A DNA stretch of 64,000 nt from Bacteroidetes bacterium RIFCSPLOWO2_12_FULL_35_15. GTDB taxonomy: Bacteria > Bacteroidota > Bacteroidia > 2-12-FULL-35-15. Numbering within the stretch: position 1 is the stretch's first letter; each line of letters begins with the position of its first letter. The stretch is from the NCBI GenBank assembly GCA_001769385.1, contig MEPB01000077.1, forward strand, positions 1 to 64,000, in the 5' to 3' direction. The position numbers and the translations under genes are program-made. Positions 1-64,000 of this stretch are shown piece by piece. The notes beneath the pieces were generated by a model. That model ran no database searches. It saw only the letters and a list, made by a program, of their open reading frames with translations, and was not told the DNA's origin.

Positions 1-2303
1 TCATCTACCTGTTCGAGGTTTCGCACGCCTCCTTCCGGATCTGGCCAGGCTTTCCAATCATCAAATCGTTGGTTTAAGATTTCGGATTGTTCACCGGCAG
101 GTAAGTTTGAAATAGAAACAAGTAATTCATCCAATTGTTTATACTTGAATTTTTTTCCTTTCGGCCCTCCGAATTGATCCGCATAACCATCGGTGTATAA
201 ATAAAGAGTATCTCCTTTATCAACTTCTATTGTTCGTAATGTAAATGGTGCTGCCCTTTCTCCTTTGCCAACAGGCATTTTGTCGGCACCCAGTGAAATC
301 AGATTTCCATTTTTTATTATTGCTGGAGAGTTGTTGGCGGCTGCGTAGGTAATAGTAGATTTTGGATGTTGGATATTAGATGTTTGAGTTTCTATTTTAA
401 TTAAAATACAATCCATACCATCTTGTCCGCCATCCATATTTTCGATCAATCTTTTTCGAACATGGTTTAATATTTCATGAGGTTCTAAAATATTTTTTTC
501 ATTCACTGCTTCATTTAAAAAGGAGATGTTCAGCAAGCTCATGAATGCTCCAGGCACACCATGACCTGTTGAATCGCAAGCGGCAATATAAAACCTTTTT
601 ATTTTTTCTTCTTTGTTGACTGTTGACTGCCAACTTTTTTCCGTTGCCCAATAAAAATCTCCGCTAACAATATCTTTAGGTTTAAATAAAACAAAGTAAT
701 TACTGTCAGTTCGAGTATCCGCCCCTTTGGCGGATGTATCGAGAACGGCTTCGGAATGTTCATTTCTCGATACTCCTCCTTTGTCGGAACTCGAAATGAC
801 ATTCCCATTTAAATTATCGTCTAATAATTGTTTATTGGCAAGTAATGTATATTGAATACGTTTTGCATACGTGATGCTATCAACCATTTCTTTTTGGTGT
901 TCTTCAACAATTAATTTTTGATGTTCAACCATTTCCTTTTGTTGTGAAATTTCATCTCGCTGGATCTCTATTACTCTTTTTGCTTTTTTGCTTTGCTGTA
1001 ATCCTCTGAAAATTACTACAGCAATTATTCCTATTGCGATCGCTAACGCTGCCAGGAACCAAAAGAAAATTTGTTGACGTTTTTTATCGGCTAAAGCAAC
1101 TGCATCTTTTTTATCCTGTTCTGCTTTGGTGGCTAATTCTTTCTTTTCAAAGTCATAGGTCATCTGGCTTTGGATTGTTTTTTTTCGGGTTTCTTCATTA
1201 TCAATACTATCACGATAAAGGATATATTGTTTATGGTTTTCATATGCTCCCCGATAGTTTCCCCTTGCGCTATCTAGATCTGTTAATATATCATATGAAG
1301 TTTTAATAAGCAGTTTCTCTCCTATTTCTAATGCCAATTCTTTTGCCTTAATAAGACATTTCCCGGCTTCTTCATATTTCTTTTGATTTGCATAAACTTC
1401 GCCTATATTAATATAAGACATTGCAACTCCATATTTGTCACCTATAGCTTCTCTAATTTCCAAAGAAGCAAAATATTTTTCTAAGGCTTCGGGGTAATTA
1501 TTTTGATTGCTATATATTAGTCCGATATTATTGTACGAATCTGCAATGCCTTTTTTGTCGTCTAGTGTTTCTCTTATTTTTAAAGCAGCATTATAATTTT
1601 TTAAGGCTTCAGAATAATTGTTTTGCTCGTTGTAAACACTACCGATATTATTGTAAGAAACAGCAATACCATTTTTGTCATCTATGGCTATTCTTATTTT
1701 CAAAGAAGCAAAATAGTTTTTTAAGGCTTCCTGATAATTTCTTTGAAAATTATATATACTACCAATATTATTATACGAACCGGCAATGCCTTTTTGATCA
1801 CCTAGGGCTTCATCAATTTTCAAAGAAGCAAAATATTTTTTTAATGCTTCAGGATAATCACCCTGACTTTTGTATATCAGTCCGATATTATTGTAAGAAG
1901 CTGAAATCCCTTTTTTGTCGCCAATAGTCTCTTTTATTTCTAAAGAAGCAATTTGATTTTTTAAAGCTTCAGAGTAATTGCTTTGGTCGTGGTATATAAT
2001 ACCAATATTATTAAATGTTCGTGCTTTGTACTTTTTAGAAGTGAATCGAACCCGATTATCTTTTGTTTCATTAATGATAAGATCTGCCAGCTCTAAGGCT
2101 TGTTTTCCATACTTTAATCCATCCTCATAATTACCAATGGTTTCACATTCATCGCTTATATTATAAAGATGAATAAGTTTATTGGTATCCGCTTTTTCGG
2201 TTTTTATAATAACTAAAAGAGAATCAATTTTACTTTGCTGAGAGGAGCATTTGAAAGCAAAAAAAACAAAAATTAAAGTTGTAAAGAGGTGATGTCTTTT
2301 CAT
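1..2303 (-). CDS. TPR-repeat PP2C (SpoIIE-type) serine phosphatase, C-terminus cut by window edge
   Basis: Reading from ATG at 2303 gives an open frame to the left edge (about 767 codons). In order: an N-terminal hydrophobic signal with a Cys (FAFKCSSQQ), six or more 40-residue TPRs of the kinesin-light-chain type (roughly residues 90-310), a membrane helix near residue 420, a coiled coil ending in SITYAKRIQYTLL, then a PP2C/SpoIIE domain with KPKDIVSGDFYW and DSTGHGVPGAF. Such proteins are usually membrane-anchored phosphatases that act on anti-sigma-antagonist-like partners; no partner gene is visible here. A paralogue lies at 12815-14962. Odd: three repeat-derived stretches sit inside the reading frame (705-800, about 615-650 and about 365-395), none of which breaks it. 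The last residues, ending near NLEQVDD, suggest that only a few codons are missing. Confidence 0.85.
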   Translation of the reverse strand, partial: MKRHHLFTTLIFVFFAFKCSSQQSKIDSLLVIIKTEKADTNKLIHLYNISDECETIGNYEDGLKYGKQALELADLIINETKDNRVRFTSKKYKARTFNNIGIIYHDQSNYSEALKNQIASLEIKETIGDKKGISASYNNIGLIYKSQGDYPEALKKYFASLKIDEALGDQKGIAGSYNNIGSIYNFQRNYQEALKNYFASLKIRIAIDDKNGIAVSYNNIGSVYNEQNNYSEALKNYNAALKIRETLDDKKGIADSYNNIGLIYSNQNNYPEALEKYFASLEIREAIGDKYGVAMSYINIGEVYANQKKYEEAGKCLIKAKELALEIGEKLLIKTSYDILTDLDSARGNYRGAYENHKQYILYRDSIDNEETRKKTIQSQMTYDFEKKELATKAEQDKKDAVALADKKRQQIFFWFLAALAIAIGIIAVVIFRGLQQSKKAKRVIEIQRDEISQQKEMVEHQKLIVEEHQKEMVDSITYAKRIQYTLLANKQLLDDNLNGNVISSSDKGGVSRNEHSEAVLDTSAKGADTRTDSNYFVLFKPKDIVSGDFYWATEKSWQSTVNKEEKIKRFYIAACDSTGHGVPGAFMSLLNISFLNEAVNEKNILEPHEILNHVRKRLIENMDGGQDGMDCILIKIETQTSNIQHPKSTITYAAANNSPAIIKNGNLISLGADKMPVGKGERAAPFTLRTIEVDKGDTLYLYTDGYADQFGGPKGKKFKYKQLDELLVSISNLPAGEQSEILNQRFDDWKAWPDPEGGVRNLEQVD
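705..800. repeat. REP-like repeat inserted in frame in the phosphatase gene
   Basis: The ends GTCAGTTCGAG and CTCGAAATGAC are inverted copies with one mismatch, and match the ends of the intergenic REP-like repeats elsewhere in the window. The segment is 96 bases, exactly 32 codons, and has no stop in the phosphatase frame. It encodes a Ser/Asp/Glu-rich linker between the coiled coil and the catalytic domain. The paralogue at 12815-14962 lacks it. Confidence 0.7.
1381..2020 (-). repeat. 120-bp tandem repeats encoding TPR motifs
   Basis: The landmark ATATTA motif recurs at an exact 120-base period (near 1401, 1521, 1641, 1761, 1881 and 2001), which is six units of 40 codons. Each unit encodes a TPR of the form YNNIGxIYxxQxNYxEALKxxxASLxIRExxxDKxGIA. 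The high DNA-level similarity between units suggests recent expansion or gene conversion. The array lies wholly inside the phosphatase gene. Confidence 0.85.
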
Positions 2304-2386
2304 AAAACTAATTTACAATTAAATTCATTGTAAACTATTCAGATAGCTAATTTCTTGTTGTAAACCATTTTCTTAATTTCCAGAGG

Positions 2387-3223
2387 TTACAGTCCAAGAA
2401 AATCTATTGTTTTTCCAACAGCAATTTCAGAATGAGTAGGAAGTATTCCCTCAAATGGATGCTTTGCCCCAAAAGTATGTCCGGCACCTTCAATCAAAAC
2501 CAATTCAGAATGTTTACACCAATTATGAAGCTCCTTTGCTTCTTCAAAAGAAACAGCCTCATCTTTGGTTCCATGAATAATTAAAAATGGGTTAATTACT
2601 TTTTTTGCAGCTTCAATGATATCCAATCGTTTGATATTCTTTAGTAAATTTTCATAAAACTGATAATACAAAGGCATTTGTTGGCTGGTACGTGTATTCA
2701 AGCTAAATAAAACACCTTTCTCTTTCCATTCTTTCAGATCATATTCTTGTATACGTTCTATAAAATCACTAACAGCAGCCCATGTAACAATTTTATTTAC
2801 TCTTTTATCTTCAGAAGCTTTTAATATGGTGATCCCTCCTCCTCTGCTATGTCCCAGTAAATTCAATTGTTTTAGGTCAATTTCATTGGCAAGGATCTCA
2901 GTGCTTACTACCCAATCAATCACATTTCCAAGGTCATTCAATTCGATAGAATAATTATTATTTCCGAACGCCTCCAGATCGTAAAAATCAACCGGATGTT
3001 CTTTAGTTGTTCCGTTATATGAAAAATTAAATTTCACAAAAACAAAATTTGCTTCTGCAAAAGTCCTGGCTAACAGATCAAAATGTCCCCAATCTTTGAA
3101 TCCTTTGAAACCATGAGAAAAAATAATGATCGGCTTAGGAATAGTATTTGGTTTGAAATATATATCCAACGAAATGTCCTTCTGCTGACTTCCTTTGATA
3201 ACCCAATTTTTAATTACTTGCAT
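2387..3223 (-). CDS. Alpha/beta-hydrolase family protein (dienelactone hydrolase/acyl-aminoacyl-peptidase type)
   Basis: 278 residues. The nucleophile elbow is GHSRGG (serine), with an early IIFSHGFKGFKDW oxyanion segment. The acid loop is HGTKDEAV and the catalytic histidine is in GAGHTF, so all three triad members are present. No signal peptide, so cytosolic; the substrate cannot be told from sequence. The start is set at ATG 3223: a longer frame begins at GTG 3241, but a TATATTTG promoter box overlaps that codon, so it is unlikely to be translated. Divergent from the radical SAM gene at 3350. Confidence 0.85.
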   Translation of the reverse strand: MQVIKNWVIKGSQQKDISLDIYFKPNTIPKPIIIFSHGFKGFKDWGHFDLLARTFAEANFVFVKFNFSYNGTTKEHPVDFYDLEAFGNNNYSIELNDLGNVIDWVVSTEILANEIDLKQLNLLGHSRGGGITILKASEDKRVNKIVTWAAVSDFIERIQEYDLKEWKEKGVLFSLNTRTSQQMPLYYQFYENLLKNIKRLDIIEAAKKVINPFLIIHGTKDEAVSFEEAKELHNWCKHSELVLIEGAGHTFGAKHPFEGILPTHSEIAVGKTIDFLGL

Positions 3224-3240
3224 GTTCAATTTTATTTTCA

Positions 3241-3248
3241 CAAATATA
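3241..3248 (-). promoter_or_regulatory. Bacteroidota -7 box (TATATTTG) for the hydrolase gene
   Basis: On the minus strand the sequence is TATATTTG, matching the Bacteroidota consensus TAnnTTTG. It lies 17 bases before ATG 3223. No clear -33 TTG is seen at the usual distance, so this is a partial match. Confidence 0.45.
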
Positions 3249-3349
3249 ATGAATACAATTTTTTTAGATTAATGATTTTTTACCTGAACTTTTCCATTAT
3301 TAAATTCGTAATTTCGAAACTTAGATTGATTTTTTTATTCTACTCAAAG

Positions 3350-4240
3350 ATGAATTACTTCCCAATAAAATATGATGAGCCTTTATTTCGCCCACCCAGC
3401 GAAGCAAATTCGTTGATCCTGCAAGTTACTTTTGGTTGCACCTGGAACAAATGTTCGTTTTGTGAAATGTATACATCTAAAAACTTCAGAGCAAAAGAAG
3501 AAGAAGAGGTTCTCCGGGAAATAAACGGAGTAGCCCAATTACAACCCGATATTCGTAAAGTGTTTTTAGCTGATGGAAATCCAATGGCACTTTCAACAAA
3601 ACGTTTGCTAAAAATACTCTTGGCTATTAAAGAAGCTTTTCCTAAAGTACGTAGCATATCAACCTATTCTTTACCATCCAATTTAATTTCAAAATCAGCG
3701 GAGGAATTAAAAGAACTGAAAGAAGCAGGATTAAAATTGGTTTATGTTGGCATTGAATCAGGAGATGATGAAGTACTGAAGATGATCAACAAAGGGGAAA
3801 CTTTTGCCAGTACCGCTGAAGGACTTTTAAAAGCAAAAGAAGCAGGAATAAAACTTTCAGTAATTATTTTAAATGGTGTTGCAGGAAATAATTATAGCAA
3901 ACAACATGCAATTAATTCTGCCAGATTACTCAATCTTATACAACCGGAATTTGCTTCCGTATTGGTTCTTAGTTTTCCTTTTGGAATAGAACGGTATAAA
4001 CAAAAATTTAATGGTGAATATGTTCCAATGACAATTCCTGAGCTATTACTGGAGATGAAAAAATTTATTTCTACTACTGAATTGGCAAGTACGATTTTCA
4101 GAAGTAATCATGCTTCCAACTATCTTGTATTGAGTGGTATTTTGGGTCGTGATAAATCACAGTTTCTGGAACATATTAATTTTGCAATAAACAATCCAAA
4201 AATTGCCAGACTGAGAGCAGAATGGCAGCGCGGCTTATAG
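3350..4240 (+). CDS. Radical SAM protein (COG1032-like, CX4CX2C cluster motif)
   Basis: 296 residues from ATG 3350 (MNYFPIKYDEPLFRPP). The frame is open further upstream, but that part overlaps the divergent hydrolase and does not look like protein. The 4Fe-4S motif is GCTWNKCSFCEMY, a CX4CX2C variant seen in a subset of COG1032-like radical SAM proteins rather than the classical CX3CX2C. VFLADGNPM and LVYVGIESGDDEVL are the usual SAM-binding and strand motifs that follow. No B12-binding or other extra domain. The substrate is unknown. Confidence 0.85.
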   Translation: MNYFPIKYDEPLFRPPSEANSLILQVTFGCTWNKCSFCEMYTSKNFRAKEEEEVLREINGVAQLQPDIRKVFLADGNPMALSTKRLLKILLAIKEAFPKVRSISTYSLPSNLISKSAEELKELKEAGLKLVYVGIESGDDEVLKMINKGETFASTAEGLLKAKEAGIKLSVIILNGVAGNNYSKQHAINSARLLNLIQPEFASVLVLSFPFGIERYKQKFNGEYVPMTIPELLLEMKKFISTTELASTIFRSNHASNYLVLSGILGRDKSQFLEHINFAINNPKIARLRAEWQRGL

Positions 4241-4520
4241 ATTAAGAAACATATTCATCAAGCTGATTACATTGCGTTGAGCAAACATTTTTTTGTTTTT
4301 GGATTTTTTATAAAACTTGAAAAATAATTAATTACAAATCACCGGCATTATTCCTGTATGATTCATAAACGTAAAGTAATTTTAAAAAATCAAAATCAAT
4401 TTTATGGAATTACGTTACAAAATGCGTCTAATTCATATAACAAATAAAAAGCAAGAATTAATATATTTTAATCTGTTAAATTAAAATCCAATTTTTCAAT
4501 AATTATATCAATTTACCAAT

Positions 4521-6410
4521 ATGAAAAAAATTCTGCCCTTGTTTCTTCTTATTGCATTTCATGCAACAGGGAAGGAGATCGAACTCAAAACAACTATTAC
4601 TGAAATCACTGTTTTTCAAAGTGGTGCACAGGTGAAACGTATTGGTAGCACTACCATTCCTGCCGGTGAATATGAGATACTTATCCATGATGCTACTTCA
4701 CTTCTCAAGAAAGAAAGTATTCAGGTAAAAGGAGAAGGCAACTTTACGATTCTCTCTGTCAATCACCAGGTAAACCTCAATGATCAGAAACAAGACAAAG
4801 TAAAATGGGCCGAACTGGAAACCAAAGAAAAAGAGTTGAAAAGAAAAATGGAAGATCTATCTGTAAAGATAGAAGTGCTTCGTACAGAAGAATCAATAGT
4901 ATATAATCTTCAAAAAGTAAGTACCACAACAGAAGGTATTACTGTAGAACAAGTGGCAAGGGCACAAGAACTATTAAAAATAAAACTAGCCCTTATTAAA
5001 AATGAAAAGCTTACTACAAGCCGACAAATGAAAGAGCTGTATGATGAACATCAAAAAATTACTCAGCAATTAAGTGTCCTGAAAACTCCTAAAAAAAATG
5101 TGACATACGAAATCGTGGTAAAAGTATTGGCAAAAGCAGAAACAAAAGCCGATTTTTCATTGAGTTATATTGTTCCAAATGCACGCTGGTACCCTACTTA
5201 TGACCTTCGTGTAAAAACAGTTGCCGAACCAATGGTAATAGAATACAAAGCAAATGTTACTCAGCAAACAGGAGAAGACTGGAACAATGTAAAACTGAAA
5301 CTTTCAACCGGTGATCCATCACAATCATCACAAAAGCCTAAAATAGAAACCTGGTGGCTCAACCTCAATCAGTCATATGTTCAGCCAAAACAACAATCCA
5401 ATTATTACCGCTATACAGATGCGAAATTCACAAAAGTAAAAGGAACAGTGATGGATAAAAAGACCGGTGAAGCGCTTCCATTCTGCTCTATTATGGTGGA
5501 TGGAACTAATATTGGAACAAATACCGATCTGGATGGAAATTTCAAATTGATACTTCCGGAAAATGCGAACAATTTAAAAGTTTCGTATGTAGGATATAAT
5601 CAGCAAATAGTACCGATCAATAGCGATGAAATGAACATTTATCTGGAAGGAAGCCTGGAGTTGAAAGAAGTTGAAATAACTACTCAGTCTTATGATAAAG
5701 GTATTTCAGGAATGTTATCTACGACACCAGGCGTAAGAGGTGCCCGCTCAGATAAAAGCAAATCCCAAGCAAACCAGGTTACTGCAACACCTGCATTAAA
5801 TATTGTGAGTACAGAATTTTCAATAGATGAGAAATACACCATCATCTCTGATCCAAAAAATATAACCGTTTCCATACAATCGATACAATCAAATGTAAAA
5901 TATCAATATTACTGCGCTCCTCGCTTAGACAAAGATGTTTTCTTAACCGCACAAATGATAAACTGGGAACAATACAACCTACTTGAAGGGCAGGCAAACG
6001 TTTTTTTCGAAGGAACTTTTATAGGAAGTACATTACTGGATTCGCGTTACCTGACAGATACACTGGAAATTTCACTTGGTCGCGATAAAAGTGTAAAAGT
6101 TGAACGCAAAAAATCAAAAGATTATAATAAGCATAGCATATTCGGAAATGAAAACATCGCTTACCGAGAATGGGATATTGCAGTAAGAAATGGGAAGCAA
6201 CAAAATATTGACATTATTGTGGAAGATCAATTTCCTATCTCTGGCGATAGTAAAATAGATGTGAAACAAGAAGAGAAAAGCGGTGGTAAACTGGATGAAA
6301 AAACAGGAATTGTTACCTGGCAATATCAAATGGAACCTAGCGGAATAAAAACAATGCAATTAAAATATACAGCAAAATATCCAAAAGGAACTTTCATCGG
6401 CTTGGATTGA
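4521..6410 (+). CDS. DUF4139/DUF4140 (mucoidy inhibitor MuiA-like) protein with inserted carboxypeptidase-regulatory domain
   Basis: 629 residues with a cleavable signal peptide (MKKILPLFLLIAFHATGKE). The N-terminal DUF4140 part (about 20-125) has VFQSGAQVKR, followed by a coiled coil (about 95-190). The DUF4139 barrel starts near SYIVPNARWYPTYDLRVK and continues in the C-terminal third (YYCAPRLDKDVFLTAQ, LGRDKSVKVERKKSKDY). Between the two halves, at about 310-380, sits a carboxypeptidase-regulatory-like beta-sandwich (VKGTVMDKKTGEALPF). Function is unknown; probably a periplasmic or outer-membrane-associated protein. It is followed at once by a paralogue sharing the same architecture, a tandem duplication. 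Confidence 0.8.
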   Translation: MKKILPLFLLIAFHATGKEIELKTTITEITVFQSGAQVKRIGSTTIPAGEYEILIHDATSLLKKESIQVKGEGNFTILSVNHQVNLNDQKQDKVKWAELETKEKELKRKMEDLSVKIEVLRTEESIVYNLQKVSTTTEGITVEQVARAQELLKIKLALIKNEKLTTSRQMKELYDEHQKITQQLSVLKTPKKNVTYEIVVKVLAKAETKADFSLSYIVPNARWYPTYDLRVKTVAEPMVIEYKANVTQQTGEDWNNVKLKLSTGDPSQSSQKPKIETWWLNLNQSYVQPKQQSNYYRYTDAKFTKVKGTVMDKKTGEALPFCSIMVDGTNIGTNTDLDGNFKLILPENANNLKVSYVGYNQQIVPINSDEMNIYLEGSLELKEVEITTQSYDKGISGMLSTTPGVRGARSDKSKSQANQVTATPALNIVSTEFSIDEKYTIISDPKNITVSIQSIQSNVKYQYYCAPRLDKDVFLTAQMINWEQYNLLEGQANVFFEGTFIGSTLLDSRYLTDTLEISLGRDKSVKVERKKSKDYNKHSIFGNENIAYREWDIAVRNGKQQNIDIIVEDQFPISGDSKIDVKQEEKSGGKLDEKTGIVTWQYQMEPSGIKTMQLKYTAKYPKGTFIGLD

Positions 6411-6490
6411 GGGAGATGTGAGGTGTGAGATATGAGATTTGGGATGTGAGATTTGGGATTTGGGATTTGGGATGTGAGATTTGAGATTAT
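6411..6490. repeat. Simple array of degenerate 7-base units (GAGATTTGGGATKTG)
   Basis: About 75 bases made of short G/T/A-rich units, GAGATTTGGGAT and variants, lie between the tandem paralogues. No open frame or promoter-like structure is needed to explain them. Similar simple units occur inside lysA (22911-22976) and the first phosphatase gene. Confidence 0.7.
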
Positions 6491-6527
6491 AAAAAATAAA
6501 AATACAGAAAATAAAAAAATAAAAAAT

Positions 6528-8588
6528 ATGAGAACATTTTCTCTTTTACTGGTTCTGATCGCATTTAAAATAGATGCAAAAGATATTGACTTAAAAACAA
6601 TCATCAAGGAAGTAACAGTATTTCAAAGTGGGGCACTGGTAAAACGTACAGGCTCCACAAAAATACCTTCCGGTGAATCTCAAATAATAATTTCGGATGC
6701 AACTTCTTTATTAAAAAAAGAAAGTATCCAGGTAAAAGGCGAAGGAAGTTTTACCATCCTTTCGGTAAATCACCAGGTGAAAATGAACGATGTGGAGAAT
6801 GAAAAAACTAAATGGGCGGAACTTGAATCAAAACGAAAAAGTTTAATGCAACAAATGGAAGACCTGAGTGTGAAGATACAGGTACTGAATTCCGAGGAAG
6901 CCGCGATCATGAACCTGAAAGATATTTCCACCACCACAAAAGGCGTTACTGTGGAACAAATTGCGAAAGCACAAGAGTTGGTTCGTTTAAAACTGACAGA
7001 AATAAAAACAGAAAAATTAAAGAATTCCAGATTGATTCTTGATCTTTTTGAGGAACATAAAATTATAAGCCAACATTTAGTGGCGCTTAAAACCCCTAAA
7101 CAAAATGTACATTATGAAATTGTGATAAAAATTTCAGCCAAAACAGAAACGAATGCAGATCTTACTGTAAGTTATATTGTTCCAAATGCGCATTGGTACC
7201 CTAGTTATGATTTGCGTGTAAAAAATGTTTCGGAACCAATGACAATTGATTATAAAGCAATTGTTTCGCAGGAAAGTGGTGAAGATTGGAATAACATCAA
7301 ACTAAAATTATCGACTGGAGACCCTTCGCAATCCTCTGAAAAACCAAAGGTTGAAGCCTGGTGGTTGTATCTGAATCAAAATTATGTTCAACCCCGCAAA
7401 CAAAATAATTTTTATCGTTATACCGATGCACGTTTTACTCATGTAAAGGGAATAATAATTAACGAAGAAACAGGTGCACCTATTCCCTGGTGCAACATAC
7501 TGGTTGCAGGAACAAATGTTGGTGCAACTGCTGATGTAGCAGGAAATTTTTCATTGATGCTTCCGGAAAATGCAAAGCAACTTTATGTTTATTCAATTGG
7601 TTATGGTGCACAACATGTAAATATCTCTGAGAAATATCTTACCATAAAGCTTCAAAAACAAAACATGACAGTGAATGGGACAGTGAAAACTGATTATGAA
7701 AAAGAATTAATGTCGGTTCAATCGCCTATGTTCAACACTGATTACGAAGGAAGTCTTTCAATACTTGACGTTCCGGCAGATGGAACATATGATGAAAGGT
7801 GGATAAACCAAGAAAGAATTCCGACTTCCGCTGATGCTATTGCCGGAGCCTATTCGTATAATTATAACTCGATGAATGCAGATGCAAAATCATCTTCAAC
7901 AGTTACCAGAGAAGAATATCAGAAAATGGCGACAAAAAATGTGCAAGCAATCCAGGTTGTCGTCACCAAAACATTAAACATTGTTAGTACTGAATTTTCT
8001 ATTGATGAAAAATATACAATTCCATCTGATCCTAAAAAAATTACAGTATCGATACAGAGCATTCAAACCAATGCAAAGTATCAATATTATTGTGCCCCAC
8101 GTTTGGATAAAGATGTATTTATTACAGCACAACTGGTTAATTGGGAACAATACAATTTATTAGAAGGGCAAGCCAATGTGTTTTTTGAAGGAACATTTAT
8201 CGGCAATACATTTTTTGACACCAGATACCTGGTTGACACCTTGGAAATTTCATTGGGTCGAGATAAAGGAATTAAAGTGGAACGTAAAAAATCAAAAGAT
8301 TATAATAAACGACAGGTTGTTGGCAACGACAATATCGCTTACCGCGACTGGGATATAACTATCCGCAATGCAAAACAACAAGCAATTGATATTATCATTG
8401 AAGATCAGTTTCCAGTTTCAGCCGACAGCAAAGTAATAATTACACAAGAAGAAAAAAGCGATGGTCAATTAAATGAAACAACAGGGATTGTCACTTGGCC
8501 ATTTAAACTCGACCCTTCAGCTACAAAAAAATTGCAACTAAAATATAAAGTTAAATATCCCAAAGAAGATTTTATAGGATTGGATTAA
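6528..8588 (+). CDS. DUF4139/DUF4140 (MuiA-like) protein, second tandem copy
   Basis: 686 residues from ATG 6528, where a signal peptide begins (MRTFSLLLVLIAFKIDAKD). A longer frame from 6453 would translate the simple repeat and is rejected. Domain order matches the upstream copy: DUF4140 with VFQSGALVKR, coiled coil, first half of DUF4139, inserted carboxypeptidase-regulatory domain (VKGIIINEETGAPIPW), second half of DUF4139. It differs by a longer linker of roughly 80-100 residues after the inserted domain, containing VTREEYQKMATKNVQAIQ, which resembles the plug start of TonB receptors. Conservation is strongest in the DUF4139 ends. Confidence 0.8.
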   Translation: MRTFSLLLVLIAFKIDAKDIDLKTIIKEVTVFQSGALVKRTGSTKIPSGESQIIISDATSLLKKESIQVKGEGSFTILSVNHQVKMNDVENEKTKWAELESKRKSLMQQMEDLSVKIQVLNSEEAAIMNLKDISTTTKGVTVEQIAKAQELVRLKLTEIKTEKLKNSRLILDLFEEHKIISQHLVALKTPKQNVHYEIVIKISAKTETNADLTVSYIVPNAHWYPSYDLRVKNVSEPMTIDYKAIVSQESGEDWNNIKLKLSTGDPSQSSEKPKVEAWWLYLNQNYVQPRKQNNFYRYTDARFTHVKGIIINEETGAPIPWCNILVAGTNVGATADVAGNFSLMLPENAKQLYVYSIGYGAQHVNISEKYLTIKLQKQNMTVNGTVKTDYEKELMSVQSPMFNTDYEGSLSILDVPADGTYDERWINQERIPTSADAIAGAYSYNYNSMNADAKSSSTVTREEYQKMATKNVQAIQVVVTKTLNIVSTEFSIDEKYTIPSDPKKITVSIQSIQTNAKYQYYCAPRLDKDVFITAQLVNWEQYNLLEGQANVFFEGTFIGNTFFDTRYLVDTLEISLGRDKGIKVERKKSKDYNKRQVVGNDNIAYRDWDITIRNAKQQAIDIIIEDQFPVSADSKVIITQEEKSDGQLNETTGIVTWPFKLDPSATKKLQLKYKVKYPKEDFIGLD

Positions 8589-8608
8589 TTAAGGCTGGAT
8601 CTCTTTTT

Positions 8609-10141
8609 CTATAAAATTCCTTTTGGAATGATCTTCATAGGTGCTAGTTTTAAATTTTTCTTTAAACCGGCTTCTGAATCAGGATTAAATTTGAATGTTG
8701 TTTCCCAACAATTTTCAGGTTTTAATTCTTCTTCCATTCCTTTTAAAACTTCCTTGCTTATTTTTTCAGAATAAATGATACTTACACATTCTGTATTCAA
8801 ATTTGCACTGCGAGGGTCCAGATTAAATGTTCCGATCACTGTAATTTCTTCATCTATCACCATCGATTTTGCATGTAATCCAAAAACAGGTGTGTAATTT
8901 ACTTTTTTCTGCAAGGCTCCTGTCATAATTTTATACCGAACCTCAGCATCAGGCTTATATTCAAAGATCCTCACCCCTGTCATCAAAAGTAATTCCCGAT
9001 CTCGCTGATAACCACTAAAAGCTTCTAAATTATCTGTTGAAGCAAGACTATTTGTCATTATTTTAACATCCACACCACGGGCAACAGCCTCCTGAAAAAG
9101 TTTCTTTCCCAGTTCAGTAGTAATTAAATATGGCGATTGAATCATGATCGATCTTTTTGCCTTCTTCACTAAATTTATTAATGCGGTTGTAGAAATGCCT
9201 CCTCCCTCCAAGCCCTGTTTTCCATCATTTTTTCCAGGCATATCGCTTACAAATTGAATACTATCAACCCACTGCAATCTTCCTGATCTTTGTATCTCCT
9301 CAAATGCTATCGGTACATTTTTTATTTTTTCACGAACTTGTGGCCAAAAATTATTCGAATCACAAGCATATTGATGAAGCGATTCAAACCTGTTCGGATC
9401 ATTAAAATTAAATTTAGAGGTATCAACCAATTCTGTTACCGGTAGGCTTATAGGACTATCCCAAAACTCTTCAAACGATTGTTGCACATCTTTTGTTACT
9501 CCACCAATCAGCAAAACATCTCTATCACGAAAATTATACTCATGGTCATAATCAAAATATTCATCAGCTATATTGCGGCCTCCGGTGATAACAATTTTGC
9601 CATCCACGGTAAATGTTTTATTATGCATCCGTTGATTTATTCCAATAAAATTATTTTTAAGACTATTTATTTTATCGAAAATATTTTTTCCAACATTAGT
9701 AGAAGGATTATAAATTTTTATAGAAATGTTTTTATGAGAATCCATGGTCAGTAATTTATTTTCATCCGCCTCCACCATAACATCATCAACCAAAATTCGA
9801 ACTTTCACACCTCTGTCGGCAGCACGTACCAAGTAATCAGCAGCAATCAATCCTACATTATCAGCAGAAAAAATAAAATATTGAATATCGATCGTTTTCT
9901 CAGCATTTTCGCATAACCATGCTCTGGCAACCATTGACCCATCGCCATCCTCTAAAGTATATACTCCTGTTTTATGTTGCATAATTTCTGCAAGAGAATC
10001 AAGTTTTTTTGATAATCCCATAGCTGTATCACAATGAATGGAAGAACAAAAATCAGGAACACTATTTAATTCCTTTTTTTTCTCTGTAGAACAGGAAAAG
10101 AGCAACACCACTTGAAAGAATAATAAGAAAATCTTTTTCAT
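8609..10141 (-). CDS. Phospholipase D/cardiolipin synthase-family lipoprotein
   Basis: 510 residues. A lipoprotein signal (LLFSCS, Cys17) suggests membrane anchoring. Two complete HKD motifs are present: HNKTFTVDGKIVITGGRN from residue 173 and HAKSMVIDEEITVIGTFN from residue 423, the pair that forms one active site in the PLD superfamily. The length and DIQYFIFSADNVG motif are close to cardiolipin synthase C/YmdC-type proteins, so phosphatidyl transfer or phosphodiester hydrolysis in the periplasm is likely. It is convergent with the DUF4139 pair, with a 20-base gap. Confidence 0.85.
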   Translation of the reverse strand: MKKIFLLFFQVVLLFSCSTEKKKELNSVPDFCSSIHCDTAMGLSKKLDSLAEIMQHKTGVYTLEDGDGSMVARAWLCENAEKTIDIQYFIFSADNVGLIAADYLVRAADRGVKVRILVDDVMVEADENKLLTMDSHKNISIKIYNPSTNVGKNIFDKINSLKNNFIGINQRMHNKTFTVDGKIVITGGRNIADEYFDYDHEYNFRDRDVLLIGGVTKDVQQSFEEFWDSPISLPVTELVDTSKFNFNDPNRFESLHQYACDSNNFWPQVREKIKNVPIAFEEIQRSGRLQWVDSIQFVSDMPGKNDGKQGLEGGGISTTALINLVKKAKRSIMIQSPYLITTELGKKLFQEAVARGVDVKIMTNSLASTDNLEAFSGYQRDRELLLMTGVRIFEYKPDAEVRYKIMTGALQKKVNYTPVFGLHAKSMVIDEEITVIGTFNLDPRSANLNTECVSIIYSEKISKEVLKGMEEELKPENCWETTFKFNPDSEAGLKKNLKLAPMKIIPKGIL

Positions 10142-10206
10142 TAAATTTTATTTATAAGCAAGACCTCGTTCAAATTTTAGCAGAACATTCTATTTTATGC
10201 ACTTTG

Positions 10207-10311
10207 TCATTTCGAACATTCTGTGTTGAAGCAGACGTATCGTGAAATCTTTTTACTTAATTAAAAGTATGCTTATAAAAAAAAGATTCCTTCGCTAAGG
10301 TCAGGAATGAC
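10207..10311. repeat. REP-like imperfect inverted repeat
   Basis: Begins GTCATTTCGA and ends GGAATGAC. It contains CATTCTGTGTTGAAGCAGAC, a block that recurs near 15084 and 36613. It lies between divergent genes. Confidence 0.65.
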
Positions 10312-10385
10312 ATCCTTCATACCGTTAAATTATTTTAAGAATTTTTAACAGATTCTAAAAATAAGAAATTCCTTTGGCTAATCAC

Positions 10386-10404
10386 TTTTTGATATTTATC
10401 AAAA
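10386..10404. promoter_or_regulatory. Crp/Fnr-type palindrome upstream of the ceramidase-like gene
   Basis: TTTTTGATATTTATCAAAA contains TTGAT-N4-ATCAA, the classical FNR-like box, 44 bases before ATG 10449. A copy identical at 17 of 19 positions lies before yiaA, beside a Crp/Fnr regulator gene. Direct binding is inferred. Confidence 0.6.
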
Positions 10405-10448
10405 GTATTTCTCTAATAACATTCGACTTTTGAAAAAAAATTCAACCC

Positions 10449-11219
10449 ATGAAAAAGTTAATAAATGTACAGGAAAAAGTTAAGATGCTTTTATTTTTAG
10501 TATTAATAGGTTGCTTCAGCATGACCTTTTTAAAACCAATTGCACAAAACATAAGCTACCATTTATTTGCTGATACCAGAAATCTTTTTTCTGTCCCGCA
10601 TTTCTGGAACGTTTTATCGAACTTACCTTTTTTAGTTATTGGATCTTGCGGGATGTTTTATAGTTTGTATAAAATGAAGGCTTTGATCAGATTAAATCTC
10701 CAAGTCAATTATTTCATTTTCTTTACAGGAATATTTTTAACAGGGATTGGTTCCGCTTACTATCATATAGCTCCTGATAATTCAACATTAGTATGGGACA
10801 GATTGCCAATGACAATTTCGTTCATGTCCTTTTTCTCTATCATTATTGGAGAGTTTGTTAGCCAAAAGAATCCACGTCTGATTTTATTCTCACTTTTAAC
10901 CATAGGCATCATCTCTGTAGTTTATTGGTATATCACTGAACAAAAAGGGTGTGGTGATTTACGGTTATATATTGCTGTTCAATTTTTACCACTACTCCTT
11001 ATTCCAATTATCTTATTATTGTTTAAACAAAAAGATCAGAATACAACATATATATGGTTTGTATTGCTGACATATATCTCAGCAAAAGTTTCTGAAACAT
11101 ATGATCATGAAATTTATCATGCTTTAAAATTTATCAGCGGACATTCTATCAAACATTTTTTTGCTGCTTTTGCGCCTTTGATATTTCTATATAGTATTTC
11201 TAAATTCAAAAATAATTAG
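10449..11219 (+). CDS. Ceramidase-like (CREST superfamily) seven-helix membrane hydrolase
   Basis: 256 residues, about seven membrane helices. The CREST-superfamily residues of alkaline ceramidases and PAQR receptors are in place: Ser102 and His106 in GSAYYHIAPDN, Asp117 in WDRLPMT, and His232/His236 in HSIKHFFAA. These form the metal site and polar active centre in that superfamily. The likely role is hydrolysis of a lipid amide in the inner membrane; Bacteroidota make sphingolipids, so a bacterial ceramide is a reasonable but unproven substrate. A Crp/Fnr-type palindrome lies upstream. The TAG stop overlaps the end of a miniature repeat starting at 11219. Confidence 0.75.
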   Translation: MKKLINVQEKVKMLLFLVLIGCFSMTFLKPIAQNISYHLFADTRNLFSVPHFWNVLSNLPFLVIGSCGMFYSLYKMKALIRLNLQVNYFIFFTGIFLTGIGSAYYHIAPDNSTLVWDRLPMTISFMSFFSIIIGEFVSQKNPRLILFSLLTIGIISVVYWYITEQKGCGDLRLYIAVQFLPLLLIPIILLLFKQKDQNTTYIWFVLLTYISAKVSETYDHEIYHALKFISGHSIKHFFAAFAPLIFLYSISKFKNN

Positions 11220-11240
11220 AGCCTGTTTAAATTTTTTTAG
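11219..11240. repeat. Left end of GAGCCTG miniature element (solo or truncated)
   Basis: GAGCCTGTTTAAATTTTTTTAG matches the left ends at 30426 and 55126 and is likewise preceded by TTA. No matching right end was found before 11481. The first base of the element forms the last base of the TAG stop of the upstream gene. Confidence 0.6.
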
Positions 11241-11426
11241 AAATATTTACTGATTGTTTCAAGTAAGTCAATATTGAGCCAAGTATCGAAAAATCTTTTA
11301 CTCGTTTGTAAGTACATTATTTAATATAAAGATTCCTCCGCGGAGTTTATACTGAGCAAAGTTGAAGTAGTCAGGAATGGCTTTCTTAATACTCTCAAAT
11401 TTCTTAATAAATTTACACCGCAAAAT

Positions 11427-11463
11427 AATCCCGGATAAAACAATAATTGTTTTATCCGGGATT
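11427..11463. terminator. Bidirectional hairpin terminator between convergent genes
   Basis: AATCCCGGATAAAAC and its exact inverse GTTTTATCCGGGATT are separated by seven bases. The plus side is followed by TTTT, the minus side by a weaker T-rich run. It serves the ceramidase-like gene and yiaA. Confidence 0.8.
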
Positions 11464-11481
11464 TTCAAACAATCCATTTAA

Positions 11482-11910
11482 CTAACTTGACTGTTCATTA
11501 TTTTCTATTTTTTTCTCGTCAATAACTGAACTTGAATGGCAATCACGAATATTTTTTTGAACTGCAATTGCTCCAAATAATGCAAGGGTGAACGACATGG
11601 CATAAAAACCCTTTTCACTCAATAATAATGACGCGTTCCATAATCCAATAACGAGTAATAAAATGGAAAGCAATGTGGAGAACCAGCTGATCCCATAATA
11701 AATAGAAGTAACAGGAATTCCCTCCAGCTGATCCCGCACAGCTTTTTGTAATGATACTGCTGAAAACAAGCCATACATTAAAACGGTAAAATAATACCCT
11801 TTTTCATTTAATTGCATTTCTGCATTCCACAATCCAATATTGTAAGAAATTGCTCCGGTGAATAATGCTACCCAGGAGGCAGCAATAAACGCATTTGATG
11901 GTCTTATCAT
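11482..11910 (-). CDS. yiaA: YiaA/YiaB-family inner membrane protein
   Basis: 142 residues with four helices arranged as two repeats: [26 protein letters not shown] and [26 protein letters not shown] share the GLWNA...EKG(Y/F) signature of YiaA/YiaB proteins (written here in two parts). The C-terminus is a soluble, charged tail. Function is unknown; members are linked to envelope stress in other bacteria. A Crp/Fnr-type palindrome sits 50 bases upstream, and the gene lies directly downstream of the Crp/Fnr gene in the same orientation. Confidence 0.8.
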
Positions 11911-11960
11911 AATTTTGGTTTTAGATTACGACACAAAATTATTAAGGATCTGTCAGTAAA

Positions 11961-11979
11961 TTTTTGACAATTATCAAAA
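11961..11979. promoter_or_regulatory. Crp/Fnr-type palindrome upstream of yiaA
   Basis: TTTTTGACAATTATCAAAA carries TTGA-N6-TCAA. It lies between the regulator gene's 3' end and the yiaA start, 50 bases before the ATG. It matches the box at 10386-10404 at 17 of 19 positions. Confidence 0.6.
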
Positions 11980-12000
11980 AAGAAATTGTTTCCGGAAAAA

Positions 12001-12561
12001 TTATATTTCAGCTCTTATCCTGCTTAATGTTTCCTGAGTGATTCCTAAGTAAGAGGCAATTTGGCCTAAGGAAGTTCTTTGTAATAAGGAAGATTTTGAT
12101 AAAACAAAATTCTGATACCGTTCTTTAGCTGTCTTAAATTGAATACTCAATAAACGTTCTTCCAGTTTTATATAATAGGTTTCAGTAATTATTCTTCCTA
12201 ATCGTTCCGTTTCCGGAAATTTTATGTATAAATTTTGCAAGCTGGAGTATGGTAATTGGGTGAGAATACAATCCTCCAGCGACTGAATAGTTTCAAATGA
12301 AGGTTTAATTGCAACAAATGAATAAAAACAAGTACCAAATTCGCCCTCTTGAGCAAACCAATTTGTTATTTCTTTTCCTTCTTCTAAATAATAACCACGC
12401 AACAAACCTTTTTCAACGAAATAAATATCATTACATCGATGTCCAATATTGATAATAGATTGATTTTTTGAAACTGTGATCTGTTTTGTAACTGAATTTA
12501 ATTCTGTTTGCAGAGAATCAGAGACAGAAATAATGGAGGATAAATGTGACAGAAAAGACAT
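12001..12561 (-). CDS. Crp/Fnr-family transcription regulator
   Basis: 186 residues. A cyclic-nucleotide-binding-type beta-barrel (IINIGHRCNDIYFVEKGLLRGYY) is followed by a dimer helix and a C-terminal helix-turn-helix (LGQIASYLGITQETLSRIRAEI, which ends the protein). There is no N-terminal Cys cluster, so it is not an Fe-S FNR. The barrel is of the short Bacteroidota type, where the effector is generally unknown. The HTH stops directly after the recognition helix, as is common in this group. Gene order and the two TTGA-N6-TCAA boxes nearby suggest that it controls yiaA and the ceramidase-like gene. Confidence 0.85.
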   Translation of the reverse strand: MSFLSHLSSIISVSDSLQTELNSVTKQITVSKNQSIINIGHRCNDIYFVEKGLLRGYYLEEGKEITNWFAQEGEFGTCFYSFVAIKPSFETIQSLEDCILTQLPYSSLQNLYIKFPETERLGRIITETYYIKLEERLLSIQFKTAKERYQNFVLSKSSLLQRTSLGQIASYLGITQETLSRIRAEI

Positions 12562-12814
12562 ACGCTTAATAATTTTTTTTGGAAGATAAATAAATTTTTG
12601 AGGCTAACAAAATGTCAAGCTATAGAAACGCACCAACAAGATGATTGAGCCTCGGTGATGTTTTTACTAATTTGAAAAAAGCTCTTAATTTTTAAACTTC
12701 TTATTTTCTTCGCTTATTGTAATATAAATAAAAACCTTCTTGATCATTTATATCCCGACCTTGAAAAAATCAATAAAAAAATTATACGAAATATTTCCTA
12801 ATCGCAAATTGCAA

Positions 12815-14962
12815 TTACATTTTAATTCCAATTATTAACATATCATCCACTTGCTCGAGGTTTCCTTTCCAGTCAGTAAAATTAGTTTCCAGTTTTTTCT
12901 GCTGTTCATTCATTTTATCATTTGAAACAGAAAGCAATAATTCATTTAGTGCTTTGTATTTAAATTTCTTTCCTTTTGGTCCTCCAAATTGATCCGCATA
13001 ACCGTCAGTATATAAATATAAAACATCATTTTTTTGTATATCAATTGTTTGCAGTGTAAAGCTTTCTGTTTTTTCTCCTTTGCCAACAGGCATTTTATCT
13101 TTCGGCAGTTCAATTATTTTATTTCCCCTGATCAAAATAGGTTCATTATTAGCTGCGGCATAAGTACACTGCATCCCAATGCCTTCTGCATTTGAAAGAG
13201 ATGCATTCTCAATCAAAGGCAGCTTTTCGATACAAAGTAGTATAGCATCCATACCGTCTTTTTGTCCTTCATTTCCTATGCTATCTATTAAACGTTTCCG
13301 TACGTAATTTAAGATATTATTTGGTTCAGTGATATTATTTTCTTTGATCGCTTCGCTCAAAAATCCAATATTGAGTAAACTCATAAATGCTCCCGGAACA
13401 CCGTGTCCGGTGCTATCACAAACCGCCAGGTAAAATCTGTTATTATGCTCAGTGGCCCAATAAAAATCACCACTTACAATATCTTTGGGCTTAAACAAAA
13501 CAAAATATTCGGAAATATTATTTCTTAGTAAATCGTCATGTGCCAATAATGCGTATTGAATTCTCTTTGCATAATTGATACTATCTGTGATCTCTTTTTT
13601 TTGTTCTTCTAACATATGATTTTTGAACTCTATAGAATTTTTCTGAAGAGCAAGTAACATACTAAAGGCTTTAATTTTACGATAAGCGAAGAATGCCCCA
13701 ATAATTATGATAACGAATAATGCAATTATTCCAACTAAATAATTCCGGGTCGTTTTATGTTTATCAATTTCTTTATTTTTTAATTCGTTATCCAATTGAA
13801 GCAATTCGTTATCTTTTTCTTTTTTCTCTGTATCATACTTAGTTTGGAGTTCCGAAATTTGATTCGTGATATCGGTATTATACAAACTATCTTTAAATTG
13901 ATTGTAATCTTTTAAATATAAATAGGCATTTTCATAATCCTTTTTTTTATAAAAAAATGCGGAAAGTAATTCTGAGATTTCCATCTTATCCATTTTGATA
14001 TTGAATTTCTTTTCTAACTCAATCACTTTTTCCACATACTTAAATGCTTCATCCGGTTTATTACTTCCCATCATAGCAACCGCCATATTGCCATAAACAC
14101 TCAACTCTAATCGTTGATCATTGATTTTTTTGTTAGCCAAAAGAGCCTTATCGAAATACTCGATTGCTTTCGTATATTGTTTTTTTTCATTATACAAAAT
14201 ACCTATACTGTTTAACGAATAAGCCATTGAATAGATATCATTAATAGATTCTGCAAGCTGTAAAGATTTAGTTGAAAATATCAATGCACTATCCGGGATC
14301 TTTAAATATTGGTATGCAGTGGCCATTCCGTCATAAGTGTATATAAGTGATTGCACATCATTGCATTCCTTATTCACTTTCTCAGCCTTTTTAAAATAAT
14401 AGAACGACTTACGATATAATTTTAGTCCGGTATAAATAAAGCCGATATTATTTATCCCAATATAGGTGCCTTCTTTTATCCCCAGTTCAGCTTCTTTCTT
14501 CAGACCTTTTTCAAGAAATTCCAAACCTTTTTTATAATCTCCACGTGCATAATCAATACTGCCAATATTATTAAGTGCTTTTAAGACTCCAATATTATCT
14601 TTAACATTTTCCCTGATCGCCAGGCTCTTTTCGAAATAATATAAGGCAGAGTCATATTCAGAATTGGCATAAAAGACACAGCCGTATGTATTATACAAAG
14701 CTCCAATCCCCTCCTGATAATTTAATTGCCTTGCTTCCGTCAACGTTTTATGATATAGTTGTAAGGATTTATCCTTGTCACCCGCATTATAGTATGACCT
14801 GATCAATTCGGCCTTAGCTGTAATAATAGCTTTATTGTCATTGGAAGTGGTTACAACTCTCTCTAAGGAGTCAACTAAAGGATCAGCATCTTGAGAAAAA
14901 CAGATCGATTGGATAATTATAAAAGCAGGAATAAGAAGATTGGAAATGCGGCTTTTTTTCAT
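12815..14962 (-). CDS. TPR-repeat PP2C (SpoIIE-type) serine phosphatase
   Basis: 715 residues with a signal peptide (ending ICFSQD). About six to seven TPRs (residues about 60-340) are followed by a coiled coil, a membrane helix (YLVGIIALFVIIIIGAFFAY, about 405), a second coiled coil and a SpoIIE/PP2C domain from about residue 480 (KPKDIVSGDFYWATE, DSTGHGVPGAF, TDGYADQFGG). The probable topology is periplasmic TPRs sensing a ligand and a cytoplasmic phosphatase. It is a paralogue of the gene at 1-2303 but without the repeat-derived insertions. No anti-sigma factor or STAS gene is adjacent. A 250-base stretch downstream (12562-12814) shows no gene. Confidence 0.88.
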   Translation of the reverse strand: MKKSRISNLLIPAFIIIQSICFSQDADPLVDSLERVVTTSNDNKAIITAKAELIRSYYNAGDKDKSLQLYHKTLTEARQLNYQEGIGALYNTYGCVFYANSEYDSALYYFEKSLAIRENVKDNIGVLKALNNIGSIDYARGDYKKGLEFLEKGLKKEAELGIKEGTYIGINNIGFIYTGLKLYRKSFYYFKKAEKVNKECNDVQSLIYTYDGMATAYQYLKIPDSALIFSTKSLQLAESINDIYSMAYSLNSIGILYNEKKQYTKAIEYFDKALLANKKINDQRLELSVYGNMAVAMMGSNKPDEAFKYVEKVIELEKKFNIKMDKMEISELLSAFFYKKKDYENAYLYLKDYNQFKDSLYNTDITNQISELQTKYDTEKKEKDNELLQLDNELKNKEIDKHKTTRNYLVGIIALFVIIIIGAFFAYRKIKAFSMLLALQKNSIEFKNHMLEEQKKEITDSINYAKRIQYALLAHDDLLRNNISEYFVLFKPKDIVSGDFYWATEHNNRFYLAVCDSTGHGVPGAFMSLLNIGFLSEAIKENNITEPNNILNYVRKRLIDSIGNEGQKDGMDAILLCIEKLPLIENASLSNAEGIGMQCTYAAANNEPILIRGNKIIELPKDKMPVGKGEKTESFTLQTIDIQKNDVLYLYTDGYADQFGGPKGKKFKYKALNELLLSVSNDKMNEQQKKLETNFTDWKGNLEQVDDMLIIGIKM

Positions 14963-15040
14963 AAATCTAATTTACTATTTAATTCTATTTGAATAATACC
15001 AATTCTAAATATATTATTGTCCTAAAATAGCCCTGCACAA

Positions 15041-15113
15041 TTCTCGACTCCGCTCGAAATGACACCAGCGATGCTATTTCAAGCATTCTGCGTTGAAGCA
15101 GACATATCGAGAA
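15041..15113. repeat. REP-like repeat (TTCTCGACTCCGCTCGAAATGAC family)
   Basis: Opens TTCTCGACTCCGCTCGAAAT and ends ATATCGAGAA, with the shared CATTCTGCGTTGAAGCAGAC block at 15084. It lies upstream of the phosphatase gene, in the gap to dnaN. Confidence 0.65.
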
Positions 15114-15183
15114 ACGATCGAAGGAATTTAAATTGGACTATTTTATAATGGTAAATGGTATTATTATTATTTTGTTACCTATT

Positions 15184-15214
15184 AAAAAAAATGCCGCTCT
15201 AAAAGAACGGCATT
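15184..15214 (-). terminator. Rho-independent terminator of dnaN
   Basis: On the minus strand, AATGCCG and CGGCATT pair around a loop and are followed by eight T residues. It sits 21 bases past the dnaN stop. Confidence 0.85.
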
Positions 15215-15234
15215 CCAATTAAAGTTTAAAACTG

Positions 15235-16356
15235 TTAGCTATTTAACATCACCGGCATTACCAACATTAAAATATCTTCTGCAACGTTTTCTTTTTCGGT
15301 AGGTAATAAAATTCCTGCACGGTTTGGTGCACTCATTTCGAGGTTAACATTTTCGCAATTCAAATTGCTTAACATTTCCGCCAAAAATTTAGAGTTGAAA
15401 CCAATTTCCATATCCTCACCACCATACTGGCAAGTCAAACGCTCACTAGCTTCGTTAGCAAAATCAAGATCTTCGGCAGAAATACTTAATTCACTTCCTG
15501 CAATTTTCAAACGAACCTGATGTGTTGTTTTATTTGAAAATATAGAAACACGTCTGATAGAACTTAAAAAAGCTACACGGTCAACAGTAAGTTTATTTGG
15601 ATTTTCTTTTGGAATAACTGCTTCATAATTAGGATATTTTCCATCAATTAACCGGCAGATCAAATTGGTATTTTCAAAAGAGAAAAATGCATTGGTATTA
15701 TTGTATTCGATCTTCACATTCCCACTTACTCCCGGTAAAATATTTTTCAATAAGTTCAAAGGTTTTTTGGGAATGATAAAGGCCGCTGCTGATGCAGCTT
15801 TTGCATCTGTTCTGCGGTAACGTACCAATTTATGTGCATCCGTGGCAACAAATGTGATGCTATCTGTTGCCAACTGACAAAACACACCTGACATTACCGG
15901 ACGAAGTTCATCGTTACCTGTTGCAAAAATGGTTTTGTTTATTGCGGAAGAAATTACGCTTGCATCGATATCCAATGAAGCTGTGGATTCCAAACTTGGC
16001 AATGTTGGAAACTCCTCACCATTATGTCCTGTAAGTTTATATTTACCATAATCTGAAATAATTTCAATTCCAAACTTTTTTGAGTCGATACTAAATGTCA
16101 AAGGCTGATCAGCAAATGTTTTCAATGTATCTAACAATAGTTTAGCAGGCACAGCAATACTTCCGGTATCTTTCGATTCAATCGCCAAAAGAGTGGTCAT
16201 TGTTGTTTCAAGATCGGAAGCAGAGATCTTCAGTTGGTTTTTATCTATTTCGAATAAAAAATTATCCAAAATAGGTAGTGCATTGTTAGAATTAAGCACA
16301 CCGCTAACAGCTTGTAATTGTTTTAATAATGAGGTACTGGAAACAATAAATTTCAT
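15235..16356 (-). CDS. dnaN: DNA polymerase III subunit beta (sliding clamp)
   Basis: 373 residues, the normal length for three clamp domains. Recognised from the start MKFIVSSTSLLKQLQAVSGV, then ILDNFLFEI, FATGNDELRPVMSGVFCQL, FVATDAHKLVRYRR, GKYPNYEAVIPKENPNKL, and the C-terminal MLVMPVMLNS, the usual tail that binds clamp partners. The clamp holds the replicative polymerase on DNA. In this window it is followed by a terminator and preceded by a TATATTTG box, so it forms its own unit although gldG and gldF lie upstream in the same direction, a gene order common in Bacteroidota. Confidence 0.98.
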   Translation of the reverse strand: MKFIVSSTSLLKQLQAVSGVLNSNNALPILDNFLFEIDKNQLKISASDLETTMTTLLAIESKDTGSIAVPAKLLLDTLKTFADQPLTFSIDSKKFGIEIISDYGKYKLTGHNGEEFPTLPSLESTASLDIDASVISSAINKTIFATGNDELRPVMSGVFCQLATDSITFVATDAHKLVRYRRTDAKAASAAAFIIPKKPLNLLKNILPGVSGNVKIEYNNTNAFFSFENTNLICRLIDGKYPNYEAVIPKENPNKLTVDRVAFLSSIRRVSIFSNKTTHQVRLKIAGSELSISAEDLDFANEASERLTCQYGGEDMEIGFNSKFLAEMLSNLNCENVNLEMSAPNRAGILLPTEKENVAEDILMLVMPVMLNS

Positions 16357-16401
16357 AGTATAATGTATTTAAATTTTTTTGTCTTTTTAAATTTTAGTAA
16401 G

Positions 16402-16409
16402 CAAATATA
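16402..16409 (-). promoter_or_regulatory. Bacteroidota -7 box (TATATTTG) of dnaN
   Basis: The minus strand reads TATATTTG 45 bases before the dnaN start, in an AT-rich leader. A TTT rather than TTG stands at the expected -33 distance, so the match is partial. Confidence 0.5.
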
Positions 16410-16511
16410 AGGTATTTACATAAAAATAAATTTATTGCAGCGTTTTTATTTCAAGAACTTTTAAACAAAAAAGATCTCCAATATAAATTTGCCTTGCAGG
16501 GACTAAATTTC

Positions 16512-17591
16512 TTATGTTTTTGGCTTATTTATGGGCTTTTCAGACTTAGGGAGCGCTTCGGTTGATTTCTTTTGAAAATAAGCTGCCGGAGGCATTAACT
16601 TCCCAAAAATATAATATTGGACTATAACGAAATCCTTTCCATTGTCAAGTAAAGCATCCATACGCTCCTGATCGAACTTAATAACTTCACCTTTCTCATT
16701 AAACTCTCCTTCTCTTTTGGGTTTACGCGCAAAAAATCTGACTTTATTCGCTTTCCCACTATTATCAGTAACAGTAAGAATATTAATAGGCTGCGACTTT
16801 ATTACAGAATCAATTTGAGTCTGATCAATATCTGCTTCGAAACTTTCGAAATTTATTTGTTGAAAATAGGATAAATATTGCTTTACCGACAAAGGATCAA
16901 TATTATTTACAATTTGATTACCCGCCAGCATTTTTACTTCATAATCATTATTCCCTTTAACAGACAGCTCATAACCTAACTCGGGATTAGCAGGCAACTC
17001 CATTTTTACCGATCTTATTTCACTCGGCACATACCGATATACAGTACGATCTCGCCATCCATTTTCATCCGTAAAGTAGCGTGTAGTTAAATACCCTTCG
17101 AAGCCGGGTATGTAGGTAATAAAAGGCTTTGCAGACGCCTGCATAGTTTCAAGATCGATCAGTATCATGTAGGTACCTGTTTGATCATGAGTTTCGGTTC
17201 CAACATAATAGGCTTTTGTAAGTTTATCATTTTGGTATATCTCGCATTTGATCGCCTTTGCAGCTAAACGCTTTATTACATTATCCACCGCATTTTTTCC
17301 GATCGGTTCTTTGATATCTATTTTTTTTATGGTGTACAAAAGGGTTTGCACCACATCCATACGGGCATTGTATTTCCCGTTAACGGTCCACAAACCTGCC
17401 GATTTACGTTCCAATGTTATGGTATGTCCATTTTTATCGGCTAAAAATATTTTGTTAATTGATGCGGTATCAGAAACAGCAAAATCCCGTAAGGTTTCTT
17501 TAATAGTACCCTTTTTATTATTGATAATAAACCAAAAAGAAAGTGACCCTAAAAGGATAACAAGTATGGCTGCTATGCTGTTTTTTTTCAT
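16512..17591 (-). CDS. DUF4340-like membrane-anchored protein of the gldFG cluster
   Basis: 359 residues. One N-terminal membrane anchor (AAILVILLGSLSFWFII) is followed by a large extracytoplasmic region with a repeated small beta-rich unit: ISKIFL-like segments such as INKIFLADKNGHTITLERK and WTVNGKYNARMDVVQTLLYTIKKI, typical of DUF4340. The C-terminus is Lys/Pro rich. It is in the same direction as gldG and gldF with an 88-base gap, so a role alongside the Gld ABC transporter is likely; the exact role is not known. Confidence 0.7.
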   Translation of the reverse strand: MKKNSIAAILVILLGSLSFWFIINNKKGTIKETLRDFAVSDTASINKIFLADKNGHTITLERKSAGLWTVNGKYNARMDVVQTLLYTIKKIDIKEPIGKNAVDNVIKRLAAKAIKCEIYQNDKLTKAYYVGTETHDQTGTYMILIDLETMQASAKPFITYIPGFEGYLTTRYFTDENGWRDRTVYRYVPSEIRSVKMELPANPELGYELSVKGNNDYEVKMLAGNQIVNNIDPLSVKQYLSYFQQINFESFEADIDQTQIDSVIKSQPINILTVTDNSGKANKVRFFARKPKREGEFNEKGEVIKFDQERMDALLDNGKDFVIVQYYIFGKLMPPAAYFQKKSTEALPKSEKPINKPKT

Positions 17592-17679
17592 TTTTTTAAT
17601 AATTACAGATTAAAAATTCACAGATTCAAAGTGCCTGCAATCTTCTGTTATATTTAAGTTTACAACTTTCCAAATTAAA

Positions 17680-19371
17680 CTATCTCGTATATCTTCTTTT
17701 TCGAATTCTGTCGTTTATAATTCCAAAGAATAAAATAATAAATAAAGGTAATAGGGTATTTATTAATTGCCACTTTACGCGTTCGTTCTTCAATTTTTTC
17801 TTATCCAACAAACGCAATGTTAACTCACGTGAACGAACACTTATTAAACCCGAATCATCACATAAGTAATTAATACAGTTCAAAATAAAATTTTTGTTCC
17901 CGTAGGTTCGATTGGTATATTTATCGAATCCAAGAGGAAAAGCTTTTCCTGTTGAATATTGATAATCATTTTGTATGATATCCCCATCAGAAATAATGAT
18001 CATTTTGTTGTTGACACCTTGATCTTTAAAGCCAATGGCACTATCATTGACAATATTAGGAGCCATACGATTTTTAAAAACCGATTCGAATTCTCCTTCT
18101 AAAAGAACTGCAACAGGCTGATATGAATCCATGAACTGTGTTTCATCGGGTTGCATATTTACCATTCGCAGGTCAATACGAACAGGAGAATTGATAATCT
18201 TTGAATATTTTGATGTGCGCAATAAAATAGTTTTTTTAATTCCTTGTGCTGCCACTGTATCAATACTTGAAACATAATCAAATTTAATCAGGTCCAGATT
18301 TTTTACGATAGGATGATTTCCTGTTGGAGTAATTAATGGCGACAATATCCAAGGCATTAATTCCAACCGCGCTTGCTGACCACGTAATGCTTTATTAATA
18401 GGAATAGCAGAGGCCTGCATATCAAATACCAAATTAGGATTCAAGCGTACTCCATATTTAAAAAACATATCTTCCAGTTTCAGATCGTAAGGCACAGCCA
18501 ATGTTCCGCCATTTTTACGCAAACTATCAATACTGGTATAGAGGGGATCTATCGCCCAAAGTATTTTACCGCCTTTCATTACAAACTGATCAATAATAAA
18601 CTTGTCCTTCTCTGTAAAAGCAGAATCCGGTTTAGCTATAATTAAAGCACTTAATCCACTTAAGCCCTTTAATTGTTCATTAATTTTTACACGTTTTATT
18701 TTATAGAATTTCCCTAACGACTCTGAAATATCTTTAACAGAAAGTGTATCCAGTTCATCATGTCCGTCAAGGAAACCAATAGTAGGTCTAACTGCAATAC
18801 TTAAGTTACGGATACAACTGGCAAACTCATACTCGAGCGCCTGAACAGAATTATTCAGTTGTGCTTCGGGGGCTTCTCCTAATTGTGTTTTTAATAATTG
18901 CCATGGCATTTCCCGACCTTTATAGGAGACAATTGCTCCCGGCCAAACAAGTTGTTGGGTAGTACCACTTTCAGTTTTGTCTTCTACATTGAAAGGCTGT
19001 AAGCCCTTATTGAAAAGCTGTTTATAAACTTCATTCTGTTGTTTTTTATCAGGATTTGCAGATGGGTTGATAAATTCATACTCTATATTCTCATTAGAAT
19101 AGGCGCGAAACTCATCCAGCATTTCTTTTGTTGAAGTACGTAATTGTTTGAACCCGGCATTTAGTTCATCGCCATCTAAATATACTTTTACATAAACCAC
19201 ATCATTCAGATCGCCTAATAAATTTTTAGTAGCATCAGATAAGGTGTAACGTTTTTCAGAGGTAAGATCGAAACGATGAAATACAAACGAGCCCACAAAA
19301 TTTAGCAATATCACAATGATGATAGCCAAACCTAATGCTGTTAAATCCCGTTTTTTATTTCTTTTATTCAT
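17680..19371 (-). CDS. gldG: Gliding motility ABC transporter auxiliary/substrate-binding protein GldG
   Basis: 563 residues. An N-terminal helix (ALGLAIIIVILLNFVGSFVFHRFDLTSEKRYTLS, a hallmark of GldG and ABC-type_uncharacterised proteins, given only for its pattern) leads into a DUF4350/GldG-type region with YVKVYLDGDELNAGFKQL, PTIGFLDGHDELD, GGKILWAIDPL, and a C-terminal helix (LINTLLPLFIILFFGII) ending in basic residues. GldG works with GldF and GldA in an ABC complex needed for gliding in Flavobacterium johnsoniae. It is next to gldF in the same direction, with a 197-base spacer holding repeats. Confidence 0.93.
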   Translation of the reverse strand: MNKRNKKRDLTALGLAIIIVILLNFVGSFVFHRFDLTSEKRYTLSDATKNLLGDLNDVVYVKVYLDGDELNAGFKQLRTSTKEMLDEFRAYSNENIEYEFINPSANPDKKQQNEVYKQLFNKGLQPFNVEDKTESGTTQQLVWPGAIVSYKGREMPWQLLKTQLGEAPEAQLNNSVQALEYEFASCIRNLSIAVRPTIGFLDGHDELDTLSVKDISESLGKFYKIKRVKINEQLKGLSGLSALIIAKPDSAFTEKDKFIIDQFVMKGGKILWAIDPLYTSIDSLRKNGGTLAVPYDLKLEDMFFKYGVRLNPNLVFDMQASAIPINKALRGQQARLELMPWILSPLITPTGNHPIVKNLDLIKFDYVSSIDTVAAQGIKKTILLRTSKYSKIINSPVRIDLRMVNMQPDETQFMDSYQPVAVLLEGEFESVFKNRMAPNIVNDSAIGFKDQGVNNKMIIISDGDIIQNDYQYSTGKAFPLGFDKYTNRTYGNKNFILNCINYLCDDSGLISVRSRELTLRLLDKKKLKNERVKWQLINTLLPLFIILFFGIINDRIRKRRYTR

Positions 19372-19375
19372 ATGC

Positions 19376-19425
19376 TACGAATTACGCCCTTCGACACACT
19401 CAGGGTGACACGAATTACGAATCTA
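19376..19425. repeat. ACGAATTAC direct repeats flanking a REP-like half element
   Basis: ACGAATTACG at about 19378 and ACGAATTACGAAT at about 19411 flank CCCTTCGACACACTCAGGGT, a half of the TCGACAAACTCAGG-type repeat seen near 36540. Similar ACGAAT units reappear at 47508-47535, between two other genes. Confidence 0.5.
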
Positions 19426-19568
19426 TGTGTGATAAAAAATCGTTGCCCTTGTTTAAATTTTTTTTAGTTTCCTCTCAAATCTTCCCTATTTCACCCAATC
19501 TCCAAATCCGCTTTTTCTTCCTTCCTTAATTCTCTATTTCAAAAATTCTAAAATTCTCTATTTCCCTT

Positions 19569-20300
19569 TTACCATTTCCTACTCTCCAAAACGGTGCGTG
19601 TTCCGAAAATAAACAGAACAATCAAACTCGCAAAATAAATAACATCACGTGTATCAATCACACCACGGCTCATAGACACATAATGACTATTGATGCCCAA
19701 TGCAAGAATGATATTATCAATTTTTCCAAACAAGGCAAAAGAACTTAAAAAATCGAAACCGGTATAGATCATAAAACTGAGGAATACCGCCAAAATAAAT
19801 GATACTACCTGGTTATCTGTTATCGCTGAAGCAAAAATTCCAATAGAAACAAAAGCTGCTCCTAAAAATAATAATCCGATATAAGAACCCCACATTCCTC
19901 CGGTATCAATATTACCAATAGGATTACCTAAACGGTGAATGGAGTAATAATAGATCAACGTGGGCAACAAGGAAAATAAAACCAAAACGAATCCTGCAAA
20001 ATATTTTGCAAGAATTATTTGCAGATCTGTTAATGGGCGAGTCAATAATAATTCGATAGTACCGGCTTTTTTCTCATCGGCAAACGAACGCATGGTAATA
20101 GCCGGGATCAAAAATAAAAACACCCAGGGAGCAATAATGAAGAGTGGTTCGATAGTAGCATAACCATTATCCAGCACATTTGAATCACTTTTCCAAACCC
20201 ACATCGACAAACTTATCACCAACAAAAAAACAATGATGGTAATATATCCGATCAGGGAACTTAAAAAACTACGTATTTCCTTTTTTAATAATGTGTACAT
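19569..20300 (-). CDS. gldF: Gliding motility ABC transporter permease GldF
   Basis: 243 residues and six helices, the usual GldF size. The start MYTLLKKEIRSFLSSLIGYI, the FLIPAITMRSFADEKKAGTIELLLTRP block (the ABC-2 permease signature, given in part) and the end GTRTVLESRKW fit the family. GldF forms the membrane part of the Gld ABC complex; the ATPase GldA is not in the window. The divergent gap to lysC is 140 bases. Confidence 0.95.
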   Translation of the reverse strand: MYTLLKKEIRSFLSSLIGYITIIVFLLVISLSMWVWKSDSNVLDNGYATIEPLFIIAPWVFLFLIPAITMRSFADEKKAGTIELLLTRPLTDLQIILAKYFAGFVLVLFSLLPTLIYYYSIHRLGNPIGNIDTGGMWGSYIGLLFLGAAFVSIGIFASAITDNQVVSFILAVFLSFMIYTGFDFLSSFALFGKIDNIILALGINSHYVSMSRGVIDTRDVIYFASLIVLFIFGTRTVLESRKW

Positions 20301-20440
20301 AAATAGGTTGCAAAAATACTATTTAAAACTTAAGGTGGGGATGTTTTTTATAGAGCGAAAATACAAATTTTTGCATGAGGATTCGGCAATTATTCTAATT
20401 TTACATGTCATTAATTTGTTAATAAGTGTTAAGTAAAAAA

Positions 20441-21751
20441 ATGAAAGTTTTAAAATTTGGAGGAACCTCTGTAGGTTCAGCAGAACGTATGCATGCGCTG
20501 GTTCATTTAATTAATGAGGACGCTGTAAAAATTATTGTCTTATCCGCCATGAGTGGCACCACAAATAGTTTAGTTGAAATTGCTACTGTTTTATATGCAA
20601 AGCAAAATCAGATAGCCCGGCAATTGATTGATGAGCTGGAAAATAAATATAAGGAGGTTATAAAACAACTTTATAAAACTGAAACCTCTTTAAACAAAGG
20701 AAAAGAATTACTCGATTCGCATTTTAATTATTTACGTTCCTTCACCATGGATCTGTTTACCGTGAATGAAGAGCGTGCTATACTTGCTCAAGGCGAATTG
20801 CTTTCTACTGCCCTGTTTCATTTTTATTTAGAAGAAATTGAAATCGATTCGGTTCTACTTCCTGCCTTAAATTTTATGCGGATTGATGAAAATGAAGAAC
20901 CTGATCTAAAATATATTGAAGCAAACATTCAGGCAGAACTGGCAAAATATCCAAACACAAAATTATTTATTACTCAAGGCTACATTTGCAGAAATGCGTT
21001 TGGTGAAATTGATAATTTAAAACGTGGCGGAAGTGATTATACCGCTACTATTATCGGTGCAGCCATACGATCGGAGGAGATCCAGATCTGGACGGATATT
21101 GATGGCATGCACAATAATGACCCGCGTATTGTAGATAAAACACATCCTATTGCTGAATTATCATTTGACGAAGCAGCCGAGTTAGCTTATTTTGGGGCAA
21201 AAATTCTACATCCTACCTGTATTCTTCCTGCACAACTGCGTAACATTCCTGTACGTTTGTTAAATACCATGCAACCCGCTGCAAAAGGAACATTGATCAG
21301 TTCAAAAACCACAGGAGACAGTATTAAAGCGGTTGCAGCAAAAGATGGAATCACCGCTATCAAAATAAAATCCGGACGAATGTTATTGGCCTATGGTTTT
21401 TTACGTGCCGTGTTTGAAATTTTTGAACGTTATAAAACACCTATCGACATGATCACCACTTCTGAAGTAGCGGTTTCATTAACGATCGACAACACTAAAA
21501 ATTTAGATGCCATAAAAAAAGAATTAGAAGAATTTTGCAGTATTGAAGTTGATTCAGACTTAACAATTGTTTGTATTGTAGGAAGTTTCACAGCAGAAAA
21601 ACAAGGGTATGCCTTGCGAATTTTTGATGCATTAAAAAACATTCCGATCCGAATGATCTCGTATGGTGGAAGCGAAAATAATATTTCTATTCTTGTGGAC
21701 ACAAAATTAAAAAAAGATGCGCTGGTGGCCTTGAATAAAGGATTGTTCTAA
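20441..21751 (+). CDS. lysC: Aspartate kinase (monofunctional, lysine-sensitive type)
   Basis: 436 residues from ATG 20441, which puts KFGGTSVG at residues 4-11; a GTG five codons upstream is less likely. KRGGSDYTATIIGAA and the IWTDIDGMHNNDPR motif mark the kinase domain. The C-terminal third has two ACT domains (ITAIKIKSGRML, FTAEKQGYALRIFDAL). It phosphorylates aspartate, the first step to lysine, diaminopimelate, threonine and methionine. lysA lies 193 bases downstream, so the pair serves the DAP/lysine branch. No homoserine dehydrogenase domain is fused. Confidence 0.96.
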   Translation: MKVLKFGGTSVGSAERMHALVHLINEDAVKIIVLSAMSGTTNSLVEIATVLYAKQNQIARQLIDELENKYKEVIKQLYKTETSLNKGKELLDSHFNYLRSFTMDLFTVNEERAILAQGELLSTALFHFYLEEIEIDSVLLPALNFMRIDENEEPDLKYIEANIQAELAKYPNTKLFITQGYICRNAFGEIDNLKRGGSDYTATIIGAAIRSEEIQIWTDIDGMHNNDPRIVDKTHPIAELSFDEAAELAYFGAKILHPTCILPAQLRNIPVRLLNTMQPAAKGTLISSKTTGDSIKAVAAKDGITAIKIKSGRMLLAYGFLRAVFEIFERYKTPIDMITTSEVAVSLTIDNTKNLDAIKKELEEFCSIEVDSDLTIVCIVGSFTAEKQGYALRIFDALKNIPIRMISYGGSENNISILVDTKLKKDALVALNKGLF

Positions 21752-21768
21752 AAACATCTCCCCTTAAT

Positions 21769-21789
21769 CCCCTCTCCACAAGAGAGGGG
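21769..21789. repeat. CCCCTCTC hairpin repeat after lysC
   Basis: CCCCTCTC and GAGAGGGG flank a five-base loop. The family recurs at 27926 and, degenerate, at about 60064. It may also act as a weak terminator but lacks a T run. Confidence 0.6.
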
Positions 21790-21842
21790 GCGTTAATTAA
21801 AAAAAATAATTATAAAAATTGCACAAAAAAATATATTTCAAA

Positions 21843-21912
21843 TGTCATTTCGAGCAAAAAGAGAAAATCTTCCTAATTAAAACAAGATGTCTCCACTATG
21901 GTCGGAATAACA
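21843..21912. repeat. Degenerate REP-like repeat between lysC and lysA
   Basis: Starts TGTCATTTCGAGCAAAAAGAG and ends TATGGTCGGAATAACA. These outer ends are inverted relatives of GTCATTTCGACC. Much of the 193-base gap is this repeat and the hairpin before it. Confidence 0.5.
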
Positions 21913-21944
21913 AGTAGATAAGATACAAACACTTTTTAATAAAA

Positions 21945-23162
21945 ATGTTCGAACAAGATATAGTAAATAAATTCAAAAATATTCCTACTCCTTTTTATTA
22001 TTACGATGTAGAAGTGCTGAAACAAACACTTCAACAAGTAAAAGCAGAAAGTGATAAGTATAATTTCAATGTGCATTACGCATTAAAAGCGAATGCCAAT
22101 AATGAGATATTGAACATCATCAAAACATTTAATTTCGGTGCTGATTGTGTAAGTGGTAACGAAGTAAAAAAAGCGGTTGAATGTGGTTATGCTTCCGAAC
22201 ATATTGTTTTTGCAGGTGTTGGCAAAAGTGATGCGGAGATAAATTTTGCATTGGATCATAACATCTTTTGTTTTAATTGCGAAAGTTTACAAGAGCTGGA
22301 AGTAATTAATGAATTGGCAAATGCAAAAAACAAAACGGCAAATGTTGCTTTACGGATCAATCCGAATGTAAATGCAAACACACATAAATACATTACCACC
22401 GGCTTGGAAGAAAACAAATTCGGGATCAATTTATGGGAACTGGAATCGGTTGTGAATGCATTGACCGGCTTAAAAAACATTCAACTAATTGGTTTGCATT
22501 TTCACATCGGTTCACAAATTACAGATCTGAGTTCATTTAAAAGTTTGTGTATGCGCGTGAACGAAATTCAATCGTGGTTTGTGAGTCATAAGATAAAGTT
22601 CGAAAATATTAATGTTGGTGGTGGATTGGGTGTTGATTATCATGAACCCGACAAAAACCTGATTGCGGATTTTGCAGCTTACTTTAAATTATTTAATGAT
22701 TTTTTAGAACTGCGTCCCGGACAAAAAGTACATTTCGAATTAGGAAGAGCCATTGTTGCCCAATGTGGAACACTCATCTCCAAAGTGCTGTACATTAAAA
22801 AAGGAGTAAATACCAACTTCGCCATTTTAGATGCCGGCATGACGGAATTGATGCGACCTGCGTTGTATCAGGCATATCATAAGATTGAAAACATTTCGAA
22901 AGAGAATAAAGTCAATAGACAAAAGACAATAGACAAAAACCTAAAACCCAATATCCAATATCCAATATCCAATATCTTCAAGTATGATGTGGTAGGGCCG
23001 ATCTGTGAAAGCTCCGATTGTTTTGGAAAAGCAGTTAATTTACCGGAAACATTTCGAGGAGACCTTATCGCGATTCGAACAGCTGGAGCTTATGGTGAAG
23101 TAATGAGTTCGGGATATAATTTAAGAGATAGAGTGAAGAATTTTTATTCGGATAAACTATAA
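21945..23162 (+). CDS. lysA: Diaminopimelate decarboxylase with in-frame repeat insertion
   Basis: 405 residues. A PLP-dependent fold III enzyme that decarboxylates meso-diaminopimelate to lysine. The PLP lysine is K48 in VHYALKANAN; HIGSQ, NVGGGLGVDY, FELGRAIVAQCG and CESSDCFGK are the expected active-site blocks. Residues about 323-344 are extra for the family: they are encoded by a low-complexity DNA array (22911-22976) sitting just before YDVVGPICES. The insertion keeps frame and all catalytic motifs remain, so the enzyme may work with a longer loop. Confidence 0.95.
   Translation: MFEQDIVNKFKNIPTPFYYYDVEVLKQTLQQVKAESDKYNFNVHYALKANANNEILNIIKTFNFGADCVSGNEVKKAVECGYASEHIVFAGVGKSDAEINFALDHNIFCFNCESLQELEVINELANAKNKTANVALRINPNVNANTHKYITTGLEENKFGINLWELESVVNALTGLKNIQLIGLHFHIGSQITDLSSFKSLCMRVNEIQSWFVSHKIKFENINVGGGLGVDYHEPDKNLIADFAAYFKLFNDFLELRPGQKVHFELGRAIVAQCGTLISKVLYIKKGVNTNFAILDAGMTELMRPALYQAYHKIENISKENKVNRQKTIDKNLKPNIQYPISNIFKYDVVGPICESSDCFGKAVNLPETFRGDLIAIRTAGAYGEVMSSGYNLRDRVKNFYSDKL
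22911..22976 (+). repeat. Simple repeat array inside lysA
   Basis: GTCAATAGACAAAAGACAAT and then CCAATATCCAATATCCAAT: two kinds of 7-8 base direct repeats in 66 bases (22 codons by eye). It is translated as a Lys/Asn/Pro/Ile stretch. Related CCAACATCC-type units are in the first phosphatase gene. Confidence 0.75.
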
Positions 23163-23171
23163 ATCAACAAT

Positions 23172-23702
23172 ATGAATTTATTGAATCAATTAGATCCAAG
23201 GTTGGGGAATTGGGTTTTCAAAAATTTAAAGAAAGCCGAAATTATCCTATTGATTGTTATTGCCTTAGGTTTAATTATAAAGATGTTAGAATTAAAATTT
23301 GGAGGAATTCTAATAGTCCTTTCAACTTCAACATTAGCAGTATTTTATTTTTGGAGGGCAAATACAATTTTTGAAAACATTGGGCCAATGGAACGGTTTT
23401 TCAATAAATTATTACCATTTACCTGGAGTATATCGGTTACAGGTATTTTGTTTTTAATTCAGGGCTGGCCTGGTTCAGCACCTATGTTGATTGTTAGTTC
23501 CTTAATGCAATTAGTAGTTCTGATTGCTCTTTTATTTACGAAAGAAAAAGGATCTATGGAATACAAAAGAGTTGATAAAAGTCTATTATTAAGATCGATT
23601 ATTATTGCAAGTCTTGCCATTTCATTGCATTTCTGTCCGAAAGAAATCTTGATCCGATATCACATTATTTCTCAACAACAGCAAATTTCAGATAGAAAAT
23701 AA
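23172..23702 (+). CDS. Hypothetical membrane protein
   Basis: 176 residues with four to five predicted membrane helices (AEIILLIVIALGLIIKMLEL, GGILIVLSTSTLAVFYFW, TWSISVTGILFLIQGWPGS, MLIVSSLMQLVVLIALLF). I do not recognise the family. The first two helices resemble in pattern the hydrophobic N-termini of GldL-like Bacteroidota membrane proteins, which is weak. It starts nine bases after lysA, so it is probably in the same transcript. A hairpin terminator follows directly. Confidence 0.6.
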   Translation: MNLLNQLDPRLGNWVFKNLKKAEIILLIVIALGLIIKMLELKFGGILIVLSTSTLAVFYFWRANTIFENIGPMERFFNKLLPFTWSISVTGILFLIQGWPGSAPMLIVSSLMQLVVLIALLFTKEKGSMEYKRVDKSLLLRSIIIASLAISLHFCPKEILIRYHIISQQQQISDRK

Positions 23703-23730
23703 AAATGCCCCCTAAAATCAGGAGGCATTT
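23703..23730. terminator. Bidirectional hairpin terminator
   Basis: AAATGCC and GGCATTT pair, with CCCT/AGGA extending the stem imperfectly. T-rich sequence follows on both strands, stronger on the minus strand. It separates the convergent membrane-protein and deoxynucleoside-kinase genes. Confidence 0.75.
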
Positions 23731-23751
23731 CGAATAAAATTTATTTTCTAT

Positions 23752-24378
23752 TTAAAACAATCCGTTTATCTCCGCATCAATTTTATTAATAATTGAACCT
23801 AAATCTTCAGGATTTTCAGAGAAGTTGTTATTATCAACATCTACTATCAATAGCTTTGCTCCCGGATGTTCCTGCTCGTAAGAAGTGATAAATGCTTCGT
23901 AACGCTCATTTAAACGTTTTAAATAATCCAGACGAATGGCATTTTCGTAATCACGACCACGCTTCTGAATTTGGTTTACCAACGTAGGAACGGAAGCTCG
24001 TAAATAGATCAATAGGTCAGGAGGAGATATAAATGACTCCATCAATTTGAAAAGTGCAAAATAATTTTCAAAATCACGGGTGGTCATTAGCCCCATCGCA
24101 TGTAGATTGGGAGCGAAAATATAGGCATCCTCATAAATGGTTCGGTCTTGTATTACCGTTTTACCCCCTTTGCGAATATCTTGTACTTGTCCGAAACGGC
24201 TGTTTAAAAAGTACACCTGCAGGTTGAATGACCAACGTTGCATTTCTTCATAAAAATCATTGAGGTATGGGTTATCATCAGCATCTTCAAAGTGTGGATG
24301 CCATTTGTAATGTTTTGCTAAAAGAGTAGTGAGAGTAGTTTTACCAGCTCCGATGTTTCCTGCTATGGCTATGTGCAT
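23752..24378 (-). CDS. Deoxynucleoside kinase
   Basis: 208 residues. P-loop GNIGAGKTT at residues 7-15, then the FEDADDNPYLNDFY segment (the ExxxNP-like signature of the dCK/dGK family), QVYFLNSRF, the DRTIYED motif with the catalytic acid and substrate Arg, and the RGRDYE lid. It phosphorylates deoxynucleosides in salvage; base preference (dA/dG/dC) cannot be fixed by eye. Single gene, divergent from the flavoprotein gene with a 235-base gap holding a strong palindrome. Confidence 0.92.
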   Translation of the reverse strand: MHIAIAGNIGAGKTTLTTLLAKHYKWHPHFEDADDNPYLNDFYEEMQRWSFNLQVYFLNSRFGQVQDIRKGGKTVIQDRTIYEDAYIFAPNLHAMGLMTTRDFENYFALFKLMESFISPPDLLIYLRASVPTLVNQIQKRGRDYENAIRLDYLKRLNERYEAFITSYEQEHPGAKLLIVDVDNNNFSENPEDLGSIINKIDAEINGLF

Positions 24379-24483
24379 AATTTAAAGTAGTATAATTTAA
24401 AACCGAAAACGAAAATACAAAATCTTATATGGTGGACAAGTAAAAAAATGCAAATTGTGAATAAGTTTTTTAAGGATGACCTC

Positions 24484-24549
24484 CACACTTTCTCGACTCC
24501 GCTCGAAATGACTGCGCACGGTCATTTCGAGCGGAGTCGAGAAGGTGTG
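24484..24549. repeat. Near-perfect 29-bp-arm palindrome, REP-like
   Basis: Two 29-base arms with one mismatch around an eight-base loop (TGCGCACG). The core arm is TCTCGACTCCGCTCGAAATG. It is the most complete REP-like palindrome in the window and lies in the divergent gap between the kinase and flavoprotein genes. Confidence 0.9.
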
Positions 24550-24613
24550 TGAGATATTTCGGGAGATATAAAACACTATCAAATGTTATTATTTCTATCT
24601 ACTTTTATAGCAA

Positions 24614-25813
24614 ATGAAAAAAACGATTGCAATAATTGGTGGAGGACCGGCAGCTCTTATGCTGGCAGCAGAACTCAACGAAGAAAAATTTGATGTGACT
24701 ATCTACGAACGCAATAATACCGCGGGAAGAAAATTTCTGGTAGCCGGTGACGGAGGATTTAACCTAACACATTCAGAAGAAATAGAACAATTTATTTCCC
24801 GCTACACTCCTGCTCCATTTTTTGAAAAGATCATTTCTTCATTCACAAATACTGATCTGCGAAATTGGTTTGCAAACATCGGAATACCAACAATTGTAGG
24901 AAGCAGTAAACGCGTTTTCCCCGAAAAAGGGATTAAACCAATTGAAGTTCTCAATGCAATTTTAGAAGTTTTGAAGAAAAATAATGTTGTCATAAAAACT
25001 CAACATTTCTGGAAAGGTTGGAATGCCGATAATGAACAGCTTTTTGAAAATAACAATCAAACAATAAAAGTAAAAGCTGATGTTGTTGTATTTGCATTAG
25101 GTGGTGCCAGCTGGAAAGCAACAGGTTCTGATGGTTCATGGACCAAGTCCTTTTCAGAAAAAGGAATTGAAATTATTCCATTTCAGGCCTCTAATTGTGC
25201 GTATGAAATAAAATGGAAAAATGATTTTCTTGCCATCACAGAAGGCAAATCGTTAAAAAACATTTCTTTAAAATGTGCGGATAAAGAAAAAAAAGGAGAA
25301 GTGGTTATTACAAAATTCGGTATTGAAGGAGGCGCTGTGTATGCCTTAAGTCCGCAGATCCGAAAACAATTAAATGAAAATAAAGAAGCCAGGCTCTTTA
25401 TTGATCTGAAACCTTCTTTAACTATCGAACAAATAAAAGACAAATTCATGGCACGTGGTAACCGTTCCATTAAAAAATTATTGATCGACCGTTTAAATCT
25501 GGATGATACTCAGATAGAACTTTTAAAAATCCTACTTACAAAAGAAGAATTTACAGACCTTGAATTACTTTCGGGAAAAATAAAAAACCTTCCACTCACT
25601 ATAAAATCTGCAGCTCCAATTGATGAAGCTATTTCAACTGTAGGAGGAATTTCGTTGGATGAAATTGACATTAATTTTCAATTAAAAAAATTATCGAATA
25701 ATTATGTAATTGGTGAAATGTTGGATTGGGATGCTCCAACAGGAGGTTATTTATTGCAAGGGTGTTTTAGTATGGGATATGTGTTGGCGCACCATTTAAA
25801 CCCAAAAGATTAA
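24614..25813 (+). CDS. HI0933/BaiN-like NAD(P)/FAD-dependent flavoprotein
   Basis: 399 residues. The FAD Rossmann motif IIGGGPAALMLAAEL is at residues 6-20, then YERNNTAGRKFLVAGDGGFNLTHSE (given for its pattern; the GGFNLTHS block separates a TIGR03862-like subgroup from the GNGRCNLT type). A mid-protein ALGGASWKATGSDG and C-terminal DWDAPTGGYLLQGCFSMG complete the second dinucleotide-binding half. The reaction is unknown; relatives reduce unsaturated bonds or act on tRNA/cofactors. A single-gene unit. Confidence 0.88.
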   Translation: MKKTIAIIGGGPAALMLAAELNEEKFDVTIYERNNTAGRKFLVAGDGGFNLTHSEEIEQFISRYTPAPFFEKIISSFTNTDLRNWFANIGIPTIVGSSKRVFPEKGIKPIEVLNAILEVLKKNNVVIKTQHFWKGWNADNEQLFENNNQTIKVKADVVVFALGGASWKATGSDGSWTKSFSEKGIEIIPFQASNCAYEIKWKNDFLAITEGKSLKNISLKCADKEKKGEVVITKFGIEGGAVYALSPQIRKQLNENKEARLFIDLKPSLTIEQIKDKFMARGNRSIKKLLIDRLNLDDTQIELLKILLTKEEFTDLELLSGKIKNLPLTIKSAAPIDEAISTVGGISLDEIDINFQLKKLSNNYVIGEMLDWDAPTGGYLLQGCFSMGYVLAHHLNPKD

Positions 25814-25817
25814 AATT

Positions 25818-26375
25818 TTAAGGAATTTTAAAATTTTGTTTGCTTTCTTTCAGCCTCTCTTTTTGTAAAACCAAATAAAGAGATCCGGCCATTAAGCCGA
25901 TCACACCTCCTAAATAGCTGAAATTATGAATACTCCCCACACAAATAAAACTATTTTTGTCAATTAAGTTTTCTGGTAAATACCAATTCACTTCCGTGTA
26001 TTGTAAATTAAATTTCCAGTACAAATAGCCTGCAATGCTTGTAAGTATAGTTATTGCAAACGTCAATCCGATGGTTTTAAAATACATCCTGTAAAGCAAA
26101 GGGTTGTATTTTAAGGGAAATAAAATGCTCCCGTACATTAAACCAATTGGTATTCCTGTCCACCAGGTTGCTTTAATTCCAACAATCAGAGCAGCGATGC
26201 GATGAGGCATTTGTAATTCCATTCCTTTCGGGATTAATCCAAATTGAATAAACTTGAATTTTGTATAATATTCATTGGAAATTGTATAGGTGATCTGATC
26301 GTGAATTATACCAAAAACACTTGCAATTAGAAGTGTAGCAATTATTACAAAAATAAATAATCGAACTTGTTGCAT
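25818..26375 (-). CDS. Hypothetical four-helix membrane protein
   Basis: 185 residues with membrane segments near 4-25, 70-95, 100-120 and 150-170. I recognise no family. Charged loops lie between helices 1 and 2 (QITYTISNEYYTKFKFIQFG) and between 3 and 4. It is convergent with the flavoprotein gene (five-base gap) and lies 22 bases downstream of murB in the same direction, so co-transcription with murB is likely. Confidence 0.6.
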   Translation of the reverse strand: MQQVRLFIFVIIATLLIASVFGIIHDQITYTISNEYYTKFKFIQFGLIPKGMELQMPHRIAALIVGIKATWWTGIPIGLMYGSILFPLKYNPLLYRMYFKTIGLTFAITILTSIAGYLYWKFNLQYTEVNWYLPENLIDKNSFICVGSIHNFSYLGGVIGLMAGSLYLVLQKERLKESKQNFKIP

Positions 26376-26397
26376 TGTTTTTTTTGTTTAAAACAGA

Positions 26398-27414
26398 TCA
26401 AACAATATTCACTTCTCTCACCAGATCAACATCGAATTTTTCTTTGACAGATGCTATTATTTTTTGTGAAAGTTCAAGTATTTCGCTGCCGTTGGCATTT
26501 CCATAATTTACCAAAACCAACGCTTGCAATTTGTGAACACCAGCATCGCCAAACCGTTGTCCTTTCCAGCCACATTGTTCTATCAACCATCCGGCAGCCA
26601 ATTTTACATTTCCATTCTCCAGATCATAACCTACAATCATTGAAAATTCAGTTTTTAATGCTTCAAATTTAGATCGAATAACTTCGGGATTCTTAAAAAA
26701 ACTTCCTGCATTTCCAATTTCTGCAGGGTTAGGTAATTTACTTTTGCGAATAGCACATACGGCATCACTTATCGATTTTATACTTAATTCTTTAATGCCC
26801 ATCACTTCCAGTTCTTTTTCAATTGCACCATAACTGGTATTAAAGATGGGTTTCTTATAAAGTTTAAATGTAACAGAAGTAATGATAAACTGATCCTTCA
26901 ATTCTCCTTTAAAAACACTTTCACGATATCCGAATTTACATTCGGCATTATTAAATTTATGAATTGTTTTATCCTGAATATGCAATGCTTCCAATTCATA
27001 AAAAGTATCTTTTATTTCTGCCCCATATGCACCAATATTTTGCATCGGACTGGCGCCTACATTTCCCGGTATCAATGACAAATTTTCTAAACCCGCATAA
27101 TTATTGGCAATGCAATACATCACCAACTCATGCCACACTTCACCTCCGGCAGATCTTACAAAATAATGATCGACATCTTCTTTTACTAATTCAATTCCTT
27201 TTAAATTATTCTTTAAAACAATTCCATCGAAATCTTTTGTAAATAATAAATTGCTTCCACCTCCCAGAATTAGTTTCCTGCTATTTACAAACTTCGATTC
27301 AGAAAGAATCTGACAGACCTCATCGATGGTAGAAAAACCGGCATAATATCTCGCAGAAGCATCAATACCAAAGGTATTCAGTTTTTTTAAAGAAATGTTT
27401 TCATGAATATTCAT
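26398..27414 (-). CDS. murB: UDP-N-acetylmuramate dehydrogenase
   Basis: 338 residues, near the size of E. coli MurB (type I). The FAD-binding block ILGGGSNLLFTKDFDGIVL, LSLIPGNVGASPMQNIGAYG, CKFGYRESVFKG and the catalytic-serine block GNAGSFFKNP are clear; the C-terminal AAGWLIEQCGWKGQRFGDAG is also typical. It reduces UDP-GlcNAc-enolpyruvate to UDP-MurNAc using NADPH in cytosolic peptidoglycan synthesis. Confidence 0.97.
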   Translation of the reverse strand: MNIHENISLKKLNTFGIDASARYYAGFSTIDEVCQILSESKFVNSRKLILGGGSNLLFTKDFDGIVLKNNLKGIELVKEDVDHYFVRSAGGEVWHELVMYCIANNYAGLENLSLIPGNVGASPMQNIGAYGAEIKDTFYELEALHIQDKTIHKFNNAECKFGYRESVFKGELKDQFIITSVTFKLYKKPIFNTSYGAIEKELEVMGIKELSIKSISDAVCAIRKSKLPNPAEIGNAGSFFKNPEVIRSKFEALKTEFSMIVGYDLENGNVKLAAGWLIEQCGWKGQRFGDAGVHKLQALVLVNYGNANGSEILELSQKIIASVKEKFDVDLVREVNIV

Positions 27415-27668
27415 AGCCTAGAAATAAGATCATTCAAAATTCAACAATTGAAGCACAGGAATCAACATATTCAGCGAAAAGTTATTCATAGCGTTATGCA
27501 CATTTTTTTGATTTCATTGCACTTGTATATGGGACGCAGATCTCGCTGATATTTTAAGATTTAAAATGATTTTTATTGGAAGATTATTATATAAATACTG
27601 TACATAAAATAGTTTTTATAATCTTCATACATCATCAAATATGTTTAGACTTCTTTGGGTAATTGAAT

Positions 27669-27756
27669 GTCATTCCGACCGAAGTGGAGGAATCCTTATA
27701 CTAATTAGTAAAATTGTAAACGAATAAAAAGATTTCTCCCTTCTGTCGAAATGACA
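27669..27756. repeat. REP-like inverted repeat
   Basis: Inverted ends TGTCATTCCGACCGAAG...CTTCTGTCGAAATGACA, with GGAATC/GATTTC extending the stem. Same family as 30480-30554 and 31312-31372. Confidence 0.7.
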
Positions 27757-27925
27757 TAGAACCCTAAACAGACTTATAAATTAATAAGGGAATCAAATAC
27801 ATTTTAATTTTCAGATCATTTTTTATCTTAATAATCCTAATAAATCTGCGTACCATCCTCCACAGTATTTTTAATTTCAGAAGTCCAATCGCAATTATAA
27901 ATCTTTATCTTCGCACTATTAATCC

Positions 27926-27942
27926 CCTCTCCTTTGGAGAGG
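27926..27942. repeat. CCTCTCC hairpin repeat with downstream Shine-Dalgarno-like GGTGAGG
   Basis: CCTCTCC-TTT-GGAGAGG is followed by ATTAGGGTGAGGTAATG, where ATG is the start of the glycosyltransferase gene at 27957. The repeat tail (TTAGGGTGAGG) is common to this repeat type, so it seems to provide the ribosome-binding site. Confidence 0.6.
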
Positions 27943-27956
27943 ATTAGGGTGAGGTA

Positions 27957-29078
27957 ATGAAAAAAGTAATAGTATCCGTAATAAACGATCTGAGTACCGA
28001 CCAACGTGTGCATAAAGTATGTACTACTTTGCACAACATGGGTTTTGATGTTACCTTGATTGGTAGAAGGCAGCGTAAAAGTATGCCGTTGGAAAAGCGC
28101 GACTACAAGACAAAAAGGATGTTTTTACTTTTCGAAAAAGGTCCACTTTTTTATGCCGGATTTCAAAAACGATTATTTTATTATTTATTATTTCAAAAAG
28201 CAGATGTATTGGTATCAAATGACCTGGATACCCTTCTTCCAAATTATCTGATCTCCAGATTAAAAGGTTCAAACCTGGTATATGACAGTCACGAATTATT
28301 TTGTGAGGTGCCGGAACTACAAGCCAATCCTACAAAGAAAAACATCTGGAAACGTATTGAACGTTGGATCTTCCCGAAGCTAAAATATGTTTTTACAGTA
28401 AACGAGTCCATCGCTAAAATATATAGCGATGAATATAAAGTAGATGTAAAAGTTGTCCGTAATATTCCCTTGTTTTCCAATCAGAATAAACTAAAAAATA
28501 TCAGTAAAGCCGACCTGGGAATCCCTTCGGATAAAAAAATTATTGTTTTGCAAGGTGCCGGAATAAATATTGACCGGGGATCTGAAGAAGCGATTCAGGC
28601 AATGCAATTTGTAAACAATGCGGTATTGTTAATTATCGGAAGTGGCGATGTGATCGATGTTTTAAAACAAATGGTTTTAGATCTGAAATTAACTGAAAAA
28701 GTAAAATTCATTGGTAAAGTGCCATTTGAAAAATTATTGCAATACACACATTATGCTGATTTGGGTTTAACCTTAGATAAAGATACCAATATAAATTACC
28801 GGTATAGCTTACCCAACAAATTGTTTGATTACATACATGCCGGTGTTCCTGTGTTGGCATCCAATTTAGTTGAAATTAAAAAGATCATTACCAATCATTC
28901 TATTGGCGATTGCATTGACAACCACAACCCTAAACATATCGCAGACAAAATAAACAGCATCCTAAATGATGATGAAAGGCTCCTACTTTGGAAAAAAAAC
29001 TGTAAAATTGCAGCCGCTAAACTAAATTGGGAAACAGAAGAACAACAAATACTAACTGTTTATTCCAAATTTCTTTAG
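27957..29078 (+). CDS. Glycosyltransferase (family 4 type)
   Basis: 373 residues. Two-Rossmann GT-B protein: N-terminal VINDLSTDQRVHKVCTTLHNMGFDVTLIG is the nucleotide-sugar-transferase pattern (given for its order), YDSHELFCEVPEL is the usual acceptor-side motif, and the donor side has GAGINIDRGSEEAIQAM and SLPNKLFDYIHAGVPVLAS, typical of GT4. It would add a sugar to a lipid-linked or cell-surface glycan in the cytoplasm. A second glycosyltransferase follows 32 bases later, so both may serve one glycan. Confidence 0.85.
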   Translation: MKKVIVSVINDLSTDQRVHKVCTTLHNMGFDVTLIGRRQRKSMPLEKRDYKTKRMFLLFEKGPLFYAGFQKRLFYYLLFQKADVLVSNDLDTLLPNYLISRLKGSNLVYDSHELFCEVPELQANPTKKNIWKRIERWIFPKLKYVFTVNESIAKIYSDEYKVDVKVVRNIPLFSNQNKLKNISKADLGIPSDKKIIVLQGAGINIDRGSEEAIQAMQFVNNAVLLIIGSGDVIDVLKQMVLDLKLTEKVKFIGKVPFEKLLQYTHYADLGLTLDKDTNINYRYSLPNKLFDYIHAGVPVLASNLVEIKKIITNHSIGDCIDNHNPKHIADKINSILNDDERLLLWKKNCKIAAAKLNWETEEQQILTVYSKFL

Positions 29079-29110
29079 CGAATTTTTTTAATAAAACTTT
29101 TGTATCAAAA

Positions 29111-30226
29111 TTGCAACAAAAACACTTACATATAATTTCTTTTGATGTACCCTACCCTGCTAATTATGGGGGTGTTATCGATGTATTTTATAAGTTAAAA
29201 GCATTACATGCCCAGGGAATAAAAATTCATTTACATTGTTTTGAATATGGAAGAGCAGAAGCGCTGAATCTGGAAAGCATTTGTGAGAAAGTATATTATT
29301 ACAAACGAAAATTAAGCAGAAAATATCTGTTAAATACACTTCCATTTGTAGTGGTGACACGTTCTTCCGAAAAGCTGATGGAGCATTTATTACGAGACAA
29401 ACATCCTGTATTATTTGAAGGCTTACATTGTTGTTTCCATTTAAATGATGTACGTTTAAATGATCGCATTAAAATTGTTCGTATGCATAACATCGAACAT
29501 GATTATTATTTTAATCTCGAAAAAGTAGAAAAATCCATTTTCAAAAAACTCTATTTTGGAATGGAAGCAAAAAAATTAAAGCGATTTGAAAAGGTTTTAA
29601 ATAAAGCCTATGCAGTTGCCGCCATTTCACCTGCCGATGCAAAAGAACTTTCTACCAGATACCAAAATGTACATCACATCACGGCTTTCCATCCTAATGA
29701 AGAAGTAAAAATTAAAGATGGCAAAGGCGATTTTTGTTTGTATCATGGAAATCTGGAAGTTGGTGAAAACAACGAAGCTGCGCTATATTTGGTGAATGAA
29801 ATTTTTTCAAAAATTAATACTCCATTTATTATTGCCGGCCGCAAACCTTCTGCTGAATTGGTTCAGGTAGTTTCAAAACATAAACATATTAAATTAAAAG
29901 CAAATATCAATACTCAGGATATTGACAGCTTAATTAAAGATGCACAAATAAATATATTACCAACCTTTCAGGCAACCGGAATAAAATTAAAATTGTTGGC
30001 CGCATTATTTACCGGCAGACATTGTATAGTAAACTCTCCTATGGTTGCCAATACCGGCTTAGAGGAATTATGCTCCATCCAAAACACAGCTGAGGAAATG
30101 TCAAATGAAATTATTCGTTTATTTGATTTACCTTTTGATATGCAGGAAAAACAAAAACGGGAAGCTATTCTTATTACGAATTTTTCAAATGCAATTAATA
30201 TGAAGAAGTTAGTGGCATTAATCTAG
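29111..30226 (+). CDS. Glycosyltransferase, probable TTG start
   Basis: About 371 residues from TTG 29111 (MQQKHLHIISFDVPYPANYGG), where the family homology begins; an upstream ATG at 29027 would overlap the preceding gene by 52 bases and adds unlike sequence. GT-B pattern: IDVFYKLKALHAQG, VRMHNIEHDYYFNLE, AVAAISPADAKELS, CLYHGNLEVGENNEAALYLV and IKLKLLAALFTGRHCIVNSPM. Substrate unknown. It follows directly the GT4 gene in the same direction and probably works in the same pathway. Confidence 0.82.
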   Translation: MQQKHLHIISFDVPYPANYGGVIDVFYKLKALHAQGIKIHLHCFEYGRAEALNLESICEKVYYYKRKLSRKYLLNTLPFVVVTRSSEKLMEHLLRDKHPVLFEGLHCCFHLNDVRLNDRIKIVRMHNIEHDYYFNLEKVEKSIFKKLYFGMEAKKLKRFEKVLNKAYAVAAISPADAKELSTRYQNVHHITAFHPNEEVKIKDGKGDFCLYHGNLEVGENNEAALYLVNEIFSKINTPFIIAGRKPSAELVQVVSKHKHIKLKANINTQDIDSLIKDAQINILPTFQATGIKLKLLAALFTGRHCIVNSPMVANTGLEELCSIQNTAEEMSNEIIRLFDLPFDMQEKQKREAILITNFSNAINMKKLVALI

Positions 30227-30615
30227 ATCTTGTTTAACAGGAGATGTCTTTCCGACCAACGTAGAGGAATCTTATATTTATTCTGATTTACAAAAAAGTA
30301 AAAAGATTTCCCGACAGCTTGAAGTAGCAAAAGCATCAATCGAGCGTGTGTCGTCAGTTCGAGTGTTTTTCTTTTCTGAAAAATGTATCGAGAACGCGCA
30401 AAACTTTGTTATGAATAAGTTCTAAGAGCCTGTTTAAATTTTAATAAAAGAATCTGATTACGATATTTTTAACCATTCTGTCATTTCGACCAAAGAGAGA
30501 AATCTCAATAAAATTATAATAAAAAAGAGATTTCTCCCTTTGGTCGAAATGACATATAAAGCATTTTGAATGAAATTTAAACAGGCTCTAAGAAATTGTA
30601 AAAATCTAACTCGGG
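30227..30615. other. Gene-free 390-bp spacer holding nested repeats
   Basis: No supported gene. It holds a partial REP-like segment (30240-30310) and a complete miniature element with an internal REP palindrome (30426-30588), between convergent genes. Confidence 0.7.
30426..30588. mobile_element. GAGCCTG miniature element (MITE-like) with nested REP palindrome
   Basis: Ends GAGCCTGTTTAAATTT and AAATTTAAACAGGCTC are exact inverse copies, flanked on both sides by TAA, a three-base target duplication. Inside, at 30480-30507 and 30527-30554, lie 28-base inverted arms with one mismatch, starting TGTCATTTCGACC. Compared with the 75-base copy at 55126-55200, this copy has 88 extra bases, namely the inner palindrome. 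No transposase gene. The TNA duplication resembles that of some IS5-group elements (inference). Confidence 0.8.
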
Positions 30616-31293
30616 TTAATTCTTAGAATCGATCACTTTTCCATTTTCACACTTAATGGTGCGTGAAGGGAATTTATCAAACATCATAATATCATGAGTG
30701 GCAATAAGAACAGCCCGGCCATTTTTACTGATCTCCAGCAAAATATTCATAATCCCTTCTGATGTTTCAGGGTCGAGGTTTCCTGTTGGTTCATCTGCAA
30801 GAATTAATTCCGGATCATTCAATAAAGCGCGGGCAATAGAAACCCGTTGCTGTTCACCTCCTGAAAGCTCATGAGGCATTTTAAATCCTTTGGTATTCAA
30901 ATGTACTTTTTCCAATACATCATTTATTCGTTTTTGCATTTCCTCTTTGTCATTCCAGCCGGTTGCTTTTAAAACAAAAAGTAAATTATCATTTACACTT
31001 CTGTCAGTCAGTAATTGAAAATCCTGAAATACAATGCCTAATTTTCTACGCAAAAAAGGAATTTCTTTTGTTTTGATCTTCTTCAGATCATACCCTGCAA
31101 CAGTTGCATCTCCATCAACTAAAGGCAATTCGGAATAAAGTGTTTTCAATAAACTGCTTTTACCAGTTCCTGTTTTTCCAAGGAGATACACGAACTCGCC
31201 TTTGTCGATATTCAGCGAAACATTGGTAAGTACTAAATTATGTTTTTGAAATATGGAAACATTATTTAAATGAATGATCGTATCGAGTGCCAT
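30616..31293 (-). CDS. ftsE: FtsE-type ABC transporter ATP-binding protein
   Basis: 225 residues. Walker [14 protein letters not shown]-loop VFQDFQLL, signature [15 protein letters not shown], Walker [14 protein letters not shown], and H-loop [23 protein letters not shown] and the short C-terminus fit FtsE, which with FtsX controls peptidoglycan hydrolases at division. No ftsX is adjacent; Bacteroidota often carry ftsE apart from ftsX. It is divergent from the TPR gene at 31540. Confidence 0.88.
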
Positions 31294-31311
31294 GATTTAT
31301 TCTTGTTAAAC

Positions 31312-31372
31312 TGTCATTTCGACCAAAGGTAGAAATCCCTTTCCTGAATTTCCTCTTTTGGTCAAAATGACA
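31312..31372. repeat. REP-like inverted repeat upstream of ftsE
   Basis: TGTCATTTCGACCAAAGGTAG and CTCTTTTGGTCAAAATGACA are inverted arms with a few mismatches. It lies 18 bases before the ftsE start, in the divergent gap, so it may affect the ftsE leader. Confidence 0.7.
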
Positions 31373-31539
31373 AATAAAGACAGTATTATTTTCCTCCGAA
31401 AATTACTCTTAAATGAAACAAAAGCTTTTTTATTCATCGCAATACTTTCAACAAGTCTGCGTTAATAACTTCCACAAACCTAACACTTTGATGCTTCTAT
31501 CCTTACTAATTTTACGTCATTCATATCTTAAATTGCCTA

Positions 31540-34500
31540 ATGAACAAGCTAAAAACAATTGCTCGCCCGAACCTGCCTTTTTGGTATGGGCAGGGATTAG
31601 TAGCATTTTTTATTTTTATAACTGCAACAACTTCTGTTCTTGCACAAAAAACTACGATTTACCTTCACGAAGATTCTGAATTTAAAGCCGGAATTGAATT
31701 ATTTCAAAAAGAAAAATATGGTGCTGCCCAAAAAAGTTTCAGCAATATAATTGAGTCGCATCCCAACCGTCAATCACTTATTCGCATTGATGCAGAATTT
31801 TACAAAGCAATTTGCGCCATTGAATTATTCAATAAAGATGGAGAGTTCTATTTAAAGCAATTTGTAAAGGATCATCCTGAAAACCCAAAGGTAAAATCAG
31901 CCTACTTCTATTTGGGTAAATACAACTACCGCAAAAAAAAATACAAAGATTGTTTGGATTGGTTTGAGAAAGTTGACATCTATGACTTAACAACAGAAGA
32001 ATTATCTGAATTTTATTTTAAGCGGGGATATTGTTTTTTCGTAGGAAATAAAATGGAAGAGGCGAAAAAAGATCTCTACGAAATAAAAGACGTTGATAAT
32101 AAATATGCTGCCTCCGCAAAATATTATTATGCTCATATTGCATATAATGAAAAGAATTACGAAACCGCGTTGAAAGATTTTATCAAGCTTCAAGGGAATG
32201 AAACATTTGGCCCTGTTGTTCCTTATTATATTGCTCAATTATATTATTTGCAAGGAAAATACGACAGTGTTATTTCCTATGCACCAGCTTTACTTGATTC
32301 GGCAAGTACCAAACGAGCACCGGAAATAGCACGTATCATTGGTGAGGCTTATTATAATACTTCCCACTTTAAAGAGGCCATTCCCTATTTGAAAAAATAT
32401 GAGAAAGCTAATCGTTCCTTGTCTCGTATAGATAATTATCAGATGGGATACGCTCATTACAAAGTGAATGAATACGATGATGCGATCAATTATTTTATTA
32501 AAACAACCAATATAGACGACTCGTTAGAACAAAATGCCTATTACCATATTGGCGATTGCTATTTAAAAACAGACAGTAAGCAAAATGCCAGAAACGCTTT
32601 CGGGCAAGCAGCCAAGTTCGATTTCGATAAAGTAGTGCAGGAAGATGCCTTGTTTAATTTCGCAAAACTATGCTACGATCTATCTTACAATCCATACAAT
32701 GAAGCGATAAAAGCATTCCAAAAATATATTAAAAATTATCCGGATGCTTCACATGTTGATGAAGCCTATTCTTATTTGGTAAATGTATTCATCACCACAA
32801 AGAGTTACAAAGATGCCCTCGAAGCAATTGAAAGCATTAAAGTGCTTACTCCTGAATTAAAACAAGCACATCAGAAGGTTGCTTTTTATCGTGGTGTGGA
32901 TCTGTTCAATAATATGCAATATGATGATGCCATAAAATTGTTTGATAAGTCAATGACCTATTCCTTTGATAAAAATATTCGCGCTTCAGCCTATTACTGG
33001 AAAGGCGAAGCATATTATCGCAACAAAAATTATCAGAAATCAATAGAAAGTTATCAATCCTATATTTCTGATCCGGGAGCTATCGGCAAATCAGAATTAA
33101 GCGATGCCAATTACAATATCGGTTATGCCTATTACAAAATGCTGGAATACGATAACAGCATTTTATGGTTCCGAAAGTTTGTTACGTTTAAACCACATGC
33201 TGACGAGAAAAAAATCAATGATGCGTACAATAGAATTGCAGATGGGTATTTTATGAATCGTGATTATGCAAATGCGATCGATTATTATGAAGAATCCTAC
33301 AAAATGAAATTGATGAATGCTGATTATGCTCTGTTTCAAAAAGCATTGGCTTATGGTGTTCAGAAAAAGTATCCGAAAAAAATCGATGACTTAAAATTGT
33401 TTATCGACAAGTATTCTAAATCATCCTCAACTTATATTCAACGTGCCAAATTTGAATTCGCATCCACCTGCTTTTTAGACAATCAAAATGATCTGGCGCT
33501 AATCAGTTTCCAGAATTTTATTCAGGAATATCCAAATAGCGCTTATGAAAACACCTGTTTAAGCAAAATAGGATTGATCTATTATAATAAGAAAGATGAT
33601 GATAACGCATTAGTATATTTCAATAAATTAATAAAGAGGGATCGCAAATCATCTGACGCTAATCAAGCCATTGAAATTGCAAAGAAAATATATACTGCAA
33701 AAGGCAATATAGATGAATTAGAAACATGGCTGGCTTCCATAGGCGCTTCCATGCCGCATGCAGCAATGGATTCTCTGGCTTTTAATATCGGGAAAACACA
33801 TTATCTGGAACAGGATTGTAAAAATGTAATTACTGATTTCGAAAAATACATTCAAAAATATGCTGATGGAATTTTTATCACACAAGCAAATTTTTACAAA
33901 GCCGAATGTGATTATAAATTAGGAAACACAGATGCTGCTTTAGTAGAATACACTTTTGTTATAGGTAAAATCAAAAATGAATTTACTGAACAATCATTAT
34001 ATCGGGCATCAGATATTGTCTATCAAAAACAAAACTATACACAAGCATTAGAATACTACAAACAGTTGGAAATTCAGGCTGAGAATCCCAAAAGCAATGC
34101 TGCTGCAAAAATCGGTTTGATGCGTTGTTATTCTCATTTGAAAAATTATACCAGTGCAATGGAGTATTCGAATAAAGTATTAGGGCTGGAAAAAGTAAGT
34201 AATGAATTAATCTTTGAAGCACATTTCATCATAGCAAAAGCGTTGTTTGCAACTGAAAAATATGATGAATCATTTGCGGAGTTTAAATCCATAGCTAACA
34301 CCGCTAAAAATGAATTAGGTGCCGAAGCCTGGTATAATGTAGCATACATTCAATACCTGAAAGATGATTTCAAACAATCGCAAAAAACGATTTTCGAATT
34401 TATAAATAGCGATGGTGATCACCCCTATTGGATCTCTAAAGCGATGATCTTATTAGCGGACAATTACGTTTCTTTAAAAGACAATTTTCAGGCAAAAGCA

Positions 34501-34722
34501 ACATTGAAGGGTGTTATCTCCGAGTCGGACATTCCGGAACTGATAAAGATCGCACAAGAAAATCTGGATAAAATTAATGCTGCCGAAGAAGCTGCAAAAC
34601 AACCTAAACCAATTGTAGAACCATTAAAAATTGAGTTTGAAGAAAACTCAATTGAACAGAATAAATTATTTATTGAACCTGATTCGATACCTCAGCAAGG
34701 CGAAATTAAACCACAACAATAA
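31540..34722 (+). CDS. Large exported TPR-repeat protein
   Basis: 1060 residues with an N-terminal signal (FFIFITATTSVLAQ) and about 18-22 TPR units filling the rest, for example YFYLGKYNYRKKKYKDCLDWF, AYYHIGDCYLKTDSKQNARNAF and ASAYYWKGEAYYRNKNYQKS (given in part). The C-terminal 60 residues are Glu/Lys/Pro rich and without repeats. Such proteins sit in the periplasm or at the outer membrane as scaffolds. The barrel gene starts 15 bases after the stop, so the two probably form a complex or assembly pair. Confidence 0.85.
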   Translation: MNKLKTIARPNLPFWYGQGLVAFFIFITATTSVLAQKTTIYLHEDSEFKAGIELFQKEKYGAAQKSFSNIIESHPNRQSLIRIDAEFYKAICAIELFNKDGEFYLKQFVKDHPENPKVKSAYFYLGKYNYRKKKYKDCLDWFEKVDIYDLTTEELSEFYFKRGYCFFVGNKMEEAKKDLYEIKDVDNKYAASAKYYYAHIAYNEKNYETALKDFIKLQGNETFGPVVPYYIAQLYYLQGKYDSVISYAPALLDSASTKRAPEIARIIGEAYYNTSHFKEAIPYLKKYEKANRSLSRIDNYQMGYAHYKVNEYDDAINYFIKTTNIDDSLEQNAYYHIGDCYLKTDSKQNARNAFGQAAKFDFDKVVQEDALFNFAKLCYDLSYNPYNEAIKAFQKYIKNYPDASHVDEAYSYLVNVFITTKSYKDALEAIESIKVLTPELKQAHQKVAFYRGVDLFNNMQYDDAIKLFDKSMTYSFDKNIRASAYYWKGEAYYRNKNYQKSIESYQSYISDPGAIGKSELSDANYNIGYAYYKMLEYDNSILWFRKFVTFKPHADEKKINDAYNRIADGYFMNRDYANAIDYYEESYKMKLMNADYALFQKALAYGVQKKYPKKIDDLKLFIDKYSKSSSTYIQRAKFEFASTCFLDNQNDLALISFQNFIQEYPNSAYENTCLSKIGLIYYNKKDDDNALVYFNKLIKRDRKSSDANQAIEIAKKIYTAKGNIDELETWLASIGASMPHAAMDSLAFNIGKTHYLEQDCKNVITDFEKYIQKYADGIFITQANFYKAECDYKLGNTDAALVEYTFVIGKIKNEFTEQSLYRASDIVYQKQNYTQALEYYKQLEIQAENPKSNAAAKIGLMRCYSHLKNYTSAMEYSNKVLGLEKVSNELIFEAHFIIAKALFATEKYDESFAEFKSIANTAKNELGAEAWYNVAYIQYLKDDFKQSQKTIFEFINSDGDHPYWISKAMILLADNYVSLKDNFQAKATLKGVISESDIPELIKIAQENLDKINAAEEAAKQPKPIVEPLKIEFEENSIEQNKLFIEPDSIPQQGEIKPQQ

Positions 34723-34736
34723 AATTGCAACAAAAC

Positions 34737-36419
34737 ATGAATGCTTTAAAAAAATATATTATTAAAACGCTTTTATTGTTAATGGCAATTATTGTATTCA
34801 ATGCTAATTCAATTTTTGCGCAGGATACTTTAACTTCATTAACTTTTATTGGAACAGGCGAATATCACCCAACTGTAATAGATGCAAATAAAATTCTTGA
34901 AAATCCTTCTATTATCGATTCAACAAAAAAAATACCTGTATCAGGCTACTCAATAAATTCAAAAAAGTTAAATACAAATTTCACAATTGAATCAATTCCC
35001 CCTGCTCAAATGGTTGGTGAACCTTTAACAAAATTATACAACCACCTTGCAAAAATAGGGATGGGAACATATGCCAGCCCGTATGCTGAAGTATGGTATA
35101 ATATATTGCGTTCAAAAGAGTATGCGTATGGTATGCGAATGAAACATTTGTCGTCATCTGCTACTCTCAAAGATTATGGTTTTGCAGGTTTTAGCGATAA
35201 TGAAATAAGTTTCTATGGGAAAAAGTTTTTGAAAGAACATTCGCTGATCGGCAATTTTGATTATGCACGAAATGTTGTTCATTTCTATGGTTATGATCTT
35301 TCGATAAATACTCTAGCAAAAGAAACAACAATTCAACGTTTTAATTATTTTTCAGGAAATGCAGAATTGTTGAGTCATTATTCAAAACCCGAACGTTATA
35401 ACCATGATGTAAAATTGAGTTATTATAATTTATTCGATTCTTACAAAGCATCTGAAAATAATATAAAAGCAACAGGCTTTGTGCAGACAGCTATAAACAA
35501 AGAAACTTTAAAAGTAAATGCTGCTGTAGATTATTATAATTACCGGAATGAATTTGACACAGTAAACAATACGATCATCACTTTAAATCCAAATTTTATT
35601 GCTTCCGGTGAACTATACAAAGCAAGCATTGGTGCAACTGCATCGGTGGATATTTTTTCCAATACAAAATTTTATTTTTACCCTAAGGTGGAATTAAGTT
35701 ATAATGTATTTGAAAATATAATTATTCCATATGCCGGTGCGACCGGTGGAGTTCAAAAAAACAGTTTCAAAACCCTTACTGATAATAACCCCTTTGTATT
35801 ATCACAACTTACTATGAAAAATTCCAATACCAAATATGAGTTATATGGTGGATTAAAAGGAACATTATCCTCTACTATCGCTTATAATGCATATGTTGGA
35901 TATTCAAGTATAAGCAATTTAGCAATGTATGTGAACGATACAACTGAACTTCTGCAGAATCGATTTAATGTAATTTATGATGATGCCAGTGTATTGAATA
36001 TTCGTGGTGAAATATCCTATCAAAGCAGAGAAAAATTACGAATAAATTTAGTTGGAGAGTATTTTAACTATAAAATGAAAACTGAATTAAGAGCTTGGTA
36101 TAAACCTCAGGTAAAAATATCCCTTTCAGCAAATTATAATTTACGTGATAAAATTGTTGCGAAAGTTGATTTGTTTTATATTGACAACCAATTTGCGAAA
36201 CAATTTGCTGCTGATTCAACAACTACTAGCGGGGTGAAAGTAGTGGCAAAAGAGTTTAAAGGAGTATTTGATGCAAACATCGGACTGGAATACCGCTACA
36301 CAAAAAAACTGGGTTTCTTTTTGAACTTTAATAATATAGCTAATTTCAGATACTATCGTTACTCCAACTACCCAACACAAAAATTCAGTTTGATGGGTGG
36401 ACTATCTTATTCCTTTTAA
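34737..36419 (+). CDS. Outer-membrane beta-barrel protein paired with TPR protein
   Basis: 560 residues from ATG 34737, with a signal peptide (ending ANSIFAQD). The N-terminal about 80 residues (PVSGYSINSKKLNTNFTIESIPPAQMVGEPLTKLYNHLAKIGMG, pattern only) are followed by alternating amphipathic strands up to the terminal aromatic MGGLSYSF, the usual end of a barrel. It resembles the barrel part of TonB-dependent receptors but has no carboxypeptidase-regulatory domain or clear plug. Translationally close to the TPR gene, so probably a joint outer-membrane complex; cargo unknown. Confidence 0.75.
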   Translation: MNALKKYIIKTLLLLMAIIVFNANSIFAQDTLTSLTFIGTGEYHPTVIDANKILENPSIIDSTKKIPVSGYSINSKKLNTNFTIESIPPAQMVGEPLTKLYNHLAKIGMGTYASPYAEVWYNILRSKEYAYGMRMKHLSSSATLKDYGFAGFSDNEISFYGKKFLKEHSLIGNFDYARNVVHFYGYDLSINTLAKETTIQRFNYFSGNAELLSHYSKPERYNHDVKLSYYNLFDSYKASENNIKATGFVQTAINKETLKVNAAVDYYNYRNEFDTVNNTIITLNPNFIASGELYKASIGATASVDIFSNTKFYFYPKVELSYNVFENIIIPYAGATGGVQKNSFKTLTDNNPFVLSQLTMKNSNTKYELYGGLKGTLSSTIAYNAYVGYSSISNLAMYVNDTTELLQNRFNVIYDDASVLNIRGEISYQSREKLRINLVGEYFNYKMKTELRAWYKPQVKISLSANYNLRDKIVAKVDLFYIDNQFAKQFAADSTTTSGVKVVAKEFKGVFDANIGLEYRYTKKLGFFLNFNNIANFRYYRYSNYPTQKFSLMGGLSYSF

Positions 36420-36491
36420 GAATAAGTTTAAATCTGATACTCATCGGATATTCCATTTTTTTGTCATTTCGGCCGGACTAGAGTGTGTGTT

Positions 36492-36556
36492 GTCATGTTG
36501 AGTTTGTCGAAACATATGCGTGAGCTTTCCCATTCCTTCGACAAACTCAGGATGAC
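36492..36556. repeat. Inverted repeat GTCATGTTGAGTTTGTCGAA
   Basis: Left arm GTCATGTTGAGTTTGTCGAA, right arm TTCGACAAACTCAGGATGAC, two mismatches in 20. It is a second REP-like type in the window; its half occurs at 19390-19412. The rest of the 36420-36714 gap holds a CATTCTGCTTTGAAGTAGAC block (36613-36638) and no gene. Confidence 0.75.
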
Positions 36557-36714
36557 TTTCGCAATCGACAATTGGCACCTTCGCCTGACTATTGCCTGGT
36601 AATCATTTCTAGCATTCTGCTTTGAAGTAGACACTTCGAGAATGCGAGTTGGGTAAATTAGAACAATAGTAAATTGTTTTTATTGGAATTGTTTTATTAA
36701 TTTTCAAAGCTCAT

Positions 36715-37104
36715 CTAAGAATTTATCCTTTCTGCAAAAGCAATGACGTGTCCATCAGGATCACTGATGTAGCCGACTTTATCACCCCAATCACGTGGGG
36801 CCACTTCACTGATGATCTTTGCTCCGGAGGCAATAGCTCTGGAAAAATAACATTCGATCTTCGTAACACTCAAATACAATTCGCACCTGGGAATTCCATT
36901 TCCGCTTGCAGGGTGCGGAGTTTTATCTGCTAATATTTTTGCAATACCATTTTCAGGCATCAATCCCAATTTGCAATTTTCAGTAAGTTGGAATTCTGTC
37001 ATTCCCGGGACATCCAAAACAGGTTCTAAATTCAAAATGTGACTGTAAAAAGTTTTACTTGCCTGCTGATTTGACACATATAGAATAAATTGGATGGCGT
37101 TCAT
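36715..37104 (-). CDS. VOC (glyoxalase/bleomycin-resistance) family protein
   Basis: 129 residues, two beta-alpha-beta-beta-beta units. FILYVSNQQASKTFYSHIL opens the first, and WGDKVGYISDPDGHVIAFAE closes the second, giving the usual fold of small VOC enzymes or binding proteins. The metal-ligand pattern is incomplete (the first-module His/Gln is not obvious), so it may be non-enzymatic. Divergent from the T9SS protein at 37302. Confidence 0.85.
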   Translation of the reverse strand: MNAIQFILYVSNQQASKTFYSHILNLEPVLDVPGMTEFQLTENCKLGLMPENGIAKILADKTPHPASGNGIPRCELYLSVTKIECYFSRAIASGAKIISEVAPRDWGDKVGYISDPDGHVIAFAERINS

Positions 37105-37301
37105 ATTTACAAAATTTTGGAGGTGACTGAATCCTAAAGGTAAGACAAAATTAGGGTAGGCTCCAATTATAATTTTTGTAGTTTTGTTTAAAATAAAAGC
37201 CTTTTGAATAAAAATAAATTTATTTACTCCTGTTTTATTTCAATGATAGCAAGCAAAGCACAATAATAATATATAAGATCACTAAACTTAATTTCAAAAA
37301 A

Positions 37302-38198
37302 ATGAAAAAATTACTACTACTTACATCTTTAGCACTTTTAGCCGTGTCAAATTTATCTGTTGCACAAATACCGAATAGCGGTTTTGAAACCTGGACAAGC
37401 ATGGGGTCCTATAGCAATCCCTCCGGTTGGGGGACTATGAACAATACCACAACTTCTTCCAGTGTTTATACTGCAACAAAAGGAACACCAGGTAGTCCCG
37501 GCACCGGATATCTGAATCTTACTTCCCAAACAGTAGGTTCGGTTGTTGTAAATGGTATTGCAGTAAGTGGAAAACTTGACTCCATAACAAAGCTACCAAT
37601 TTCTGGTTTTGCATTCAATCTGCGACCACAAAAGTTTACAGGAAAATGGCAACACATGATTTATGGTTCCAGCCAAGGGTCAATTTCAGTAAAACTTACC
37701 AGATGGAACACTTCAACTAATTCAAGAGAAACGGTTGCTAATGCAAATCAAACACTTTCAGGAATGGCAATGAGTTGGGCAACTTTTACAATTAACTTTG
37801 TTTATCAAACCGGAAATTCGCCTGATACTTGCATTATTGTTCTTAAAGCCAGTGGCTCCAATCCAACAGCTGATGATTATTTATGGGTTGATAACCTTTC
37901 TTTTACAGGTTCAGTTTCCGGCACCGGTATAGAAAGCCACAATTTCTTAAATAGCTTAGTAATTTATCCTAATCCAAGCAGCTCAACTATTCTTGTTGAT
38001 CTTAATTTAAAATCTTCCGAGAAAACAACTTTTGAACTGACCGACTTAATAGGAAAAATTATTTTATCCAAAACAGTATCCTTGCCTCAAGGAGAGTCAA
38101 GTCAAATATTTGATATTTCAGGATTTGCAAAAGGTTCTTATTTTATTAAAATTAATACTGAAAGCGGAAGCGAAACGAGAAAAATAGTTGTAGAATAA
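37302..38198 (+). CDS. T9SS-exported protein, PCMD-like domain, copy 1
   Basis: 298 residues. Signal peptide (LLAVSNLSVAQ), an N-terminal domain starting IPNSGFETWTSMG that resembles the PCMD (putative carbohydrate metabolism) fold, and a type A T9SS sorting domain from about residue 225 (LVIYPNPSSSTILVDL ... SYFIKINTESGSE). It would be secreted and attached to, or released from, the cell surface. A paralogue is at 49441, also followed by an HYC_CC_PP gene. A strong terminator follows, so it is its own transcript. Confidence 0.82.
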   Translation: MKKLLLLTSLALLAVSNLSVAQIPNSGFETWTSMGSYSNPSGWGTMNNTTTSSSVYTATKGTPGSPGTGYLNLTSQTVGSVVVNGIAVSGKLDSITKLPISGFAFNLRPQKFTGKWQHMIYGSSQGSISVKLTRWNTSTNSRETVANANQTLSGMAMSWATFTINFVYQTGNSPDTCIIVLKASGSNPTADDYLWVDNLSFTGSVSGTGIESHNFLNSLVIYPNPSSSTILVDLNLKSSEKTTFELTDLIGKIILSKTVSLPQGESSQIFDISGFAKGSYFIKINTESGSETRKIVVE

Positions 38199-38239
38199 AA
38201 ATAAATGGGGAAGAAAAAAACTTCTCCATTTATTTTTTT
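38197..38239 (+). terminator. Rho-independent terminator
   Basis: AAATAAATGG...GAAG pairs with CTTCTCCATTTATTT, followed by a run of seven T. It closes the T9SS gene upstream. Confidence 0.85.
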
Positions 38240-38259
38240 CAATGATTTGAATATATTCT

Positions 38260-38290
38260 TTGTTAATTTTAGATGTTAAATCTAAATTTG
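38260..38290 (+). promoter_or_regulatory. Promoter of HYC_CC_PP copy 1
   Basis: TTTGTTAAT at the -33 position and TAAATTTG at -7, with 20 bases between TTG and TA. The start ATG 38309 lies 18 bases past the box. The same layout occurs before the other two copies (41530, 50462). Confidence 0.75.
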
Positions 38291-38308
38291 TTCTTTATTG
38301 TAAATGAA

Positions 38309-38698
38309 ATGAAAAAAGTCTTTCTCCTATTTTTGACATTTATATACCTGGTTTTAACAACGGGTATAGTTTTTCATGTTCATTATTGCGAAGGAAAAAT
38401 CAATGGAATTTCGCTGGCAGATGAAAAAAATCAGGATGAATGTTGTGATGAAAAGGAAATTATTAAGAAAAATTGTTGTGAAGAAAAAATCTCTGTTTTA
38501 AAAATAAACGATACTCAACTCTCCTCTACAAACCATAAATCACCAACTATCAGTGTTAAAATAATTGATTCCTGTTTTCCATCTACTGATACTCATTTGC
38601 ATAAAAATTTTGGAATAAAAAACATTACTACAGCTTACCATCCGCCAGACATCTATCAAAATCCAATTTATCTTCAATATCGAATTTTAATAATCTAG
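38309..38698 (+). CDS. HYC_CC_PP family protein, copy 1
   Basis: 129 residues from ATG 38309 (a longer frame from 38273 would begin before the promoter's -7 box and is rejected). An N-terminal membrane helix or signal (VFLLFLTFIYLVLTTGIVF) is followed by the HVHYC motif, two Cys pairs (ECCDEK, NCCEEK) and the terminal YHPPDIYQNPIYLQYRILII. These HYC, CC and PP marks define a small Bacteroidota family usually found with heavy-metal genes; the Cys pairs and His suggest periplasmic metal binding. One of three copies in the window. Confidence 0.8.
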   Translation: MKKVFLLFLTFIYLVLTTGIVFHVHYCEGKINGISLADEKNQDECCDEKEIIKKNCCEEKISVLKINDTQLSSTNHKSPTISVKIIDSCFPSTDTHLHKNFGIKNITTAYHPPDIYQNPIYLQYRILII

Positions 38699-38841
38699 AA
38701 TTTGCTTTTAAACATTGCCCCGATATTTTTTCGGTCAGGGAATCTTCTGCTTTTTGCAAAGGGAAATATGTCAATTTTCGAATATACCCTATTCTGAAAT
38801 TTTAAAAATCAGCAAATTTTAATATTAAAAAATCGAATCTT

Positions 38842-41076
38842 TTGAAAAACCAAATTTTTAAAAATGTAAGCATTTTCGGAATTCTTTTTTTTCTGATCTC
38901 CTGCGCTTATGGTCAGTATATTAAAGGAACAGTCTTCGGTAAAAATGATAAAGGAATAAACGAGGCACTACCCGGAGCTAATGTGTATTGGTACCAAACA
39001 ACAATCGGTACCTCAACAGATGAAGCCGGAAATTTTCAATTGATAAATCCGGAAGTTGTTCCTGCAAAATTAATTGTAAGTATGATGGGCTATGCAAGTG
39101 ATACTATTATCATTCATCAATTGGATCAGTTGAATATCCATGTAATTTTACAAAACACCATTACTTTAAAGGCAGTAAATGTTGAAGCAAGACAAAGTTC
39201 TACATCGTATTCTACATTCAATCCTATCAATACAGAATTAATCAGCAGTAAAGAATTGTTAAAAGCGGCATGCTGTAATGTTTCTGAAAGTTTCAGCACC
39301 AATGCTTCTGTTGATGTAGCTTTTACTGACGCAGTTTCCGGGGCAAAAAAGATACAAATGCTTGGTCTGGATGGCGTTTACACACAAGTCCTTTTCGAAA
39401 ACATGCCTATGCTTAGAGGCTTATCAGCTGCTTATGGAATAAATTACATTCCCGGAACCTGGGTTGAAAACATATTGGTCACCAAAGGAACCGGTTCTGT
39501 GCTGAATGGGTATGAAAGCATTTCCGGACAAATTAATCTGGAGTTTCTAAAACCATTCGAACAGAAAAAACGTTTTTTTATTAATCTTTATGGTAATCAT
39601 AAAGGACGAGCAGAAGCAAATATTCATATTGCCAAAAGAGTAAGTGAAAAGTGGGCCTCCATACTTTTTACACATGCAAGCTCTAATCTGATAAAACAAG
39701 ATAATAATAAAGACGGATTTCTGGATATGCCCTTAAACAGGCAATATACTGCTTCAAACAAATGGGATTTTCATAATCAGAAAAATTTCGAAGCACAATT
39801 GGGTATAAAAGGGTTATATGAAACACGTCAGGGCGGAGAAACAAATTTTACTTATGCTAATGATAGAGACTCTTCTAATCCTTATGGTATTGGAATAAAT
39901 ACTAAGTCCATTGAATGTTTCGCAAAAACCGGATTTTTGTTTCCGTCAAAACCAAATAAAAACATTGGTATTCAAACATCCGGCAAATGGCAACAACAAG
40001 ATATGTTTTTCGGATTAAGAAATTATAAAGGGCTGCAAAAAAATCTGTATGCAAATATTATTTTTGTAAACATTATTAATAACACCAACCATAAATATAA
40101 ACTTGGCGCTAGCTACCTGCTTGATGACTATTCAGAAAAGTATAACGACTCCTCTTTTGCCCGAACAGAAAGTGTTCCCGGAGTATTCGCTGAATACACG
40201 TTTACTCACCCGGATAATTTTTCATTAGTAGCAGGACTTCGTGCTGATTATCATAATTTGCATGGAGTACAATACACTCCGCGTTTGCACTTGCGGTACA
40301 ACATAACAAAATCAACTACTTTACGCTTGTCAGGTGGAAGAGGTTTTAGAACATCAAACATTTTTGTAGAAAATCAATCGGTATTTGCAAGCTCACGTCA
40401 AGTGCTCATAAAAGAAAAACTTAAACCTGAAATTGCCTGGAACTATGGTATTTCAGTCAATCAGAAATTTAAATTATTTGGTAATGAAGCATCTGTAAAT
40501 GCCGATTTTTTCAGGACAGATTTTCAAAATCAAGTGATCGTGGATATCGATCAACATGTAAATAAAGTAGTATTTTATAATTTGAATGGTGCATCTTACT
40601 CGCACAGCTTACAAGTTGATTTTGGTTTTACACCGATAAAAATGTTTGACATTAAGTTAGCATACAAATGGTATGATGTAAAAACAACCTACAACTACGA
40701 ATTGCTCGACAAACCATACATTCCAAAACATCGTATAATGTTTAATATGGCCTATTCCACGTATATGGATATCTGGAAATTTGATTTTACTGCTAACTGG
40801 TTAGGAGAAAGCAGACTACCAAGTACAGAATTATCGCCTGTTGAATATCAATTACCAAAACATTCAAAGGATTATTTTTTACTGAATGCACAAATCACAA
40901 AAAAATTCAAAAAATTTGAACTCTATTTAGGCTGTGAAAACATCTTGAATTACACACAGAAAAATCCAATAATTGCATCTGAAAATCCTTTTGGCAAAAA
41001 TTTTGATGCATCTATGATTTATGCCCCTGTTGATGGCAGAGTTATTTATGCAGGCTTTAGAATAAGTATAAAATAA
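38842..41076 (+). CDS. TonB-dependent outer-membrane receptor (metal locus), TTG start
   Basis: 744 residues from TTG 38842 (MKNQIFKNVSIFG; no in-frame ATG fits). Signal peptide, an N-terminal carboxypeptidase-regulatory-like domain (about 25-105, IKGTVFGKNDKG), then a plug (ELLKAACCNVSESFSTNASVDV, GLDGVYTQVLFENMP, ISGQINLEFLKP) and a 22-strand barrel ending in VIYAGFRISIK. The Cys-Cys pair in the plug start suits a metal- or metal-chelate receptor. The MerP-like gene follows 23 bases later, so the receptor and the binding protein share a transcript. Confidence 0.9.
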   Translation: MKNQIFKNVSIFGILFFLISCAYGQYIKGTVFGKNDKGINEALPGANVYWYQTTIGTSTDEAGNFQLINPEVVPAKLIVSMMGYASDTIIIHQLDQLNIHVILQNTITLKAVNVEARQSSTSYSTFNPINTELISSKELLKAACCNVSESFSTNASVDVAFTDAVSGAKKIQMLGLDGVYTQVLFENMPMLRGLSAAYGINYIPGTWVENILVTKGTGSVLNGYESISGQINLEFLKPFEQKKRFFINLYGNHKGRAEANIHIAKRVSEKWASILFTHASSNLIKQDNNKDGFLDMPLNRQYTASNKWDFHNQKNFEAQLGIKGLYETRQGGETNFTYANDRDSSNPYGIGINTKSIECFAKTGFLFPSKPNKNIGIQTSGKWQQQDMFFGLRNYKGLQKNLYANIIFVNIINNTNHKYKLGASYLLDDYSEKYNDSSFARTESVPGVFAEYTFTHPDNFSLVAGLRADYHNLHGVQYTPRLHLRYNITKSTTLRLSGGRGFRTSNIFVENQSVFASSRQVLIKEKLKPEIAWNYGISVNQKFKLFGNEASVNADFFRTDFQNQVIVDIDQHVNKVVFYNLNGASYSHSLQVDFGFTPIKMFDIKLAYKWYDVKTTYNYELLDKPYIPKHRIMFNMAYSTYMDIWKFDFTANWLGESRLPSTELSPVEYQLPKHSKDYFLLNAQITKKFKKFELYLGCENILNYTQKNPIIASENPFGKNFDASMIYAPVDGRVIYAGFRISIK

Positions 41077-41099
41077 CGAACACTTATAACAATAGAAAA

Positions 41100-41468
41100 A
41101 TGAAAACAATGAAAACGACACTATTTTTAGGCATTGCAGCAATGTTTGTACTATTTACAACACCTGCTAAATCACAAAATGAAACAAGTGCTGAACTAAA
41201 AATTAAAACTTCTGCAATTTGTGACATGTGTAAAGAAACACTCGAAAATGCCCTGGCTTTTGAAAAAGGAATAAAAAAATCAAATCTGGATGTAACATCT
41301 AAAGTGATAACCGTTGTTTATAATCCTAAAAAAACAACACCGGAAAATATTCGTCTGGCGATTTCTAAGGCAGGCTATGATGCTGATGACATAAAAGCAA
41401 ACCCGAAAGCCTATAAAAAACTGGAAGATTGTTGTAAAAAAGATTCCAAGTGCGATGAGAAAAAATAA
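41100..41468 (+). CDS. Exported heavy-metal-associated (MerP-like) protein
   Basis: 122 residues. Signal peptide (ending TTPAKSQN), one HMA fold with the metal site ICDMCKETLE (CxxC, lacking the usual GMxC start) and VITVVYNPKKTTPENIRLAI as the remaining strand and helix, then a Cys-rich tail (DCCKKDSKCDEKK). It would bind Cu(I), Ag(I) or Hg(II)-like ions in the periplasm. In operon with the TonB receptor. Confidence 0.88.
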   Translation: MKTMKTTLFLGIAAMFVLFTTPAKSQNETSAELKIKTSAICDMCKETLENALAFEKGIKKSNLDVTSKVITVVYNPKKTTPENIRLAISKAGYDADDIKANPKAYKKLEDCCKKDSKCDEKK

Positions 41469-41529
41469 GTTTTTTTGCATGATGCAATTAATTTAAAGTC
41501 TTATTCCTCACTAATAGAATATTTATTTA

Positions 41530-41560
41530 TTGGTTAATTTCAAATTTAAATTTACATTTG
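41530..41560 (+). promoter_or_regulatory. Promoter of HYC_CC_PP copy 2
   Basis: TTGGTTAATTT at -33 and TACATTTG at -7, with 20 bases between. The start TTG 41580 is 19 bases past the box, matching the layout of the other copies. Confidence 0.75.
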
Positions 41561-41579
41561 TTCTAATAAACTCTTGAAA

Positions 41580-41969
41580 TTGAAAAAAGCGGTTATCCTA
41601 TTTTTAACTTTTATCTACCTGTTTGTCGCATCAGGTGTGGCTTTCAATTTTCATTATTGCAAAGGGAAAATCAATAATATTTCCTTGGCATTTGGACAAA
41701 AGCATGATAACTGTTGTGGAAAAAAGAAAATGACAAAGAAAAACTGTTGTAAAGAAAAAACAGCCGTTCTAAAAATAAATGATACCCAATACTCTTCCAC
41801 AAGCCTAAAAACACCAACAACCAGCATTAATACAATTGATGCTTGTTTTTCTCAAATTAGCTTCCATTTAAATGATAACTTTGAAAAAAAAGTTATTTCA
41901 CGTATAGATGCTCCACCTGACATCTATCGAAATCCGATATATCTACAATATCGGATACTGATCATTTAG
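41580..41969 (+). CDS. HYC_CC_PP family protein, copy 2, TTG start
   Basis: 129 residues from TTG 41580 (MKKAVILFLTFIYLFVASG), aligned residue for residue with copy 1; a TTG two codons earlier is possible. Motifs: NFHYCKGKI, DNCCGKKKM and KNCCKEKTAVLKINDTQ (the latter KINDTQ shared with copy 1), and the end APPDIYRNPIYLQYRILII, nearly identical to copy 1. Sequence similarity continues about 60 bases past the stop (TAGAATTT...), so the duplication unit includes promoter, gene and downstream DNA. Confidence 0.8.
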   Translation: MKKAVILFLTFIYLFVASGVAFNFHYCKGKINNISLAFGQKHDNCCGKKKMTKKNCCKEKTAVLKINDTQYSSTSLKTPTTSINTIDACFSQISFHLNDNFEKKVISRIDAPPDIYRNPIYLQYRILII

Positions 41970-42119
41970 AATTTCTTTTTTAGACATTATCCAACGCTTT
42001 TTGGTATTGGGATTCTTATGCTTATTTCATAAGCGGTGTCATAATTCTATATTCTGTTTTTTAATAAATCCAAGATCAATTTTTCAAATTAAGTATTCAT
42101 TAATAATAAATTAAATCTT

Positions 42120-42350
42120 ATGAAAACAAAAATCATTTTATCAAGCCTTGCCTTTGCAACATTATTTATTTTTTCATGTAACACGGAAGCAAAAAAAGAA
42201 ACTCCCGGAACAGAGCAATCAACGCCAGCAACAGCAGCAGCATACACTTGCCCGATGCATCCTGAAGTAAAAAGTGACAAACCGGCACAATGTCCTGATT
42301 GCGGGATGGATCTGGAAAAAGTTGAAACAACAGATAGCGCCAGCCATTAA
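42120..42350 (+). CDS. Heavy-metal-binding-domain lipoprotein
   Basis: 76 residues: a lipoprotein signal (ATLFIFSCNTEAK, Cys20), a short linker and one heavy-metal-binding domain, YTCPMHPEVKSDKPAQCPDCGM, with C-P-M-H-P and C-P-D-C-G-M. This zinc-ribbon-like motif is typical of Cu/Ag efflux adaptors and P-type ATPases; alone it probably carries metal at the inner face of an envelope membrane. It lies 67 bases before the RND pump gene. Confidence 0.85.
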   Translation: MKTKIILSSLAFATLFIFSCNTEAKKETPGTEQSTPATAAAYTCPMHPEVKSDKPAQCPDCGMDLEKVETTDSASH

Positions 42351-42417
42351 ACAATCTGCCATTTTTCAAGCGTCAATAAAATTCGAATTATAATATCGAA
42401 TCAAAAAAATCAAAACT

Positions 42418-45400
42418 ATGCTTAATAAAATCATTCGGTATTTTTTAGAAAACAGGTTAGTTGCTTTCCTTGTCCTTTTTGGCTTTATTGGATTGGGAAT
42501 TGCAAATGCTCCTTTTGACTGGAAAATGGATTGGTTTCCGCGCGATCCGGTGGCAGTAGATGCCATCCCTGATATTGGAGAAAATCAACAGATAATTGCA
42601 ACCGAATGGATGGGACGTAATCCGGAAGATATTGAAAACCAGATCACCTATCCGCTTACTACTGCTTTGCTTGGAATCCCTGGTGTTAAAGATATCCGCA
42701 GCACATCCATGTTCGGAATGTCTTTCATCTATATCATCTTTGAAGAGAAAATTGATTTTTATTGGAGTCGCTCCCGCATTCTTGAAAAATTAAATTCGCT
42801 CCCTCCAGGAACATTGCCGGCTGATGTTCAACCCACAATGGGACCTGATGCAACTGCATTGGGACAAGTTTTCTGGTACACTCTGGAAGGACGTGATCCT
42901 CAAACAGGGAAACCAACAGGAGGCTGGGACCCTCAGGAGTTACGCACAATTCAGGATTTTTATTTGAAATATGCACTCAATTCTGTTTATGGGGTATCTG
43001 AAGTGGCTTCCATTGGTGGCTTCATAAAAGAATATCAAGTTGACATTGATCCTGATGCAATCAAAGCACACGGAATTGATGTGGAACAGATAATGAAAGC
43101 TGTGATGAAAAGTAATATTGATGTTGGTGCTGCAACTATCGAGATCAACAGAACACAATACTATGTACGCGGAATTGGGTATGTAAAAAAACTGGAAGAC
43201 CTGGAAAATGCAGTTGTTGATGTACGTAACAACATCCCTATTCGAATCAAAGATGTTGCAAAAGTAAATTTCGGTCCCGCAATTCGAATAGGAGGCTTGG
43301 ATAAAGAAGGAGCAGAAGCTGTAGGGGCAGTGGTTGTGGCTCGTTTCAAATCTAATCCTTTGGAAGTAATTGAAAAAGTAAAAAAGAAAATTGCAGAAAT
43401 CGCTCCCGGGCTACCTTCTAAAACACTTGCAGATGGAACCGTTTCAAAGGTTACCCTGATTCCATATTATGACAGAACGGGGTTGATCAAAGAAACTATT
43501 GGAACATTAGAGTCCGTTTTATCTCATGAAATACTAATTTCAATTATCGTAATTATTGTATTACTAATAAACCTGAGGGCATCTGTTATCGTTTCTTTTT
43601 TCCTTCCTGTAAGTGTGCTGATGGCTTTTAGCGCCATGAAATTATTTGGTATTGATGCAAATATTGTTGCACTATCGGGAATAGCAATTGCGATTGGGGT
43701 AATGGTAGATCTGGGGATTGTAGATGTTGAAAATATAATCCGGCATCTGGAGATGCCGGAAAATCATAATGTCAGTGGCAAAAAATTACTGGAAGTAATT
43801 TATATAGGTGCCTCTGAAGTACGTACAGCAGTTACTGTTGCACTAGCAACTACTATTATTGGCTTTCTTCCTGTTTTTACAATGGAAGCGGCTGAAGGAA
43901 AACTCTTTACACCATTAGCTTATACTAAAACATTTGCTTTGGTTGCATCCTACATTTCAGGCATGATTGCTTTACCTGCATTAACCTATTATATTTTTTC
44001 CATCCGTTCCGATAAAAATAAAATTCAAAAAATATTTAACATTTGTTTAATTATTGCAGGACTTTTATTCACCATTATATGGAAAACGTATCCTGCTTTG
44101 ACACTCACTGCTCTTGGAATCAACAATTCACTTGAACACCTATGGCCGGAGAAACACAAAAAAATTCCCAACCTGATTAACAACTTTATAATCCTCGTAG
44201 TTGCCGCCTATTATCTTTCCATTGAATGGCTGCCACTAGGGGCTCACAACAGTACTTTTGTTAATTTTCTTTTTGTTGCAGGAATAATAATTATCGTTCT
44301 TGGGTCCATATCATTGATGGTTCACAGCTATGAACGGGTATTACGTTGGTGCTTGATCAACAGGTGGAAATTTTTGATGATCCCTGTTTTCACTCTTTTG
44401 TTTGGAATAACAATCTGGTTAGGTACTGAAAAAACGTTTGGATGGGCAGCAAATGGATTTGAAAAAATTGGACTGCATGCAAGGCAAACATCCATATGGG
44501 GAACATTAACACACAAATTTCCCGGTGTAGGAAAAGAATTTATGCCTTCACTTAATGAGGGATCATTTTTGCTAATGCCAACTACAATGCCACATTCCGG
44601 TATAGAAGAGAATATGAATGTGATCGCTTTGCTTGACCAGCGAGTACGTTCGATTCCTGAAGTAGAAGAGGTAGTTGGAAAATGGGGACGAGTAAATTCT
44701 GCATTAGATCCTTCGCCTGTTTCAATGTACGAAAACCAGATCAACTATAAAGCAGAATATATTCTGGACGAAGATGGACATCGGGTAAGATTTAAAGTAG
44801 ATAAAGAAGGGGCCTTTTTACTGACAGATAGTTCGACCTATAAGTTGGATCGCGATGGATACAAAAACATTTCTTCAGTTCAACTTTTTCCGGATGATGA
44901 TGGAGAATTTTTCCGTCAATGGAGACCTGAAATAAAAAAGACGGATGATATCTGGAATGAAATAATTAAAGCCGCCTCTATTCCGGGAATGACATCGGCA
45001 CCAAAAATCCAACCTATTGAAACTCGTCTCATCATGTTACAAACAGGGATGCGTGCACCAATGGGTATGAAAGTTTATGGACCAGATCTGGCTACCATCG
45101 AAAAGGTTGGTATCGAATTAGAAAACATTCTTAAACAAGTTCCTTCTATTTCAGAAAGTTCTGTTTTTGCCGAGCGTATTGTTGGCACACCTTATCTGGA
45201 AATTGATATAAATCGGGAAGCCATTTCACGTTATGGATTAACAATTGAAGATGTACAAACCACAATTAGTACCGCTATTGGAGGAATGAAAATTTCAAAT
45301 ACGGTTGAAGGGCGGGAACGTTTTCCTATCCGTATCAGATATGCCCGCGAATACAGAGATAATCCCGAAGATCTGAAAAAAATTCTTATTCCTACTCCAC

Positions 45401-46245
45401 AAATGGTGCAGGTCCCGCTTGGTGAATTAGCTACTATAATTTATAGGCGTGGTCCGCAAATGATTCGTGGTGAAAACACCTTTCTTACCGGATTCGTGAT
45501 CTTTGACAAAACCCCCAATCAGGCAGAAACAGATGTGGTTGAAGAAGCGCAACGATTCATTGATGCAAAAATTAAATCCGGAGAGTTTGTTGTTCCTCCT
45601 GGAGTTTCATTTAAATTTTCCGGGAATTTTGAAAATCAAGTTCGTGCAACAAAAAGACTAATGATAGTTATACCCTTATCATTGCTTTTAATATTTCTTA
45701 TTCTCTATTTCCAATTCAAAACAGTTATTGCTTCCTGTATTCACTTCTCAGGCGTTTTCGTTGCTTTCGCAGGAGGTTTTATATTAATTTGGTTGTATGG
45801 TCAGCACTGGTTTATGAACTTTTCTATTGCCGGGGTGAACATGCATGAACTGTTTCAAATGCATCCCATCAACCTAAGTGTAGCAGTATGGGTTGGGTTC
45901 ATCTCCTTATTCGGAATCGCAACTAATGATGGTGTAATCATGGGTACTTATATTCATCAAACTTTTGAAACCTTAAAACCAACTACTGTTGAAGAAGTTC
46001 GCAATGCAGTTGTGATCGCAGGAAAAAAACGTGTTCGTCCCGCAGTAATGACAGCTGCTTGCGCCATTATCGCACTATTACCAATTCTTACATCCACAGG
46101 CAAAGGAGCCGACATTATGATCCCGATTGCAATTCCAACTATTGGAGGAATGATCATACAAATGATGACCATGTATATTGTTCCAGTATTGCAATGTATT
46201 TGGAGAGAAGCAGTAGTTAAAAGAGAAATGAAATCAAAATTGTAA
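42418..46245 (+). CDS. cusA: CusA-like heavy-metal efflux RND permease (enlarged)
   Basis: 1275 residues, about 230 more than typical CusA/CzcA (about 1040). Opens IIRYFLENRLVAFLVLFGFIGLG; IATEWMGRNPEDIENQITYPLTTALLG and AIAIGVMVDLGIVDVENIIRH (the helix-4 proton-relay aspartate; AIGxMVD is the Cu/Ag pump type) are clear. Extra parts: a hydrophobic block of two or more helices at about 540-640 and a hydrophilic insertion at about 770-840 after EVVGKWGRVNSALDPSPVSM. The pump moves metal from periplasm outward with CusB and CusC. CusC starts 11 bases later. Confidence 0.92.
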   Translation: MLNKIIRYFLENRLVAFLVLFGFIGLGIANAPFDWKMDWFPRDPVAVDAIPDIGENQQIIATEWMGRNPEDIENQITYPLTTALLGIPGVKDIRSTSMFGMSFIYIIFEEKIDFYWSRSRILEKLNSLPPGTLPADVQPTMGPDATALGQVFWYTLEGRDPQTGKPTGGWDPQELRTIQDFYLKYALNSVYGVSEVASIGGFIKEYQVDIDPDAIKAHGIDVEQIMKAVMKSNIDVGAATIEINRTQYYVRGIGYVKKLEDLENAVVDVRNNIPIRIKDVAKVNFGPAIRIGGLDKEGAEAVGAVVVARFKSNPLEVIEKVKKKIAEIAPGLPSKTLADGTVSKVTLIPYYDRTGLIKETIGTLESVLSHEILISIIVIIVLLINLRASVIVSFFLPVSVLMAFSAMKLFGIDANIVALSGIAIAIGVMVDLGIVDVENIIRHLEMPENHNVSGKKLLEVIYIGASEVRTAVTVALATTIIGFLPVFTMEAAEGKLFTPLAYTKTFALVASYISGMIALPALTYYIFSIRSDKNKIQKIFNICLIIAGLLFTIIWKTYPALTLTALGINNSLEHLWPEKHKKIPNLINNFIILVVAAYYLSIEWLPLGAHNSTFVNFLFVAGIIIIVLGSISLMVHSYERVLRWCLINRWKFLMIPVFTLLFGITIWLGTEKTFGWAANGFEKIGLHARQTSIWGTLTHKFPGVGKEFMPSLNEGSFLLMPTTMPHSGIEENMNVIALLDQRVRSIPEVEEVVGKWGRVNSALDPSPVSMYENQINYKAEYILDEDGHRVRFKVDKEGAFLLTDSSTYKLDRDGYKNISSVQLFPDDDGEFFRQWRPEIKKTDDIWNEIIKAASIPGMTSAPKIQPIETRLIMLQTGMRAPMGMKVYGPDLATIEKVGIELENILKQVPSISESSVFAERIVGTPYLEIDINREAISRYGLTIEDVQTTISTAIGGMKISNTVEGRERFPIRIRYAREYRDNPEDLKKILIPTPQMVQVPLGELATIIYRRGPQMIRGENTFLTGFVIFDKTPNQAETDVVEEAQRFIDAKIKSGEFVVPPGVSFKFSGNFENQVRATKRLMIVIPLSLLLIFLILYFQFKTVIASCIHFSGVFVAFAGGFILIWLYGQHWFMNFSIAGVNMHELFQMHPINLSVAVWVGFISLFGIATNDGVIMGTYIHQTFETLKPTTVEEVRNAVVIAGKKRVRPAVMTAACAIIALLPILTSTGKGADIMIPIAIPTIGGMIIQMMTMYIVPVLQCIWREAVVKREMKSKL

Positions 46246-46256
46246 ACTGAATTTTT

Positions 46257-47501
46257 ATGAAAAATTTAATTATTTTCTTATTTCTTTTCGGGTCAGTGGG
46301 TAATACGTTTTCACAAAAGGAACTAAATGATTACCTGAAAACAGCCGCTGAAAACAATGCTTCTCTGAAAATGGCCTTCAGCGAATATAGAGCCGCATTA
46401 GAAATGCTTCCCCAGGCAAAAGCATTACCTGATCCGAATCTGATGTTTCAATATTTTACAACTCCGGTGTATCAGGAAATGGGAATACAGCGATTCAGTT
46501 TATCTGCATCCCAGGCATTTCCTTGGTTTGGTCAATTAAAAGCAAAGGAACAGGTAGCAGCAGAAATGGCCAAAGCGAAATATCAAGCCTTTATTGATGA
46601 ACGAAATAAACTATTTAAAGAAGTGAAAGAGATCTATTTTAAACTCTATGTTCAAAATAAATCAGTTGAGATCACTACAGAGAATTTAAAATTATTACAA
46701 TCCATGCGAGAGCTCGTAAGGATTGGTTTTGAATCTGGAAAGGGGTCCTTTGTAAATGTACTTCGCACTGATATGGAAATTGCAGAAATGGGAAATAAAC
46801 TTGAATACTTCAAAGACAGCAAGTGGCCGTTACAGGCTGAATTTGAAAAATCTCTCAACACAAAAATTTCAGCAGCTCTTATTTTTCCGGATACTCTTTG
46901 GAAAGACACACTTGCCAGTGTAAAAAGCATTCTTATTGATTCTATTGCCATTCATAACCCTTCGTTAAAGAAAATGGATTACGATATAGCTTCCTGGGAA
47001 AAACAAATTGAAGCATCAAAAAAAATGGGCTATCCCTCCTTCTCACTTGGGATAACATATACGAATATGTCGAAACGACCGGAACCAAATGGGCGCATAC
47101 ATGAAAACGGAAAAGATATGTATATGTTCCCTGAAATTGGTCTAATGCTGCCTATCTACAGAAAAAAATACAATGCAATGCTGAACGAAGCAAAATTCAG
47201 AAGTGAATCAGCATCGTATGAAAAATTAAATATGACATCCGAACTGAACAGTGAACTTGAAATGGCTTACCGCGATTATCTTGATGCTCAGCGAAGAATG
47301 ATTTTGTATGATCGTTTATACAAACTTGCAAAAAATACACGCGAATTGTTACTTTCAACTTTTTCTACCTCAGGAACAGAATTTGAAGAAGTACTGCGAA
47401 TGCAGGAACAAGAACTAATGTATGCACTGGAGCTTGAAGATGCGCGTGCTATGCTTAATTCAAGTGTTGCAGAAATAAATTATCTAACAGGAAAACAATA
47501 A
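46257..47501 (+). CDS. cusC: CusC/TolC-family outer-membrane efflux protein
   Basis: 414 residues. Signal peptide (GSVGNTFSQKE); two copies of the TolC helical-hairpin repeat, with NASLKMAFSEYRAALEMLPQAKALPDPNL (pattern) starting the first and HNPSLKKMDYDIASWEKQIEASKKMGYPSF the second. It makes the outer-membrane channel of the tripartite pump. No lipobox Cys, unlike E. coli CusC. It is in operon with CusA. Confidence 0.88.
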   Translation: MKNLIIFLFLFGSVGNTFSQKELNDYLKTAAENNASLKMAFSEYRAALEMLPQAKALPDPNLMFQYFTTPVYQEMGIQRFSLSASQAFPWFGQLKAKEQVAAEMAKAKYQAFIDERNKLFKEVKEIYFKLYVQNKSVEITTENLKLLQSMRELVRIGFESGKGSFVNVLRTDMEIAEMGNKLEYFKDSKWPLQAEFEKSLNTKISAALIFPDTLWKDTLASVKSILIDSIAIHNPSLKKMDYDIASWEKQIEASKKMGYPSFSLGITYTNMSKRPEPNGRIHENGKDMYMFPEIGLMLPIYRKKYNAMLNEAKFRSESASYEKLNMTSELNSELEMAYRDYLDAQRRMILYDRLYKLAKNTRELLLSTFSTSGTEFEEVLRMQEQELMYALELEDARAMLNSSVAEINYLTGKQ

Positions 47502-47620
47502 ATATCTACGAAATACGAATTAGTACGAATATACAAATGCGAGGTTAAAGCGAGAATGAATTATTAGGAATAACAGTGTTTGAAGATTCTATAAACTATT
47601 GAATGACAAATATTCAAATT

Positions 47621-49402
47621 ATGAAAAACAAAAAACAATTTTTTATCTATGCCGCACTGATAATTGGAGGGATAATTATCGGCTGGATAATTTTTGGAGA
47701 AGGAAAAGAAAAATCTTCTCAACAACTATCTACAGATAAAACCATTGACCAACAAACAACAACATGGACTTGCTCCATGCATCCTCAAATAAGACAAAAT
47801 AAGCTGGGCAAATGTCCTATCTGTGGAATGGATTTAATTCCTCTGAACAGTGGTAATGAAGATAACTCTGAATTTAGCATCACCCAGATGAGTGAAAGCG
47901 CCATGAAAATTGCCGAAGTGCAAACAACTTTAGTTCAAAAATCTGCACCTGTAAAGGAAATTCGTTTGACAGGTAAAGTGAAACCTGACGAACGTAAAAT
48001 AGCAGTTATCACCTCCCGTTTTTCCGGAAGAATAGAAAAACTTTTTGTGAATTTTACCGGACAGGAAGTGCAACAAGGGGAAAAACTAGCAACGATTTAT
48101 TCACCTGATCTAATTACGGCACAGAAAGAATTGTTTGAAGCAACAAAGTTCAAACAAAGTAATCCTGAATATTATAAAGCAGCGAGAAATAAACTGAAAC
48201 TCTGGTCGCTTTCTGAAAATCAAATAGACAATATTGAAAAAAATGCAGAACCTCAAAACAATTTTGATATACTCGCTCCTATAAGTGGAACGGTTATGAA
48301 AAGAGAAGTTTCGAATGGAGAATATATGGAGGCGGGCGCAATGTTATTTGAAATTGCAGATTTATCTACCGTTTGGATCATGTTCAATGCATACGAAAGC
48401 GATCTGCCATGGATCCGCACAAATGATAATTTAACTTTTGAAGTACAATCCATTCCCGGAAAAATTTTCAACGGAAAGGTGACATTCATTGACCCTGTGG
48501 TTGATCCGGAGGCTCGGGTAGCATACGTTCGAACAGAAATAACCAATTCGGGCAATCTTCTGAAACCTGAAATGTTCACTCATGGCATTATCAAAACCAA
48601 ATTACCTTCCATTGAAAATGCACTCATCATACCTAAATCCGCTGTATTGTGGACAGGAAAAAAAGCAATTGTATATGTGAAATTAAAAGAGCAAAAGAAA
48701 CCAACTTTTGAGTATCGGGAAATTACCCTGGGTGAAGATGCAGGTATTTTTTATGTGGTAAAAGAGGGCTTGCAGGAAGGTGAAGAGGTTGTAACGAATG
48801 GAGTTTTCAAAATAGATGGTGCGGCTCAACTTGCAGGAAAACAAAGCATGATGAATCCTGATGCAGGAACATCAAATCCTGAAAAGACGAATGACAAATC
48901 TGATCTGAATGAACAGCCGGAAAATAGTTCCGTTAAAAGTACTGTTATCAGTAAAAAAGCTAAAGATGCCTTGCAACCACTTATCGATGAATATCTTTCA
49001 ATGAAAGATGCGCTGGCTACGGATAATATTGCGGATGCAAAAAATGCAGCAGAAAAAATGCAAAAAACACTCAGCAACATCAACATGAACTTATTTACCG
49101 GAGAGGCTCAGAAAGACTGGAAGAAATACAACGCTGATCTACAAAATGTTCTGAAGGAATTATCACAACTTGAAAAAACAGAGGAAATTCGAAATGTATT
49201 TCAACAAATTTCTAATAGTATGATCGCTGTCACAAGTTCATTTATGCCCTACAACAAAACGCTTTTTATACAATACTGCCCAATGGCTAACGATGATAAA
49301 GGGGCTTACTGGTTAAGTATTTCTAAAGAAATTAAAAACCCTTATTTTGGTAAAGCGATGCTGAAATGTGGTGAAACAAAAAAAACAATTAAATATAATT
49401 AG
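47621..49402 (+). CDS. cusB: CusB-like RND periplasmic adaptor with N-terminal metal site and C-terminal DUF3347
   Basis: 593 residues from ATG 47621 (a start six codons earlier is possible). Membrane anchor (FFIYAALIIGGIIIGWIIFG), heavy-metal-binding domain WTCSMHPQIRQNKLGKCPICGM at about 47-70, then the MFP core: barrel-sandwich (ITSRFSGRIEKLFVNFTGQ, LAPISGTVMKREVSNGEYM), beta-barrel and membrane-proximal domains up to about residue 405. The last about 170 residues are a four-helix DUF3347 domain (LQPLIDEYLSMKDALATDN, FIQYCPMANDDKGAYWL) with a Cys-Met metal-binding look. A 119-base gap with ACGAAT repeats separates it from CusC. Confidence 0.9.
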   Translation: MKNKKQFFIYAALIIGGIIIGWIIFGEGKEKSSQQLSTDKTIDQQTTTWTCSMHPQIRQNKLGKCPICGMDLIPLNSGNEDNSEFSITQMSESAMKIAEVQTTLVQKSAPVKEIRLTGKVKPDERKIAVITSRFSGRIEKLFVNFTGQEVQQGEKLATIYSPDLITAQKELFEATKFKQSNPEYYKAARNKLKLWSLSENQIDNIEKNAEPQNNFDILAPISGTVMKREVSNGEYMEAGAMLFEIADLSTVWIMFNAYESDLPWIRTNDNLTFEVQSIPGKIFNGKVTFIDPVVDPEARVAYVRTEITNSGNLLKPEMFTHGIIKTKLPSIENALIIPKSAVLWTGKKAIVYVKLKEQKKPTFEYREITLGEDAGIFYVVKEGLQEGEEVVTNGVFKIDGAAQLAGKQSMMNPDAGTSNPEKTNDKSDLNEQPENSSVKSTVISKKAKDALQPLIDEYLSMKDALATDNIADAKNAAEKMQKTLSNINMNLFTGEAQKDWKKYNADLQNVLKELSQLEKTEEIRNVFQQISNSMIAVTSSFMPYNKTLFIQYCPMANDDKGAYWLSISKEIKNPYFGKAMLKCGETKKTIKYN

Positions 49403-49440
49403 TGCCTCTTTGAACATATGAATTTAATTATTCGCCAATA

Positions 49441-50325
49441 ATGAATAAACACATTCAAATTATAGTATCCCTTATACTTATTTCGGTATGGAGCAGAGCT
49501 CAAATACCGAATAACAATTTTGAAACCTGGGCTACTACCAATGGCAATGAAACGCCCGGCAATTGGAGCAACCTGAATCAAATAACATACAATAGCGGTA
49601 TTTACACCTGTATGAAAGGTACTCCGGGTTATTCTGGTGCTTCTTATTTATTTCTCATTTCAAAAACGATACCGGGTAAAGGAGTTGTTCCCGGTGTTGC
49701 TGTTTGTGGTGAAATTGATACAATAACCTATAAACCTAAATCAGGATTCCCTTTTTCCAATCGGCCACAGAACCTAAGTTATTTTATGCAATTTATGCCT
49801 TACGATCAAAGCGATTCATCAAGTATAAAAATTTTATTGACTAAGTGGAATCAGGTACAATTTAAAAGAGACACCATTGCTTTTGGTGAAAGTTATTTTA
49901 ATTCCATGGCGCATGAATGGTTTTACAACGATACCTATCTGGATTACTTTAGTGGCAACAACCCTGATAGTGCTATAATAGTAATTTCATCAAGTAGCAG
50001 CATCCCCAAAGATGGAAGCTACATTTACATAGACTATTTACAATTTAATGGGAACGTTATTGGGATTGATGAAAACCATCCTGACACTAATAGTATTTCC
50101 ATTTTTCCTAATCCATCAGGTGAAACTATAACTGTTAATATTGATAGAGAGGAAGAGTTTCCGATAGAGTTAATTATTTATGATTCCCATGGAAAATTAG
50201 CCGGTAGAACTTCTCTTTCAAACCAAAGTACTATTTTAAATATATCTGCTTGGAAAAAAGGAATCTACCTGTTAACACTAAGTACTAAGAAAAACATAAT
50301 AACTAAAAAATTAATAATTAATTAA
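49441..50325 (+). CDS. T9SS-exported protein, PCMD-like domain, copy 2
   Basis: 294 residues. Signal peptide (LILISVWSRAQ), the same IPNNNFETWATTNGNE start as copy 1 at 37302, a shared KGTPG...Y(L) block and C-terminal T9SS sorting domain (SIFPNPSGETITVNIDREEE, IYLLTLSTKKNIITKKLIIN). Overall similar to copy 1 along its length, so a clear paralogue. It follows cusB by 38 bases and may be co-transcribed. It carries VCGEIDT where copy 1 has VSGKLDS, so a Cys is gained. Confidence 0.82.
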   Translation: MNKHIQIIVSLILISVWSRAQIPNNNFETWATTNGNETPGNWSNLNQITYNSGIYTCMKGTPGYSGASYLFLISKTIPGKGVVPGVAVCGEIDTITYKPKSGFPFSNRPQNLSYFMQFMPYDQSDSSSIKILLTKWNQVQFKRDTIAFGESYFNSMAHEWFYNDTYLDYFSGNNPDSAIIVISSSSSIPKDGSYIYIDYLQFNGNVIGIDENHPDTNSISIFPNPSGETITVNIDREEEFPIELIIYDSHGKLAGRTSLSNQSTILNISAWKKGIYLLTLSTKKNIITKKLIIN

Positions 50326-50461
50326 ACTGCTTATGTGTTCCAAATTAATTTCGGATAAGCAAAACACCCATAAAAGAAGTTAAAGGTGCAATCCACTTGA
50401 ATGCAACAACAACTCAATTATGAAACATGAAATAAATCATAAATAAATAGTAGCATTTTAT

Positions 50462-50492
50462 TTGTTAATGCACATAACTTTTATAATCTTTG
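50462..50492 (+). promoter_or_regulatory. Promoter of HYC_CC_PP copy 3
   Basis: TTTGTTAATG at -33 and TAATCTTTG at -7 (one base longer than TAnnTTTG). TTG to TTTG is 24 bases, exactly as in the other two copies; TTG 50511 lies 18 bases on. Confidence 0.65.
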
Positions 50493-50510
50493 AGCAAGTA
50501 ATTTTCTGAT

Positions 50511-50891
50511 TTGAAAAAAACAATATCCATATTATTAATATTTATTTTTTTGTTCAGTTCTTCGGGCATTTCAATAAATGCACATTATTGCAAAGGCAAA
50601 TTAAAGTCTGTCAATTTACTATTTGTTAAAGGATGTAGCTGTGGCAAGAAAAAAATGCCAAAAGGTTGTTGCAAAAACAAAACTGAAATTGTAAAAATTA
50701 AAGATAATTTTATTCCAACACCTGTTGTAGTTGTTCCTTCCACTGATATCATTACATTAGCTAATACCTGTATTCAAACACTTTGTTTATCAATTTCCGA
50801 AAGCGCAACAGTTGAATCAAATCTAAATTACTTACATCCCCCGGATAAACCTCTCTCCCTTTCAATTCTTTATAGAGCAATCCTGATCTGA
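50511..50891 (+). CDS. HYC_CC_PP family protein, copy 3, TTG start
   Basis: 126 residues from TTG 50511 (MKKTISILLIFIFLFSSSG). Motifs NAHYCKGKL, GCSCGKKKM (CxC where copies 1-2 have CC), KGCCKNKTEIVKIKD and the LHPPDK tail. It is more divergent than copies 1 and 2, which are close to each other. Its start is fixed by the promoter spacing. Downstream is the two-site heavy-metal-binding/HMA protein. Confidence 0.75.
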   Translation: MKKTISILLIFIFLFSSSGISINAHYCKGKLKSVNLLFVKGCSCGKKKMPKGCCKNKTEIVKIKDNFIPTPVVVVPSTDIITLANTCIQTLCLSISESATVESNLNYLHPPDKPLSLSILYRAILI

Positions 50892-51008
50892 TTTTTTCTT
50901 TTAGCATATTAACACAAATCGCTTGTGCTGATTTGTATTGTTTGTGCTTTTATAATTATTTTAAATACTTTTCAAATTTTCATTTTTATACTATCAAAAC
51001 CTAAGATT

Positions 51009-51683
51009 ATGAAATTGCCAGCATTTTTATCTATACTAACAATCATAGTTTTGTTATTCTTAAAGTCCCCATTATATGGCCAATGTCATGGAGGAGGAAG
51101 TTCTCAGAATACAAAAGATACGCATTCAAAAGTTCTTGCTGATGCAGCAACACCTTCTGATGAAATAATTTTTTATGCATGTCCGATGCATCCGGAAATA
51201 AAAAGCCTTAAGCCTGAAATCTGTTCTAAATGTGGAATGAATCTGGAACAGAAAAAAGCGAATATCTATAAAAGCGAACAACAAAAAGATTCTGTTTACT
51301 ATACTTGCTCCATGCATCCTGCGGCAAACGAAAATAAACCGGGAAATTGTTCTAAATGTGGTATGGAACTTATTAAAAAATCAAGCACAGAATCGGCAAC
51401 AAATGAAACTAAAAATAACTTTTCATTCAGAGTTTCGGGAAATTGCGGAATGTGTAAAACTCGTATTGAAAAAGCGGCTAAATCGGTGAATGGAGTTAGT
51501 TCCGCTAATTGGAATGAGGAAACCAAAATTTTAGCCGTTGTCAGCGAAAACAAAAGTCTGGAAGCAAAAACGGTAAGTGAAGCAATTGCCGCAGGAGGAT
51601 ATGATAACGAGCATAAAACCGCACAAGATGAAGCGTATAATAAATTACCCGGTTGTTGTAAGTATGAAAGGGAAAAAAAATAA
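51009..51683 (+). CDS. Exported protein with two heavy-metal-binding domains and one HMA domain
   Basis: 224 residues from ATG 51009 (a longer frame from 50925 adds only hydrophobic non-signal residues). Signal peptide (IIVLLFLKSPLYGQ), His/Gly stretch CHGGGSSQ, two heavy-metal-binding domains (YACPMHPEIKSLKPEICSKC, YTCSMHPAANENKPGNCSKC), an HMA domain with FRVSGNCGMCKTRIEKAAK (CGMC site) and a C-terminal Cys pair (GCCKYE). It resembles a shuttle of metal-binding modules, with at least four potential sites. Possibly hands Cu(I) to the adaptor. Confidence 0.88.
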   Translation: MKLPAFLSILTIIVLLFLKSPLYGQCHGGGSSQNTKDTHSKVLADAATPSDEIIFYACPMHPEIKSLKPEICSKCGMNLEQKKANIYKSEQQKDSVYYTCSMHPAANENKPGNCSKCGMELIKKSSTESATNETKNNFSFRVSGNCGMCKTRIEKAAKSVNGVSSANWNEETKILAVVSENKSLEAKTVSEAIAAGGYDNEHKTAQDEAYNKLPGCCKYEREKK

Positions 51684-51776
51684 CCCTTCAAAAAAATACA
51701 AGCCTGGTCCTTGTTAATATCAGCATGTTAAAAAAACTCAATTAAAATAAATTATAATCTCAACCAATTAAAAAAA

Positions 51777-52091
51777 ATGAAAACAAAAACTAAATTATTC
51801 AGTATAGCATTCATTGCTATTCTTGCCTTTGCAAGTTGTATGAAAGAACCAATGGCTTGCTGTGATGTTCCGACAACAGGAACTATTGGACAGTCCGTCA
51901 GCTTTAGCTCTTCTTGTAGTATAGATGCCAGTAAATATGAATGGAATTTCGGTGATGGAAGTGCTGTTTCTACAGAAGCAACGGCAACTCATATTTATAC
52001 CACAGCCGGAACATATACAGTGAAACTGATGGCAATGAGTAAAAATGAAAAAAAAATGAGTGAGACCACAAAAACAATTACAATTAATTAA
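51777..52091 (+). CDS. PKD-domain lipoprotein
   Basis: 104 residues. Lipoprotein signal (AILAFASCMKEPMACCD) followed by one PKD-type beta-sandwich (SVSFSSSCSIDASKYEWNFGDGSA, SEATATHIYTTAGTYTVKL); WNFGDGS and TYTV are the family marks. The short mature N-terminus is rich in Cys and Met (C-M-K-E-P-M-A-C-C), unusual for PKD lipoproteins and fitting metal binding. Ten bases before a cytochrome gene. Confidence 0.8.
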   Translation: MKTKTKLFSIAFIAILAFASCMKEPMACCDVPTTGTIGQSVSFSSSCSIDASKYEWNFGDGSAVSTEATATHIYTTAGTYTVKLMAMSKNEKKMSETTKTITIN

Positions 52092-52101
52092 TTCTAAAAA
52101 A

Positions 52102-52500
52102 ATGAAAACAGTTTTAATGATAACGGCATTTGCTTTTACATTCGGTTTTTCAATTTCAAAAAACAGTTCTCCGGGCAATGAGTGGATAGCACCTGCAGGT
52201 GCTAATACCGGAATAAACCCGTTAAAAGACAATGTAGTAGCAACAACAGAAGGTAAAAAAACATTTACATTATTATGTGCAGTGTGCCATGGTGATAAAG
52301 GCAAAGGGGATGGTATAGGCGGAATGACACTTGTTCCAAAGCCAGGTAATTTCACATTAGAAAAAACTCAATGCCAAACGGATGGCGCATTATTTTGGAA
52401 AATGAGTGAAGGTCGTGCCCCTATGGCAAGCTATAAAACCATACTTACTGCAACCCAGCGTTGGCAATTAGTAAATTATATCAGAACTTTTAAAAAATAA
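52102..52500 (+). CDS. Monohaem c-type cytochrome
   Basis: 132 residues from ATG 52102. Signal peptide, then a haem motif CAVCHGDKGKGDGIGG at about residues 58-73 and the sixth-ligand Met in GRAPMASYKT. The C-terminal WQLVNYIRTF helix closes a class I fold. It would carry electrons in the periplasm. It lies ten bases after the PKD gene and five before the porin gene, so it belongs to one operon with both. Confidence 0.88.
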   Translation: MKTVLMITAFAFTFGFSISKNSSPGNEWIAPAGANTGINPLKDNVVATTEGKKTFTLLCAVCHGDKGKGDGIGGMTLVPKPGNFTLEKTQCQTDGALFWKMSEGRAPMASYKTILTATQRWQLVNYIRTFKK

Positions 52501-52504
52501 TATC

Positions 52505-53731
52505 ATGAAAATAAAAATCATTTCAGTATTCTTCTTTATGATAGCTTTTGGAGCATCATTCGCTCAAGACACGATCCAAACTCAGTTAGATGTCATCACT
52601 AGTGAAATTCAATCGCTGAAGAAAGAAGACAAAACACATTTCATGCTACGTGGTTTTGCACAATTTGGATTAGATGCAACACATGATAATATAAATTTCA
52701 ATATGACTTCGTTCAACCCTGTATTATTATGGAGACAAGGAGACCGCTTCCTTTTCGAAAGTGAATTGGAAATGGAATTTATTAATAATGAATTAGATAT
52801 TCATTTGGGATTTGCCAATGCGTCTTATGTAGTTTCAAAAGGACTGATTGTAAGAGTAGGCAAGTTTCTGATCCCATTTGGAACATTTGGTGAAAAATTT
52901 CATCCTTCCTGGGTAAATAAATTCAGCACAACACCTTTGGGAGTAGGGCATGATGGAATAGCTCCATCAGCAGATATCGGCATTGAAATACGGGGAGGAT
53001 TACAATTGGGTAAATCTAAACTAAACTACTCTATTTACGGTGTCAATGGTCCCGGAATAAAAGATGGAACGGACGAACCGGAAGAAGCAGGAATGTTGTC
53101 TTTTGAAAATTCAACGGATAATAACAATAACAAAGCGGTGGGTTCCCGGATTGGATTTTTACCATTTGCTAACTCTTCTTTAGAAATTGGTGCTTCCGGA
53201 TATTATGCAATGCCGGGTTCTGAAGAATCTCCGTTTGAAGGGGATACCTTAAACGAAGATTTGAATTATAAAGAAGTTAGCGCTTTGCTTACAGCATTTG
53301 ACTTATCGTATGTTAAAATTATCAGTCCGCTTAAAAGCATCATTGATATCAAAGGACAATACAGTCTTTCAACTGTTAGCAAAGCGACTTACTTTAATCC
53401 TGAGGATACCATGCGATATTCCTTTACCAACAATAGTTCCGCCTATTATGCACAATTAGCTTTCAGACCCGCATTAGCTGACAATGCTTTTTTAAAAAAT
53501 ATTGAACTTGTTGGCAGATATTCCGCCTATACGACTCCGGAAGGTTCGCTTTGGGAAAGCAAACAATCGCAAATAGCTGTAGGCTTAAATTACTGGTTTA
53601 CCTGGAGAACAGTTTTGAAAGCCAGCTACCAGATAACTACCATCGAAAAAGAAGGTGCCCCCGGGGAACACAGCGGACACGGAGGTACTACAGGGAATGT
53701 ATTCTCCCTCTATTTTGCAGTTGGTTTATAA
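52505..53731 (+). CDS. Outer-membrane porin (OprP/DcaP-like), His-rich C-terminus
   Basis: 408 residues. Signal peptide (GASFAQD), short coiled coil (IQTQLDVITSEIQSLKKED) then a porin barrel (HFMLRGFAQFGLDATHDN, PVLLWRQGDRFLFESELEMEF, VRVGKFLIPFGTFGEKFHPSW) ending in FSLYFAVGL. Near the C-terminus EHSGHGGTTG gives a possible metal site. The pattern of N-terminal coiled coil plus porin fits trimeric phosphate/anion porins; substrate unknown. It lies between two cytochrome genes in an operon, 19 bases before the second. Confidence 0.8.
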   Translation: MKIKIISVFFFMIAFGASFAQDTIQTQLDVITSEIQSLKKEDKTHFMLRGFAQFGLDATHDNINFNMTSFNPVLLWRQGDRFLFESELEMEFINNELDIHLGFANASYVVSKGLIVRVGKFLIPFGTFGEKFHPSWVNKFSTTPLGVGHDGIAPSADIGIEIRGGLQLGKSKLNYSIYGVNGPGIKDGTDEPEEAGMLSFENSTDNNNNKAVGSRIGFLPFANSSLEIGASGYYAMPGSEESPFEGDTLNEDLNYKEVSALLTAFDLSYVKIISPLKSIIDIKGQYSLSTVSKATYFNPEDTMRYSFTNNSSAYYAQLAFRPALADNAFLKNIELVGRYSAYTTPEGSLWESKQSQIAVGLNYWFTWRTVLKASYQITTIEKEGAPGEHSGHGGTTGNVFSLYFAVGL

Positions 53732-53750
53732 AACATTAAAACAAAAAATT

Positions 53751-54023
53751 ATGAAAAAAATAAAATTTATTACCTGTTTAATAATTGCGGTTTTTATGGC
53801 ATCCGTTTTTATTCAGAGTTGTGCTTCTTCCAAGGAGGCTATTGCCAATAAATCAGGAGCACAATTATGGGGAGAAAACTGTATTCGTTGCCACAATACC
53901 CCATCACCAGCAGATTTTAATGATGCCCAATGGAAAACAGTAGGATTACACATGCAGGTTCGTGCCAATTTAACGAAAGATGAAGCAGAAAAAATAGTTG
54001 TTTTTCTGCAATCAGCAAATTAA
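53751..54023 (+). CDS. Small monohaem cytochrome c lipoprotein
   Basis: 90 residues from ATG 53751 (a frame from 53655 overlaps the porin gene and is rejected). Lipoprotein signal (FMASVFIQSCASSKE), haem motif CIRCHNT, and one Met (HMQV) as likely axial ligand. Very small but complete. A lipid-anchored cytochrome beside a porin and a soluble cytochrome suggests electron transfer across the envelope. Confidence 0.82.
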   Translation: MKKIKFITCLIIAVFMASVFIQSCASSKEAIANKSGAQLWGENCIRCHNTPSPADFNDAQWKTVGLHMQVRANLTKDEAEKIVVFLQSAN

Positions 54024-54327
54024 TAAATGTAGAGTGATTGCTAAGAATATCGCTTATTTATACGCTATTTCGATTTGAAATTTTGTATATTTGATTTGAA
54101 AAAATTATATTGATTTATAAAAAATCAAATGAAATTACATTCTAAAATTACTGAAAACATAGACAAAGAAATTCAAGAAATAAAAATTAATAATCAAACG
54201 CTTTATAAAGAAATTTGCTTTATAAATGTGACTGTAGGAAGTAATTTCCGCTGCTTGAAATTTGTATGAACTATATTATTTTAACTTAAAGAATTCTTAA
54301 AAAAAATTAACATTTAAAAAAAACACC
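54024..54327. other. 304-bp spacer with a possible small gene
   Basis: AT-rich. TATATTTG at 54086-54093 matches the -7 consensus and is followed 35 bases later by a 46-codon frame. Nothing else supported. Confidence 0.4.
54129..54269 (+). CDS. Possible small protein or gene remnant, 46 residues
   Basis: ATG 54129 to TGA 54269. The first 30 residues are charged and helical (KLHSKITENIDKEIQEIKIN), the rest is less regular (ICFINVTVGSNFRC). No family recognised. Could be the start of a decayed regulator gene or a short peptide. The only support is the open frame and the upstream TATATTTG box. Confidence 0.25.
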   Translation: MKLHSKITENIDKEIQEIKINNQTLYKEICFINVTVGSNFRCLKFV

Positions 54328-55110
54328 ATGAAAAAAATTCTACTATCTCTCACAATGCTACTGACAAGTAGTATTGCATTTTTTGGACAAACCGATTTTA
54401 ATGTTACAGATTGCGCTGGAACTCAGCACCAACTATTTTCTGAATTAGATGGCGGAAAGGTTGTTGTTTTAGTTTGGGTTATGCCATGCTCATCATGTAT
54501 CCCCGGAGCAAAAGCCGCTTATAATGCATCTGCGTCATTTTCAAGTTCAAATCCGGGACGGGTTGTTTACTATTTAATAGATGATACAGGGGGCAGCTGC
54601 AGCACTTTAAATTCTTGGGCCTCAACAAATGCAATTATTCCAAGTTCGGTTTTTGCAAACACCGGAAATGTTATAAAAATGACTGATTATGGTTCTTCAG
54701 GAATGCCAAAAGTTGTTGTATTAGGAGGTACCGGGCATACTATATTTTACAATCAAAATAATACCGGCTTTACACAGGCTGCAATAACCACCGCTATCAC
54801 TAATGCTTTGGCAGCACCTAATTCAATTGGCATTAATGAAACTAATGCTACAAATTTCGAATTAATATTATTTCCAAATCCGGTAACAAATACAACAAAA
54901 GTAAACTATACATTAGCGCAAACAGCGGAGGTAAGTTTTGCTATCTATAATGTTTTAGGTGAAAAAGTGAAAACTATTTCTACAGAAAAACAAACAGCAG
55001 GCAAACATGAAACATTAATTAGTTGTGAATCACTAAGCGATGGTGTTTATTTTATTCAGCTAAAAGTTGCCGACAAAACAGAACTACTTAAGTTTTCAAT
55101 TGTGCATTAA
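54328..55110 (+). CDS. T9SS-exported thioredoxin-like protein with CSSC
   Basis: 260 residues. Signal peptide (SSIAFFGQTD), a thioredoxin-like fold with VVVLVWVMPCSSCIPG (CxxC at about 54-57, preceded by the W-V-M-P turn) and MPKVVVLGGTGHTIFYNQN as the cis-Pro side, then a T9SS sorting domain from about 178 (LILFPNPVTNTTKVNY ... YFIQLKVADKTELLK). An extracellular CxxC redox protein is unusual. It may be an envelope or surface oxidoreductase or a Cu(I)-binding protein. Confidence 0.8.
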   Translation: MKKILLSLTMLLTSSIAFFGQTDFNVTDCAGTQHQLFSELDGGKVVVLVWVMPCSSCIPGAKAAYNASASFSSSNPGRVVYYLIDDTGGSCSTLNSWASTNAIIPSSVFANTGNVIKMTDYGSSGMPKVVVLGGTGHTIFYNQNNTGFTQAAITTAITNALAAPNSIGINETNATNFELILFPNPVTNTTKVNYTLAQTAEVSFAIYNVLGEKVKTISTEKQTAGKHETLISCESLSDGVYFIQLKVADKTELLKFSIVH

Positions 55111-55125
55111 ATTATTTCCATTTTA

Positions 55126-55200
55126 GAGCTTGTTTAAATTTGAGTAAAAGATTAGATTTTTAATATTTTTTACCGTTTTGAATGAAGCTTAAACAGGCTC
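55126..55200. mobile_element. Short GAGCTTG miniature element (empty form)
   Basis: 75 bases: GAGCTTGTTTAAATTT at the left, AAGCTTAAACAGGCTC at the right, flanked by TTA on both sides (three-base duplication). Same outer sequence as 30426-30588, but without its inner REP palindrome. A degenerate REP-like segment follows at about 55243-55300. Confidence 0.8.
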
Positions 55201-55354
55201 TTAATCTATCTGGTATTTTGGATGTTTTTTTAGTCAATTTTAGACCAAGGCGAGAGATCTCAAAAATCGAAAAAAAGATTCTGATTTTGGTCAAATGACA
55301 GATTTGATTTTAATCTTTCATGTAGTTTTATTTTATTTTTTAAATATTTTTATT

Positions 55355-56377
55355 ATGCGTATTCTCCTTTTCTCTTCGTTTTTATTCCTCTTATCTTCAA
55401 AGACGCTATATTCTCAAGGTTGTTGTTCTGGTGGCAGCGGAAGTCCGATTGCAGGAGGAACTTCGCAGGGAGTTCTCGCTGAAAGACAAATGGAATTAAA
55501 TGCTAATTTTCAATACCTGGATACAAAAAAATTTTTTACTGGTGATCGTCACGATACCGCTAAACTGTTTGATGATTTACAGTCAAAATATTTATATTTC
55601 CGATTAGCTTATGGAGTTACTAAAAACCTTACCATGTCTGTTGAGGCGGGATATTTCGTCAACAAAACTCAGATCGGTTTATATAAAAAGGATACCATCA
55701 CTTCAAGTGGAATTGCTGACCTGATTTTGTTTCCGAGATATACCGTTTACAGCAAAAACACCGAAACAAAACGAACAGAATTAACATTAGGTTTAGGGTT
55801 TAAAATCCCTTTGGGCAAATATGATGACTCAACTGTTGTTTATACTGATCCTACTACAGGAGAAAAACTATATACCACCTCAACACCGGCTGTACAACCT
55901 TCTACCGGTTCACACGATTTTATTTTTTATGGTTTCTTTTACCGGGGCTATCCTGAAAAAAACTTTAAACTCTTTATGAATGCTTTATACGTAAAAAAAG
56001 GCTGGAATCCTTTAGGGGAAAAATTTGGCGATTATGCAAGTGTTGGGTTATTTGCCGGACAAACATTTTTTAAAAAACTGGGCGTTACCATCCAATTAAA
56101 AGGTGAATGGATCGGGATGCTGAAATCGGCATCAAATGTTGATTTAGTTGCCTATTACGGACTATATAAAGAAGATACCGGTGGCAGAAAAGTGTTACTT
56201 GTTCCTCAATTAAGTTATAGTTATAAAAAATTCACCCTGTTTGCATTAAGTGAATTCCCTATTTATCAATATGTAAACGGATCGCAAGTAGGGTCTCAAT
56301 ATCAAATTACTGCCGGACTGACCTATCGCTTTATGATTAAAAAGAAAGCAGTAGTAGAGGAAAAAAAGGCTGAATAA
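55355..56377 (+). CDS. Outer-membrane barrel protein with Cys-Cys N-terminus
   Basis: 340 residues from ATG 55355 (a start at 55295 adds a second hydrophobic stretch and is less likely). Signal peptide (LSSKTLYSQ) and a mature start GCCSGGSGSPIAGG, then alternating strands (FQYLDTKKFFTGDRHDT, TELTLGLGFKIPLGKYDD) and an aromatic end (ITAGLTYRFM) before a basic tail. Transporter-like barrel of unknown substrate. The Cys-Cys pair at the mature start fits the metal locus. Confidence 0.7.
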   Translation: MRILLFSSFLFLLSSKTLYSQGCCSGGSGSPIAGGTSQGVLAERQMELNANFQYLDTKKFFTGDRHDTAKLFDDLQSKYLYFRLAYGVTKNLTMSVEAGYFVNKTQIGLYKKDTITSSGIADLILFPRYTVYSKNTETKRTELTLGLGFKIPLGKYDDSTVVYTDPTTGEKLYTTSTPAVQPSTGSHDFIFYGFFYRGYPEKNFKLFMNALYVKKGWNPLGEKFGDYASVGLFAGQTFFKKLGVTIQLKGEWIGMLKSASNVDLVAYYGLYKEDTGGRKVLLVPQLSYSYKKFTLFALSEFPIYQYVNGSQVGSQYQITAGLTYRFMIKKKAVVEEKKAE

Positions 56378-56420
56378 TTTTTATCACTTTTGTTGTGATT
56401 TTTTCTGAAAAATTTATCAG

Positions 56421-57857
56421 ATGACTAAAAAAAATATTTGCTTTTTAAGCATTTTATTTTTGTGTTTAACACTTGTAATAGTTGGGCAGCCTTGCCCCTC
56501 CACAAGCTTTAAAAAGCTGATCTACCAAAATGACTCCACTTTATATCCTGACAATATAATTGATGCAATAAATGTTACAAATGATAGTGCATATTTTATT
56601 GGCCGGACTCAAATCGCTAAGATTGATTTGAATGGAAATAACATTTGGAATGGGTCACAAAACAATACTTATTTTGGAACTGACCCTCTGCCTTATTATT
56701 CTCCCGATAGCAACTATTTTTTAGTACTTGGAAACTATAAATTTATTCACATAGATGCCAATGAAACTATTTTATGGCAAAAATTTTTGCTGGATACAAA
56801 TTGTTATTGTAACCCGGTGGTTAAACACATTACTCAAACTTCTGACGGGGGCTTTATTATTACCGGCTCGAAAACTATTTTAGATACTACTTTTTATAGA
56901 AACCGGGTTTTTATTGTAAAAACAAATTCAACCGGTGATACATTATGGACAAAAACAATTGGAAAGTCTCCTTCAGATAATGAGGGTTATTATGCCCAGG
57001 AAACATCAGACGGAGGATATCTGGTGCTTGCAAGTATTGAATATGTAGATACGAATGCCATCCAAACTTATAAAGTGGGTGTATTAAAACTTAATAACAA
57101 TGGACAAGAGCAATGGTTTAAATCAGAATTAAGATCCATTTTTTATGGTGCAAAAATAAAAGGATTAAAAACAATTGATGGTAATTGCGTCCTTGTTGCA
57201 TCAATTGATTCAAATTTAGTTGCAACCTATTTTGTAAAAATCAATGAAAATGGAGATGTTCTTTTGGATACTGTTTTTCAAGATAGAAAATTTAATGGAG
57301 GAATTATGCAGCTTGCAAATGGAGATTACCTTATTGGGATGCAAGATAGTTTAACAAAAATGGATGAAAATACAAATGCCCTCTTATGGAGTAAATCATT
57401 TAGTGGCAGCTTCGGAGAAAACATATCAATAAACTCTATTAAACCTACCTGTGATAACGGATTAATACTGGGAGGTAATAGTGGCATATATAGAAGTACG
57501 AACATCCATCATGGCCAGGTTGATAATTATTATGATTTTTATGCTTATCTTATTAAAACAGACAGCACGTATTTTGATATCACTATTACAGGATTAGAGG
57601 AACCGGCACATAACCTTGCAAATACAATAAAGATCTTTCCTAATCCCTTTAGTTCACAAACAAGTATATTATTTACCAACGAGCTAAACAATGCGACTTT
57701 AATAATAACAGATCTACTTGGGAAAGAAATAAAATCAATACCTTTTTCAGGCAAACTAATAAATCTTGAAAAAGATGAAATGAAAAGAGGAATCTATTTT
57801 GTTGAAGTAATTGATAACAAAAAAAACAGAATTACAAAAAAAATTGTTATTCAATAA
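56421..57857 (+). CDS. T9SS-exported protein with beta-propeller-like repeats
   Basis: 478 residues. Signal peptide (LCLTLVIVGQP), then several repeats of the type HITQTSDGGFIITGSKT, YAQETSDGGYLVLASIE and SIKPTCDNGLILGGN, as in secreted propeller-like Bacteroidota proteins, and a T9SS sorting domain (IKIFPNPFSSQTSILF ... GIYFVEVIDNKKNRITKK). Surface or secreted; no enzyme residues recognised. The last gene before gyrB. Confidence 0.75.
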   Translation: MTKKNICFLSILFLCLTLVIVGQPCPSTSFKKLIYQNDSTLYPDNIIDAINVTNDSAYFIGRTQIAKIDLNGNNIWNGSQNNTYFGTDPLPYYSPDSNYFLVLGNYKFIHIDANETILWQKFLLDTNCYCNPVVKHITQTSDGGFIITGSKTILDTTFYRNRVFIVKTNSTGDTLWTKTIGKSPSDNEGYYAQETSDGGYLVLASIEYVDTNAIQTYKVGVLKLNNNGQEQWFKSELRSIFYGAKIKGLKTIDGNCVLVASIDSNLVATYFVKINENGDVLLDTVFQDRKFNGGIMQLANGDYLIGMQDSLTKMDENTNALLWSKSFSGSFGENISINSIKPTCDNGLILGGNSGIYRSTNIHHGQVDNYYDFYAYLIKTDSTYFDITITGLEEPAHNLANTIKIFPNPFSSQTSILFTNELNNATLIITDLLGKEIKSIPFSGKLINLEKDEMKRGIYFVEVIDNKKNRITKKIVIQ

Positions 57858-57928
57858 CAATATTTTAAACCCTAAAATCACCTTCCCATTGATTTAAAAA
57901 GCCTTGTATTTTCTTACAATTTTTAGCC

Positions 57929-60024
<2,096 letters not shown>

Positions 60025-60147
60025 TGATTTAAATTTATCACTGATTAATGAACCAGTCAATTTGTTTTGACCTCTCCCCTTAATTCCTGTCCGAAGGAGA
60101 TGGGAAATTGGATTTATTCATATTAAGCATTGGTATTAGAATCCATT

Positions 60148-60185
60148 AAAAAGTCGGTCAGAATTATTCTGACCGACTTTTTTTA
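60148..60185 (+). terminator. Rho-independent terminator of gyrB
   Basis: AGTCGGTCAGAA and TTCTGACCGACT are perfect arms around a three-base loop, followed by seven T residues. A-rich DNA before it may make it work in both directions. The gap also holds a degenerate CCTCTCC-type repeat at about 60064. Confidence 0.85.
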
Positions 60186-60222
60186 TCCTAAAAATTATTT
60201 GACAAAGTCCTCTAAAGGGAAT

Positions 60223-60254
60223 AAAAAAAACAGCCCTGCAATTCTGCAAGGCTG
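60223..60254 (-). terminator. Rho-independent terminator of the collagen-like gene
   Basis: On the minus strand CAGCCTTGCAGAATTGCAGGGCTG folds into a hairpin and is followed by eight T residues, 23 bases after the stop. Confidence 0.85.
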
Positions 60255-60276
60255 CTATGTTTTAATTTATTTAAAA

Positions 60277-62712
60277 TTATCTTTTGCCTTTTTTAACCGG
60301 TGTTTTCGGAAATACTTTTGCATCTTTTTGAGCAGGTTGTTTAATATCACTATCTTCAACCGGATTTCTCTCATAATCCTTGAATATTCCCATTTCAGGC
60401 GATTTTCCAAACAATTCTGGTCTCAGGTATTTTCCATCCCAGGAGCCGGTTTTCTCAACTTCAACTTTAATTTTATCAGGGTTTTGTTGAATATAAGGAT
60501 CATTACGATCAGCATAAACAACCCAAGAAACCTTTTGCCCCGGTTTTCCACCTGCAATTTCAAATATCCTGTTACTGATCTCTTTTTTAATATACAAATT
60601 AGATGGTACTCCTATTGCAGTCAAATTATAACTAAAATTAATATTGATTGCATCAAAATAACTTGGCATTTCAACTGTCGATTCGCCATTTGCATCAAGA
60701 ATAACATTCCCTCTATAAACATTTAATACCTCATTTGACTCAATGGAAAAGTGCTTTAACAATTTATGTTGCGGATCCAGAGGGTGATCTATAACGAAAG
60801 GTTTGGCCCCACTAGAACCCATATCTCCGTTTGAAAAAACTCCCCAGCCTGTTGCAGGAGCCTGTCCTATTACACCTACAGAATTTACACTAGTCCCGGC
60901 GGTTAGTCCAAATACTCCGACACTCGCAACATTAGTTGCGCTAGTCGCCTGCCCTGTTAATGCAACAGTTGCATTGTTCGATAATGCAGCCAGGAAAACA
61001 CCAGCTGCTACCCCGGAAGTTTGTCCCCAAACAGCAGCATGAGCAGCATTTGTGCTGGTTGAAACAGAGGAAGCATAAATAACTTGCGTATTCATCCCGG
61101 CTGTTGCCAATGTATTTTGTATGGAAGCAACTCTTCCATTACCTACAGCAGATGCAAACAATGTTACATCCGTATTTAATGCATTGGAAGTCTGAAAATT
61201 TCCGGCACGCCCTAAACCTGAGTGAAAAGAACCTAAACCAATGGCTGTAGCGGTAGCATTATTTTGTTGAATTTCTGCAGCACGGCCGGTACCATTAGTG
61301 ATACCCCATAAAGATGTGGAAGCATTCGCAGCATTTGCGATTTGAAAAACACCTGCATCTCCTAATCCGTCATTTTCTCCATAAACTGCTGTTGATGCTG
61401 CCGTACCGGCTGCCGGAATGAACCCCAGTACACCGATTCCTGAAAGATCGTTTTCTCCTAATACTCCTATTCCACTTGAGGTATTCAAACCATAAACACC
61501 TTGTCCTGCACCATTATTATCTCCTAATACACCGATACCTGTTGTTTGTGAAGTACCCCAAACTCCACCACCTGTGCCCGTATTTTCACCATAAATTCCA
61601 AAAGCTGTACCTGCACTTAGTCCACTAATAGGCCAGGTTAAGGTTGCTGTGGTATTTATTGCTCCCGGATAACCAAAGCCTGCAACTTCCATAACATCGG
61701 TTGTTGCACTAATAGGTGCCGCAAGATTTACAAGGATATTGCCATTTACAGTTGAGCCAACAACTCTCATCCGCTCATTTGTTGCAGCACTTCCTCTTGT
61801 TTTTATAACCCAATCCTGATTATCATTTGTTCCAATATAGTTGGCAGCCGGGGTTGTTCCTGTATTACCGGTTGTTAACCATGCACCTGAAGCAGTAGTT
61901 AATGGGCCACCAGAGCCTGCAGTACCGGTTAATGTCAAAGTTCCACTTGTATTATAAGATAATGTTGAAAGTGTCCAAGTCGGTCCTGTAGCGCCAGTTG
62001 CACCAGCTGCCCCAGTAGCTCCTGCTGTTCCAGTAGCTCCGGTAGCACCAGCTGTTCCAGTCGCACCTGTAGTACCTGTAGCACCAGCAGTCCCGGTCGC
62101 TCCGGTAACACCATTTGTTCCTGTTGCACCGGTAGCTCCCGCTGTTCCTGTCGGGCCGGTTGCACCGGCAATTCCGGTAGCACCTGTTGGACCTGTTGGA
62201 CCTGTGGCACCAGGAGTTCCTGCACCAAAACCTGTAGCACCGGTAAGTCCGGTTGGGCCGGTTGCACCGGTAGCTCCCGCTGTTCCTGCTCCTGTTGGAC
62301 CAGTATCACCTGTTGCACCTGTAACACCATTTACCCCTGTAGGACCGGTAACACCATTAATGCCTGCCATTCCGGTCGGACCAGTAGGGCCTACAGAGCC
62401 TGCTCCGCCTCCCGAATTGCATAACGAAACCCATGAAGTAGTTGGTACTCTATAAAAACAATAACACATTGAATCGGTGTTAAATATTAATAAGGCATTG
62501 GCAGGTGCTGCAATAGCGTTCATGCCGGCAGTATTCATTCGAGGAATTAATAATCCTTTATTTGCAGAAAGTAACTCTAAAATAGCGCTTGCATCAGGAG
62601 TATTAGTTCCTATACCCACATTATCCTGAGCATTACTGTTTTTTGGAATAAAAACAATCATAAAAGAAATAATGCCAATAATTGCAAGCAGTTTGTATAA
62701 TTTATTTTTCAT
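60277..62712 (-). CDS. Collagen-like surface/tail-fibre-type protein
   Basis: 811 residues. Signal peptide, the [18 protein letters not shown] block typical of exported Bacteroidota fibre proteins, then about 45 Gly-X-Thr/Ala collagen triplets (residues about 108-245, GATGPTGxxGATG) and a long repeat region ([28 protein letters not shown]) resembling trimeric fibre shafts. The C-terminus ends in Lys/Pro-rich [10 protein letters not shown] surface fibre or adhesin is likely, not a phage protein, since no phage genes are near. The antisense frames in this region are shadows of its repeats. Confidence 0.8.
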
Positions 62713-62855
62713 TTTTGAGAGGTATTTATTTTTACAAATCTAATGTTTTTAAAATAGTATTTAATATTTTTATATGGGGAAAAGCTATGCCTTTTTATTA
62801 TCATATTAGACGCAAGACTCAGTCATTAAGTTGCATTAAATTATAAAACCAGATT

Positions 62856-64000
62856 TTAAAATTCAATGTCCAGATCAAATGCCTGTCGAAGTTTATTGAT
62901 AGTTGGATTTTTTTCTGATAACCTTTTATACCTGTCAGTTGCAGTATATAGGTTTGTTTTTTCTTCTGACACAGTCATCACAAGGCTCATTGAAATGGAA
63001 TAGTTATTTAATTCCTTGCGTAAAAAGTCCAGAAAATTCATTTTATCTTCATTAATGGCCTCTTCCAATGCTTTATTATTTATGGGGAACTCAACAATTG
63101 TTTCATTCGTTAAATTTGGGCGCTTACTTAATAAAGCACTTGCTAATCCGGCTCGTTTTTCTTTTAATCCATTGGCATACTTATTCCAGGCAACTTCAAG
63201 CGCTTGTTGCGTGAACGGGACTTTTGGCTGACCGGATAATAGTATGTTTTGTTCAACATTATTATCAGAAAGGTTTTTAGTTTTTTTTTCGGAATTCAGA
63301 TGTTGCTGAATAGAAGGTGTACTTGTTTTTATTAGTGGCTTTTTCACAGTTGCTACACTGCTTTCCGGATTCACCGGAGTGTTTTTTAAAACCGGCTGTT
63401 CGTTAGTAATAACCGGCTGTTTAACAGATACTGAAGATGTGGATAATACCGAATTAACAAGCCCTTCAGGTATTTTAGGTTTAGCTATTGGCTTGATTAA
63501 GTCATTTTTTTTTTCGGTATCAGTCCCGATGGAGTTGATAGAACAAAGTTGCAGTAACGCTAACTCCACCTGGAGTCGATGATTTTTACTGGACTTGTAC
63601 TGTATATCCGTTTTATTGAGAATCGTTAATCCTTTTACCAAAAATGACATGGAGCATTTCCCGGATTGATCCTTGTATTTATCTCTGATCTTAGTCCCGA
63701 CTTCCAGCAATTGAATTGTTTCGACATCTTTACTTACTAATAAATTGCGCAAGTGTTCTCCCATACCGGCAACGAAATTATGTCCATCAAAACCATTATT
63801 TAATATTTCGTTAAATATTAATAATGCCTGTGAACTATTTTCATTTAAAACGGCCTCTGTTACCTGAAAATAATAATCGTAATCAAGAATATTCAAATTA
63901 TCAATTACTGCTTTATAAGTAACCGTATTACCTGCAAAACTAACGATCTGGTCGAAGATCGAACAGGCATCCCGCAAAGCGCCATCTGCTTTTTGAGCGA
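62856..64000 (-). CDS. dnaX: DNA polymerase III subunits gamma/tau, C-terminal part (cut by window edge)
   Basis: 382 codons to the right edge, open at the N-terminus: the first residues read AQKADGALRDACSIFDQIVSFAGN, the sensor 2/clamp-loader block after the AAA+ domain. Then domain III (HNFVAGMGEHLRNLLVSKD, SKNHRLQVELALLQLCSI), a Ser/Pro/Lys linker (about 180-245) and a tau C-terminus (KVPFTQQALEVAWNKYANGLKEKRAGLAS). The AAA+ domain lies beyond the window. It is the clamp loader that loads the clamp made by dnaN. Confidence 0.93.
   Translation of the reverse strand, partial: AQKADGALRDACSIFDQIVSFAGNTVTYKAVIDNLNILDYDYYFQVTEAVLNENSSQALLIFNEILNNGFDGHNFVAGMGEHLRNLLVSKDVETIQLLEVGTKIRDKYKDQSGKCSMSFLVKGLTILNKTDIQYKSSKNHRLQVELALLQLCSINSIGTDTEKKNDLIKPIAKPKIPEGLVNSVLSTSSVSVKQPVITNEQPVLKNTPVNPESSVATVKKPLIKTSTPSIQQHLNSEKKTKNLSDNNVEQNILLSGQPKVPFTQQALEVAWNKYANGLKEKRAGLASALLSKRPNLTNETIVEFPINNKALEEAINEDKMNFLDFLRKELNNYSISMSLVMTVSEEKTNLYTATDRYKRLSEKNPTINKLRQAFDLDIEF

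Follow-up and report, generated by a model that had tools for sequence, protein, structure and literature searches.

The locus and its elements

The window, that is, the whole stretch of 64,000 nucleotides analyzed here, represents contig C77 of a draft genome of 5.39 Mb in 110 contigs and carries two members of a single family of miniature transposable elements (MITEs), along with a solitary left end of the same kind (Table 1). The two elements, denoted 30426 and 55126 after their first positions, share the GAGCCTGTTTAAA ends, with the terminal sequences GAGCYTGTTTAAA...TTTAAACAGGCTC, and each is bounded by an exact TNA duplication (TAA on both sides of the former and TTA on both sides of the latter), as had been noticed in a preliminary description of this DNA. 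The layout given there holds in its other parts as well: the left portions of the two copies align over the first 55 bases (75% identity), the longer copy has 88 extra bases (163 minus 75), and it encompasses a palindrome with arms of 28 nt that are 96% complementary. The folding z-score of the entire 30426 element against dinucleotide shuffles is -11.5.

Table 1. Transposon-related features of the window (positions in the window; a slash separates the target duplication from the element)
Feature	Position	Strand	Basis
Solo left end, TTA/GAGCCTGTTTAAATTT, at the stop codon of ORF 10449-11219	11216-11234	+	
Target duplication TAA, left	30423-30425	.	
A-type MITE, 163 bp, REP-like palindrome between IS5-type ends	30426-30588	+	
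Left IS-derived end; 35-bp register common to the autonomous IS and other MITEs	30426-30460	+	End profile
Nested REP-like palindrome, boundary TGTCATTTCGACC...GGTCGAAATGACA	30479-30554	+	Same boundary in stand-alone copies, the flanks of which are unrelated
Palindrome arms in the 30426 element	30479-30506 / 30527-30554		
Right IS-derived end, GAGCCTGTTTAAATTTCATTCAAAATGCTTTATAT on the minus strand	30554-30588	-	End profile
Target duplication TAA, right	30589-30591	.	
Target duplication TTA, left	55123-55125	.	
55126 MITE copy, 75 bp, internally deleted	55126-55200	+	Lacks the palindrome and ~16 bp of the right end, between TTTTG direct repeats
Target duplication TTA, right	55201-55203	.	

The half copy previously reported at 11219 amounts to a single left-end match, for which a right partner end was sought and not found; the first base of this solo end completes the TAG stop codon of the adjoining ORF (11216-11219). 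The interval 30227-30622, between convergent genes, contains, in addition to the MITE, a decayed GTCTTTCCGACC unit and a B-like REP unit (30346-30399) that has matches in many congeners. A decayed A-type palindrome (GTCAATTTTAGACC...GGTCAAATGAC; 55233-55299) lies ~30 bp outside the 55126 element.

In the relative G024, the two convergent genes of the 30426 locus are 3 bp apart and the whole interval 30227-30622 is absent, and ten joined flank pairs compared with seven congeners gave no match spanning the joint. These comparisons thus yielded no clean empty site of a whole MITE.

A family of elements with common ends

A search of the genome for the ends, which the preliminary description had proposed, gives 92 occurrences of GAGCCTGTTTAAA with at most one mismatch, compared to 4 for a reversed-pattern control, so the ends are abundant beyond chance. 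Two-ended copies with equal 3-bp flanks in the window's genome fall into several types, including A (~163 bp, with the core GTCATTTCGACC...GAGAAATCTC), B (204-241 bp, with GGTTGTCAGTTCGAGTAGCCTTCC in the core) and C (201-211 bp, with GCTCCTAACGGAGC and GTCCCGGAGGGAC in the core). The collection assembled from the window's genome, its congeners and other Bacteroidota comprises 73 distinct elements that have both ends and the same 3 bp on either side; the duplication fits TNA in 71 of these 73, equality of the flanks but not their composition being the selection criterion. The ends are conserved up to position 35 (72%), and conservation falls to 35% at position 36 (54 ends from 27 element types). 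The 30426 element and its relatives are short (163 bp in this case), non-coding (without a substantial ORF) and present in many copies, and they possess terminal inverted repeats and a target duplication of constant length. Judged by its ends, duplications, size, copy number and the partner insertion sequence (IS) described below, the element is a MITE.

The Flavobacteriaceae metagenome-assembled genome (MAG) Im510_bin53 (L258, L263 and other loci) contains dozens of such ends in elements of ~190 bp with a non-REP core, many of them located at contig ends.

The autonomous partner

Searching 36 genomes of the window's genus for DUF4096 gave four loci. The preliminary description also proposed looking for an IS that shares the ends and the TNA duplications of the MITEs, and the congener G020 has one. 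On contig C12 of that genome lies an intact member of the IS5 family, 863 bp long, with the ends GAGCCTGTTTAAAT/GAGCCTGTTTAAAA and TAA on both sides, that is, a 3-bp duplication; its single ORF encodes an intact DDE transposase of 252 aa that matches NF033580 (IS5 family, E 1.9e-53) as well as PF13340/PF01609. Relics in other congeners are 79-93% identical to this element. The best plasmid-borne relatives are less than 50% identical, so the G020 element seems to be unnamed. By its transposase matches, the partner element is a member of the IS5 family. Elements of the IS1031 group have a single ORF and three-nucleotide insertion sites (PMC2516522), and the label "IS1031-like" is used here solely in reference to the single ORF and the 3-bp duplication.

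The MITEs and the IS have ~35 bp in common at each end and nothing in common inside. Comparison of the cores with the IS interior gave only short chance matches, and an origin of the MITE interiors from a deleted IS interior was rejected for this lack of homology. Several other transposase loci were rejected as the parent: the DDE_Tnp_1 matches on contigs C8 and C20 of the window's genome have no matching ends, nor did the scan around the PF13340 match in G034 show any, the scan around the G008 match gave only unrelated pairs, and that of the G005 locus gave no pairs. In the window's genome, no match to the DUF4096 domain and no intact transposase of the G020 type were found; several of the 110 contigs terminate within elements of this kind, which makes a collapsed IS copy possible.

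From the common ends, we infer that 30426 is a non-autonomous MITE moved in trans by an IS5-family (IS1031-like) transposase, which would recognize only the ~35-bp end, GAGCCTGTTTAAATTTTATTnAAA...TTAT.

Palindromic cores inside and outside of the ends

Across Bacteroidota (Tenacibaculum, Chryseobacterium and the window's genus), a total of 27 non-redundant cores lie between these 35-bp ends. The median folding z-score of these cores is -4.3, with values near 0 for most of the flanks; several cores, among them those from Im510_bin53, Chryseobacterium sp. YIM B08800 and G008 (contig C11), are not REP-like or are barely structured. In addition to the A, B and C types, the cores include CAGGTCGCTCCTACGGAGC and TTCGACAGGCTCAATATGACC in G008, GTCATCCCGAACTTTT and TTTCTCGACTTCGCTCGAAATGAC in G017, TATGCATCTTTTTGG...CTCGTTTCGCTC in G013 and G021, GTCATTCTGAATTTATTTCAGAATC in Tenacibaculum piscium, TGTCAATTCGAGTG...TATCGAGAA in T. 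finnmarkense, and TGTCATTTTGAGCGAAACGAAG in Chryseobacterium defluvii.

At least five palindrome types also occur alone, without MITE ends. Stand-alone palindromes of the A type are found in the window's genome on contigs C60 (three times), C10 and C26; stand-alone relatives without ends exist for the core types B, C, E, F and I; and the window itself contains a stand-alone palindrome of the F family (CACACTTTCTCGACTCCGCTCGAAATGAC...) at 24484-24549. Because most cores fold strongly and at least five types also occur alone, the original view, in which a miniature transposable element with TNA duplications harbors a REP-like unit, is not only right for 30426 but general. These sequences are repeated extragenic palindromes that stand alone in many places, as REPs do. 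A GTAG or CGTC tag is absent from the palindrome foot (the A type starts with TGTCATTTCGACC) and no RAYT genes were found as neighbors of the palindromes, and for these reasons we speak of REP-like palindromes only.

In A palindromes, a longer variant that includes a CTCCTTCGACTTTGCTCAGGATAAACTCCGGGAG-like stretch often takes the place of one of the two arms (loci L015, L020, L027 and L073), which gives the impression of an arm exchange between palindrome families.

Short copies as deletion products

In about 12 intact or nearly intact A-type copies from the window's genome, the palindrome occupies one and the same junction; the copies in the congener G021 show the same architecture, with the palindrome in the same place and 76-77% identity over the full length. 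When ten or so short copies are aligned to the intact ones, at least eight different junctions become apparent, and stubs of the palindrome arms are retained in 6 of 10: TGTCA/GAAATGACA (C88:40504), TGTCAT/TGACA (C97), TGTCACT/TGACT (C14), a longer remnant (C70:87495), and ATTTCGA (C70:21130 and C49:121546), where slashes mark the junctions. The 55126 junction lies between TTTTG repeats (CGTTTTG/TCATT... and ...GCATTTTG/AATG), and the lost segment comprises, besides the palindrome, ATATAAAGCATTTT (~16 bp), a part of the IS-derived right end that is absent from stand-alone palindromes. The left half of 55126 is nearest to two filled copies, C94:21363 (93%, with about five tandem palindromes) and C70:189383 (96%).

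By these alignments, 55126 is a deletion product that has lost the palindrome, rather than a pre-insertion form. The preliminary description had taken it for the empty form of the element, and the pattern that the genome-wide copies display, a constant inner palindrome with the short form derived by deletion, is the one that it had itself set against this reading. Its broader proposal, that REP-like units spread as separate elements, draws support from palindromes of the same families that stand alone among unrelated flanks; the filled and empty pair provides no evidence for the entry of a REP into the element, given that the short copies appear to be independent deletions. More generally, short and long forms of an element need not correspond to empty and filled sites, tempting as this inference is.

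Evolutionary scenario

The explanation that we consider very probable is an IS5-type MITE chassis with a REP-like core, mobilized in trans, the short copies of which are later deletions. The interior of the A-type lineage, a REP-like palindrome and not an IS sequence, would have been acquired once, either before the divergence of the window's species and G021 or before an exchange between them, and then copied along with the element. The 55126 element and the other short copies would derive from later, separate hairpin deletions, probably through replication slippage, either across short direct repeats or inside the palindrome itself. There would have been one core capture per element type, and both the insertion of a palindrome into the element and the closing of the ends around a palindrome are possible routes. 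The association of these ends with many other, unrelated palindromic cores makes the family appear as interchangeable REP-like cores in one chassis. Several observations weigh against this explanation: the failure to find an intact transposase of this type in the window's genome or a clean empty site of a whole MITE in the relatives, the short copy C19:203091 with its nearly clean junction, and the cores that are not REP-like or are barely structured.

A serious alternative, although not the one we favor, is that the cores were exchanged through repeated insertion of REP-like units into MITE interiors as a preferred landing place, perhaps by HuH tyrosine transposases (RAYT/TnpA-REP). The presence of many unrelated palindromes in a common chassis and the occurrence of the core families E and F also on their own speak for this mechanism, and the window's genome encodes Y1 transposases, some of which match Bacteroidetes subclass 2.6 in their motif pattern, a subclass described as having atypical structures (PMC6006769). 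However, no A, B or C palindromes were found within ~1.5 kb of the Y1 transposase genes in this genome, and inverted-repeat scans of two RAYT-like loci gave at most one weak pair; moreover, the spacing between end and core differs among the core types (35-55 bp), and a palindrome-free precursor with a contiguous interior is known for no type.

The reverse direction, in which stand-alone palindromes are decayed MITEs that have lost their ends, appears improbable: although the B, C and G cores occur mostly or only within the ends, the A and F palindromes that occur alone are sharply bounded, with unrelated sequence on either side and no trace of the ends, and the F palindromes, abundant alone in congeners, are found in only a few MITEs, in G017. 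Least credible of all is the first interpretation, in which a separately mobile REP entered a pre-existing short MITE with 55126 as the pre-insertion form, because, even if the short copy C19:203091 (CATTCGGATATAATAC), taken alone, can be read as a nearly clean empty site and stand-alone palindromes keep the same sharp boundary, the multiple junctions and arm stubs among the short copies, the loss of ATATAAAGCATTTT from 55126 and the filled state of its closest relatives all argue against it. The shared boundary does indicate that the palindrome dispersed separately at some time, and an earlier single insertion of a palindrome into the ancestral MITE is possible.

Returning to the trans-mobilized chassis, we suggest, quite tentatively and with considerable doubt, that IS5-type MITE ends serve across Bacteroidota as a general vehicle by which REP-like palindromes are captured, exchanged and dispersed time and again. 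If so, this would be a second route of palindrome spread, besides the HuH (RAYT) transposases. The manner in which extragenic palindromes spread and the reason for the coexistence of so many families are an open question, and Bacteroidota are almost undescribed in this respect; with one IS5-type end, many cores and an autonomous element at hand, the pick-up and dispersal of palindromes by transposon ends becomes testable.

Relationship to known systems

In the open-access literature searched, we found neither this element nor exchangeable REP cores in IS5-type MITEs. The elements described here resemble the IS-derived bacterial MITEs, such as RUP, NEMIS/Correia, ERIC and Nezha, in being short and non-coding, with IS-type ends, a target duplication and many copies. 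The Correia/NEMIS elements, too, exist in full and internally deleted forms. The BOX elements of pneumococcus contain, between their ends, inner modules in varying number; an A-type element at C94:21363-21865, in which the TAA-flanked ends enclose a tandem array of 4.9 palindrome units of 85 bp each (96% matches; L079:1417-1829), is comparable to these in architecture. As with the IS982-derived MITE of Cardinium (PMC9769881) and others, the parental IS is recognizable by its ends, and here it has the features of the IS5 family, IS1031-like group, namely, one ORF, a length of ~0.86 kb, a DDE transposase (NF033580) and a 3-bp duplication. Unlike in all these IS-derived MITEs, a single set of ends is combined here with numerous unrelated palindromic cores, which have an independent existence as well.

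The nearest published remark concerns REP dimers, GTAG-15 in A. variabilis and CGTC-1 in H. neapolitanus, that lie within longer palindromes (PMC3733652). There, as here, an outer inverted repeat, itself not seen free, regularly encloses a palindromic repeat. The outer repeat of those dimers has not been identified as a transposon end, whereas that of the present family is an end of the IS5 type, accompanied by target duplications, an autonomous partner and variable cores.
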